Assembly: GCA_001817425.1 (NCBI GenBank)
Contig: MHII01000021.1
Span: 33,301-72,373 of the forward strand
Length of the DNA: 39,073 bases
Reading direction: 5' to 3'
Origin: Candidatus Buchananbacteria bacterium RIFCSPHIGHO2_02_FULL_39_17
Lineage (GTDB): Bacteria; Patescibacteriota; Patescibacteriia; Buchananbacterales; UBA6539
Part shown: positions 1 to 39,073 of the stretch, one piece after another
How the letters are laid out: each line of letters begins with the position of its first letter
Position numbering within the stretch: position 1 is the stretch's first letter
Program-made: the position numbers and the translations under genes
Notes under the pieces: generated by a model
What the model was told of the DNA's origin: nothing
The model's input: only the letters and a program-made list of their open reading frames with translations
Database searches by the model: none

Positions 1-371
1 GTTTTTAAATATCATCTGATGAGCCAATTTTTTAGAGCCAACCTGTTTAGCCATAATCAGAGACAAACTTCTAAAGTAGGCTTCATCCATTTGGACCTTA
101 CCCTGTAAAATTGGCTCTAAATCAGGCAAATGTAAACAAAACTGCCTAAACCAATAGTAAACTGTCTTCTCGCTGACATGGCATAGTTGATTGGTTTGTA
201 AAACTGGTATTTTCTGGGTCCAACACCACAAGAGTGCCCAAAAGGTTCTTAAAGACAATTTCAGGTTATTAAGCCAAGTGCCGGACAAAAGATATTGACG
301 CCAAGGATAATTTTCCTTAAAAGCTTTTTGATTTTAGCTTCCGAGGGGATTTGATTGAGTAAAGCGATCAT
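1..371 (-). pseudogene. IS1595/ISXO2-like transposase, 5' part, frameshifted and cut by window edge
   Basis: Reading the minus strand from the ATG at 371 gives MIALLNQIPSEAKI, then the frame breaks at the T5 run at 325-329 (A5 on the coding strand). With one extra A the frame continues as a plausible transposase: an aromatic-rich segment (NYPWRQYLLSGTW), an HTH-like stretch (LCHVSEKTVYYWFRQF) and the DDE-type start QMDEAYF, then it runs off the left edge. The MDEAYF motif at the first catalytic Asp is typical of IS1595/ISXO2-type transposases. The N-terminal zinc ribbon usual in that family is not seen. It is either a decayed copy or a homopolymer error. The other end of the element lies outside the window, so its inverted repeats cannot be defined. 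Confidence 0.6.
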
Positions 372-485
372 AGAACAAGAGAGTTAATTATTAGCCAATT
401 ATATTCTACTCTTGTTCCATTATCCCTAGTATACCCAACTAAGGCGGGGTCTGACGTTCCACATACCAATTTTTTTAACCCACCA

Positions 486-599
486 TTAATCCTCGACTTT
501 TCGAGCATAACTTAAATCGCCATTGTTTGGATTGTAAGCCAAATGGATCCGGTTATCAACGGTCAGAGCTAGATAATAACCAACTTGCTTATCAATGAT
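486..599 (-). pseudogene. C-terminal scrap of an unidentified protein
   Basis: The minus strand reads an open frame of about 37 codons ending at a TAA at 486-488. It contains GYYLALTVDNRIHLAYNP and ends in YARKVED. It has no start codon and is preceded by an in-frame stop, so it looks like the 3' end of a gene cut off on its 5' side exactly where the transposase-like scrap on the other strand begins. The residue pattern is protein-like (beta-rich), but I do not recognise the family. Confidence 0.35.
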
Positions 600-662
600 T
601 TAGAGCACTGCGGACTAAACGGCAAAACGCCAAACGAAATGCTGAAGATATTAACAAACTAA
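600..662 (+). pseudogene. Possible transposase/integrase C-terminal tail
   Basis: The plus strand reads LEHCGLNGKTPNEMLKILTN followed by TAA. The G-L-N-G-K-T-P-x-E-x-L pattern resembles the tail of DDE/rve integrase cores (the usual 'GLxGKTPxEvl' after the catalytic Glu). It is only about 20 codons long and directly abuts the scrap at 486-599. A different frame ending in KPPKVCT overlaps it, so the assignment is weak. Confidence 0.3.
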
Positions 663-783
663 AACCGCCAAAAGTGTGTACCTAAAACATTTTTTTTGGT
701 AACTTATATTTTCCTCCAGAGTGCAATTTAAATATAACAAGGTTTTAAGTGGGTAAGGGTATTTGGCGGAACGGGAAAATAAA

Positions 784-818
784 AACCTTCTGAAAACTAA
801 AAAGGTTTTCAGAAGGTT
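784..818 (-). terminator. Intrinsic terminator after the 57-aa gene
   Basis: A perfect 14-bp stem (784-797 with 805-818, 7-nt loop) is followed on the minus strand by a T-rich tract (positions 783 downwards). It lies about 50 bp after the stop of the small gene at 867 and would end that transcript. T residues on the plus side could make it work both ways. Confidence 0.75.
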
Positions 819-866
819 AGAATTTTTAGTTAAGGAATCTCAAAAGAGCAAAAGCGAAGAGGTTGA

Positions 867-1040
867 TTAACTGCCGCCATCGTAAATTTTACTGTAAATT
901 CGTCCAAAATTCTGTTGAAATAGATCAACCGATAAGCCAAGGAAGCCTTTTAAAAAAGTGAAAACTTCAAAGCCAAGTAAAAGGTCGTCAATACCAGCTT
1001 TGGCCGGTAAGTTTTTGGAAGTACTTTTAATATATTTCAT
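867..1040 (-). CDS. 57-aa protein of unknown function, translationally coupled
   Basis: This small gene starts at the ATG at 1040, just after a strong Shine-Dalgarno (GAGGAGG, 7 nt spacing) that lies inside the end of the upstream lipoprotein gene; the two overlap by 14 nt. The longer open frame reaching 1175 has no such support, so the short start is preferred. The protein begins MKYIKSTSKN, has a hydrophobic/aromatic middle (residues 20-47, rich in Leu, Phe, Gly) and ends KIYDGGS. The middle could be an amphipathic or membrane-associating helix. I do not recognise a family. It shares a transcript with the lipoprotein gene and is followed by a terminator. Confidence 0.65.
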   Translation of the reverse strand: MKYIKSTSKNLPAKAGIDDLLLGFEVFTFLKGFLGLSVDLFQQNFGRIYSKIYDGGS

Positions 1041-1566
1041 TATCGTTTTCCTCCTCGTTCTTTTCATTTTTTGTTTCCTCGGGCACAATTTCCGCCGTGA
1101 CAAATAGTTGATCATTTGATAGTAAAATAGTCTGATTGTCAGCGGAAAAAACCATATAATGGTAGAAATTATCATCGGTCCAGCCTTGGGCGACTATTCC
1201 TTCTCTACCTAATTCTAAAATATAAACAGCGGTAGTTGAATAATCCCAGTGATACATGACGGCGATTTTTTTGGAATCTGGTGACCAGGCAATGCCCTTT
1301 AGAGTGTTATAAAACAAATCCCATTTTTGAATCTCCTCGCCGTTGGCAATTTCATAGGTGGCTAAATTAATGGTTGGTTCATCACAAGGTTCCATTGCGA
1401 AATATTTACCATTAGGCGAGAAAGCAGCGGTGTCACAGGAAACTTCGCCATAAGGTGAATAAACGGCATCCAGACGTGGTCCAAAAGGTAAGATTAACGC
1501 AAACGGACAACCAACCAGAATTGCTAAAAGCGTCGCTGATAAAATAATCAATTTAGTTTTTTTCAT
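1027..1566 (-). CDS. Lipoprotein with beta-propeller-like repeats
   Basis: The start is placed at the ATG at 1566 (MKKTK...), with an AAGGAG site upstream, rather than the longer frame from 1599 that would add a basic leader. Residues 1-20 form a lipoprotein signal peptide with lipobox LVGC (Cys20). The body contains two WD40/TolB-like blade signatures, AFSPNGKYFAME and IAWSPDSKKIAVM, and a third weaker one (VFSADNQTILLS), so at least three blades of a beta-propeller are present. At 179 aa it is too short for a full propeller. The C-terminus is a Glu/Asn-rich tail (KNEKNEEENDNE) whose codons also supply the ribosome-binding site of the next gene. Function unknown; probably surface-anchored. 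Confidence 0.75.
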   Translation of the reverse strand: MKKTKLIILSATLLAILVGCPFALILPFGPRLDAVYSPYGEVSCDTAAFSPNGKYFAMEPCDEPTINLATYEIANGEEIQKWDLFYNTLKGIAWSPDSKKIAVMYHWDYSTTAVYILELGREGIVAQGWTDDNFYHYMVFSADNQTILLSNDQLFVTAEIVPEETKNEKNEEENDNEIY

Positions 1567-1697
1567 CTTTCTTCTCCTTTTTCTGGTTTTATCTCTCACC
1601 TTATTTTAAAGGTCTCAACGCCAAATTTTCAAAGGTCTTAACTCTATCTTTAGTTTACTCCCCTTTGGCTTCGTTATCAAGGGATAATAAAATTAAA

Positions 1698-1730
1698 AAG
1701 TCTGCTAAAGCCATTAGGATTAGCAGACTT
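1698..1730 (-). terminator. Intrinsic terminator after the 249-aa lipoprotein gene
   Basis: An 11-bp perfect stem (1698-1708 with 1720-1730, 11-nt loop) is followed on the minus strand by a T-rich run. It separates the lipoprotein gene at 1771 from the one ending at 1027, so they are probably separate transcripts. Confidence 0.7.
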
Positions 1731-1770
1731 AAAACACCTTTTAAACCGATGGTTGCTTTCCCGCTTTTGT

Positions 1771-2520
1771 TTAGGATTGAGGGTGGGAAATTTTGACTTC
1801 CTGACTATCAAAGAGGAGGTCTGAATCTACCAAAAAAATCGTGATTGTTGTTGAGCCTTGAGAGAGACCAGTAAAGAAGATGGTCAGTAAGTCGCCATTG
1901 ATTTCGACTAACGAAATCAATTCATCATAGTATTCATAATTAACCTGCCAATAAACTTCCGGTCCAGAAGCTAAATCGTCTTCTTTGTATTCCGACAAGT
2001 CAATGGTGATTTGGTTTTCAATGCCGCCGATAATTTCCGGAATGGATGGTGAAATTTCCGGCGGCCAGTTGACATAACCATCACCCCGGCTGACTTGAGC
2101 TAAAGCAACGGCTTGGGGAATTTCTGGCAAATTGTAACAGTTGTCGCAATAAGGGGGCTTGACTCCATTCGGTAAAAGAAAGGTGGCATAAGCCCTTGCC
2201 CAATCGTCATTGCCGCCGGTAACGACATCGCAAACCCAGTTACTAAACGGACCAATCGGTGTTAAGGGGTTAGCCCATGTTGGTTTGTTGTACCAACCGG
2301 CACCCGGGCCAATTCTCAAATAAACAGCCACTCGGTATTCTAAGGGATTGACTCCCCTAACAATACCAGCAAGGTATTCATCAATGAAACTGCCATAAAA
2401 TGGCACATGGGTAAGTATTATTTCCGGTTGACCAGATTCGCTGGGAATTGGACAACCAGTAAAGGCAGCTATCAGTAAACTTGCCAACAGAAGAGAGAAA
2501 GTCAATTTTTTCTTATTCAT
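1771..2520 (-). CDS. Cell-surface lipoprotein with C-terminal Ig/cadherin-like domain
   Basis: An AGGAGG site lies 7 nt before the ATG at 2520; an in-frame GTG just upstream (2523) is too close to it. The signal peptide ends in lipobox FTGC near residue 23. The next ~110 residues contain VPFYGSF, VNPLEYRVAVYL, GAGWYNKPTWANPLTPI and VTGGNDDWARAYATFLLPNG. This Trp/Gly/Pro-rich pattern resembles an accessory module seen in some secreted glycoside hydrolases and surface proteins (recalled from family patterns, not searched). The final ~90 residues (from PPEISPSIPEIIGG) look like a cadherin/Ig-type beta-sandwich. No catalytic motif is apparent. It is monocistronic, with its own terminator. Confidence 0.75.
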   Translation of the reverse strand: MNKKKLTFSLLLASLLIAAFTGCPIPSESGQPEIILTHVPFYGSFIDEYLAGIVRGVNPLEYRVAVYLRIGPGAGWYNKPTWANPLTPIGPFSNWVCDVVTGGNDDWARAYATFLLPNGVKPPYCDNCYNLPEIPQAVALAQVSRGDGYVNWPPEISPSIPEIIGGIENQITIDLSEYKEDDLASGPEVYWQVNYEYYDELISLVEINGDLLTIFFTGLSQGSTTITIFLVDSDLLFDSQEVKISHPQS

Positions 2521-2639
2521 CACTATTCCTCCTGATTTTTCCTCATTGATTATTCAACATGTTAAAAGGGCAATCCCTCCAACTGTTTTTGATTTAACAT
2601 TTTTTTTAAAATTTGTCAAATAAAAAAATAAAAAAACAA

Positions 2640-2662
2640 AAACCCCGCCAAGGGCGGGGTTT
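2640..2662 (-). terminator. Strong terminator of the ribosomal protein operon
   Basis: A GC-rich 10-bp perfect stem (AAACCCCGCC at 2640-2649 with 2653-2662, loop AAG) is followed on the minus strand by a long T-rich tract (2639 downwards). It lies about 50 bp after the rpsI stop and closes the nine-gene operon. Confidence 0.9.
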
Positions 2663-2710
2663 GAGATCCTGAAATAAATTCAAGATGACATTTTAACGCA
2701 GGATAACAAA

Positions 2711-3187
2711 TTAACGTTTGCTGAATTGCGGGGCGCGCCTTGCCTTTTTCAAGCCCGGTTTTTTTCTTTCTTTGCGCCGTGGATCGCGCCGGAGGTAACC
2801 TTGTTTTTTTAAAACTCGGCGAAAATCTTTATTAAAAATAACTAAGGTGCGGGCAATACCGTGGCGGACGGCTTCGGCTTGGCCGCGGATCCCGCCGCCG
2901 ATAACCTTAATGGTAAAATCAAATTCATTTAGTTTGCCAATAGCTGTCAGCGGTTGGCTGACAATTTGACGAAATTCAAAATTGGAAAAGTATTGGTCAA
3001 ATGGTTTTTCATTAACAATAATTTTACCTTCTCCTTTTTTAAAAAGGCGGACGCGGGCAATCGCTTTTTTCCGGCGGCCAACAGCGTATAGATAACTATG
3101 CCGGACCCGTTTTTTTTCCGGTTCTTCAATTTTAACTTCCTTTTTGATTTCTTTTGCTTCTTCAGTTTTTTTGGTTCTCGCCACCAT
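2711..3187 (-). CDS. rpsI: Small ribosomal subunit protein uS9
   Basis: uS9 is a 30S head protein whose C-terminal tail reaches the P-site tRNA. The core begins at YLYAVGRRKKAIARV (about residue 33) and includes VIGGGIRGQAEAVRHGIAR and the canonical end RRAPQFSKR. The first ~30 residues (TKKTEEAKEIKKEVKIEEPEKK when read with its neighbours) are a Lys/Glu-rich extension not present in typical ~130-aa homologues. It is the last gene of the operon, 13 bp after rplM; rplM-rpsI is the usual bacterial pair. Confidence 0.97.
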   Translation of the reverse strand: MVARTKKTEEAKEIKKEVKIEEPEKKRVRHSYLYAVGRRKKAIARVRLFKKGEGKIIVNEKPFDQYFSNFEFRQIVSQPLTAIGKLNEFDFTIKVIGGGIRGQAEAVRHGIARTLVIFNKDFRRVLKKQGYLRRDPRRKERKKPGLKKARRAPQFSKR

Positions 3188-3200
3188 AGAGGCTTAATTT

Positions 3201-3560
3201 TTAGTTTTTAATGATTAATCGTTTAAACATTTTAACCCGAGTTTTATTTTTTGGCAGCATATTCCAAACTGCCCGCTTTAAAGCATCAGCCGGATTTTTC
3301 GCCATTACTTCACTCATTTTTTTTTCTTTTAAGCCACCCGGATAACCGGAAAAATGAAAATATTTTTTTTGGCTTAATTTTTTGCCGCTGGTAATAATGT
3401 TGGCGGCGTTAACGATATGAACAAAATCGCCCAAATCCAAATTTGGCTGGTATTGAGGTTTATTTTTTCCCATTAAAATTTTGGCAATCTGGCTCGCCAA
3501 GCGGCCTAAAATTTGTTTTGTAGCGTCAATTTTATGGATTTTTCGTTCTAACTTTATCAT
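3201..3560 (-). CDS. rplM: Large ribosomal subunit protein uL13
   Basis: uL13 is an early-assembling 50S protein. The family core is recognisable: IDATKQILGRLASQIAKILMGKNK, GDFVHIVNAANI, YFHFSGYPGGLK, and the end motif AVWNMLPKNKTRVKMFKRL. At 119 aa it is shorter than the usual ~140-145 aa, because the C-terminal extension is missing. It sits between rplQ and rpsI with gaps of about 12 bp, so it is co-transcribed. Confidence 0.96.
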   Translation of the reverse strand: MIKLERKIHKIDATKQILGRLASQIAKILMGKNKPQYQPNLDLGDFVHIVNAANIITSGKKLSQKKYFHFSGYPGGLKEKKMSEVMAKNPADALKRAVWNMLPKNKTRVKMFKRLIIKN

Positions 3561-3572
3561 ATTTGATTAGTT

Positions 3573-3923
3573 CTAGACTAATTCGATTTGAGCGATTTCA
3601 GCGTTGTCACCTTGACGTCGACCTAATTTAATAATTCGGGTGTAGCCGCCGGCCCGTTCTTGGTAGCGAGGACCAAGGACTTCTAAAGCTTTAGCCACCG
3701 CTTTTTTGTGGTACAAAACACTAAGTAATTTGCGCCTTGAATTCAAATCATTTTTTTTAGCGGCGGTGATTAAGCGCTCGACTAACGGCCGAACCGTTTT
3801 TGCTTTGGCTTTAGTTGTTTTGATTTTTTCATATAAAATTAAGCTCGTCGCCAAACTGCGCAACAGCGCTTTTCTCGGCGCTTTTTTTCGATCTAAAATT
3901 TTCCCCTTTTTTCGGTGACGCAT
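3573..3923 (-). CDS. rplQ: Large ribosomal subunit protein bL17
   Basis: bL17 lies near the peptide exit tunnel. The start MRHRKKGKILDRKKAPRKAL and the segment RSLATSLILYEKIKTT are diagnostic; the C-terminal GPRYQERAGGYTRIIKLGRRQGDNAEIAQIELV is the standard family end. It is 116 aa, a normal length. It follows rpoA, as in most bacteria, separated by about 47 bp. Confidence 0.97.
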   Translation of the reverse strand: MRHRKKGKILDRKKAPRKALLRSLATSLILYEKIKTTKAKAKTVRPLVERLITAAKKNDLNSRRKLLSVLYHKKAVAKALEVLGPRYQERAGGYTRIIKLGRRQGDNAEIAQIELV

Positions 3924-3970
3924 ATTTTAGCTTCATTAGCTTGTTAGCTTCCAGCTTTTAGAATTTTTTC

Positions 3971-4855
3971 TTATTCGGTCTTTTCCGGCTCTGGCGTTGG
4001 CTCTGATTTTTCTTCAGCTATTTTTTTCGGTTTGCGGCCGCGTTTTTTTGGTTCCTTAATTTCTTTTTCCGATTTTTGCTCCTCAATTACTTCTGTTTTG
4101 GCGGTTTCTTCTGATTTTTCTTCGGTTTTTTCCGCTTTTATCTTTTTATCTTTTCTGGCGGTCGTTTTAGTTTCATCTAAAATAAGTTGGAAATGGTCAA
4201 TTAAAATTTGGGTGGCTTGATTAATCGCTTGTTCCGGCGTAATCGTGCCATCAGTTTCAATGGTTAAAATTAAATTTTCATAATTAGTCATTTGGCCAAC
4301 GCGGACATTTTCAATTTGAAAACCAACGTTTCTTAAGGGCGTAAAAATTGAGTCAATTAAAATCATATCGGTTTCCAAGCCTTCTTTATTTTGGGCTTCA
4401 GTCGGCACATAGCCGCGGCCTTGGCTGACTATTAATTCCATATCTAATTCCGCTTCTTTGTTGGTCAGAGTAGCGATAAGTAAGTCAGGGTTAATGATTT
4501 CGACGTCGCTTGTTGCTTTGATATCAGCACCAGTCACTTTTTTTTCACCTTTGGCCTTTAATTGGATTTTGACCGGTTCGGCGGAAAAAACTTTTAGACG
4601 CAATTGTTTTAAATTTAAAGTGATTTCCACTAAATCTTCTTTGACATGAGGAATGCTAGTAAATTCGTGGCCAACGCCCTTGACTTTAAAGGCGGTGATG
4701 GCGGCGCCAGGTAGTGAGGAAAGCAAAATTCGACGCAAGGCATTGCCTAAAGTGGTGCCATAACCGGGATGGCAGGGCTGAATACTGACCATAGCTAAAT
4801 TCGGATTTTTGCCGGTTTGAATTTCAATTTTTTGAGGCAAGGAAATATTTTCCAT
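3971..4855 (-). CDS. rpoA: RNA polymerase alpha subunit lacking a canonical C-terminal domain
   Basis: The alpha N-terminal domain that dimerises and nucleates polymerase assembly is complete (residues 1 to about 228): GTTLGNALRRILLSSLPGAAI near residues 33-53, HEFTSI, the insert domain, and VGFQIENVRVGQMTNYENLILTIETDGTITPEQA. After DHFQLILDE (about 227) the expected linker and helix-hairpin-helix alpha-CTD (with its L-x-x-R-x-x-N-x-L motif) are absent. Instead there is a ~67-residue Lys/Glu-rich tail containing PKKRGRKPKK (269-278), which resembles an AT-hook. The stop codon is followed by normal spacing to rplQ and the frame is intact. Gene order rpsD-rpoA-rplQ is standard. Confidence 0.96.
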   Translation of the reverse strand: MENISLPQKIEIQTGKNPNLAMVSIQPCHPGYGTTLGNALRRILLSSLPGAAITAFKVKGVGHEFTSIPHVKEDLVEITLNLKQLRLKVFSAEPVKIQLKAKGEKKVTGADIKATSDVEIINPDLLIATLTNKEAELDMELIVSQGRGYVPTEAQNKEGLETDMILIDSIFTPLRNVGFQIENVRVGQMTNYENLILTIETDGTITPEQAINQATQILIDHFQLILDETKTTARKDKKIKAEKTEEKSEETAKTEVIEEQKSEKEIKEPKKRGRKPKKIAEEKSEPTPEPEKTE

Positions 4856-4886
4856 AAATTTAAAATTATTTTTTTAAAATTTTCAA

Positions 4887-5489
4887 TTACTTCGAATAAT
4901 ATTCAACAATCAACCGTGGATTAAAAAGATGTTCAAAGTCGTCAACGCTTGGTTTGGTCATGACTTTCGCGGTTTTAGTCGCGGTATCTAAATTCAACCA
5001 GCTGGGGAGTTTTTGCTTGGTTTGTTTTTCTTCTAGGCCCAAAAAAACTTTTTTATTTGTCTTGGTCGGTTTAATGGTAATTTCATCTTTAATTTTTAGC
5101 TGACAGGACGGGATATTGACGGTTTTGCCGTTAATTAAAAAGAAATTATGGGAAACCATTTGCCGCGCCGCGGCGCGGGTTTTGGCAAAGCCTAAACGAA
5201 AAATCGCATTATCAAGCCGCATCTCCAAAAGTTGCTGCAAAATTAAACCGGTGTCGCCAGTTTGTTTAATGGCTTTGAGATAATAATTTCTAAATGGTCG
5301 TTCGCGTAGACCGTAGACGATTTTCGCTTTTTGCTTTTCTGCCAGCTGCGTGCCGTATTCGGTTAAGCGCCTGGTACCTTTTGGACCGTGAACACCCGGT
5401 GGATAATTACGGCGTTGGACCGGGCATTTATTTGATTGACAGAGTTTAATACCATAGCGCCGGCAGGCTTTGTGAGAATTTCGTTTCAT
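4887..5489 (-). CDS. rpsD: Small ribosomal subunit protein uS4
   Basis: uS4 is a primary 16S rRNA binder at the 5' domain. The N-terminus has the zinc-type pattern: Cys9, Cys17 and Cys22 in ACRRYGIKLCQSNKCPV, with His6 as a possible fourth ligand in place of the usual fourth Cys. The S4 RNA-binding domain is at about residues 90-150 (EMRLDNAIFRLGFAKTRAAARQMVSHNFFLINGKTVNIPS), and the end LNPRLIVEYYSK-like motif is standard. At 200 aa it is normal in length. It sits between rpsK and rpoA. Confidence 0.96.
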   Translation of the reverse strand: MKRNSHKACRRYGIKLCQSNKCPVQRRNYPPGVHGPKGTRRLTEYGTQLAEKQKAKIVYGLRERPFRNYYLKAIKQTGDTGLILQQLLEMRLDNAIFRLGFAKTRAAARQMVSHNFFLINGKTVNIPSCQLKIKDEITIKPTKTNKKVFLGLEEKQTKQKLPSWLNLDTATKTAKVMTKPSVDDFEHLFNPRLIVEYYSK

Positions 5490-5501
5490 AGATTAAGAGT
5501 T

Positions 5502-5960
5502 TTAAACGCGTCTGATTTTTGGCGGTCGACAGCCGTTATGCGGAATAGGTGTAATATCTTTAATACTTAAAACGTTAATGCCATTAGCATTAAGGGCTCG
5601 AATGGCCGCTTCCCGGCCGCCGCCCACGCCTCGAATAAAAGCGTTCACTTCTTTTAAACCATAAGGTCTGACTTTATTCACCGCATTAGAAATAATTATC
5701 CCGGCGGCATAAGGAGTTGATTTTTTCGGACCGTGAAAACCAACACCGCCAGCCGAAGCTTGGGCTAAGGTATTTCCCGCATTATCAGTAAAAGTAATTA
5801 AGGTGTTGTTGTAAGTCGCTTTAATATAAGCCCGGCCCGTAGTGACTTGCCGTTTAACTCCTTTTTTAGTTTTTGATTGTGGACTGATGGATTCCGAGGT
5901 TAATTTATTTTTTGCCTCGTTTTCTGTTTCAGCCATGTCTTTGACTCGTTGTTGTCCCAT
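5502..5960 (-). CDS. rpsK: Small ribosomal subunit protein uS11
   Basis: uS11 lies on the 30S platform beside the anti-Shine-Dalgarno end of 16S rRNA. The core starts at about residue 40 (GRAYIKATYNNTLITFTDNAGN) and includes ASAGGVGFHGPKKSTPYAA, IRGVGGGREAAIRAL and the end PHNGCRPPKIRRV. The first ~38 residues are a hydrophilic extension. Two starts are possible: the ATG at 5960 or a second ATG at 5936 (MAETEN); neither has a clear Shine-Dalgarno. Operon neighbours are rpsM (45 bp upstream) and rpsD (12 bp downstream). Confidence 0.96.
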   Translation of the reverse strand: MGQQRVKDMAETENEAKNKLTSESISPQSKTKKGVKRQVTTGRAYIKATYNNTLITFTDNAGNTLAQASAGGVGFHGPKKSTPYAAGIIISNAVNKVRPYGLKEVNAFIRGVGGGREAAIRALNANGINVLSIKDITPIPHNGCRPPKIRRV

Positions 5961-6005
5961 GTTTTTAGTAAATCAAGTTAATTAAGTGAATCAAGCTAAT
6001 CAAGG

Positions 6006-6395
6006 TTAGGTTTTTTGTGCGGCTGGCTTGCGACCAGAACCCATGGTTTTACGAATATTGCCGCGAACAGTTCGGGTATTAGTTTTAGTACGTTGTCCGC
6101 GGGCGGGTAAATGTTTGGCGTGCCGTGAGCCGCGATAACTGTCAATTTCTTTTAATCTTTTGATATTCATCAAAACTTCCCGTTTTAATTCGCCTTCCAC
6201 TTTAAAATTTTTTTCGATCATTTCACGTAAGTGATTCACTTGTTCGTCAGTTAAGTCTTTAACGCGTGTGTTTTGATTAATTTTCGTTTGATCTAAAATA
6301 TTTTTTGCCAGATTTTTGCCAATACCAAAAATGTAAGTCAAGCCGACTTCAATTCTTTTATCTTTGGGCAATGTTATTCCGGCGATACGAGCCAC
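6006..6395 (-). CDS. rpsM: Small ribosomal subunit protein uS13
   Basis: uS13 is at the top of the 30S head, contacts the P-site tRNA and forms inter-subunit bridges. The start [26 protein letters not shown] and the tail [27 protein letters not shown] are diagnostic. At 129 aa it is slightly longer than typical. It is preceded by rpmJ with an unusually long 123-bp gap that carries a 10-bp inverted repeat. Confidence 0.97.
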
Positions 6396-6407
6396 AATTT
6401 TTAGTTG

Positions 6408-6510
6408 TTAGCCCGCCAAAATTTTATTAAATCTTGCTCCGGGCTGATTAAAAAGTAATTAGATATTATTTTTATTTATTTTTGGAATCTGAAAGATTTA
6501 GGCGGGCTAA
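6408..6510. repeat. 10-bp inverted repeat in the rpmJ-rpsM gap
   Basis: TTAGCCCGCC (6408-6417) and its exact complement GGCGGGCTAA (6501-6510) enclose 83 nt of mostly AT-rich sequence between rpmJ and rpsM. The other operon gaps before rpsI are 9-47 bp, so this gap stands out. The pair could close a long hairpin in the mRNA, as a processing or regulatory element. A related GGCGGGTTAA motif forms one arm of the hairpin at 18650-18690, which suggests a dispersed repeat. Confidence 0.5.
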
Positions 6511-6518
6511 AAGCTATT

Positions 6519-6632
6519 TTAGCCTTGGCGCTGGCGGTGTTTTGGGTTTTTACAAATAATCAAGACGCGCTTTTTTCGGCGAACCACTCGACAGTCTTTG
6601 CAAATTTTTTTTACTGAAGCTCTAACTTTCAT
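6519..6632 (-). CDS. rpmJ: Large ribosomal subunit protein bL36
   Basis: Translation of the minus strand from the ATG at 6632 gives a 37-residue protein: [17 protein letters not shown], then [20 protein letters not shown] and a stop. This is the full bL36 zinc-ribbon pattern, C-x2-C-x12-C-x4-H (Cys11, Cys14, Cys27, His32), so it is the zinc-binding form. It starts 3 bp after the infA stop, in the conserved order infA-rpmJ-rpsM. Confidence 0.97.
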
Positions 6633-6635
6633 TTT

Positions 6636-6872
6636 TTAAAAACGATAAATTATTCGACCCTTGGTCAAGTCGTAAGGGGTCATTTGGATTTTAACACGGT
6701 CACCGGGCAAAAGCCTGATTTTATTCATCCGCATTTTTCCCGAAAGATGAGCTAAAATTTCATGGCCATTCTCCAGCTTAATTTTAAATGAAGCCGCCGG
6801 CAGCAGTTCCAAAACTTCTCCATTGATCTCAATAAAGTCTTTACTCGGCATCGCGGTTGGGTTTTTGACCAT
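6636..6872 (-). CDS. infA: Translation initiation factor IF-1
   Basis: IF-1 is a single OB-fold protein that occupies the 30S A site during initiation. The sequence [67 protein letters not shown]-type core is read here in pieces: [41 protein letters not shown] placed the start at the ATG at 6872 (78 aa); another ATG at 6851 would give the common ~71-aa length, and an upstream TTG (6890) is unlikely. No Shine-Dalgarno marks any of them. It is the first gene of the operon. Confidence 0.93.
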
Positions 6873-6913
6873 AATTTGGCTAAATTGCAAAAAATTTAGT
6901 AGAAAAAAATAAA

Positions 6914-6957
6914 ATTCTCGGCTGGAAATCTATATTAATTAAGCCAGAATTTTATTA
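6914..6957 (-). promoter_or_regulatory. Hairpin in the 5' leader of the ribosomal operon
   Basis: AAAATTCT-C-GGCT and AGCC-A-GAATTTT are complementary apart from a bulged C and a mismatch and enclose about 18 AT-rich nt. It lies in the ~115-nt leader between the predicted transcription start and infA. It may be a leader structure for feedback or attenuation; no T-run follows, so I do not call a terminator. Confidence 0.4.
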
Positions 6958-6993
6958 AAAACAGTGTAAATTTTATCTAAAATTAGTGTTTTT

Positions 6994-7022
6994 ACTATAT
7001 GTTAAATTAACTCATTTGTCAA
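6994..7022 (-). promoter_or_regulatory. Consensus promoter of the infA-rpsI operon
   Basis: On the minus strand a perfect -35 TTGACA (7017-7022) is followed after exactly 17 nt by TATAGT (6994-6999). The predicted start of transcription is near 6987, giving a leader of about 115 nt before infA. Confidence 0.85.
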
Positions 7023-7163
7023 TTTTTGCAGTAAGACTATATTATATTAACTAAAAAACCTAAACCTGTCAAATCTCAGCACTGAGGTTTTGCTAATTTA
7101 AAATGAATCCGAGTCAGGTTGTCTAAGGCGATCTGAAGTATTTAGCCAGTAACTATAAAAAAA

Positions 7164-7190
7164 GCCGCTTGAAACTTCGGCTCAAGCGGC
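7164..7190 (-). terminator. Intrinsic terminator overlapping the stop of the 106-aa gene
   Basis: A 9-bp stem GCCGCTTGA (7164-7172) with TCAAGCGGC (7182-7190) is followed on the minus strand by a T7 run. The stop codon TGA (7182-7184) lies inside the stem, so termination begins within the last codons. Confidence 0.85.
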
Positions 7191-7502
7191 GACGGAGCAA
7201 AGAGCTGGGGCTGGGATTTTTTTAGGCAGAAGAGGTATTAAGTCGCAAAATACTTTTCCTCTTAGTTCGCTAATGCCACTTGCGTGGCCGGATAAAAGTA
7301 GATTGTCGTTTGGTGAGTGCTCTACCTGCTTAAATCCGTCTTTCAATAATATGTCCAATACTTCATGGGTGATTGATGATGGCTCTAACTCGGAGAAAAG
7401 GTTACCTTGGAAAATTCTTCTCTCGCCCATATCCTCAAAGATGAATTGCCAAGTCATTGGATTAAGAGCAATAACCCTAAGACCACATGGATCACATAAC
7501 AT
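7182..7502 (-). CDS. 106-aa protein of unknown function
   Basis: The start at 7502 has a near-perfect Shine-Dalgarno (AAGGAGGTG, 5-6 nt spacing) and a consensus promoter just upstream, so this is a real and probably well-expressed gene, despite a long overlapping open frame on the other strand. The protein starts MLCDPCGLRVIAL, with Cys3 and Cys6 as a CxxC that could bind metal or be redox-active. A mixed alpha/beta middle follows (WQFIFEDMGERRIF, HEVLDILLKDGFKQVE, NLLLSGHASGISEL). There is no signal peptide or membrane segment. I do not recognise the family. It is monocistronic, flanked by its own promoter and terminator. Confidence 0.75.
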   Translation of the reverse strand: MLCDPCGLRVIALNPMTWQFIFEDMGERRIFQGNLFSELEPSSITHEVLDILLKDGFKQVEHSPNDNLLLSGHASGISELRGKVFCDLIPLLPKKIPAPALCSVAA

Positions 7503-7546
7503 TTTTTCACCTCCTTTTATTGGTATTGGTTTAGTTTGGTCTAATT

Positions 7547-7575
7547 CTTATATCATGGGGGAAAAATATTGTCAA
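7547..7575 (-). promoter_or_regulatory. Consensus promoter of the 106-aa gene
   Basis: On the minus strand TTGACA (7570-7575), a 17-nt spacer and TATAAG (7547-7552). The predicted start is near 7540, giving a leader of roughly 38 nt that ends in the strong ribosome-binding site. Confidence 0.85.
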
Positions 7576-7680
7576 GTGTCTATCAAAAAAGACCGCATGG
7601 ATTTGAGGTCTAGAAATTTTAAAATAATTGTTGATTGTCGCTATGGTTTGGTTTTCACTTTAACCGATTCCAAATTTTTT

Positions 7681-9429
7681 TCATTGATTATTTTCCAGAA
7701 TGGCTTTAATTCGGCGGATGCCAGCGCTACTGGCTTCTTCTTTGGTAATTTTAAAATGACCGAGCTCATTGGTATTTTTCACATGCGGCCCGCCGCAGAT
7801 CTCCTTGGAAAAATCACCGATGTTATAGACTTTAACCTTATCCTCATACTTATGCTCAAAAACTCCCATGGCGTTTTGTTTTTTTGCTTCCGCCAAACTA
7901 ACTTCCTGCCAGGTAATGGGCAGTTTTTTATTAATCTGTTGATTAATCAAATCTTCTACTTGTTTGATTTCTTTAACAGTCAATTTTTGCCCATGGGAAA
8001 AATCTAAACGTAGTCGATCTTTGGTAATATTTGAGCCTTTTTGGTAAATATGGTTGCCTAAAACTTGGCATAAGCTGGCAAGTAAAAGATGGGTGGCAGT
8101 ATGTAATTTAGTGGTTTGTTCGGAGTGATCCGCTAAGCCGCCTTTGAATTTACCAACTGAAGCCGTGCGGGAAAGTTCCTGGTGCTGGACAAATTCCTGA
8201 TTAAAAGCGGCTTGATCAACTTTTAAGCCTTTTTCTGCGGCTAATTCTTGGGTCATTTCCAAAGGAAAACCATAAGTGGAAAATAAAATAAAGGCATTGC
8301 GGCCGGAAATATTTTGGCTAGAATTTTTTTCAAATTCTTTTAGACCTTTTTCTAAAGTTTTTGAAAATTTTTCTTCTTCACGGACCAGTTGTTCAATAAT
8401 AAAATCCCGATTTTCTTTTAGTTCAGGATAGCCAGAGGCATATTCATTGATAATAATTTCGGCCAATTCAAAGGTAAATGGTTTAGTGATGTTGATTTTT
8501 TTCCCTAATCTAATCATTCGGCGAATCAGCCGACGCAAAACATAACCTTGGCCTAAATTAGACGGCTGAATCCCCTTTTGATCGCCTAAAATAAAAGTCG
8601 CAGTCCGGCTATGGTCGGCGATAATCCGAATAGTTTTCTCATCAATATTATCCGCCAAAGTTTGGATTTTATCGATTAACGGCTTGAAAGCATTAGTGGC
8701 ATAAACATTGTCCTGATTGTTTAAGACAGCAACGGTGCGCTCAACACCCATGCCCGTATCCACATTTTTTTGTTTTAAAGGCTCGTATTTACCGTCACTG
8801 GTTTTATTATATTGCATGAAAACATCATTCCAGATTTCCACCCAAGTTTTATCTTCTGGATTAAAAATTTTTGGGGCGGGATTTTCCCCAGCCCAATAAA
8901 ACATTTCCGTGTCTGGTCCGCAGGGACCGGTTTGACCGGCTGGCCCCCACCAATTTTCATTTTTATCCAAAAAAGCAATTCGATCTTTGGGCAGGCCTAA
9001 GCTCTGCCAAATTTCAGCAGACTCGAAATCGCGCGGCGCATCCTGATCACCACCAAAGCAACTAATGGCAATTTTTTCCAGTGGAATCAATAATTCTTTG
9101 GTTAAAAATTCAAAGCTCAAATTAATCGCTTCTTTTTTCCAGTAATCACCCAATGACCAGTTGCCAAGCATTTCAAAAAAGGTCAAGTGAATATTATCAC
9201 CGACTTCGTCAATATCGCTAGTCCGAATACATTTTTGGACATCAACCAGTTTTTGGCCGGCCGGATGCTTCTCGCCTAAAAGATAAGGTACAAGAGGATG
9301 CATGCCGGCGGTCGTAAAAAGCACGGTTGGATCATTTTCCGGAATTAAAGAAGCGGAAGGGATAATCTGATGTCCCCTCTCGGCAAAAAATTTTAGGTAT
9401 TTTTTTTTGAGTTGTTCGCTAGTTATCAT
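7681..9429 (-). CDS. alaS: Alanyl-tRNA synthetase, short form
   Basis: AlaRS charges tRNA-Ala and hydrolyses mischarged Ser/Gly-tRNA-Ala. The class II catalytic domain is at the N-terminus (SASLIPENDPTVLFTTAGMHPLVPYLLG, EMLGNWSLGDYWKKEA, GPCGPDTEMFYW, NVDTGMGVERT) followed by the tRNA-recognition region (RRLIRRMIRLG). The editing domain is present with its zinc ligands HTATH and CGGPH. The protein then ends (582 aa), so the DHHA1/C-Ala domain of the usual ~870-aa enzyme is absent. I use the ATG at 9429 (MITSEQLKKKYLKFF); the open frame extends 12 codons further, but those overlap a TATAAT box. Confidence 0.95.
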   Translation of the reverse strand: MITSEQLKKKYLKFFAERGHQIIPSASLIPENDPTVLFTTAGMHPLVPYLLGEKHPAGQKLVDVQKCIRTSDIDEVGDNIHLTFFEMLGNWSLGDYWKKEAINLSFEFLTKELLIPLEKIAISCFGGDQDAPRDFESAEIWQSLGLPKDRIAFLDKNENWWGPAGQTGPCGPDTEMFYWAGENPAPKIFNPEDKTWVEIWNDVFMQYNKTSDGKYEPLKQKNVDTGMGVERTVAVLNNQDNVYATNAFKPLIDKIQTLADNIDEKTIRIIADHSRTATFILGDQKGIQPSNLGQGYVLRRLIRRMIRLGKKINITKPFTFELAEIIINEYASGYPELKENRDFIIEQLVREEEKFSKTLEKGLKEFEKNSSQNISGRNAFILFSTYGFPLEMTQELAAEKGLKVDQAAFNQEFVQHQELSRTASVGKFKGGLADHSEQTTKLHTATHLLLASLCQVLGNHIYQKGSNITKDRLRLDFSHGQKLTVKEIKQVEDLINQQINKKLPITWQEVSLAEAKKQNAMGVFEHKYEDKVKVYNIGDFSKEICGGPHVKNTNELGHFKITKEEASSAGIRRIKAILENNQ

Positions 9430-9441
9430 CGTTATTATTTT

Positions 9442-9447
9442 ATTATA
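9442..9447 (-). promoter_or_regulatory. -10 box of alaS, very close to the start codon
   Basis: TATAAT on the minus strand, with only 12 nt between it and the ATG at 9429. The transcript would have a leader of about 6 nt and no room for a ribosome-binding site. No good -35 is visible at 17 nt. Confidence 0.6.
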
Positions 9448-9472
9448 TTTTTGGTTTTTTTTCAAGAAAAAA

Positions 9473-9490
9473 GCAATCCCGTGGGATTGC
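9473..9490 (-). terminator. Intrinsic terminator after the lipoprotein gene
   Basis: GCAATCCC (9473-9480) and GGGATTGC (9483-9490) form an 8-bp stem with a very short GT centre, followed on the minus strand by T6. It lies between the lipoprotein gene (ends 9562) and alaS, making alaS a separate transcript. Confidence 0.7.
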
Positions 9491-9561
9491 CTGCTTTGCT
9501 TAGCTTAAGTCTAATTGAACTGATCTTCTCTAAAGGATTGATTTAAAATCAGTTCAAGCCG

Positions 9562-10032
9562 TTAAAAATGATTGTTTCTAGCCAGTTTGGCGTACTGAGA
9601 CTCGCTTGGTAGGAATATCTCTGGCTCCATTTTATTCACCAAATGTCGCCGGTGAATGACATCAAAGTACTTGGCGAGCTCAGTAAAAACTTCCTGGCTA
9701 ATTTGGTAATTCAAGAGTTCTTTTGGCGTTTCTTCGTCCGGGTTAAGGAAAACAACGGTTAGTGTTTTATCCTCTGGACTTGAGAGAACGTAGAGTTTAA
9801 AGTTAACTGAATTAAATTTACCCAGCGGTTTTTCTCCCTGAATTGGGACAACGGTCAGTTCATCGTTATTCACCATTAGATTCAAGATGCAGTTTTCTTC
9901 CGCTTCCGCCAATAAGGGTTTGGGCAGTTGGTCTACTTTGTTGGTAGTCGATGATAATCCGCTAGTCGTGGGCGTGGTTTGGCAGCTCAAGAAAGCAATC
10001 ATTATTATCAAAGAACAAAATTTTTCTCTCAT
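9562..10032 (-). CDS. Small lipoprotein of unknown function
   Basis: The ATG at 10032 (MREKFCSLII) gives a lipoprotein signal peptide with lipobox AFLSC (Cys17); the 30 extra upstream codons of the open frame would place a basic, non-signal segment first and are rejected. A short AAGGG precedes the start. After a Thr/Ser-rich linker (about residues 18-35) comes a compact domain with NLMVNNDELTVVPIQG, VNFKLYVLSSPEDKTLTVVFLNP and a final His/Arg-rich segment (DVIHRRHLVNKMEP). No family recognised. Divergent from the plus-strand gene starting at 10166. Confidence 0.7.
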   Translation of the reverse strand: MREKFCSLIIMIAFLSCQTTPTTSGLSSTTNKVDQLPKPLLAEAEENCILNLMVNNDELTVVPIQGEKPLGKFNSVNFKLYVLSSPEDKTLTVVFLNPDEETPKELLNYQISQEVFTELAKYFDVIHRRHLVNKMEPEIFLPSESQYAKLARNNHF

Positions 10033-10130
10033 GAAATTTCCCTTCGTGTAAACCTCCTCCAAAACTGGTTTTATTTTACCCCGTTTATTTTTTAAGGGCA
10101 AACGCCTAAATTGTGTAGTCATTTAAATAT

Positions 10131-10159
10131 TTGTTTAACACTTAGTTTCGTGCTATGCT
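10131..10159 (+). promoter_or_regulatory. Promoter of the 146-aa membrane protein gene
   Basis: TTGTTT (10131-10136), 17-nt spacer, TATGCT (10154-10159). The start codon at 10166 is 6 nt after the -10 box, so the transcript would be leaderless. Confidence 0.5.
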
Positions 10160-10165
10160 TTTACC

Positions 10166-10606
10166 ATGGCGTTTAGTAGTAAAAATTATAAAATAACCGT
10201 CCTTTTAATCCTTGGTATTTTTATCATGGGTGCAATTTTATCGTGTGCCAGCTTTCATCATTCTACAGTAATGGATTCGAAAATGATGTCAAGTTTTACC
10301 AATAGCATAGTTAGTATAGCGACGATAGTGACTGAATGCTGCGTGGAGCCAACACAACAATATCCGCCAGTCGCCTTATTAAAAACTACCGTTGAAAATA
10401 ATTCCTTAATCATTCTAAATATCGCTTTGGCTTTTCGTGTTTATGGGTCATTACTTGTTGTTGGATTATTGTTTGCTCCAGAATACACGCGCCGAATTGG
10501 AAAAAATTATTTTATTTCATTTCCTAACTATTATTTAATTGAACTTTTTTCTCAAGGTATTCTCCACCCTCGAATAGATCAATCAATTTCACTAAAAACG
10601 AGCTAA
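10166..10606 (+). CDS. Small membrane protein of unknown function in the thiol-redox cluster
   Basis: A 146-aa protein with a hydrophobic N-terminus (VLLILGIFIMGAILSCASF), either a signal anchor or a lipobox-like ILSC at about residue 27. An exported Met/Ser-rich segment with HH and a CC pair (TECCVEP) follows, then a second hydrophobic helix (LIILNIALAFRVYGSLLVVGLLFA, about residues 82-106) and an aromatic-rich tail. No family recognised. It begins the plus-strand block and is followed by a terminator-like hairpin, so it is probably transcribed separately from the DsbA-like gene. The Cys and His content fits the redox/metal theme of the neighbours, but this is inference. Confidence 0.65.
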   Translation: MAFSSKNYKITVLLILGIFIMGAILSCASFHHSTVMDSKMMSSFTNSIVSIATIVTECCVEPTQQYPPVALLKTTVENNSLIILNIALAFRVYGSLLVVGLLFAPEYTRRIGKNYFISFPNYYLIELFSQGILHPRIDQSISLKTS

Positions 10607-10660
10607 TCTTTTCATCATCATTATTCATTTTGAGAATGAGGCGAAAAGACCGCTCGTTTT
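10595..10660 (+). terminator. Two-tier hairpin between the 146-aa gene and the DsbA-like gene
   Basis: AAAACGAGC (10595-10603) pairs with GCTCGTTTT (10652-10660), and TCTTTTC (10607-10613) pairs with GAAAAGA (10643-10649). The left arm contains the last codons and stop of the 146-aa gene, and the right arm ends in T4 plus AT-rich sequence. It should act as a terminator. It also argues that the DsbA-like gene starts after it, at 10696, and not at the upstream in-frame ATGs. Confidence 0.65.
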
Positions 10661-10695
10661 ATATTATTATAAGTCTTATTAGTAAATATAAAAAT

Positions 10696-11481
10696 ATGGA
10701 TCACGAATCAACCAATAACCACTTTCTTATTAGAATTTCACCCAAAATCGGATTTTTACTGGGTTTAGGCGGGGCAGTAGTGATAATGTTTATTATCGGC
10801 TTTTTTGTACTTTTAGGCATTGTTTTAAAACAAGAGAACAATGGCTTGTCGACCCGACAATCATCAACTAACGTTTCCGGAGCGGCTGCTGGGCCAATAG
10901 CTCCTGCTCAGACGGCTCCGACAGCCCGTGTCGGCGCGATGGCGCCGATTACCGACCAAGACTGGATTCGTGGCAATCGCAACGCTAAAATTTCAATTGT
11001 TGAATATTCCGATTTAGAATGTCCTTTCTGTAAACGTCATCATCCAACGATGCAGAAGTTAATTGCCGAATATGGAGATCAGGTTAACTGGGTTTATCGT
11101 CATTTTCCTTTAACTTCGTTACATCCTAAAGCGCCGAAAGAAGCCGAAGCTACGGAATGCGCCGGCGAACAGGGTAGTAATGATGCTTTTTGGAAATATG
11201 TCGATCGTCTTTTTGAGATTACTCCCGCCAATAACGGCCTGGATCCAGCCGAATTGCCAAAAATCGCCGAATATATTGGCCTAAACAAAACAAAGTTTGA
11301 CGAGTGTCTCAATTCCGGAAAATATGCGGCAAAAGTCCAAGCTCACGCCCAAGATGCCGTGGCCGCTGGCGGAACTGGCACACCATATAACGTCATTGTT
11401 GCCGGCGACCAAAAAATCCCGGTTAATGGGGCAGTGCCATTCGAACAATTCAAAGCCGTCATTGATCCACTATTGAAGTAA
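10696..11481 (+). CDS. Membrane-anchored DsbA-like thiol oxidoreductase (Thioredoxin_4)
   Basis: A thioredoxin-fold protein anchored outside the membrane: one N-terminal transmembrane helix (about residues 17-45), an Ala/Pro/Thr-rich linker (55-85) and a DsbA-type domain with active site CPFC at 109-112 (VEYSDLECPFCKRHHP). The cis-Pro loop is GGTGTPYNVIV. Two further cysteines (ATECAGEQG, FDECLNSG) are in the helical insert. The end NGAVPFEQFKAVIDPLL is typical of this family, which oxidises or isomerises disulfides in exported proteins. Start chosen at 10696 because earlier ATGs lie in a terminator hairpin. It is followed 2 nt later by a membrane CxxC protein, a likely redox partner. Confidence 0.92.
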   Translation: MDHESTNNHFLIRISPKIGFLLGLGGAVVIMFIIGFFVLLGIVLKQENNGLSTRQSSTNVSGAAAGPIAPAQTAPTARVGAMAPITDQDWIRGNRNAKISIVEYSDLECPFCKRHHPTMQKLIAEYGDQVNWVYRHFPLTSLHPKAPKEAEATECAGEQGSNDAFWKYVDRLFEITPANNGLDPAELPKIAEYIGLNKTKFDECLNSGKYAAKVQAHAQDAVAAGGTGTPYNVIVAGDQKIPVNGAVPFEQFKAVIDPLLK

Positions 11482-11483
11482 TA

Positions 11484-12041
11484 ATGATTAAGATAATGTC
11501 TAAATCGATTGGAAAAATACTCAGGGAGGTTGTGCTTCAGCCCGTCTCCCTGAGTATTATCTTGGTGGTTACTATCCTAATGTTGCTTATCACAATCGTT
11601 TTAATGAACCATCCATTGTTGCGATTCGTGTTTACTTCAGATCTTTTTAATTTTAGCGCCAAACTACGCATTGTTGTTAGTACGCTGGGTTCGTTTCAGA
11701 CAAATCTTTCAACTGTTGAGCAATTGATAACATTAATGACAAGTTTTTTGACTGGAATTAATATGGCGCTATTGGTGTTTTTACTCCGGCAACGTGCCAG
11801 TGTCCAAAAAGCCGCCGGCATCAGCATCTTGGGTATTGCCGGCAGCTTCCTTGGCATTGGCTGTGCCTCGTGCGGATCAGTACTACTTGTCTCATTACTA
11901 GGTTTAACTTCAGCTTCGGGCTTTTTGGCTATCTTACCGCTGGGTGGCCTGGAGTTTGGTTTGGCAAGCATTTTCATATTATTGACTAATCTGTTTTTCC
12001 TTATTCGTAAATTGCAATCCCCATTGATTTGTAAAATATGA
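11484..12041 (+). CDS. Integral membrane protein with an intramembrane CxxC
   Basis: A 185-aa protein with about four to five transmembrane helices: LSIILVVTILMLLITIVL, a central one after the loop at 60-85, SILGIAGSFLGIGCASCGSVLLVSLLGL, and FGLASIFILLTNLFFLI. The feature that stands out is CASC at about residues 126-129, in a Gly/Ser-rich helix. It starts 2 nt after the DsbA-like stop and is surely co-transcribed. Not VKOR or DsbB by pattern (no paired periplasmic Cys loops). I infer that it passes electrons to or from the DsbA-like protein, or handles a metal; no reaction can be assigned. Confidence 0.75.
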   Translation: MIKIMSKSIGKILREVVLQPVSLSIILVVTILMLLITIVLMNHPLLRFVFTSDLFNFSAKLRIVVSTLGSFQTNLSTVEQLITLMTSFLTGINMALLVFLLRQRASVQKAAGISILGIAGSFLGIGCASCGSVLLVSLLGLTSASGFLAILPLGGLEFGLASIFILLTNLFFLIRKLQSPLICKI

Positions 12042-12206
12042 ATACCAAATTATCAAACCAAAATATATCAGTATAAGGAATGTAGCTTTTAGTCTGCCAA
12101 GAAAAAATTGATGGAAAAACATGAAGCCGGGTAGGAAAATATCAAAGTTGCAGCCCTGAAAGTAGCAACCTAAATTATTACGTAAAAGATATTTAAAAAA
12201 ATAATT

Positions 12207-12749
12207 ATGGATATACAACATCATCAACAGCTTACCAAAAGAGAGCGTCGAGAACTTCGTCACCGTGAACAAAGAGGAATTGAGGAAACATCGTTGCGCC
12301 ATAAACGTTTTAAAAATTTTGTTCAGTGGTTTCTTGGCACACTTATTCTTGTTATCGTTTTAAGTTTTTTTATTTGGTATATCTCGATGCAATTGGCAAT
12401 ACCGGAAAGTAAAATAATTTCACCAAGTGGCCTTCATTGGCACCCAGAACTTACCATTTACGTTAATGGAGTAAAACAAGAGATACCAGAAAATATCGGC
12501 ATCGGCATAACTCATAAACCGATGCATACTCATGATGACACTGGGACAATTCACCTTGAGTTTCAAGGGGCGGTTCGCCAGCATAATTTAACTCTTGGTC
12601 AATTTTTTAAGAATTGGGGCAAAAACTTTTACGGCTTTGGTAAAACCGTGATAATGACGGTGAATGGGCAAGAAAATAGTGAATTGGAAAGTTATGCCAT
12701 GCGCGATGGCGATAAAATCGAACTGCGCTACGAACAAAAAGATTTTTGA
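12207..12749 (+). CDS. Single-pass membrane protein with a His-rich extracytoplasmic domain
   Basis: The N-terminus is cytoplasmic and highly charged (KRERRELRHREQRG), followed by one transmembrane helix (about residues 45-68, LGTLILVIVLSFFIWYI). The outer domain has a conserved-looking His pattern: GLHWHPELTIYVNG, THKPMHTHDDTGTIHLEF, followed by LGQFFKNWGKNFYG and a ubiquitin-like end (MRDGDKIELRYEQ). I recall similar HWH...HTHD...IH proteins in CPR and other bacteria, often beside DsbA-like genes; none has an assigned function that I know. Clustered His suggest metal (Cu, Fe or Zn) binding. It lies 165 bp after the membrane CxxC gene on the same strand. Confidence 0.75.
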   Translation: MDIQHHQQLTKRERRELRHREQRGIEETSLRHKRFKNFVQWFLGTLILVIVLSFFIWYISMQLAIPESKIISPSGLHWHPELTIYVNGVKQEIPENIGIGITHKPMHTHDDTGTIHLEFQGAVRQHNLTLGQFFKNWGKNFYGFGKTVIMTVNGQENSELESYAMRDGDKIELRYEQKDF

Positions 12750-12871
12750 ATTATAACTTACCTATCCACATTTTTTAATTAGATCTGCGCGGGCAAGCCT
12801 TGACGCTTGGCCTTGGGCCTATGTTAGTGGCCTTTGACAATTTGAGAAAATTTAAGAAGAAGGGGGGGGTG

Positions 12872-12899
12872 TTGACAGTTTTTTTGGGTATGATAGACT
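12872..12899 (+). promoter_or_regulatory. Promoter of the acidic mini-protein gene
   Basis: TTGACA (12872-12877), 16-nt spacer, TAGACT (12894-12899). It gives a leader of about 93 nt before the start at 12999. The G-run just upstream of it is notable but unexplained. Confidence 0.6.
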
Positions 12900-12998
12900 G
12901 GATCTATTGTGATAACTAATAATTAAGGCGATGGTTATCTTGTTTTTTTTGCCTGAAATTATAGTTTTTAACCAGCGCCAATAAAGGAGAAAATCAAA

Positions 12999-13139
12999 AT
13001 GATTTTCGACGACGATATGACCACTACCCCAGATGAAGAAAAGGATGAAGATATGGATGAAGGCGATGATATGGGTAGTGATGATGATGCCACGGGCGGC
13101 GATGACGATGCTGCCGAAGGCGATGACGATTCAATGTAA
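12999..13139 (+). CDS. Extremely acidic 46-aa protein
   Basis: AAAGGAG lies about 10 nt before the ATG at 12999. The protein (46 aa) begins MIFDDDMTTTPDEEKDEDMD and ends EGDDDSM. It has 18 Asp and 5 Glu against one Lys, a net charge of about -22, with no Cys or Trp. It is too short and too repetitive for domain assignment, and is probably disordered. I recall similar Asp-rich mini-proteins in other Patescibacteria. A dedicated promoter, a good ribosome-binding site and a strong terminator argue for real, possibly high expression. Possible roles include binding cations or basic proteins; none is shown. An open frame on the opposite strand is its antisense shadow. Confidence 0.8.
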   Translation: MIFDDDMTTTPDEEKDEDMDEGDDMGSDDDATGGDDDAAEGDDDSM

Positions 13140-13151
13140 ACTATAAAAAAC

Positions 13152-13179
13152 AACCCAGCCGCTCGCGAGCGGCTGGGTT
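13152..13179. terminator. Bidirectional terminator between the acidic mini-protein gene and clpB
   Basis: A perfect 28-nt palindrome (AACCCAGCCGCTCG and its complement), giving a GC-rich stem of about 12 bp, with T-runs on both sides (TTTT on the plus side, T6 on the minus side). The two genes converge on it. Confidence 0.93.
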
Positions 13180-13205
13180 TTGTATTCATTCAATATTTCG
13201 TTTTC

Positions 13206-15818
13206 TTAGTGAATGATTATTTTTTCTTTCGCGGCCTCAATGATGATTTTTTTCCCAGACTTGATTTCATTTCTAATAATTTTTAAAGCTAATGGGTCTA
13301 AGACTTGATTTTGAATCAGCCGTTTTAAAGGCCGAGCGCCAAAAATAGGATCAAATCCTTTATCCGCCAAAAAATCTTTGACGCTGACGCTAAATTCCAC
13401 TTTGATCTTTTTATCTTCTAAACGTTTGGCAACATTAGCTAATTGAATTTCCACAATTTGTCTAATATCTTGTTTGCTTAAAGACTGATAAATAATAATG
13501 TCATCAATGCGGTTTAAAAATTCCGGCTTGAAAAATCGGTTTAAAATTTCCAAAATTCGTTCTTCCATTTCATTTTGACTGACGGTTTCCGTCCGGCGCT
13601 TTTCGCTAAAGCCTAAACCGTATTCTTTAATCACCTCACCGCCAAGGTTAGAAGTCATAATAATAATGGAATTTTTAAAACTAACCGTTCTGCCTTTAGC
13701 ATCAGTGAGGCGGCCGTCGTCTAGAATTTGAAGTAAAATATTAAAAATATCGGGGTGCGCTTTTTCAATCTCGTCAAAAAGAATAACCGCATAGGGCCGG
13801 CGGCGAATAATTTCTGTGAGCTGGCCGCCTTCCTCATAGCCGATATAGCCGGGCGGGGAGCCAATCATTTTTGCCACGCTGTGTTTTTCCATGTATTCGG
13901 ACATATCAATGCGGACTAACGCTTTTTCATCATTAAACATAAATTCGGCCAAGGCTTTAGCCGTTTCGGTTTTCCCTATGCCGGTTGGACCAAGAAAAAT
14001 AAAAGAGCCAATCGGCCGGCTCTCTTCGGCCAAACCCGCTCGGGAACGGCGAATCGCATTAGCAATCGCCATCATGGCTTTGTCCTGACCCACCACCCTT
14101 TTTTTCAGCACCAGCTCTAATTCGGCTAATTTTTGGCTTTCACCTTGAAGCATTTTTGTCACCGGAATTCCGGTCCAGCGGGAAACCACAGCGGCGATGT
14201 CTTCTTCGGTCACCTCTTCTTTGAGAATTTTTTTGTCTTTTTGCAATTCAATCATTTTTTTTGTCGTCTGGCTAATTTCTTTTTCTAATTGAGGAATTTG
14301 GCCATATTTTATTTCTGCGACTTTGGCTAAATCCCCTTTTCGCTCGGCAATCTCCGCCTCATTTTTTAATTGGTCAATTTTATTTTTTAAATCCTGAATT
14401 TTTTTAATCAGGGTTTTTTCATTTCGCCAGTGGATTTCAATTTGATTGCTTTTTTCTTTTAAATCGGCCATGATTTTTTCCAATTCTTTTTGGCGGTTTT
14501 TGGCGAAAGCATTTGGTTCTTTAACTAAAGCCTGACGTTCAATTTCTAACTGGGTGATTTTTCTTTTTAAAATATCTAACTCATCTGGCATGGAATCAAT
14601 TTCCATCCTCAGAGCGGAAGTCGCTTCATCTACTAAATCAATGGCTTTGTCCGGTAAAAATCGATCCGTAATATAGCGTGAAGATAGATTAGCCGCGGCC
14701 ACAATCGCTCCGTCGGTAATTTTCACGCCATGATGGATTTCATATTTTTCCTTGATGCCACGCAAAATCGCGATTGTGTCTTCAATGCTTGGCTGGCCAA
14801 CATAGACGGGTTGAAATCGGCGTTCTAGAGCAGCGTCTTTTTCCACATATTTTTGGTATTCTTTAAGGGTGGTGGCGCCAATGGCATGAAGCGTGCCCCG
14901 AGCTAAAGCGGGTTTTAATAAATTGGCGGCATCAACCGCACCTTCCGCGCCACCAATACCAACCACCAGATGCAATTCATCAATGAATAAAATAATTTTT
15001 CCGGCGGCGGCTTCAACTTCACGCAAAACCGCTTTTAAGCGATCTTCAAACTCGCCCCGAAATTTTGTCCCGGCGACTAAACTGCCAAGATCAAGCCCGA
15101 TAATTTCCTTGCCGGCAATGCTTTCTGGAACATCACCGGCGACAATCCGTTGAGCTAAACCCTCGGCAATCGCCGTTTTACCGGTTCCCGGTTCACCGAT
15201 TAAAACCGGATTATTTTTTGTCCGACGGGACAAAACTTGCATCACCCGCCTAATTTCAGTGTTACGGCCAATAATTGGGTCTAATTTGCCTTCCCGGGCC
15301 ATAGCGGTTAAATTTACCCCATATTTCGCCAAAGACTGATATTTGCTTTCTGGCTCAGGATCAGTGATTTTTTGGCTGCCGCGAATTTCTTTTAAAACTT
15401 TCAAGACCTGATCGTAAGTGACATTAAGTGAATTTAAAATTTCACTGATTTCCGATTTAACCTCAATTAAAGACAGTAAAAAATGTTCAGTGCTGATAAA
15501 CTCATCACCAATTTTTTTCGCTTCCTTTTCGGCTTGACCAAAGACTTTTTGGAATAATGGTTCTAAAAATTGCTGCATTAAACCGCCGCCGCTAATTTCG
15601 GCTAAACCGCTTATTTTAATTTCAAGGCGTTTTTTCAAATCAGAAACATTAACTTCAAGTTTTTTTAAGATTGAAGAGACTAAACCTTCTTCTTGATTAA
15701 TTAAAGCCAGCAAAAAATGAGCCAGCGTGATTTGCTGCTGATTTTTTTCTGAAGCGATTGCCATGGCTTGTTGTAAAGCCTGCTGGGCCTTAAAGGTTAA
15801 TTTTTGCGGATTAAACAT
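13206..15818 (-). CDS. clpB: ATP-dependent disaggregase ClpB
   Basis: ClpB is a hexameric AAA+ protein that pulls polypeptides out of aggregates with DnaK. The N-domain (two Clp_N repeats) is at about residues 1-150, AAA-1 has Walker A GEPGTGKT (208-215) and Walker B LFIDE (about 277-281), the coiled-coil M-domain spans about 405-535, and AAA-2 has Walker A GPTGIGKT (610-617), FDEIEKAH and the pore loop GYIGYE. The C-terminal D2-small domain is complete ([14 protein letters not shown]). Length 870 aa is normal; the M-domain marks it as ClpB rather than ClpA/ClpC. The gene is monocistronic and under a CIRCE operator. Confidence 0.97.
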
Positions 15819-15878
15819 AAATAGAATAAATCAAAAATCAAAATTCATCACCGCCTCCGGCGGCATTATTTTTTGATA

Positions 15879-15905
15879 TTAGCACTCTCGCTATCAGAGT
15901 GCTAA
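15879..15905. promoter_or_regulatory. CIRCE operator (HrcA binding site) of clpB
   Basis: TTAGCACTC, 9 nt, GAGTGCTAA: a perfect match to the CIRCE consensus. It covers the predicted transcription start (about 15903), so HrcA binding would block initiation until heat shock. hrcA itself is not in the window. Confidence 0.96.
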
Positions 15906-15909
15906 TTAA

Positions 15910-15938
15910 AGCATAGCAATAAAAAAAAGGCGTGTCAA
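15910..15938 (-). promoter_or_regulatory. Promoter of clpB
   Basis: On the minus strand TTGACA (15933-15938), 17-nt spacer and TATGCT (15910-15915), directly upstream of the CIRCE element. Transcription is by the housekeeping sigma factor. Confidence 0.88.
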
Positions 15939-15988
15939 GGAGATAGCCCTTAAATAATAGCGTCAAGAAAATGAACGGAATTAATTCA

Positions 15989-17122
15989 TTAAAGAATTAA
16001 GGATAATAGTTCAAAAACAACGCCCAAGATAAAAAGAAAAATAATTATTAGAATAAAAGGTTTTGGTAAATTAATTTGGTATTCAGGATATCTTTCCCCG
16101 ATTTTTTTAGCCGCCAAGTAAATTAGAAAGGTTATTATCGCATCAACGCCTAAAGCGACAGCGCCGGCAAAGCCAATAATTTTAATAAAATCATTCAAAC
16201 CCAGGAAATATAAAATGATGGGAATAAAACAGGCAATGACCCAGGCATTAAAATGACTGAAATTAAGATCATACCAAAAAATTTTTTTTAAAGTTAAACC
16301 AATGGTTAAATATGAAGTAAAAGTCGTCAAAAGTCCAAAAAAATAACCGGCTAAAATTATATTTGGGCCTAAAATTTCTTTTAGGCCAGTCAGAGCATCG
16401 GTCGTGGTTTGAGCGCCGGAAACGCCGACAACGGCATAAATGAAAATTAAATAGGTTAAAATTGGAATTAGAGTGCCAACGATAATCACGTTTTTTAAAA
16501 GTTTTATCCGTTCACCCAGAACTTCGCGAATTTCCGGAATCACTGATATGCCGCCAAGGGAGAATAGAATCACGCCATAAGGCAAAAATAAATTTTTAGC
16601 ATTAAAGAGGTAATAACTGTTTAAATTAATGCTAGGCCGGGATTTAATAACGATAAAAAGCAAGATGCCAAAAAATATAATGAGGCTAAAAAATTCAGAG
16701 CGGGCAATGGTTTTTGAGCCAAGATAGATTAAAAAAGCGCCCGATAGAGCGTAAATTAAAATATAGGCGAAGACATTGCCGCCAAACAGGGGTAGGGCTA
16801 AATTGGCTAAAAAACTGCCGCCAATGATAATATAAGCGAGATTAGCGCCAAATAAGCCAATGGCGTTAGAAATAACAGAAAGATAGCCGGCTTTCTTGCC
16901 TAGATAAATTTTAGCATAACCGGGTAAGCGGTGCGGTTTTTTGGTCCGCAAGCTGATTTCGCCGTAAACTAAGTGGCTGATTAAAATTAAACCGCCGAGC
17001 AAGAAAAAATAAAATAAAACCGGAATAATTCCGGCTTTAACCGTGACAAAAGGTAGACCAAATAAACCAACGCCGATGATCGTTCCGCTAAAAGTTGCTA
17101 AAGCATAGAAATACTGTTTCAT
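15989..17122 (-). CDS. Aromatic amino acid permease-like transporter
   Basis: A 377-aa membrane protein with 10-11 predicted helices. The N-terminal FSGTIIGVGLFGLPFV matches the unwound TM1 of the amino acid/polyamine/organocation superfamily, and the overall pattern (LPGYAKIYLGKKAG; LFSLGGISVIPEIREVLG) is that of the hydroxy/aromatic amino acid permease (Trp/Tyr) branch. It probably imports an aromatic amino acid with a cation; substrate not determinable. This fits an auxotrophic CPR lifestyle. It begins 6 nt after a TATAGT box, so it may be leaderless. Its neighbours (clpB, ugd) are unrelated. Confidence 0.85.
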   Translation of the reverse strand: MKQYFYALATFSGTIIGVGLFGLPFVTVKAGIIPVLFYFFLLGGLILISHLVYGEISLRTKKPHRLPGYAKIYLGKKAGYLSVISNAIGLFGANLAYIIIGGSFLANLALPLFGGNVFAYILIYALSGAFLIYLGSKTIARSEFFSLIIFFGILLFIVIKSRPSINLNSYYLFNAKNLFLPYGVILFSLGGISVIPEIREVLGERIKLLKNVIIVGTLIPILTYLIFIYAVVGVSGAQTTTDALTGLKEILGPNIILAGYFFGLLTTFTSYLTIGLTLKKIFWYDLNFSHFNAWVIACFIPIILYFLGLNDFIKIIGFAGAVALGVDAIITFLIYLAAKKIGERYPEYQINLPKPFILIIIFLFILGVVFELLSLIL

Positions 17123-17128
17123 GATTTT

Positions 17129-17134
17129 ACTATA
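17129..17134 (-). promoter_or_regulatory. -10 box 6 nt upstream of the permease start
   Basis: TATAGT on the minus strand; the ATG at 17122 falls at the expected transcription start. No strong -35 (TTTATG at 17 nt). Confidence 0.5.
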
Positions 17135-17202
17135 GCATAACTTGTTTAGACCATAAAAAAGGGATGACCCAATTTAAATTTAGTCTAAAATTTTCATTCT
17201 TT

Positions 17203-18507
17203 CTATCTGCCTACGCTGAAATATTTAAACCCTAATTTTTCAACCTCGGTTGGTTTAAAAATATTTCGGCCGTCAAAAATTATTGGTTCAGTCATCAATT
17301 GTTTAACTTTGACTAAATCAAATTTTTTAAATTCATCCCACTCGGTACAAATTATCAAGGCTTCACTGCCCTGAATTGCCGCCTCGGCGCTGGGAGCATA
17401 TTGAATTTGCGGAAATGTTTTCTTTGTATTTTCCATGGCTTGAGGATCATAAGCGATAATCTGCGCTTTTTCTTTAAGTAAAGCGTCAATCACCTTTAGC
17501 GCTGGGGCATTTCTAATATCATCGGTGCTGGGTTTAAAAGCTAAACCTAAAATTGTCACTTTTTTACCATCAAGCGCCCAGAGTTCTTTTTTAATTTTTT
17601 GAATAAAGCGGTTGACGGCTTGCTGGTTAATTTTTTCAATGGCTTCAATTAGACTGTTATCAACCGCCAAAGTTTCCAAAGTTTTTTTGAAAGCAGCGAT
17701 ATCTTTGGGAAAGCAGCTGCCGCCAAAACCGATACCCGGATTTAAAAATTGACTGCCAATTCGGTCATCTAGGCCAATCGCGTCTAAAACTTCCACCACA
17801 TCAGCTCCGGCCTCTTCACAGATTTGAGCCATTAAATTAGCAAATGAAATTTTATTGGCTAAAAAAGTATTCGCCCCATGCTTGATTAATTCCGCGCTTC
17901 TGACGGAAACGATTTTTACGGGCGCTTTGGTTTTAATAATTAATGGCTGGTATAATTCAAGCATTTTTTGTTTGGCTAATTCCGTATCAACGCCAATGAC
18001 AATGCGATCTGGCTCTAATGTGTCTTTAACCGCTGTCCCCTCTTTTAAAAATTCTGGATTAGAAACAACGTCAAATTTCGCTTGACTAACGCTGTGTTGG
18101 AGTAATGTTTCCTTAACCTTTTCCGCGGTTTTTACCGGTACGGTGCTTTTATCAACAATGATTTTATGGTCATGGTTTAAAGCTTTGGCAATTTGATGAC
18201 TGACTTGTTCAACAAAACTTAAGTCAGCCGCCCCGTCAGTTTTAGGTGGTGTGTTGACGCAAATAAAAATAATTTCTGATTCTTTAATCGCTAAATTAAT
18301 GTCATCGCTAAAACTAAGTCTTCCAGCAGCAATATTTTTTGTGATTAATTCTTGCAAGCCGGGTTCATAAATTGGTGAAACTCCGCTTTTTAATTTGGCT
18401 AATTTTTCTGGATTATTATCAATGCCGATAACTTGATGACCAAAATCAGCCAAACAGGTGCCGGTGGTTAAACCAACATAACCGCTGCCAATAATTGCGA
18501 CTTTCAT
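17203..18507 (-). CDS. ugd: UDP-glucose 6-dehydrogenase
   Basis: Oxidises UDP-glucose to UDP-glucuronate with two NAD+, for polysaccharide synthesis. N-terminal Rossmann motif GSGYVG at 7-12, NAD-ribose Asp30 (VIGIDNN), VNTPPKTDGAADLS, the VVSNPEFLKEGTA segment, and the catalytic Cys265 in GFGGSCFPKD. The C-terminal UDP-binding domain has LGLAFKPSTDDIRNAPALKVID. At 434 aa it is full length. UDP-mannosaminuronate/GDP-mannose dehydrogenases are related, but the EFLKEGTA and PKTDGAADLS patterns favour Ugd. No sugar-polymer genes are adjacent. Confidence 0.93.
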   Translation of the reverse strand: MKVAIIGSGYVGLTTGTCLADFGHQVIGIDNNPEKLAKLKSGVSPIYEPGLQELITKNIAAGRLSFSDDINLAIKESEIIFICVNTPPKTDGAADLSFVEQVSHQIAKALNHDHKIIVDKSTVPVKTAEKVKETLLQHSVSQAKFDVVSNPEFLKEGTAVKDTLEPDRIVIGVDTELAKQKMLELYQPLIIKTKAPVKIVSVRSAELIKHGANTFLANKISFANLMAQICEEAGADVVEVLDAIGLDDRIGSQFLNPGIGFGGSCFPKDIAAFKKTLETLAVDNSLIEAIEKINQQAVNRFIQKIKKELWALDGKKVTILGLAFKPSTDDIRNAPALKVIDALLKEKAQIIAYDPQAMENTKKTFPQIQYAPSAEAAIQGSEALIICTEWDEFKKFDLVKVKQLMTEPIIFDGRNIFKPTEVEKLGFKYFSVGR

Positions 18508-18528
18508 AAGTATTAACTAAATAAAAAA

Positions 18529-18548
18529 ATAAGTTTTAAGACTTATTC
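18529..18548 (-). terminator. AT-rich terminator just before ugd
   Basis: AATAAGT (18529-18535) and ACTTATT (18542-18548) form a 7-bp stem followed on the minus strand by T7. It would end the upstream transcript (ATPase gene) immediately before the ugd start. Confidence 0.55.
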
Positions 18549-18649
18549 AATTTTAATTTAAAAATTCAGTTATGTCAAAGATTATCTCTATACCTTAATA
18601 TCGTCACCGTAGTGAAATTATTTTTTTTAGCCTTCAATAGCCTTGCCTT

Positions 18650-18690
18650 GACCCGGCTAAATTTTTGCTTCATAAAAATTTAGGCGGGTT
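18650..18690. repeat. 17-bp imperfect hairpin downstream of the VirD4-like gene
   Basis: GACCCGGCTAAATTTTT (18650-18666) pairs with 18674-18690 with two mismatches across a 7-nt loop. No T-run follows on the minus strand, so it is not a classical terminator. The GGCGGGTTAA arm resembles the 6501-6510 repeat in the ribosomal operon. Confidence 0.5.
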
Positions 18691-18696
18691 AAAAGA

Positions 18697-20451
18697 TTAA
18701 AATCTAATAACTTGACCCGGCTTGACGGTTTTTGGCAAAGAAGTCACTGGCGGCGAAGTCAAATTTTCGGTATCTGAATTGTTTTGCTTTGATTTTACGT
18801 TAAAATTTATCGGTGATTCCCTCTTAGCTTCGAAGGGTTGTGGTTTTTTGGTTAAAGCTTCTTCTAGACTAATTTCATTTTGGTTTTGTTCCGGAACGTT
18901 GATTTCTTTAATTTCACCGCGAACCAATTTTTCTCTGATTTTTTGAAAACAAGTTTGGCAATATATTGGTCGAACGCCATCTGGTTTGAAGGTGACTTTT
19001 GTTGGTTTGCCGCATTCATAGCAATTCACAGTATATAAAGCCTTATCTTTTTGGGTTTGCTTTTCAGTTTGGGAAAAACGTTCCGGTTCCCTTTTTGGCC
19101 TTTTTGGCTTATCTTCCGATTTATTGTTATTTTTGAATTCATCTTGTTCCTCGTCATCCATTACGCCGCTCCAGCGGCTGATTTTATCTTCAACCTCAAT
19201 TCTGGTTTTAGCAAATCGTTCGCGCGAAACCTTAATGACTTTTTCCTTATTTCCGGTTAGAAATTCATCACCAAGCGGTTGCAGGGTGGTCGCGGAAAAA
19301 GGATTAGAGGAAACGCCGTTAATCATCAGTTTCATATAAATATCATATTTAGTCAGGTTAACTAAATCTTCTTCGACAAAATAAGGGGCAAATTCAGTGG
19401 CTAAAAATTCCGCGTCAGCGGCGCCAATGCGAAAACACATCAAGGTGCCGATATTGCCAAAAACCGCCGCCTGCACCAATTCATCGAGCTGTTCAATATA
19501 CTGATGGGCAATAATTAAATCCAGACGGTATTTCCGCGCTTCCGATAAAATGTTAGCAAACGACTCGGTAGCAAAATTTTGGAATTCATCAACATATAAA
19601 TAAAAATCTTTACGTTTGCGTTCCGGGATGTCAATTCGGCTCATCGCCGCCAGTTGAATTTTAGTAATCATCATCGCGCCGAGCAGCGCCGAAGAATCCT
19701 CGCCAATCCGGCCCTTGGATAAATTCATAATCAGAATTTTTTGTTCGTCCATTATTTTACGCAGGTCAATCGTTGATTTCACTTGGCCAACGACATTTCT
19801 AATCAATGCGGTTGATAAAAATTGGCCGACTTTATTTTGAATTGGGGCAATGGCTTCGGTCTGAAACTGTTGGGGATATCTAGAGTATTCTTCAACCCAA
19901 AAAGATTTAACCACTGGGTCTTTGATTTTAGCAATGACTTTTTGGCGGTAGTTTTTATCAACTAAAATTCTCATTACGCCCAGCAACGTACTGCCCGGAT
20001 AATCAAGCAAGGCTAAAATGGCATTACGCAAAACATATTCCAAGCGCGGGCCCCAGGAATCGGCCCAAAGTTTTTTAAAGACGCCGACTAAGCCGGAGGC
20101 AATCAAATGTTTATGTTCTTGAGAGACGGCTTCCATCACGTTAAAGGCAATCGGAAATTCAAAGTCTGATGGATTAAAATAAACTACGTCATTAATTCGG
20201 TGACTGGGAATATAATCAATAATTTTTTCCGCAAAATCGCCGTGCGGATCAACTAAGGCCACGCCTTCGCCATTGGCGATATCTTGGATAATCATATTTT
20301 CCATCACGGTTGATTTACCCATACCGGTTTTGCCAATCAAATACATATGGCGGCGGCGGTCGTCTTTTTTAATGCCAAACTTTACTTTTTGATTACGGAA
20401 ATTAGTTTGGGCAAAATAAACTATTTGGTTTTGGTCTTCATTTTTTTCCAT
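18697..20451 (-). CDS. VirD4/TraG-like ATPase with C-terminal zinc ribbon
   Basis: A HerA/FtsK-superfamily motor of the T4SS coupling-protein type: Walker A GKTGMGKST (40-48), VDPHGDFAEKII, Walker B YLYVDEFQNF, and the arginine/sensor region ANILSEARKYRLDLIIAHQY. It has no N-terminal transmembrane helices, unlike VirD4. The C-terminal third is Lys/Glu-rich with a CxxCG...CxxC zinc ribbon (CYECGKPTKV, then YCQTCF) and a Pro-rich end. The gene lies 9 bp after the DUF8128-like gene, which supplies a transmembrane helix. These paired proteins are common in CPR genomes; I infer a DNA- or protein-pumping role, but no relaxase, VirB4 or pilus gene is nearby. Confidence 0.85.
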   Translation of the reverse strand: MEKNEDQNQIVYFAQTNFRNQKVKFGIKKDDRRRHMYLIGKTGMGKSTVMENMIIQDIANGEGVALVDPHGDFAEKIIDYIPSHRINDVVYFNPSDFEFPIAFNVMEAVSQEHKHLIASGLVGVFKKLWADSWGPRLEYVLRNAILALLDYPGSTLLGVMRILVDKNYRQKVIAKIKDPVVKSFWVEEYSRYPQQFQTEAIAPIQNKVGQFLSTALIRNVVGQVKSTIDLRKIMDEQKILIMNLSKGRIGEDSSALLGAMMITKIQLAAMSRIDIPERKRKDFYLYVDEFQNFATESFANILSEARKYRLDLIIAHQYIEQLDELVQAAVFGNIGTLMCFRIGAADAEFLATEFAPYFVEEDLVNLTKYDIYMKLMINGVSSNPFSATTLQPLGDEFLTGNKEKVIKVSRERFAKTRIEVEDKISRWSGVMDDEEQDEFKNNNKSEDKPKRPKREPERFSQTEKQTQKDKALYTVNCYECGKPTKVTFKPDGVRPIYCQTCFQKIREKLVRGEIKEINVPEQNQNEISLEEALTKKPQPFEAKRESPINFNVKSKQNNSDTENLTSPPVTSLPKTVKPGQVIRF

Positions 20452-20460
20452 AAGATAATA

Positions 20461-21807
20461 TTAGCCAACTGGCAAATTTTCCGGTGGTTGGGCTTTTGGT
20501 GCTGAGGGAATTTTTACCGGTGGGGCCATTTGTTCAATCGGCAGACCCATGGGCGGTTCGGCTTTTTTGGCTTCAGTTTTTCTGACCAATGGCGCTTTCA
20601 CCGTAATTACCGGAAAATGATAAATTGAGGCCAATTCCTCGCTATTTAAAATATAACCTTCATAGCCAGGGTCAAGCCAGTAGCCCCGCCATTTATAGCG
20701 GTAAAGAATTTTTCGCCGTCGAATATTTAATCGAAATTCTTTCAGCCAAAAAATGCTCGCGGTTAAAATTCTTTTATCCGGTTTCAATGAATTTAAATCT
20801 AAGGTGTTAAATTGTTTAAAGGCGCCATAAACCGCGCTCGGAACCGCTTTTTTGAATTTAGCTTTTTCCGCAAAATAGATTAAACGAATTTTACAATGAA
20901 AACCTAATTTGCCGATTTTTCGCTCAATGGCGTTAATTCGATCTTTTTCGCCTTGGGTTAGGTATAACATTTGGGTCGGCGGTTCATCCTTTTTTACCAC
21001 TGAAGCCGCAGTTTCGACCGGGTTTAAACCAGCTAAAACCAGATTGGGCGCGCCATAGATATAGTCAAAGGCATTTTTTTTAATTTTAGGTTTACCGCCA
21101 GCCAGTTTTTTGATCAGATGTTCGGCGGCATCGCCCCAGCTATTATCGGCCGGTGTCGCCACGATTTGCACCCAAATCTGTTCACCTGGGCCGATTCGGG
21201 TCATCCCTTCCAGCAATGACGCCATTGAGTCTTTAAAGCCTTCTTCAACATGTTCAAATTCCGGGTAAGTCCTGATCGGATAAAATTCAGACTTAGCCAG
21301 TTTTAATTCTGAACCCCAAAGCTGGTATTGATTATTGGGAAATTTTAAATTCCAATCTTTGGTGTAATCTTCAATTTCGGTGATCTCGGCGTCAGGGTAT
21401 TGGGCATAAATCATCGCTTCAATCAAATCGCGATAACGGTCAACTAAATGAATGATAAATTGAATGTAGCCGCCGAGGCTGACGATTTCAAAAGAAAAAC
21501 TGTTTTTAATTTCACCCGTCCACCAATCATCCAAAAAACCAAGCGGTTGATGGGCTCCGGCTAACTGATTAAAAATATTTTCTACGCCTTTTGGCCCTTG
21601 CTCATTATCTTTCGGGACATCAATGGCTAAAAGGATGTATTTTCGGTCATGGCGATATTTATTTCTGATCCAAAATTGCCAATAAAGCAACAGGCCGTAG
21701 ACAAACAAAAAAACTGGATAAATCCAGCCGATAGTTTTAAAAAACCACCAACCAAGTAAGAGTGGGCTATTTGTCGGAATGGCCGATAAGTCAAAAAAAA
21801 TTTCCAT
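20461..21807 (-). CDS. DUF8128-like membrane protein, partner of the VirD4-like ATPase
   Basis: A 448-aa protein with one or two N-terminal transmembrane helices (about residues 18-48, GWWFFKTIGWIYPVFLFVYGLLLYW). A long soluble body (KYILLAIDVPKDNEQGPKGVENIF, YPDAEITEIEDYTKDW, GPGEQIWVQIVATPAD) leads to a Pro-rich tail (PPMGLPIEQMAPPVKIP). The conserved-looking segments match what I recall of DUF8128, always next to a VirD4-like ATPase in CPR genomes. Function unknown; probably the membrane docking component. It is the promoter-proximal gene of a two-gene operon. Confidence 0.75.
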   Translation of the reverse strand: MEIFFDLSAIPTNSPLLLGWWFFKTIGWIYPVFLFVYGLLLYWQFWIRNKYRHDRKYILLAIDVPKDNEQGPKGVENIFNQLAGAHQPLGFLDDWWTGEIKNSFSFEIVSLGGYIQFIIHLVDRYRDLIEAMIYAQYPDAEITEIEDYTKDWNLKFPNNQYQLWGSELKLAKSEFYPIRTYPEFEHVEEGFKDSMASLLEGMTRIGPGEQIWVQIVATPADNSWGDAAEHLIKKLAGGKPKIKKNAFDYIYGAPNLVLAGLNPVETAASVVKKDEPPTQMLYLTQGEKDRINAIERKIGKLGFHCKIRLIYFAEKAKFKKAVPSAVYGAFKQFNTLDLNSLKPDKRILTASIFWLKEFRLNIRRRKILYRYKWRGYWLDPGYEGYILNSEELASIYHFPVITVKAPLVRKTEAKKAEPPMGLPIEQMAPPVKIPSAPKAQPPENLPVG

Positions 21808-21848
21808 AGTAATTTTCTTTTTGTTTTCTTACTTAACCCCTTGTTTTT

Positions 21849-21877
21849 ATTTTAGCGTAAAAAGTAAACCTAATCAA
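21849..21877 (-). promoter_or_regulatory. Promoter of the DUF8128-like/VirD4-like operon
   Basis: On the minus strand TTGATT (21872-21877), 17-nt spacer, TAAAAT (21849-21854), about 41 nt before the start at 21807. The -35 lies just outside the stop of the preceding gene. Confidence 0.55.
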
Positions 21878-21882
21878 AGCGT

Positions 21883-23043
21883 TTATGATTGATTGAGGAT
21901 ATAATTGCCGTCAGGCAATTTTTTGATTTTTTCTTTATTAGTTAAAGCCAGATAAATGGTACTTTTGCGGACTAAGCGCTGGTTTAAAACCGCCTGGACA
22001 ACTTCTTCTTTAGTCAGTGGTTTTCCGGCTTTAGCTAAAATTTCAATAATAACATCTAAAACCGTGCCCGGTTGATAGCCCCATTCTTTTAAGGCATAAA
22101 TTCCCCGGCCGACTAAAACGAAACGGTTATCTAAAATCAGTTCATTATGAATCGTCGGTGGATAAGCAATTTTTTTATCAAATTTAGATTGGTTGATTAA
22201 ATCAGTGATTTCTTTAAAATGAAGCGGTTTGTTTATTTTGCGTAAAACTAAATAGATTTTATCACTCATTCTTTTTGGTACGACTGTTTGCCAAGAGGCC
22301 AAACCCCATTCGCCTAAAATATTTTGTTCAATATTTTTGCTGATTTTAAGGTAAGAATGAATCAGTTTTCTAATTTCTTGTTCTAAATTTTCTTCCTTAA
22401 TGCCTAATTTTGCAGCAACAATTTGATCTTTATTTTTTTGATAATAGTCGGAATTTAAAAAATGACTGAGTAAATCTTCAATTTTTAGAAGTTTTTGTTG
22501 TTCGGCAATAATTTGAGCTAAGACTTTAACCGCCTCTCTAGCGGAATCAATGGAGATTATCGGCAAACGCCAACCGCTCAAAAAATCAGAATCAGATTTA
22601 ATTGGGTCAATCTTTTTATTTAAAAGATGGTTTAGAATAAATCGGGAGGACTGGAGATTACTTTCATTTGGTTCCGTTAAATTAATTTCGTTTAAAAGAA
22701 AATTTTCTTCCATAATTCCGCCGTAATTTTCTAAAAGACGGGTAATGTATTGCTCAACGTTTTCAACTTGCTGTTTAAATTCTTTTAATTCGTGGATTTT
22801 TTTAATGGTTGCATTTTCAATTTGGCGGATACGTTCCCGGGTGATTTCGTAATGTTTGCCAATTTGCTCCAAAGTTTCCTTTTCTTTACCCAGTAAGCCA
22901 AAACGTCGAGCTAAAATATCCCCTTCTTTATTGGAAAGACTTCGCAGTAAAATTGAAACCAGCTCGCCTGGATTAAAGGAAGCAGCTTGCTGTTTTTCCT
23001 GACTTTCAATGATTTTATCCAAAATTGAGTTTTGCTTATTCAT
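21883..23043 (-). CDS. Sigma-70 region 4 + HARE-HTH DNA-binding protein
   Basis: Residues about 33-90 match sigma-70 region 4 (LSNKEGDILARRFGLLG, then LEQIGKHYEITRERIRQIENATIKKI, the -35-recognising HTH). There is no region 2 or 3, so it cannot be a complete sigma factor. A helical middle (90-260) follows, then a HARE-HTH winged-helix-like domain (about 262-320, LVLRKINKPLHFKEITDLIN, with GRGIYALKEWG) and a second similar one to the end (VIIEILAKAGKPLTKEEVVQAVL, RKSTIYLALTNKEKIKKLPDGNYIL). HARE-HTH also occurs in RNA polymerase delta subunit. A regulator that contacts RNA polymerase or -35-like DNA is likely. It has its own promoter. Confidence 0.85.
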   Translation of the reverse strand: MNKQNSILDKIIESQEKQQAASFNPGELVSILLRSLSNKEGDILARRFGLLGKEKETLEQIGKHYEITRERIRQIENATIKKIHELKEFKQQVENVEQYITRLLENYGGIMEENFLLNEINLTEPNESNLQSSRFILNHLLNKKIDPIKSDSDFLSGWRLPIISIDSAREAVKVLAQIIAEQQKLLKIEDLLSHFLNSDYYQKNKDQIVAAKLGIKEENLEQEIRKLIHSYLKISKNIEQNILGEWGLASWQTVVPKRMSDKIYLVLRKINKPLHFKEITDLINQSKFDKKIAYPPTIHNELILDNRFVLVGRGIYALKEWGYQPGTVLDVIIEILAKAGKPLTKEEVVQAVLNQRLVRKSTIYLALTNKEKIKKLPDGNYILNQS

Positions 23044-23115
23044 AATTTGCTTAAAATTTAGCTAAATTTAACCGATTAATTTAATTAATCAATTTTTCTA
23101 TTTTTTAACATTTTA

Positions 23116-23144
23116 AGTATATCATAAAAATTCAATAGCGTCAA
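23116..23144 (-). promoter_or_regulatory. Promoter of the sigma-4/HARE-HTH gene
   Basis: On the minus strand TTGACG (23139-23144), 17-nt spacer, TATACT (23116-23121), giving a leader of about 65 nt. Confidence 0.8.
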
Positions 23145-23239
23145 GTCTTGATTTTAAAATTAAATTGTGTCTTACCTTGATCTTTATTAAAAATAAAAAA
23201 TAACTAGCAAATGCCGTTAATTTTTTAACCATTCCTTGT

Positions 23240-24184
23240 TTATTTAGTTTTAAATTTTTCCCAAATCACAAGTAAGGGACTGGCAAGAAAAATTGAAGAA
23301 TAAGTTCCAACGCTAATACCAACAATCAGCGCTAAAATAAAGTCACGAATTGTCGCTCCACCGAATAAAAGCAAAGCCAAGAGAGCTAACAAAACGGTAA
23401 AAGAAGTGTTAATTGAGCGGACAATAACTTCATTAATACTTTGATCAACAATTTTGTCAAAATCTTCACCCAAATGCTTAATTAGATTTTCGCGAATTCG
23501 GTCAAAAACAACAATCGTATCGTTAACCGAATAACCCAAAACCGTTAATAAGGCAGCGACAAACGGGGCATTAGCTTCCAGATTATAAAATTTTCCCAAA
23601 ATAACAAAAACGCCAACGGTAATCGTGATATCATGGAACAAAGCTAAAACGGCGATTAAACCGTATTTCCAGGAAGCCACTGGCTTGGATACTTTACGAA
23701 AAGCCCAAGCAATATAAATCACAATCGCAATTAAAACTATAATAATTGCCCAGATCGTTTTATTTTTTAGTTCTTGGCCAATCACTGGCCCAATGGAATC
23801 AAATCTTTTTTCTTCAATGATTTTGATTTCAAAATTAATCCCCTGCCCTTCTGGAAGATTTAGGGCATCGCTGGGTTTAAATTTTTCCTTCAAAGTCTGG
23901 AGAATTTTTTGATGGATTTCTTCGTTAACGTCCTTAAATCTAATAATCATTCCTTTTTCGCCGACTGGCTGGGAAACAATGTTGCCTAAATTTAATTCAG
24001 CTAAGGCTTGATTGACGTCACTTTGATTTGGCCGCATCACCATAAATTCAACTTCTAAAAGACTGCCGCCAGTGAAATCAATCCCCAAATTTAATCCCCA
24101 AATAAAAAATGAAATGATGCTAATTAAAACTAAGCTGCCGGAGAGGGTAAACCAAATTTTCCTTGTGTTAATAATCGAAATCAT
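23240..24184 (-). CDS. secF: Protein translocase subunit SecF
   Basis: SecF pairs with SecD to use proton-motive force in late Sec export. Six transmembrane helices are visible; N-terminal GLNLGIDFTGGSLLEVEF is the SecF signature, IGPVIGQELKNKT precedes TM2, and YSVNDTIVVFDRIREN plus NEVIVRSINTSFTVLLALLALLLFGG are the RND-family motifs of TM4-TM5. 314 aa is normal. It starts 9 bp after secD and is translated from the same transcript. Confidence 0.97.
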   Translation of the reverse strand: MISIINTRKIWFTLSGSLVLISIISFFIWGLNLGIDFTGGSLLEVEFMVMRPNQSDVNQALAELNLGNIVSQPVGEKGMIIRFKDVNEEIHQKILQTLKEKFKPSDALNLPEGQGINFEIKIIEEKRFDSIGPVIGQELKNKTIWAIIIVLIAIVIYIAWAFRKVSKPVASWKYGLIAVLALFHDITITVGVFVILGKFYNLEANAPFVAALLTVLGYSVNDTIVVFDRIRENLIKHLGEDFDKIVDQSINEVIVRSINTSFTVLLALLALLLFGGATIRDFILALIVGISVGTYSSIFLASPLLVIWEKFKTK

Positions 24185-24193
24185 ATTGACGAA

Positions 24194-25873
24194 TTAGTTG
24201 ATTTTTTTAACGCCAAAAAACCAGGGGTGGGTTAACCCTTTTATCTTAACTGATTTTTTTAAAATTAATTTAGTTACCGTCATCGCTGAAAAAAGACTGG
24301 CAATAATCCCAATACTTAAAGTAATCGCAAAACCTTTGACCGAACTGGTGGTAAAACCAATTAAAATAAAACAGGTAATGAGAGTTGAGACATGACCGTC
24401 AAAAATTGATGACCAGGCGCGTTTAAAGCCTTCGTTAATGGCAATACTTAATGGTTTGCCCCACTTTAATTCTTCTTTAAGCCGTTCAAAAATTAAAATG
24501 TTGGCATCAACGGCCATGCCTAATGACAAAATAAATCCCGCGATCCCAGCTAAAGTCAGAGTCACGTTCATGATTTTAAAGAAAGCAATTACAATTAAGC
24601 CGTAAAAAATTAAGGCCAGCGATGCCGTCAAACCCGGCAGTCGATAATATAAAATTATAAAAAGACAGATAATGATAAAACTTACCATGCCGGCCAATAG
24701 GCTTTTGGTCATTGATTCATTGCCTAATTGCGCGCCGACCGTCTGCTGGGAAATTAAATTAATCGGTACGGGCAAAGCGCCAGCGTTTAATCTTTGAGCG
24801 AGAAGCTTTGCTTCACTAATTGTAAATTGTCCGGAAATGACGGCCTGGCCATCGTTAATTGGTTCTTGGACTGTTGGCGTACTAATTGCGGCACCATCGA
24901 GAAAAATCGCGACCGGTTTACCAACATTGCGACCGGTAATTTCCGAAAATAATTTTTTGCCCTCATCGTTAAACTGGAGACTAACCTGAGGAATTTGAGT
25001 ATTGGGGTCAAAGATCACCTGGGCGCGTGTTAGCTGTTTGCCGGTTAAACCAGTATAAATCCATTCGTCCGGTCGTGGGCCAAAATCCAATTCGCTTTTT
25101 GTTCGAATCAAAATATGGCGGCAACGGGCTTCTAAATTTTCGCTTTCGCCCCGTTCTTCTTCTTTTTTAATAATGTGGTAGCCAAAAATAGTTTTGATGA
25201 GTTGGGGGGTAATCTGACCCAACTGTAAGTCGTTAAAGCAAGCTTTTTCAAACTCCGGCACTAATGAACCTTTTTTAAAAAAACCAATATCGCCGCCATT
25301 TTCTTTGCTGCCTGGATCTTCACTAACCTCTTTTGCCAGCTGGGAAAAATCAGTTGATGGCAACAAGGCTCGATTAAGCGTTTCCTTGGCTTTTTTTTCA
25401 GCCGTTTGGTTATAAGCCGTTAATTCATTTTTTTGTTCATCGGTTAAATCAATTTTGGGGTTAGGATTTGGCTCTTTAAACTCCAAAAGCGGTGTTTCAC
25501 CAATCATCTTAATCGCTTGATTAATATCGGAAATACCAGCCAGTTCCGTAATAATCCGCCACTGGTCCCCAGCTTTAGTTGTCTGGACCACTGGTTCAGC
25601 TACGCCAAAAGCGTTAACCCGCCGTTCAATGACATCTCTGACGCCGGCAACGGCGCTTGATTGGTCAGCGGCGGGAATTTGTGAAACATCGGCTTGATAA
25701 ACCAAATGGCTGCCGCCTTGCAAATCCAAGCCGAGCCGATAAGGGATTTTTAAAAAGTTGGGCGCGGGCAAACCAATTTTTTTACCCCATTCGCCAAAAT
25801 CAATTACGACACTAAATATTGCCAATAAAAAAATAAGGGCGGTCAGGAGTCTGATTTTTGTCATTTGATTCAT
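24194..25873 (-). CDS. secD: Protein translocase subunit SecD with inserted parvulin-like domain
   Basis: SecD core: TM1 (about 7-27), RLGLDLQGGSHLVYQ (46-60), first part of P1, then after the insert WIYTGLTGKQLTRAQV, the P1 remainder, ISQQTVGAQLG, and TM2-TM6 with SLGMAVDANILIFERLKEEL. Residues about 155-258 are a parvulin-type PPIase: FSQLAKEVSEDPGSKENGGDIGFF, LVPEFEKACF, FGYHIIKK (His233), then RHILIRTKS (His253). In normal parvulins the RHILI strand comes first, so the insert looks circularly permuted. The frame is uninterrupted. It probably helps fold proteins as they leave the translocon. TAAAGT (25886-25891), with a -35-like TTGATT at 17 nt, lies 12 nt before the start. Confidence 0.95.
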   Translation of the reverse strand: MNQMTKIRLLTALIFLLAIFSVVIDFGEWGKKIGLPAPNFLKIPYRLGLDLQGGSHLVYQADVSQIPAADQSSAVAGVRDVIERRVNAFGVAEPVVQTTKAGDQWRIITELAGISDINQAIKMIGETPLLEFKEPNPNPKIDLTDEQKNELTAYNQTAEKKAKETLNRALLPSTDFSQLAKEVSEDPGSKENGGDIGFFKKGSLVPEFEKACFNDLQLGQITPQLIKTIFGYHIIKKEEERGESENLEARCRHILIRTKSELDFGPRPDEWIYTGLTGKQLTRAQVIFDPNTQIPQVSLQFNDEGKKLFSEITGRNVGKPVAIFLDGAAISTPTVQEPINDGQAVISGQFTISEAKLLAQRLNAGALPVPINLISQQTVGAQLGNESMTKSLLAGMVSFIIICLFIILYYRLPGLTASLALIFYGLIVIAFFKIMNVTLTLAGIAGFILSLGMAVDANILIFERLKEELKWGKPLSIAINEGFKRAWSSIFDGHVSTLITCFILIGFTTSSVKGFAITLSIGIIASLFSAMTVTKLILKKSVKIKGLTHPWFFGVKKIN

Positions 25874-25885
25874 AAAACAATAATT

Positions 25886-25914
25886 ACTTTACCAAAAATA
25901 AAAAAAATAATCAA
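25886..25914 (-). promoter_or_regulatory. Promoter of secD-secF
   Basis: On the minus strand TTGATT (25909-25914), 17-nt spacer, TAAAGT (25886-25891). Only 12 nt separate the -10 box from the secD ATG, so the leader is about 6 nt. Confidence 0.55.
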
Positions 25915-25934
25915 GTCACTATTTTTTACCTAAA

Positions 25935-27314
25935 TTAAAATATTTTTTTAAAGATATAGTACTGTTCGTCAATTAAGTAAGCCTGGTAGCTATCGCTTCG
26001 TAAATAGATATTCAAATATTGGTCAAAACTTTGTTGATCGGGAAAACCGAAAAGGTCTTGGCTGTCAATAATTAAATAATCAACTAGGAATTTTTCATCG
26101 CCATTCATATAAATAAATTCCCGATGAGTCAAGTGGGGCACTAAATTGGTATGAGCCGAAACTGAAGCATTGGCTGGAATTAATTTTAGAATTTCCTGAA
26201 AAGTTTTAGTCCGGGAATTAAAAAATTTCGCCGTTGGGAAATTAAACGGGCTAAGGGGCGACTGCCAAAGAAAACTGACCATGGCCGAAGCGGCAATTAA
26301 AATCATCACTATTAGTTTGTTGATTTGCCAATCTAAAATTTTTTTAACGGCAAAAATAAGGCCGATAAATAAAAAAGGGATTAAAATGCTGTCATACTGA
26401 TAAAAATTAGTGAACTGAAATTCAAAATTCGTCAAAAGGTTTTGGAGTAATCCCGGCACCAGCAAAATTAAAGTTTTAATATTGATTAAAGGTAAAAACA
26501 GTAAGGGTAGAAAAATTTTTGTTAAATAAAAAAATTTTTGGCTTGTGGCCACGGTTTGCCAAGTTAAACTAGGATTAAATATAACATTAGATATTATCTC
26601 CGGCGCCGTTGTGCCAAACTGGGCATAACGATCAAGGCGGATCAGTCCCCCGCCCAAGGCAGGCATAATTAATTGAACTACGGCTAGAAAATAAATTAAA
26701 CTGAATAAACTAACCGTTAAGCCAAAGTGCTTATGGTCAAAGAGTAAAAAATATAAGCCCATAAAAATTACGGCAACAATCATATTTTCCGAAACCATGG
26801 CCGTCAGAATTAAAAATAAACTGGCAAGATAATACTTTTTTTTAGTGACAAAATAAAAAGAGCTAAAAATTAAAGGAATCGCCAACGGCACTTCATGAAA
26901 ATCAAAAAGATTAATCCAATGCACTGACGGATAAATCAAATATAAGGCGCTAATAAAGATAGCCCAATTTTTATTTAGAATTTTTTTTGCTAATAAATAA
27001 AGTGGTAAAGCGGCAATGGCTAAAGCCGCCGTCTGCAAGATTAATAAATTTTCCGGAGTTTGCCATAAGGCATAAATTGGCAAGAGTAAAAAAAGAATTG
27101 GGCTAAAATGAATGGCTAAGTGATTTTTACCTTCAAAATTGTTAAACATTATTTTGCCCTGCAAGGTATTCCAAAACGATTGCTCAAAAGTGGCTAAATC
27201 CCAAGTTTGAGTCTGAAAAGTATAATGCCGCCAAACGCTTAAGCTGCTAAAAATTAAAAAATAGCCAATAATTAACCCAATAATTATTTTATTTTCGCGA
27301 ATTAAACTAGTCAT
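25935..27314 (-). CDS. DUF2079 membrane protein (GT-C-like glycosyltransferase)
   Basis: A 459-aa protein with about ten transmembrane helices and a C-terminal soluble piece. The N-terminal YTFQTQTWDLATFEQSFWNTLQGKI and EGKNHLAIHFSPILFLLLPIYAL, with a WDLA..FEQ..W pattern in the first extracytoplasmic loop, match DUF2079, thought to be a GT-C-fold glycosyltransferase using lipid-linked sugars. The tail holds HTNLVPHLTHREFIYM and YLIIDSQDLFGFPDQQSF, as in the family. Start at ATG 27314; the TTG two codons upstream is unlikely. It may glycosylate surface proteins or lipids. Its stop is 61 bp from the secD start. Confidence 0.85.
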   Translation of the reverse strand: MTSLIRENKIIIGLIIGYFLIFSSLSVWRHYTFQTQTWDLATFEQSFWNTLQGKIMFNNFEGKNHLAIHFSPILFLLLPIYALWQTPENLLILQTAALAIAALPLYLLAKKILNKNWAIFISALYLIYPSVHWINLFDFHEVPLAIPLIFSSFYFVTKKKYYLASLFLILTAMVSENMIVAVIFMGLYFLLFDHKHFGLTVSLFSLIYFLAVVQLIMPALGGGLIRLDRYAQFGTTAPEIISNVIFNPSLTWQTVATSQKFFYLTKIFLPLLFLPLINIKTLILLVPGLLQNLLTNFEFQFTNFYQYDSILIPFLFIGLIFAVKKILDWQINKLIVMILIAASAMVSFLWQSPLSPFNFPTAKFFNSRTKTFQEILKLIPANASVSAHTNLVPHLTHREFIYMNGDEKFLVDYLIIDSQDLFGFPDQQSFDQYLNIYLRSDSYQAYLIDEQYYIFKKIF

Positions 27315-27485
27315 ACACAATTTTTAAACAAAATAGCCTTGACAGGCTTTGGGTAAATTGTCTCAAAAAATTTTAACCTAAAAAATAGTGGATAACTTTT
27401 TATCATAATTTAATATCCCCGCAGTTCTGCTGCGGTTGGGTAATTCATTTAATTTTGAATCGTTAGGTTTAATTATAGCAAAAAA

Positions 27486-27502
27486 CTTCGGAGTTTCCGA
27501 AG
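27486..27502 (-). terminator. Terminator after the SPFH gene
   Basis: CTTCGGA (27486-27492) and TCCGAAG (27496-27502), 3-nt loop, followed on the minus strand by T6. It lies 27 bp after the stop at 27529. Confidence 0.8.
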
Positions 27503-27528
27503 CCTTTAATTTATTTGGTATTAAAATT

Positions 27529-28089
27529 TTAGTAGACTTCTTTCAATAAAGCGTTTTCCACAAAAATGCCGCGGGGATACAAAATTCTTTCCAGTTCCTG
27601 CCGGGTGGCAATTTCAAATTCGGCGCGCTTGATGGTGGCGACTTCATCAAAACTGTATTTGGCGGCAATCATCCGAATCCGGCTTTGAATCGTGGGACGA
27701 ACGATTTTTTCCACAAAATTTTGGCCGATACTTTGCCAAATTTCCGGGATTTGTTCCGGATCCAAGCGCAATAAAATTGTCCCTTCAATTGAGATTTTTT
27801 TAGCGTCTCGAGTAGTGGCCGTGATTGGCTGGTCACCTAAAAGTTCTGGTTTATCCGGATTAAATTTTTTACTAATACCGTATTCCAAGGTTTGCGTGTT
27901 AAAAAGCATGGCTTTTTGCCAAAAAGGAATTTTTAAGTGCAGGCCAGGTTTATAGATTTTTTTTAAGACACCGCGACCAAGATCATAAACGCAGGCGACA
28001 TAACCCGGCGGCACTTGAATGAAAAATCCCTTTAAAACATCTTCAACGACAAATGAATACATTAGTTTATCCAAACCTTCATCTGACAT
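27529..28089 (-). CDS. SPFH/Band 7-domain protein, short and without a membrane anchor
   Basis: The SPFH (stomatin/prohibitin/flotillin) domain is nearly the whole 186-aa protein: FIQVPPGYVACVYDLGRGVLKKIYKPGLHLKIPFWQKAMLFNTQT-type beta strands (about 22-70), TTRDAKKISIEGTILLRLDP (90-110), FVEKIVRPTIQSRIRMIAAKYSFDEV (125-150), and FVENALLKEVY at the end. Usual homologues (250-300 aa) have an N-terminal transmembrane helix and a C-terminal coiled coil; both are missing. Possibly a soluble or peripherally bound version. It lies between yidC (minus strand, with a block of palindromes between) and DUF2079. Confidence 0.8.
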   Translation of the reverse strand: MSDEGLDKLMYSFVVEDVLKGFFIQVPPGYVACVYDLGRGVLKKIYKPGLHLKIPFWQKAMLFNTQTLEYGISKKFNPDKPELLGDQPITATTRDAKKISIEGTILLRLDPEQIPEIWQSIGQNFVEKIVRPTIQSRIRMIAAKYSFDEVATIKRAEFEIATRQELERILYPRGIFVENALLKEVY

Positions 28090-28119
28090 ACATTTAGTTT
28101 ATTGTGCGGTCCGCCGAAT

Positions 28120-28295
28120 ACCCCGCCCCGACGTGACATCGGGGGGATGAGGCGGAGTTAAAGATTAGATGGTGAGTGAGCCGTTTGTAGAGCGAAAGCG
28201 GAACAAACGGCGAACGAACACTTATCACAAGAGGATTCCAAAGGAGGATACTCCTTTGGTCGGCGGGCGAGGTCTAAAACCCCGCCCGCCGAAAC
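28120..28295. repeat. Block of four palindromes between SPFH and yidC
   Basis: Four hairpins in about 170 bp, much GC-richer than the flanks: CCCCGA/TCGGGG (28126-28144), GCCGTTTGT/ACAAACGGC (28180-28211), CCAAAGGAG-GATA-CTCCTTTGG (28238-28259) and TCGGCGGGCG/CGCCCGCCGA (28260-28292). The last one lies just after the yidC stop and may help end its transcript, although no T-run follows. CCCCGA...TCGGGG resembles the palindromic units near the tRNA genes at 31.7 and 38.7 kb. No SRP or RNase P RNA signature was found. Confidence 0.6.
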
Positions 28296-28300
28296 ATTAT

Positions 28301-29020
28301 TTATTTTGGGCTTACCTTAGCCTTTTTTAAAATTAATTTTAAAACAGTGGTGATGATTGATATTATAGCCGAAAATATCAGAGATGTCAAAATAAAAACC
28401 GATTTGACTGAAGGCAGTAAAACCAAAACTAAAAAGCTTAAAGCCGGAAAAAGGAGGCTATAAATCTGTTCTTTTTTTGACATTTTTTTGCTTTGCCCCC
28501 AATAATGGATTAAAATTTGGGCAAAGATAAAAGCGGCCACCGCCGCGGCCATCATCATATTTCTTTGACCAATGTCAAAAAATAAAAATTTGGTATTAAT
28601 AAAATCAGGTTTAGGGATGGCTGGATATAAAAGATGAAGTTTACTTTCCGTATTAATACCGCCTAAAAATACTTGGTATAAGAGAATTAAAACAAGTAGC
28701 TGGACGCCTAAAACGACGGTTTTAGCCCAAGGTCTAATCTTTTTTTTCTTTAATAATTGGCGAATCATTAATTTCCGCTTCACCGGATCAGTAGAAAAGT
28801 CACGATTGATTTCCGACATTTCGTGATGTAATCTCTGACTAATAATTTTTGCCCGTTCGGTGAGAATAGTAAAAGGCAAAAGAAGAATTCTTAAAATAAT
28901 CGTCAAGACAATCACCGCAATCCCTAAGTTAAATATGGAGTAGCTCAGATAAAGCCAAATTAAAAAATTAAAGAGAGGAATATAGAGATAATATTGCCAA
29001 ATATAATTAAATATTTCCAT
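28301..29020 (-). CDS. yidC: Membrane protein insertase YidC/Oxa1 family
   Basis: A 239-aa Oxa1-type insertase. TM1-like helix (residues 10-45, LFNFLIWLYLSYSIFNLGIAV), LTIILRILLLPFTI with the conserved Arg that lines the hydrophilic groove, then a basic cytoplasmic loop (FSTDPVKRKLMIRQLLKKKKIRPW), LGVQLLVLILLYQVFLGG, and three more helices up to residue 230. No long periplasmic domain. The basic tail KKAKVSPK may contact the ribosome. Together with SecDF and the foldase it forms the window's export group. Short for YidC2-type proteins but complete in helices. Confidence 0.88.
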   Translation of the reverse strand: MEIFNYIWQYYLYIPLFNFLIWLYLSYSIFNLGIAVIVLTIILRILLLPFTILTERAKIISQRLHHEMSEINRDFSTDPVKRKLMIRQLLKKKKIRPWAKTVVLGVQLLVLILLYQVFLGGINTESKLHLLYPAIPKPDFINTKFLFFDIGQRNMMMAAAVAAFIFAQILIHYWGQSKKMSKKEQIYSLLFPALSFLVLVLLPSVKSVFILTSLIFSAIISIITTVLKLILKKAKVSPK

Positions 29021-29100
29021 AAAGATATAGATTAAACGTTTTTATGTTTAAGGTTTGGAGGTCAGATACGGTTAACTTTCTAAAATTATTTTATCTTGTG

Positions 29101-29180
29101 CCAAACTCGGGGACAGGGACTCGCCCGGTTATGCGACCGGGCGTCCCGTCGAATAACGGGACGAACCCTCGATATCCTTG
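29101..29180 (-). pseudogene. tRNA 3'-half split by two tandem palindromes in the T-loop
   Basis: Minus strand: GAGGGTTCG, then two overlapping 8-bp hairpins with 6-nt loops (CGTCCCGT/ACGGGACG at 29142-29163; CGCCCGGT/ACCGGGCG at 29122-29143), then AGTCCCTGTCCCCGAG. Removing the palindromes restores a T-arm (GGG-TTCGAGT-CCC) and an acceptor strand TCCCCGA. No 5' half that fits is seen, although TCCCCGA could pair with the TCGGGGG start of tRNA-Gln. It reads best as a tRNA relic invaded by palindromic units. Confidence 0.5.
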
Positions 29181-29209
29181 ATCATAAAAGTGTTCTCTCC
29201 CGCTCAAAA

Positions 29210-29280
29210 CTCGGAGGCCTGGATTCGAACCAGGATTGATGGCTCCAAAGGCCACTGTCCTACCGTTAGACGACCCCCGA
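29210..29280 (-). tRNA. tRNA-Gln (UUG)
   Basis: Folds as a complete cloverleaf: acceptor TCGGGGG/CCTCCGA (one G-U), D-arm GTC-TAACGGTAG-GAC, anticodon stem GTGGC/GCCAT with loop CTTTGGA (anticodon TTG), T-arm CCTGG-TTCGAAT-CCAGG. CCA is not encoded. The flanks (CGCTCAAAA at 29201-29209 and 29282-29290) are complementary and extend the acceptor stem by up to 9 bp. Confidence 0.93.
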
Positions 29281-29610
29281 ATTTTGAGTGCGAGTTTTGG
29301 CGGGACAAGCTAGACCTGCCGGCACAGACAGGATCTCCGAATTTAATACAAGATATTCTGGTAGTTGGATTTAAGAAGTGAGGCGGGCAAGTTATTCAAC
29401 CTCCAAATTTTAGAACCCAAAAGCAAGAATTAAGATAATTTAACCTAAAAATTAAGATTTGTCAACCCCGTGCGTAGTAGAACTTTGACTTAATTTATGA
29501 TTTAAAAATATTCTTTGTTTTTTTTGTATTTTTATTAGATTTTTAGATTTTTAAGTGGATAATTAAAAATAAATGTCAAAATTTTACTACGGGGTTAATT
29601 GAAGGGCTAT
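29281..29610. other. Gap between tRNA-Gln and ftsX
   Basis: No gene seen. It holds a palindrome-like GC-rich element (AGACCTG...CAGGATCT near 29312-29336), AT-rich sequence, and the imperfect inverted repeat 29464-29596. A 67-codon open frame (29178-29381, plus) crosses the tRNA and is spurious. Confidence 0.6.
29464..29596. repeat. Imperfect ~35-bp inverted repeat with AT-rich centre
   Basis: The left arm (from AACCCCGTGCGTAGTAGAAC at 29464) matches the reverse complement of the right arm (AACCCCGTAGTA... ending at 29596) over about 35 nt, including a shared TTTGAC/GTCAAA, with small gaps and mismatches. It encloses about 70 nt of T-rich sequence and lies 14 bp after the ftsX stop. A MITE-like insertion or a large 3'-end hairpin are the alternatives. 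Confidence 0.5.
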
Positions 29611-30528
29611 TTAAACTTTCAGATATCGTCTAATGGCAATAATACTGCCGACAATAGTAAGCGCAATTATCACGAGCAATTCTAAGCCAAAAATCTGCCA
29701 AAAATTTTCGTTAAAATAATTAATAATATTGAAATCTTCGGTTAAATAAAATTTAACCAAATAAGGCTGCAAAAAATTTAGAAACGGATAAATAATTAAA
29801 ATAGCCAAGATACAGGCAATAACACCATAGAAAATCGCTTCGACGATGAATGGGCCGCGAATAAACCAATTAGTCGCCCCGACTAATTTCATCACGCCGA
29901 TTTCTTGGCGATGAGTATAAATCGCCACCCGAATCGTATTAAAAACAATTAAAAATGCCACGAGAATAAAAAAACCAGAAGCAAAAACGGCGATTTTTTT
30001 CACATACTCAGAAACATTTTTAGTTTTGCTGATGTAGAGCTGGTTATCATCAAAATTTTTGACGGCAATTAAATTATTATATTTAGAATTATTAATGACG
30101 GTAATAATTTCTGAATAATCATCTAAATTTTTCGCTTTAATTTGAAGGGAGGCGCCTAAAGGGTTATTTTCTAGCTCAGCTAATGAATCAATCACCAACT
30201 GATTGGCACTATGGGTTTGGCGAAAATTTTCCAAAGCTTCTTTTTGGGAAATATAATTTATTTCTTTGACTTGAGTCAGGGCGGAAAGATAGGTTTGAAT
30301 TTCCTGGACCTGTGGCTCCAACACATCTGGCTTAAAGTTAATGCTAATATCAACTTTTTCCTGTAATACCTTAATGGCCGCGTCGGTAATAAAATTTATC
30401 ACCACTAAAAAATTGATAGAAATAAAAGTTAAAACAATAATGGTAATCGTCACTAACGAAAGCCAAATATTTCGCCAAAAACTTTGCCAGGCAAAGGTTA
30501 AAATTCGATATGGAGAAGCCATGAACAT
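29611..30528 (-). CDS. ftsX: Cell division protein FtsX
   Basis: FtsX is the membrane half of the FtsEX ABC complex that activates peptidoglycan hydrolases at the septum. Four transmembrane helices: TM1 at about 20-45 (IWLSLVTITIIVLTFISINFLVVINFI), then the extracellular loop (50-165) that contacts hydrolase activators, and TM2-TM4 in the C-terminal half with YTHRQEIGVMKLVGATNWFIRGPFIVEAIFYG, the FtsX family signature. Length 305 aa is normal. Start 2 bp after the ftsE stop. No murein hydrolase gene is adjacent. Confidence 0.96.
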   Translation of the reverse strand: MFMASPYRILTFAWQSFWRNIWLSLVTITIIVLTFISINFLVVINFITDAAIKVLQEKVDISINFKPDVLEPQVQEIQTYLSALTQVKEINYISQKEALENFRQTHSANQLVIDSLAELENNPLGASLQIKAKNLDDYSEIITVINNSKYNNLIAVKNFDDNQLYISKTKNVSEYVKKIAVFASGFFILVAFLIVFNTIRVAIYTHRQEIGVMKLVGATNWFIRGPFIVEAIFYGVIACILAILIIYPFLNFLQPYLVKFYLTEDFNIINYFNENFWQIFGLELLVIIALTIVGSIIAIRRYLKV

Positions 30529-30530
30529 AG

Positions 30531-31211
30531 TTAAAGAAAATATTTACCAAATTTTTGATCGGAAATAACAGTACCGTTATCTAAAGTGACCACCCTTTTG
30601 TTGATTGAATTAATCACTTCCCGATTATGGCTGACTAAAACCACGGTGGTGCCAAATTCGTTAATTTTTAAGAGTAAATCAACAATTTCTCTGGTATTAA
30701 TTGAATCAAGATTACCGGTTGGTTCGTCCGCGACTAAAATTTTTGGCCGATGGACTAAGGCGCGGGCAATGGCCACTCGTTGTTGTTCGCCGCCGGATAA
30801 TTGGATGGGATAACGGTCCTCCTTGCCGGTCAAGCCAACAATTTTTAAAACTTGAGGCACCACTTCTTTGATTTTTATCCGATCAGTGCCGCAAACTTCT
30901 AGGGCAAAAGCGATATTTTCAAAAACGGTTTTTTTCGGCAGCAGTTTAAAATCTTGAAAAACAACACCAATCTGCCGACGCAAAGACGGAACTTCACTTT
31001 CTCGAATGTTCGTAATTTCCCAACCACCAACAATAATTTGTCCTTTTGAAGGTGGTTCCTCGGCCACTAAAATTTTCACTAAAGTTGTCTTACCTGTACC
31101 GCTTCGGCCAACGATAGAAACAAATTCTTTAGGTTTAATATGTAAATTTATATTTTTCAAGGCAACGATATCAGGTGGGTAAATTTTTGAAATATTTTTG
31201 AAAATTATCAT
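30531..31211 (-). CDS. ftsE: Cell division ATP-binding protein FtsE
   Basis: ABC ATPase of the FtsEX complex. Walker [10 protein letters not shown] (about 34-42), Q-loop VFQDFKLLP, signature [17 protein letters not shown], Walker [14 protein letters not shown]-loop LVSHNREV. The start [24 protein letters not shown] and the 226-aa length fit FtsE. First gene of the ftsE-ftsX pair. Upstream lies the tRNA-Gly promoter on the opposite strand. Confidence 0.96.
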
Positions 31212-31249
31212 TATTTTTGTTTAGTCTTTATTTTTTCCCCCAATTTGTT

Positions 31250-31255
31250 ATAATG
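31250..31255 (+). promoter_or_regulatory. Extended -10 promoter of tRNA-Gly
   Basis: TGTTATAAT: TATAAT with the TGn extension, about 32 nt upstream of the tRNA 5' end. No good -35. Confidence 0.6.
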
Positions 31256-31287
31256 GTTAATGATTTCTATTTTTTAGTTTTAGTGGT

Positions 31288-31358
31288 GCGGGATTAGTTA
31301 AGCGGTTTAACGTCACCTTCCCAAGGTGGAGAAACGGGTTCAACTCCCGTATCCCGCT
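31288..31358 (+). tRNA. tRNA-Gly (CCC)
   Basis: Complete cloverleaf: acceptor GCGGGAT/ATCCCGC, D-arm GTT...AAC, anticodon stem TCACC/GGTGG with loop TTCCCAA (anticodon CCC), T-arm ACGGG-TTCAACT-CCCGT. No encoded CCA. Confidence 0.93.
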
Positions 31359-31395
31359 TTGAAAAAATTTGAAAAAAATAGTTTGATTAATTTAC

Positions 31396-31481
31396 GCCGG
31401 GGTAGTTCCTCACTTGGTCGCAATTTAGTAATTTAATATTAGAATTTATTTTATAAGACGTTTAGTTGTGTCCAAGTGAGG
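31396..31481 (+). repeat. tRNA-like 5' scrap and 10-bp inverted repeat
   Basis: GCCGGGGTAG (31396-31405) followed by TCACTTGGTCG resembles a tRNA 5' half. CCTCACTTGG (31408-31417) pairs exactly with CCAAGTGAGG (31472-31481), enclosing about 54 AT-rich nt. It runs directly into the 5' part of the interrupted tRNA. Confidence 0.35.
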
Positions 31482-31524
31482 GGCCCGATGTAGCTCTCAG
31501 TTGGTAGAGCAACGTATTCGCTCG

Positions 31525-31628
31525 CCCCGCACCTTCTAGCGCCAAGATAGCTCAATTGGTAGAGCAACGGTATCGTAAACCGTAGGTTGTGGGTTCAAGC
31601 CCCACTCTTGGCTCCAGAAGGTGCAGGG
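31525..31628 (+). repeat. Stem flanking the nested tRNA-Thr
   Basis: CCCCGCACCTTCT (31525-31537) is complementary, with one mismatch, to 31616-31628. It brings the tRNA-Thr 5' and 3' ends together with 3 and about 2 unpaired nt, the right arm starting at the last A of the encoded CCA. Confidence 0.8.
31541..31616 (+). tRNA. tRNA-Thr (CGU), with encoded CCA
   Basis: Complete cloverleaf: acceptor GCCAAGA/TCTTGGC, D-arm GCTC...GAGC, anticodon stem ACGGT/ACCGT with loop ATCGTAA (anticodon CGT), T-arm GTGGG-TTCAAGC-CCCAC, discriminator T and CCA at 31614-31616. It lies inside another tRNA-like sequence. Confidence 0.95.
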
Positions 31629-31663
31629 TAAATAGGTCACCGGTTCAAGTCCGACCGTGGGCT

Positions 31664-31830
31664 TTGGCGATGATGGCCCGCCCGCTTTGACTTCGTCAAA
31701 GCGAAGTCGGGCGCGGCAGGCGGGGCATATAAACTATTGGTCGTCGGTTTCCCGACGCACTGATTTGTTAAAATAATTAAGAAGTCGGGATCCTCGGTTC
31801 TCGGTGAAACCGGAACCAGGACAATTCTCT
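31664..31830. repeat. Palindrome-rich gap after the tRNA cluster
   Basis: GC-rich non-coding sequence with GCTTTGAC-TTC-GTCAAAGC (31684-31702) nested in GCCCGCC/GGCGGGGC, TCCCGAC (31750-31756) with GTCGGGA (31784-31790) over 27 nt, an alternative CGTCGG-TTTC-CCGACG, and a bulged GGTTC-T-CGGT hairpin near 31796-31818. GGTCGTCGGTTTC looks like part of a tRNA T-arm interrupted by the TCCCGAC unit. No gene seen. Confidence 0.5.
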
Positions 31831-31841
31831 CCCCCGGCTAT

Positions 31842-33005
31842 TCAATTTTTAGTTGAAATCAGCCGCCAAATCACGGCTTGTTTTTTTAATTCATCAAGAT
31901 AACTGTCTAAGTCTTTGCCCCGAATCAAAATGTGTCTCGCCCTAATTAATGTTGTTTGCTGTTCCGGTTCAGTAATTTTTTCTTCAACTTTAATGATGTG
32001 AAAACCAAATTTAGTTTTTACTAAATCGCTGATTTGGCCGACTCCTAAAGCAAAGGCGGCTTGTTCAAATTCTGGTACCATTTGGCCTAAACCAAAATAT
32101 CCTAAATCTCCACCTAAATCCGAAGTTACGTCTTCGCTGTATTTTTTTGCCAATTCGGAAAATTCTTCAGGTTTTGCCTTTACTTCATCTAGAATTTCTT
32201 GGGCTTTTTCCCTGGTGGCCTGATTAATTTTATCATCAAGGGTAATCGCGATACCTAATTTGTTTTTTACGATTAGTGGTTTAATAATTTCATTGGTAAA
32301 ATCATTAATGGTCCATTTGTATAAATCATTAAGTTGTTTTTCCAAAGTTTCACGACTGCCCAATTCAGCAATTAATTTATTAATTTGCTGGTCAATCTCC
32401 TGTTGGCTGACACTAATTTGATATTTCATGGCAGCTTGCTTTAAAATCTGATAATCAATTAGTCGTTCTAAGACATGGTTTTTAGCCTCCTTAAGTGATG
32501 GAATAATCAAATCAGAATTTTTTTCTTTTTCTTGTTGGTAAAAATTTGACAGGGTATTAACTTGTTTTTGCCAGTCAGTATAGGTCGCAATTTGAAAATT
32601 AACCACTGCTGCCGGCAAGGGAATAATTTTAGTGATTAATTTCGTTATTTGATTGTCCCACGCAAAATAATAAAGACCAGAAAGGAAAAAGATTATGGTG
32701 GCAGTAATCAAAAAAATTAAAATACTCAGGATTAATGTTTTTTTGTTTTGTGGTAATTTTGGCAACCTAAGAAATCCCGGCCAAAATTTTTTTATATATT
32801 TGCCCGTTAGCTGAGGCAGTTTTGGCTCCATCTCCGGCTCTGATTTTTTTTCTGTAATTTTTTTCGTTTCCAGCTTAAATTTTTGGCGAGGGGTAATATT
32901 TTTATCATCTTTTTTAAGCTCAATCCACTTTAAAACTGCGTCGCGTAATTTATTTATTTCTTCATCACTTAGATTATTATTGGTTGAATTTTTTAAATCA
33001 TTCAT
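31842..33005 (-). CDS. Membrane-anchored peptidyl-prolyl isomerase (PrsA/SurA-like foldase)
   Basis: A foldase for exported proteins. Residues 1-85 are cytoplasmic and charged, one transmembrane helix at about 89-110 (LILSILIFLITATIIFFLSG), a SurA-N-like helical domain (140-250, with YQISVSQQEIDQQINKL), and a parvulin domain: FSELAKKYSEDVTSDLGGDLGYFG (282-305), MVPEFEQAAFALGVG, TKFGFHIIKVEE (His336). The strand ARHILIRGK (356-363, His358) comes after the core instead of before it, as in the SecD insert. Start of the upstream divIC-like gene is in the same operon (2 bp gap). Confidence 0.9.
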   Translation of the reverse strand: MNDLKNSTNNNLSDEEINKLRDAVLKWIELKKDDKNITPRQKFKLETKKITEKKSEPEMEPKLPQLTGKYIKKFWPGFLRLPKLPQNKKTLILSILIFLITATIIFFLSGLYYFAWDNQITKLITKIIPLPAAVVNFQIATYTDWQKQVNTLSNFYQQEKEKNSDLIIPSLKEAKNHVLERLIDYQILKQAAMKYQISVSQQEIDQQINKLIAELGSRETLEKQLNDLYKWTINDFTNEIIKPLIVKNKLGIAITLDDKINQATREKAQEILDEVKAKPEEFSELAKKYSEDVTSDLGGDLGYFGLGQMVPEFEQAAFALGVGQISDLVKTKFGFHIIKVEEKITEPEQQTTLIRARHILIRGKDLDSYLDELKKQAVIWRLISTKN

Positions 33006-33007
33006 AA

Positions 33008-33415
33008 TTAATTTTTAAAGAAATATAGCCACCATTTTTGCGGATTATTTAAATTAGTTTCGCTTCTGGCGATCTGAGAACCTTCTGATTTCATTGGATT
33101 TGATGCCGTTTTGTTATCATTAACGACAATAACTCTTTCCCCTTTTAATTTTAGTCCGAGATCACGCCTGGCTTTTTCTTCGATATAAGCGTTTGAATTA
33201 AAATATTCAATAAGATTTTTTAGCCGAGTATTGTTAGTTTCCACATTGCCAATTTCTGTTTTCAGGCTAGATATTTCTTGATTAATTTTATTATTTTTTA
33301 TCCAGCTATTAATGAAATTAACTCCTAGTAAAATCAAAACGATGATCCCACCAAATAAAATTAGCTTAAAACGTAGACTAGATTTTTTTCCCCCTGACTT
33401 TATTCGATTTAACAT
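33008..33415 (-). CDS. FtsB/DivIC-like septum formation protein
   Basis: A single-pass protein: basic N-terminus, transmembrane helix at about 16-34 (FKLILFGGIIVLILLGVNFI), then a coiled coil (40-75, INQEISSLKTEIGNVETNNTRLKNLIEYF) and the family end motif with YIEEKARRDLGLKLKGERVIVV (77-98). FtsB/DivIC forms the divisome FtsQLB complex. A 35-residue polar tail follows. First gene of the operon with the foldase, an arrangement that ties division and export only by location. Confidence 0.88.
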   Translation of the reverse strand: MLNRIKSGGKKSSLRFKLILFGGIIVLILLGVNFINSWIKNNKINQEISSLKTEIGNVETNNTRLKNLIEYFNSNAYIEEKARRDLGLKLKGERVIVVNDNKTASNPMKSEGSQIARSETNLNNPQKWWLYFFKN

Positions 33416-33489
33416 TTAAATAAAAATATTTTGAATAACGCTAAAAATTTTTCTTTACTGGGTAAAGATTTAAATTCGTTAGTAATTAA

Positions 33490-33518
33490 ATTATACCATA
33501 AAGATAAACTTAGTTCAA
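33490..33518 (-). promoter_or_regulatory. Promoter of the divIC-foldase operon
   Basis: On the minus strand TTGAAC (33513-33518), 17-nt spacer, TATAAT (33490-33495). The -35 overlaps the stop of the upstream PH-domain gene. The leader is about 68 nt. Confidence 0.85.
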
Positions 33519-34120
33519 TAATGATCAGCTATCTCCTTAATTATTTCATTAAATTGCCTTTCTCCCAGTTCAATTTTTAATTTTTTTACTAAATTGACTA
33601 ATTCCTGACTTGACCAATCGGTGAATTCCCCGCCTGGCTGACGAGCGGGATAGCGAAATGACCCAACTAATTCAAGAATTCTTTCCGGAGTTTTAATATC
33701 GCGAAATTCAATTTTTGTTTTATTATCCCTTAAAATCAGGTAGAAATTACCTAAGCGGGCAATTAATTGAATCAGGCCATGATTTTCATAATAGGCATTC
33801 TTAATTTCAGCATAGGGAATTTCCGAGACAACTTTTTTTAAAATTCCTTGTTGGTCAAAGTCAATGATCCGCTGATTGGTAATAATAAATCGTTGCCAAT
33901 ACCAAACAATAGCCGCTCTAAAAATCCAAATTAAACTGATTAAAATCAAAGATGAAAAAATAGTAATTCCCAAATTTCCCCAAATAAAAAGCGGATACAT
34001 TAAAAAAAATGTTCCCAGAATTATTAATAGGGGAAAAAATAAATTTAAACCTAAAACTATCGGTGAACGGCGAATAATTTTTATTAGCCTTTCATTGTCA
34101 CTTAAAATCAGACCAAGCAT
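33515..34120 (-). CDS. Bacterial PH-domain membrane protein
   Basis: A 201-aa protein with two transmembrane helices close together (about 22-70, LGLNLFFPLLIILGTFFLMYPLF and ITIFSSLILISLIWIFRAAIVWYW) followed by a bPH2-like domain: RFIITNQRIIDFDQQGILKKVVSEIPYAEIKNAYYE-type pattern and IEFRDIKTPERILELV. The C-terminal 45 residues are amphipathic. YdbS/YdbT-type families have this layout; function unknown, possibly membrane stress or lipid binding. Stop of the P-type ATPase gene is 6 bp upstream, so they are co-transcribed. Confidence 0.8.
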   Translation of the reverse strand: MLGLILSDNERLIKIIRRSPIVLGLNLFFPLLIILGTFFLMYPLFIWGNLGITIFSSLILISLIWIFRAAIVWYWQRFIITNQRIIDFDQQGILKKVVSEIPYAEIKNAYYENHGLIQLIARLGNFYLILRDNKTKIEFRDIKTPERILELVGSFRYPARQPGGEFTDWSSQELVNLVKKLKIELGERQFNEIIKEIADHY

Positions 34121-34126
34121 AAATAA

Positions 34127-36820
34127 TTAAATCAATTTTTTTCTAACAATAAAGAAATGCTTAGTTAGCTCAATACCAACGATTTGAATTAAGGCAAGGG
34201 CAAAAACGAACAACCAATCATTTGGCTGTAAGGAAACAGTGTGAAATATATTTTTCAGCAACGGGTGGTAAATGGCAATTAATTGGAGGGTAAAGCCAAA
34301 AAATACGGCTAAGATTAAATAGGGGTTGGAAAAAGGATTTTTTGTAAAAATTGATTGCCTTAAGCTGCGGCAAGAAAAAACATACAATAAAGAATCAACG
34401 CCAAGAGTGGCAAAAATTAAAGTTCTGATATAATTTAATTCAAAAATTTCTGCCTTAACCATCAGGTAAAATAAGCCAAGTAAAATCAGGTTAGTAAAAA
34501 CACCGATAACAAAAATCAAAAATTTCATTTGGCGATTAAGGATTTTTTGGCTTTTCTTCCTTGGTTTATCTTTCATTACTTCCCTTTCGCCTGGCTCAAA
34601 AGTTAAGGCCAAATTGGGAAAACCGTCGTCAATTAAATTAATCCAAATAATTTGAGCGGGTAAAAGCGGCAGCGGCAAATTAAGCATAATTGATCCAGTG
34701 ACTAAAATGACTTCAGCGAAACTGTCAGAAAGTAGGTATAAAACAATTTTTTTAATATTTTCAAAGATTACCCGGCCGCGTTCAACCGCGGAAATAATAG
34801 TTTTAAAATTATTATCAAGTAAAATCAGGTCAGCAGTCTCTTTGGCCACGTCAGTGCCTGAGCCTAAAGCAATGCCGATATCAGCGGCTTTAAGAGCTGG
34901 GGCGTCATTGACGCCATCACCAGTCATTGCCACCACTTCTCCTTGTTTTTGCCAGGCATGAATAATGCGTAATTTATGATGCGGCTCTACCCGGGCATAA
35001 ATGTCAATTTCTTTGATTTTTTGTAAAAATTTTTCATCGCTTAACTGATCAATCTCGCTGCCCTCTAAAATATTTTTTTCTGAGACTTTTAAACCAAGCT
35101 CCGAAACTACAGCCTTAGCGGTTAAGCGATGGTCACCGGTGACAATAATGGGCCGAATGCCGGCCTGTTTGGCTAACTTAAAAGTTTCTTTCGCTTCCGG
35201 ACGCAGAGGATCTTTAATGGCGACAAAACCAACAAAAATTAAATCATTAAGAATTTCCTGATTTAAATTAAGATCATTATTGTTGGGAATTTGTTTATAG
35301 GCGAAAGCCAAAAGCCTTAAGCCGTGATTGGTAATTTTGTCAATTTTTTGATCCAGACTTTTTCTTAATTCCGATGTTAAAATCTGTTTTTTGGCATTAA
35401 TTCTAATTTGGTTTGATCTGGCTAAAATTTTTTCTGGCGCGCCTTTAACATAAATTACCTGACGTTTATCATCTAGGCGATGGAGGCTTGACATATATTT
35501 CATTTCCGAATTAAAAGGAATTTCGGCGAGGCGCGAGTATTGTTTTAAAGTCTTTTCGTAGGGTAGGCCGGCTTGAACTGCCGCCATCATTAAGGCCGCA
35601 TCAGTCGGCGAACCAATCATTTGCCAATTTTGCAAATCTTCACTGGGATTAGTAATCACGGCGTCATTGCAAAGTAGCCCGATTTTTAAAATTAATTCAT
35701 GATCCTTCAAGGTCCCGGAGTTGCTGTATTCAATATTTTTTTCCGTGGTTAAAAAATTGTCATAAGTGATTATTTGCGCTACCTGCATTTTTCCTTCAGT
35801 TAAAGTTCCAGTTTTATCAGTGCAAATAATTGAAACGCTGCCAAGCGTCTCGGCGGCAATTAAGCGACGGATTAAAGCTTTGCGCCGTAAAATTGACTTC
35901 ATCCCAATAGCTAAAATCGCAGTCACCGAAATTAATAATCCTTCTGGAATAGCGGCCACGGCCACGGCTACCGCCGTATTAAGCATACTTTCCTGACCGG
36001 CTAAGCCAAAACCAAAAATTGATCGTCCTTGCCATCTACCAATCATTACGATGAAAAAACCGACGAAAATAACAAAGTAAGTTAAGCCATGACTAAACTG
36101 AGTTAGTTGAATTTGTAAAGGTGTTTTTTCTTCTTTAGTTTCACTGACTAATTTTGTAATTTGCCCTAATTCACTCTTAATGCCAGTGGCGCAAACAACG
36201 GCTTTGGCTTTTCCGGAAACTACTACGGTGCCACTATAGACCATATTTTCTCGGTCCGCTAAGGCTGTTCCCTGATCTAAATTTTTTAAATTCTTCTCAG
36301 AAGGGATTGATTCTCCGGTTAAAGCCGCTTCGACTACTTGAAAATTATTGGCCGTAGTAATTCTAGCATCAGCGGGAATTTTATCGCCAGCGGTTAAAGA
36401 GATGATATCACCCGGCACCAAATTTTTTGCCTTGATTTCAACTTCATGACCGTCTCGGAAAACTCTGGCTTTAAAATCAACTAATTTTTTCAAAAAAGTA
36501 ATTGCTTGGTTGGCTTTATTTTCCTGATAAAAACCAAGCCAAGTATTAATTAAAACCGCCAGCATGATAATGGAAAAATCAACCAAATCTTTCAAAATCA
36601 ACGTGATTAAGGCGGCGGCGAGCAAAACATAAACTAAAGGGCTTTTAAATTGATTAATAAACGTCAAAAAAACCGAGAGTTTTTTCTCTTCGGGCAATTT
36701 ATTTTCCCCATTTTTTTTCAGCCGGTTTTCCGCTTCAAGAACAGATAAACCATTGGCGTTGGTTGCTAAAATTTCATAAATTTTGTTTATGGGGAGATGA
36801 TGCCAAAAAATTTTTGTCAT
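34127..36820 (-). CDS. P-type (P2-like) cation-transporting ATPase
   Basis: An 897-aa P-type pump, probably Ca2+-type. N-terminal actuator-preceding region WHHLPINKIYEILATNANGLS, actuator motif LTGES (167-171), TM4 IPEGL (291-295), phosphorylation site DKTGTLT with Asp335, nucleotide-binding KGAPEKIL, hinge TGDGVNDAPALKAADIGIAL, TM6 NLIDDGFPNLAL and four further C-terminal helices. TM4 PEGL and TM6 NLxxDG are P2-type features. The exact ion is not proven: TM6 has NLIDDG where SERCA has NLVTDG. A TATAAT box lies 11 nt before the start. It precedes the PH-domain gene. Confidence 0.94.
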   Translation of the reverse strand: MTKIFWHHLPINKIYEILATNANGLSVLEAENRLKKNGENKLPEEKKLSVFLTFINQFKSPLVYVLLAAALITLILKDLVDFSIIMLAVLINTWLGFYQENKANQAITFLKKLVDFKARVFRDGHEVEIKAKNLVPGDIISLTAGDKIPADARITTANNFQVVEAALTGESIPSEKNLKNLDQGTALADRENMVYSGTVVVSGKAKAVVCATGIKSELGQITKLVSETKEEKTPLQIQLTQFSHGLTYFVIFVGFFIVMIGRWQGRSIFGFGLAGQESMLNTAVAVAVAAIPEGLLISVTAILAIGMKSILRRKALIRRLIAAETLGSVSIICTDKTGTLTEGKMQVAQIITYDNFLTTEKNIEYSNSGTLKDHELILKIGLLCNDAVITNPSEDLQNWQMIGSPTDAALMMAAVQAGLPYEKTLKQYSRLAEIPFNSEMKYMSSLHRLDDKRQVIYVKGAPEKILARSNQIRINAKKQILTSELRKSLDQKIDKITNHGLRLLAFAYKQIPNNNDLNLNQEILNDLIFVGFVAIKDPLRPEAKETFKLAKQAGIRPIIVTGDHRLTAKAVVSELGLKVSEKNILEGSEIDQLSDEKFLQKIKEIDIYARVEPHHKLRIIHAWQKQGEVVAMTGDGVNDAPALKAADIGIALGSGTDVAKETADLILLDNNFKTIISAVERGRVIFENIKKIVLYLLSDSFAEVILVTGSIMLNLPLPLLPAQIIWINLIDDGFPNLALTFEPGEREVMKDKPRKKSQKILNRQMKFLIFVIGVFTNLILLGLFYLMVKAEIFELNYIRTLIFATLGVDSLLYVFSCRSLRQSIFTKNPFSNPYLILAVFFGFTLQLIAIYHPLLKNIFHTVSLQPNDWLFVFALALIQIVGIELTKHFFIVRKKLI

Positions 36821-36831
36821 AAGTTATTGAT

Positions 36832-36837
36832 ATTATA
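36832..36837 (-). promoter_or_regulatory. Extended -10 box 11 nt upstream of the ATPase start
   Basis: TGTTATAAT on the minus strand, right after the terminator of the DUF1461 gene; the transcript would begin about 5 nt before the ATG at 36820. No -35 recognisable. Confidence 0.6.
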
Positions 36838-36844
36838 ACAAAAA

Positions 36845-36861
36845 ATGGCGAATCTCGCCAT
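36845..36861 (-). terminator. Terminator of the DUF1461 gene
   Basis: ATGGCGA (36845-36851) and TCGCCAT (36855-36861), loop ATC, T6 downstream on the minus strand. The stem touches the stop codon at 36861-36863. Confidence 0.8.
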
Positions 36862-37475
36862 CATCTTTCAGTTTGATCTTTTAAAAAGTAAATTAAAGCC
36901 AGCAACATTATAAAAATGGCCGTGGTTATGATCATTGTAGAAATAATTAAATTTTGGAAATAAGCCGGCGGGAAGACATTAATGAGCGATTCAAAATTTG
37001 GATCTAGCTGCCAATAGTCATTAGAAAAAGTGAAAAGATGAAATTGGTAAAAGATTTTTTCAAAGTAAAACCTTAAAATGATAAATAACAATAACTCAAA
37101 CCCCAAGCAGATGAATAATATCTGTTTTATTAGATTAATTATTTGCCGCCGCCAAAATTTAACTAAAAAAATCAGCTGGGTAATAAGGAGAGCTAATAAA
37201 GCAAAAATAATCATTTTAAATTTAAACAGTAATTTTTTTATGTCTTGCAAATGGAGAATTTCCCGAGTCGTATAATAATTGACCTTAAGCTGATTTTTAT
37301 TTTTTAAATAATTAAATAAATTTTCAACTTGGTCTGGATTATTTTTAAACTGACTTTGGTTCCAGTTTAAATTTAAGCCTAAGTTAAGTCCGGCCATTAA
37401 ATAAATAAAGACCATTAAATTAATGGCAATAAAAAGCAGCCAGACTTTTTGGGCGATGATCTGTATTATTTTCAT
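36861..37475 (-). CDS. DUF1461 / TIGR01906 family membrane protein
   Basis: A 204-aa protein with four transmembrane helices (about 12-32, 85-105, 112-136, 175-197). The signature of TIGR01906/DUF1461 is visible: a long first extracytoplasmic loop (YYTTREILHLQDIKKLLFK at about 67-85) and FHLFTFSNDYWQLDPNFESLINVFPPAYF (about 146-173, FHxFxFxNxxWxLxP). Function unknown. It ends in a terminator directly before the ATPase promoter. Confidence 0.8.
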   Translation of the reverse strand: MKIIQIIAQKVWLLFIAINLMVFIYLMAGLNLGLNLNWNQSQFKNNPDQVENLFNYLKNKNQLKVNYYTTREILHLQDIKKLLFKFKMIIFALLALLITQLIFLVKFWRRQIINLIKQILFICLGFELLLFIILRFYFEKIFYQFHLFTFSNDYWQLDPNFESLINVFPPAYFQNLIISTMIITTAIFIMLLALIYFLKDQTER

Positions 37476-37493
37476 CGGCGTTTAATTAAGAAA

Positions 37494-37511
37494 TCGCCCC
37501 AAAACGGGCGA
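37494..37511 (-). terminator. Probable terminator after DUF378 gene
   Basis: TCGCCC and GGGCGA with a short A-rich loop, followed on the minus strand by TTTCTTAATT. A second hairpin (CCAGTTTTT/AAAAACTGG, 37566-37588) lies between it and the stop of the DUF378 gene. Confidence 0.5.
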
Positions 37512-37595
37512 CTTCAGGAATTATAAAAAGAGATTTTTTTAAAACCAGAATATGGGTATTGACATCCAGTTTTTTAGAAAAACTGGATTGGTTAA

Positions 37596-37808
37596 TTACA
37601 TTTTTTTAGAGCAGAAATTGCAGCTCTTGGTGTGGATGGCTAATTCGTAAATCGCGGAGAGACCGACCAAAACGTAAATTACCCTTGAAATCATCATTTC
37701 TTGGCCGCCAAATAGTTGACCGACTTCCCACTGGAAAAGTCCCTGCAAAAGCCAATTTAAACCGCCAATGATTAATAAAATAAAACTTAGTTTATGTAGT
37801 TGCTTCAT
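37596..37808 (-). CDS. DUF378 small membrane protein
   Basis: A 70-aa protein with two transmembrane helices: HKLSFILLIIGGLNWLLQGLF and VIYVLVGLSAIYELAIH, joined by WEVGQLFGGQEMMISR. This is the DUF378 pattern (GGLNWGLxG...YxLVGLxAI). The end KSCNFCSKKM holds a CxxC. The ATG at 37808 follows AGGGGGTG at suitable spacing; an in-frame GTG at 37817 is an alternative. An extended -10 (TGCTAAGAT, on the minus strand about 37834-37842) lies upstream. Function unknown. Confidence 0.8.
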   Translation of the reverse strand: MKQLHKLSFILLIIGGLNWLLQGLFQWEVGQLFGGQEMMISRVIYVLVGLSAIYELAIHTKSCNFCSKKM

Positions 37809-37860
37809 AGCTGTCACCCCCTTTCCTTTTTATCTTAGCACATTTTAGCGTAAACAAAAA

Positions 37861-38583
37861 CTAGTCGGCATTTAAAAAACTCTTAATGTAGCGAAATTCT
37901 TTGCGAATTTGATTAAAAAGATTATCTTTTGGATTAAAAACGCTTTCGATAATAATTGGTAGATTATAACTTTTCGCTTTTTTAATGATTATTTTTTGTT
38001 TAGTCAAATAAAGCGGGTGATGAAGACAGACCGGAGTAGAACCGCTTAGATGAATTTGGACTAATTTTTTTGCGTAAAGTTTTAAAAAATCATCAGCTAG
38101 GCCCATGGTCGGGTCATTATCATAAATATGCTGCAAATCTAAAACAAATTTAAAATTATTTTTGGTAATAAATTTTTTCAGGTCTTCGGGCAGTCGGCCT
38201 GTTTTTTTTCGGTTATCCATATTTTCAATACCCAAAGGAAACCGGCAAAAACTAAAAATTCTTAGATCTATTATGGTATCAGGATGGAAAACAACCAAAT
38301 TAAACCTAATCTTTTTTTGAATATCATTAATTGTTTTTATCACTAACTTGCTTTTTGCATTTAAACCGTATTGAATATTAAAAGTTGGCACGTGAAGCGA
38401 AATATATTGGAAACTAGACAGTTGTTTGCGATCAAGTTCTTTAAGTTTTTTTAATCGGTCTAAATCATGGGCCGTAAATTCAATCGCGTTAATCTTTGAT
38501 TCTTTCATTAAATTAACCGCTTCGTTGGAAATGGGATAGATTTCTGTCTTATAAAGACAGCCCGTGGCAAAACCGATAATCAT
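37861..38583 (-). CDS. TIM-barrel sugar isomerase / AP endonuclease 2-like protein
   Basis: A 240-aa xylose isomerase-like TIM barrel: strand 1 MIIGFATGCLY, AIEFTAHDL (strand 2), ISLHVPTFN (strand 3), LVVFHPDTI (strand 4), GIENMDNRK (strand 5, metal Glu), FVLDLQHIYDND (strand 6), VQIHLSGSTP (strand 7) and IIIESVFN (strand 8, Glu). The metal-ligand pattern His/Glu/Asp/His/Glu is roughly preserved. It is shorter than endonuclease IV (about 280 aa). The substrate is unknown; EndoIV-type DNA repair is also possible but the motifs are incomplete. Transcribed alone, towards DUF378. Confidence 0.7.
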   Translation of the reverse strand: MIIGFATGCLYKTEIYPISNEAVNLMKESKINAIEFTAHDLDRLKKLKELDRKQLSSFQYISLHVPTFNIQYGLNAKSKLVIKTINDIQKKIRFNLVVFHPDTIIDLRIFSFCRFPLGIENMDNRKKTGRLPEDLKKFITKNNFKFVLDLQHIYDNDPTMGLADDFLKLYAKKLVQIHLSGSTPVCLHHPLYLTKQKIIIKKAKSYNLPIIIESVFNPKDNLFNQIRKEFRYIKSFLNAD

Positions 38584-38642
38584 ATGAATTAATTATAACG
38601 AAATTTTAATAATAAGAGAATGGGATAAATTAACATAAACTA

Positions 38643-38671
38643 TTGCCAAAAAAAAATTTTTGTGATATTGT
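38643..38671 (+). promoter_or_regulatory. Promoter upstream of the interrupted tRNA-Lys
   Basis: TTGCCA (38643-38648), 17-nt spacer, TATTGT (38666-38671), about 30 nt before GGGGGTATAG at 38702. A normal tRNA-promoter distance, so this is likely the original tRNA-Lys promoter. Confidence 0.55.
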
Positions 38672-38701
38672 ATATTTTGTCAAAATGAATTTACAATTTT
38701 T

Positions 38702-38818
38702 GGGGGTATAGTCCCGACGTTCGCCTAAAGGTGAAGTCGAGATCCCGATTCCGCTAAAGGCGGACATCGGGACTCAGTCTGGTAGATCCGTCAGCTGGCG
38801 GACTTTTAAGCAGATGGG
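38702..38818 (+). pseudogene. tRNA-Lys copy split by two palindromic inserts
   Basis: It matches the first ~47 nt of the tRNA-Lys at 39024 in three pieces: GGGGGTATAG (38702-38711), CTCAGTCTGGTAGA (38773-38786) and CTTTTAAGCAGATGG (38803-38817). A clean 61-nt insert lies between tRNA positions 10 and 11, and TCCGTCAGCTGGCGGA (38787-38802) replaces the 8 nt GCAACTGC, which destroys the anticodon stem. The 3' half is missing. It cannot fold as a tRNA. Confidence 0.8.
38712..38772 (+). repeat. Tandem pair of 30-31-nt palindromic units
   Basis: Unit A (38712-38742) and unit B (38743-38772) share one architecture: TCCCGA outer arm, inner TTCGCC or TCCGC arm, TAAA loop, complementary inner arm, and GTCGAGA or TCGGGA outer arm. 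Together they begin TCCCGA and end TCGGGA. Confidence 0.85.
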
Positions 38819-38829
38819 TTTGATCCATT

Positions 38830-39033
38830 ATGATCTACAATGTTTACGTAATAAATAACCCTGAGAATGGTAAAATATATATTGGGCAGACTACTAATAA
38901 AAACAAGGGTGTTTGGCAATTAATTTATTTAGAGAAATACCCTAATCGTAAAACAGCGATACTTCGAGAAAAACAATTAAAAAGTTATCAGGGTAGAAAA
39001 TTTATTAGAAGATTAATAGACATGGGGGTATAG
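38830..39033 (+). CDS. GIY-YIG nuclease-like ORF with internal deletion
   Basis: A 67-aa protein: MIYNVYVINNPENGKIYIGQTTN is the GIY-YIG start (Tyr-x-Tyr and Tyr-Ile-Gly), and WQLIYLEKYPNRKTAILREKQLKSYQGRKFIRRLI is the C-terminal half typical of small UPF0213-type GIY-YIG proteins (with REKQLKSYxGR). The middle helix (usually RLxxHNxGxxxxT, with the catalytic Arg) is missing, so it is probably inactive or a remnant. Its stop codon TAG is the last triplet of GGGGGTATAG, the tRNA-Lys 5' end, so ORF and tRNA overlap by 10 nt. No ribosome-binding site is seen. Confidence 0.6.
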   Translation: MIYNVYVINNPENGKIYIGQTTNKNKGVWQLIYLEKYPNRKTAILREKQLKSYQGRKFIRRLIDMGV

Positions 39034-39073
39034 CTCAGTCTGGTAGAGCAACTGCCTTTTAAGCAGATGGTCG
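39024..39073 (+). tRNA. tRNA-Lys (UUU), 5' part, cut by window end
   Basis: GGGGGTATAGCTCAGTCTGG, then TAGAGCAACTGCCTTTTAAG and CAGATGGTCG: acceptor GGGGGTA, D-arm GCTC...GAGC, anticodon loop CTTTTAA (anticodon TTT). The T-arm lies beyond the window. The D-arm is intact, unlike the copy at 38702. Confidence 0.88.

Follow-up and report, generated by a model that had tools for sequence, protein, structure and literature searches.

The locus at the right-hand end of the window (the whole stretch of 39,073 nucleotides analysed here, from Candidatus Buchananbacteria bacterium RIFCSPHIGHO2_02_FULL_39_17) is, judging from sequence comparison, probably a decayed copy of a small homing-type mobile cassette that attacks tRNA genes and carries a rescue tRNA. 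Tiny nuclease cassettes that split tRNA genes are widespread in ultra-small bacteria. Their architecture recurs, the kind of tRNA follows the nuclease clade, five copies hold a middle tRNA that differs from the interrupted one, and one empty site was found in a congeneric species.

The split tRNA-Lys locus and its nuclease gene

The initial annotation described a duplicated tRNA-Lys with a split left copy and a GIY-YIG open reading frame (ORF) between the copies, and every coordinate was confirmed (Table 1). The three tRNA pieces shared by the copies (10, 14 and 15 nt) each occur exactly twice in the window and keep their order, which excludes chance; the right copy lies 322 nt from the left one. 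The loss from the left copy had been reported as that of the anticodon stem; it is in fact the 3' strand of the D stem and the 5' strand of the anticodon stem that are gone, and the TTT anticodon loop is kept. Two palindromes form a 61-nt insert in the same copy, and similar paired palindromes occur at C29:9881-9929 of the same genome. As had been noticed, the right tRNA supplies the stop codon of the ORF: TAG is its nucleotides 8-10. The "tRNA-type promoter" did not hold up, as the scanned region has 4 such sites against 1.9 ± 1.3 expected, which is not beyond chance.

No integrase lies between the window tRNA copies, where the sole ORF is the GIY-YIG gene, and Rfam gave no intron in the window. 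The earlier view of a small mobile element at a tRNA gene, with an intact tRNA beside a displaced, broken copy and GIY-YIG as the sole protein gene, is supported. The right tRNA-Lys is known only to nucleotide 50 because the window ends with contig C21 and the rest of this gene falls outside it; a displaced 3' half of tRNA-Lys may lie there too. A search for the 3' half of the right copy in the other contigs of the genome matched only the window copy. In this assembly (1.14 Mb, 38 contigs, 96% complete) no tRNA-Lys(TTT) gene was found besides the right copy of the window, and a Lys(CTT) gene lies on contig C7.

Table 1. Features of the window locus, and other GIY-YIG cassettes of the same genome (G000)
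Feature	Position	Strand	Evidence or remark
Displaced tRNA-Lys copy, nt 1-10 (GGGGGTATAG)	38702..38711	+	exact repeat of 39024-39033
Secondary palindrome 1, 31 nt (TCCCGACGTTCGCCTAAAGGTGAAGTCGAGA)	38712..38742	+	sequence; similar paired palindromes elsewhere in genome
Secondary palindrome 2, 30 nt (TCCCGATTCCGCTAAAGGCGGACATCGGGA)	38743..38772	+	sequence
Displaced tRNA-Lys copy, D arm (CTCAGTCTGGTAGA)	38773..38786	+	exact repeat of 39034-39047
Element hairpin, 16-nt palindrome TCCGTCAGCTGGCGGA, one G-T pair	38787..38802	+	replaces 8 nt, GCAACTGC, of the intact copy
Displaced tRNA-Lys copy, anticodon loop to variable loop (CTTTTAAGCAGATGG)	38803..38817	+	exact repeat of 39056-39070
GIY-YIG nuclease ORF, 67 aa	38830..39033	+	PF01541, E 1.9e-8; alignments
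tRNA-Lys (TTT), first 50 nt, intact as far as seen	39024..39073	+	Rfam RF00005, 34.9 bits, cut at 3' end
tRNA-Gln(CTG) cassette, L317	G000:C28:3667-3979		clearest replacement case
tRNA-Ser(GCT) cassette with GIY-YIG	G000:C32:30552-30983		
tRNA-Glu(TTC) cassette with GIY-YIG	G000:C29:321-660		internal stops
tRNA-Glu(CTC) cassette with GIY-YIG	G000:C3:133-443		internal stops

The nuclease belongs to the GIY-YIG superfamily by profile match and catalytic residues: intact relatives match PF01541 at E 3.7e-16 and 8.2e-17, and Y6, Y17, G19, R27, H31 and E56 are invariant in the alignment of relatives. The window ORF is shorter than these, by an in-frame loss of about 21 aa that takes out R27 and H31. 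As it lacks the conserved Arg and His of the second motif, the window nuclease is probably inactive. The internally deleted nuclease, the G-T pair in the hairpin and the two added palindromes mark the window copy as old. The nucleases are about 84-100 aa long and consist of one domain. Modelled with AlphaFold2, an 88-aa protein forms one GIY-YIG fold (mean pLDDT 86); among solved folds UPF0213 and Slx1 come nearest, followed by the I-TevI catalytic domain.

Recurrence of the arrangement and choice of target

A 474-nt region of the window matched a genome from another genus of the family (G003), which holds a broken tRNA-Lys, an intact GIY-YIG gene and a complete tRNA-Lys. The junction pattern GGTAGA + TCCGCCAGCTGGCGGA + CTTTTAAGC was present in 10 of 381 genomes of the class, from 6 families, and the reversed control in 0. 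When six nuclease sequences were used as protein queries against 84,980 species genomes, 80 loci were recovered, nearly all in Patescibacteria. A same-strand tRNA gene lies within 150 nt in 68 of these (mainly Lys and Asn, one His, one Met); the loci were not picked by tRNA, yet all six seeds are tRNA-adjacent, which enriches for adjacency. Five of the 12 remaining loci (L166, L169, L179, L181 and L192) contain a group I intron where the tRNA would be expected, downstream of the ORF and inside the target tRNA, and the tRNA finder missed these tRNAs because the intron hides them. The intron sits near the anticodon of a tRNA-Asn, so that two kinds of element occupy one gene.

In nearly all 80 loci a tRNA fragment is interrupted by a 6-bp hairpin, the sequence of which is conserved. 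A perfect hairpin stands just upstream of the ORF in 68 of them, with TCCGCC in 60; the remaining hairpins show compensatory changes in the stem. This conserved stem with a variable loop is seen at Lys, Asn, His and Met tRNAs alike. The usual place of the hairpin is after GGTAGA in Lys targets and, in Asn targets, in the D loop after GCTC. The palindromes of the window had been read as later invaders. This does not suit the 16-nt unit, which is a constant part of the arrangement, but the 61-nt pair does look secondary. The ORF stop is formed by tRNA nucleotides 8-10 in about 30 loci and by nucleotides 19-21 in 6. For the non-target tRNAs at these loci, an exact match of at least 12 nt lies upstream in 4 of 28 cases, and these resemble matches to neighbouring tRNAs. 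Pairing of the D loop with the hairpin core was considered and rejected, as the match is present in 4 of 18 Lys loci and the variants do not co-vary.

Other repeats were seen in passing. Loci L123 and L128 are tandem arrays of hairpin-bearing tRNA 5' copies with no ORF, in units of 79 and 84 nt, and are possibly non-autonomous copies. A palindromic unit of 39-41 nt, TCCCGAC...GTCGGGA with an A/T-rich loop, occurs at window positions 31750-31790 and on contigs C23, C24, C29, C10 and C2, within about 140 nt of several tRNA genes and mostly downstream of them. A 19-nt palindrome, TCCCGACGTAAAGTCGGGA, is repeated at about 10 places in the genome.

Whether the target is tRNA-Lys or tRNA-Asn goes with the nuclease clade. 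On the protein tree (80 rows and few columns, many forks weak), Asn and Lys targets require 3 changes each, compared with 26 in shuffles, and 0 of 500 shuffles was as low. Among relatives the arrangement is repeated and target-specific, which speaks against the possibility, raised in the initial annotation, that the split copy is an ancient unrelated relic. One Asn-target subclade lies on contigs of Nitrospirota, Myxococcota, Ignavibacteriota, Verrucomicrobiota and WOR-3; these contigs are possible binning errors. Patescibacteria have been inferred to be donors of GIY-YIG genes to other bacteria (PMC12455944).

More distant GIY-YIG genes likewise stand at tRNAs for Pro, Gln, Glu, Ser, Thr, Ala, Arg and Trp. 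Of the 11 PF01541 matches in the window's genome, 4 lie immediately upstream of a tRNA (Gln-CTG, Ser-GCT, Glu-TTC and Glu-CTC; Table 1); we estimate the chance expectation for genes that close to a tRNA at about 0.5%. All four cases include a tRNA 5' fragment with interrupting palindromes, unlike the Lys hairpin in sequence. Across a sample of the phylum, 62 of 145 genomes have a nuclease match at E 1e-14. Among the best 30 matches, one per genome, 20 are at most 160 nt from a same-strand tRNA (Asn, Pro, Gln, Lys, Ser, Thr, Met or Glu), most with broken copies. General PF01541 matches in 10 relatives are seldom near a tRNA (within 400 nt in 5 of 30), so adjacency is a trait of certain lineages and not of all small GIY-YIG genes. 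Two GIY-YIG ORFs of the window's genome have other surroundings: one, away from tRNAs, has 23-nt inverted repeats (TTGACCCCGCACCTTTTGGTCAC and its complement) at its flanks (L323, G000:C36:864-1064), and one lies between direct repeats with palindromes in them (TGTCATGCCGAACTTGTTTCGGCA; L324, G000:C17:24722-24949).

Full copies and an empty site

The full form of the cassette consists of a tRNA 5' half, a hairpin or palindrome, the nuclease gene and an intact tRNA in either order, a second palindrome and the tRNA 3' half. It was seen in L120 (genome G274), L121 (G004), L125, L154, L352 and the Gln locus of the window's own genome. The initial annotation had set duplication of the 5' part against the 3' part duplicated in known tRNA integrations; the contrast is incomplete, since in full copies the cassette has the two halves of the displaced tRNA on either side. 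As both halves are kept there, copies with only the 5' half are probably a subset from which the 3' half has gone.

Five loci have outer halves that match each other at 7/7 acceptor-stem pairs around a middle tRNA with another stem: the own-genome Gln locus, L121 (Lys), L125 (His, with one G-T among its seven pairs), L154 (Lys, where the middle tRNA differs in the anticodon stem too) and L352 (Thr). Given matching outer halves and a different middle stem, the middle tRNA is not simply the resident gene; either it came with the cassette or it has diverged since. At the Gln locus, the resident halves TCGGGGA... and ...TCCCCGA enclose a tRNA-Gln with the stem TGCGGGA/TCCCGCA, beside the GIY-YIG gene. 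A pattern search for the outer Gln halves in relatives matched the own genome alone, with a pattern that was too strict.

An empty site was identified by comparing G126 and G274, two species of one genus. Over 2.3 kb to one side and about 1.2 kb to the other, their flanking sequences share 92-94% identity; a 1.7-kb difference lies beyond the 3' half. G126 has a single tRNA-Lys(TTT) with an older broken copy upstream, and that broken copy is common to both genomes. G274 has in addition hairpin, nuclease gene, second tRNA and hairpin between GGTAGA and CTTTTAAGC, the intervening 8 nt being gone, and its outer 3' half, which corresponds to the tRNA gene of G126, continues into the sequence downstream of that gene. 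The cassette and second tRNA are absent from G126, which thus shows the site unoccupied. The Lys(CTT) gene of both genomes carries an older insertion without an ORF.

Mechanism, alternatives and related systems

We infer the following mechanism. The cassette would comprise the single-domain GIY-YIG nuclease gene, of about 85-100 codons, and an entire tRNA gene of the kind it targets. The nuclease would cut the resident tRNA gene, for Lys between GGTAGA and CTTTTAAGC and for Asn mostly in the D loop. The cut ends would be homologous to the outer halves of an occupied copy, and repair would copy hairpin, cassette and hairpin between them. Since everything between the outer halves would be copied, these halves would be resident and the middle tRNA could be foreign. 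A 6-bp hairpin would mark each junction, and the cassette tRNA would take over from the broken gene. The 3' half may often be lost later by recombination with the middle tRNA, leaving broken 5' copy, nuclease gene and intact tRNA, and the host would then depend on the tRNA adjoining the nuclease gene. The middle tRNA retains the presumed target, so self-cutting must be somehow limited. Two findings count against homing: no 3' half is seen at most of the 5'-only copies, particularly those at Asn, and the nucleases have no DNA-binding domain as in classical homing enzymes, with folds nearer to UPF0213 and Slx1 than to I-TevI. Moreover, some of the differing middle tRNAs could be duplicates that have diverged.

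An unlikely alternative is hairpin-guided transposition, in which a structure-specific nuclease acts on hairpin, cruciform or single-stranded tRNA DNA and hairpin-bounded DNA inserts without classical homing. Both junctions of full copies carry the hairpin, its stem is conserved with some compensatory changes while its loop is free, and the nearest folds, UPF0213 and Slx1, are branched-DNA nucleases. Genomes with the element have 1-16 copies of the palindrome, most element-free genomes have none, and at L167, L168 and L192 the hairpin is nested in the loop of another copy of the same hairpin. However, the match between tRNA kind and nuclease clade points to sequence recognition of the tRNA gene, and the hairpin lies inside the duplicated tRNA stretch, the outer ends of which lack it.

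We consider it improbable that this is an ordinary gene in a favoured place, with the tRNA duplicated by slippage, a GIY-YIG gene using the tRNA promoter, the broken copy a leader or neutral relic, and nothing mobile now. The downstream tRNA does often form the ORF stop, many ORFs are decayed (in the window and in the Glu copies) and the arrays L123 and L128 are relics with no ORF. Against this reading stand the shared hairpin and target position in many lineages, the congeneric empty site, the five differing middle tRNAs and the scattered host distribution. A defence or anti-defence unit, in which spare tRNA copies and a nuclease protect against tRNA-cleaving toxins or phages, is very unlikely. 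It has a precedent in SegB, a GIY-YIG enzyme that cleaves and amplifies tRNA genes against a tRNA-cleaving defence in phage T6 (PMC13096335), but here the broken copies are unable to function as tRNAs, and the host gains no additional working tRNA genes. Nor do phage records hold a detectable relative: tblastn with the nuclease protein gave no match in the phage collection at E 1e-3, viral contigs gave weak partial matches at most and two plasmids gave matches at only 36%, and carriage by a virus or plasmid was rejected at this search sensitivity. An assembly artefact, suggested by the right tRNA copy running off contig C21 and allowed for in the initial annotation, can be set aside, since large contigs from many independent assemblies contain the same arrangement in their interior, which refutes it for the family.

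For the homing-type cassette, the closest known systems are phage SegB and the mobile ORFs of fungal mitochondria. SegB, a free-standing GIY-YIG homing endonuclease of phages T4 and T6, also has its gene beside tRNA genes; it cuts inside them, and tandem copies of the tRNA region arise (PMC13096335). The cassette nuclease gene likewise stands at its own target, with a same-strand tRNA nearby and a target that follows the clade; a separate DNA-binding domain after the catalytic domain is absent from its single-domain proteins. SegB is located in phage tRNA clusters, and no hairpin-split tRNA or replacement for a broken host tRNA is described for it. A SegB-like cassette nuclease would cut the empty allele, and one such allele was identified. 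Mobile ORFs of Allomyces atp6 and Glomus atp6, atp9, cox2 and nad3 place an endonuclease ORF in an essential gene with a possibly foreign replacement part, the native part lying beyond the insert (PMC3630166). The cassette has the same combination of nuclease ORF and replacement, an intact tRNA between resident halves. Mobile ORFs replace the 3' end of mitochondrial protein genes, whereas the cassette holds a whole tRNA, has conserved hairpin junctions and resides in bacteria.

GIY-YIG insertions in the rRNA genes of CPR bacteria share host group, nuclease superfamily and a structural RNA gene as target (PMC11270868). They are sparse and outside spread by homing, and tRNA goes unmentioned in that work (PMC11270868); the tRNA cassettes are frequent, target-specific and equipped with a rescue copy. 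Integrase-type elements also use a tRNA gene as their site and restore an intact tRNA on one side, but the cassette has no integrase, keeps both resident halves in full copies and measures about 0.3-0.5 kb. It lacks the self-splicing ribozyme that surrounds the ORF in a group I intron or IStron. No Y1 (HUH) transposase, as in the REP/RAYT or IS200/IS605 hairpin transposons, lies inside the element, while one might act in trans. Our literature search, with preprints and most subscription papers outside its scope, found no paper on GIY-YIG and tRNA genes in Patescibacteria, and none joining GIY-YIG with repetitive extragenic palindromic sequences.

We regard as plausible, if short of probable, a wider picture of a phylum-wide class of minimal selfish elements. 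They would disrupt essential tRNA genes and make the host a hostage to the sole working copy, which they supply, with the hairpin as junction mark or signal and separate nuclease lineages for most tRNA kinds. With many natural pairs of target and nuclease and one empty site now listed, the idea is directly testable. If it is true, essential tRNA genes of Patescibacteria would be repeatedly broken and replaced by cassettes of less than 0.5 kb, a possible explanation for the abundant tiny GIY-YIG genes and tRNA-like fragments in these genomes. The cassettes would be a bacterial counterpart of mitochondrial mobile ORFs and would offer a route for the horizontal replacement of tRNA genes.
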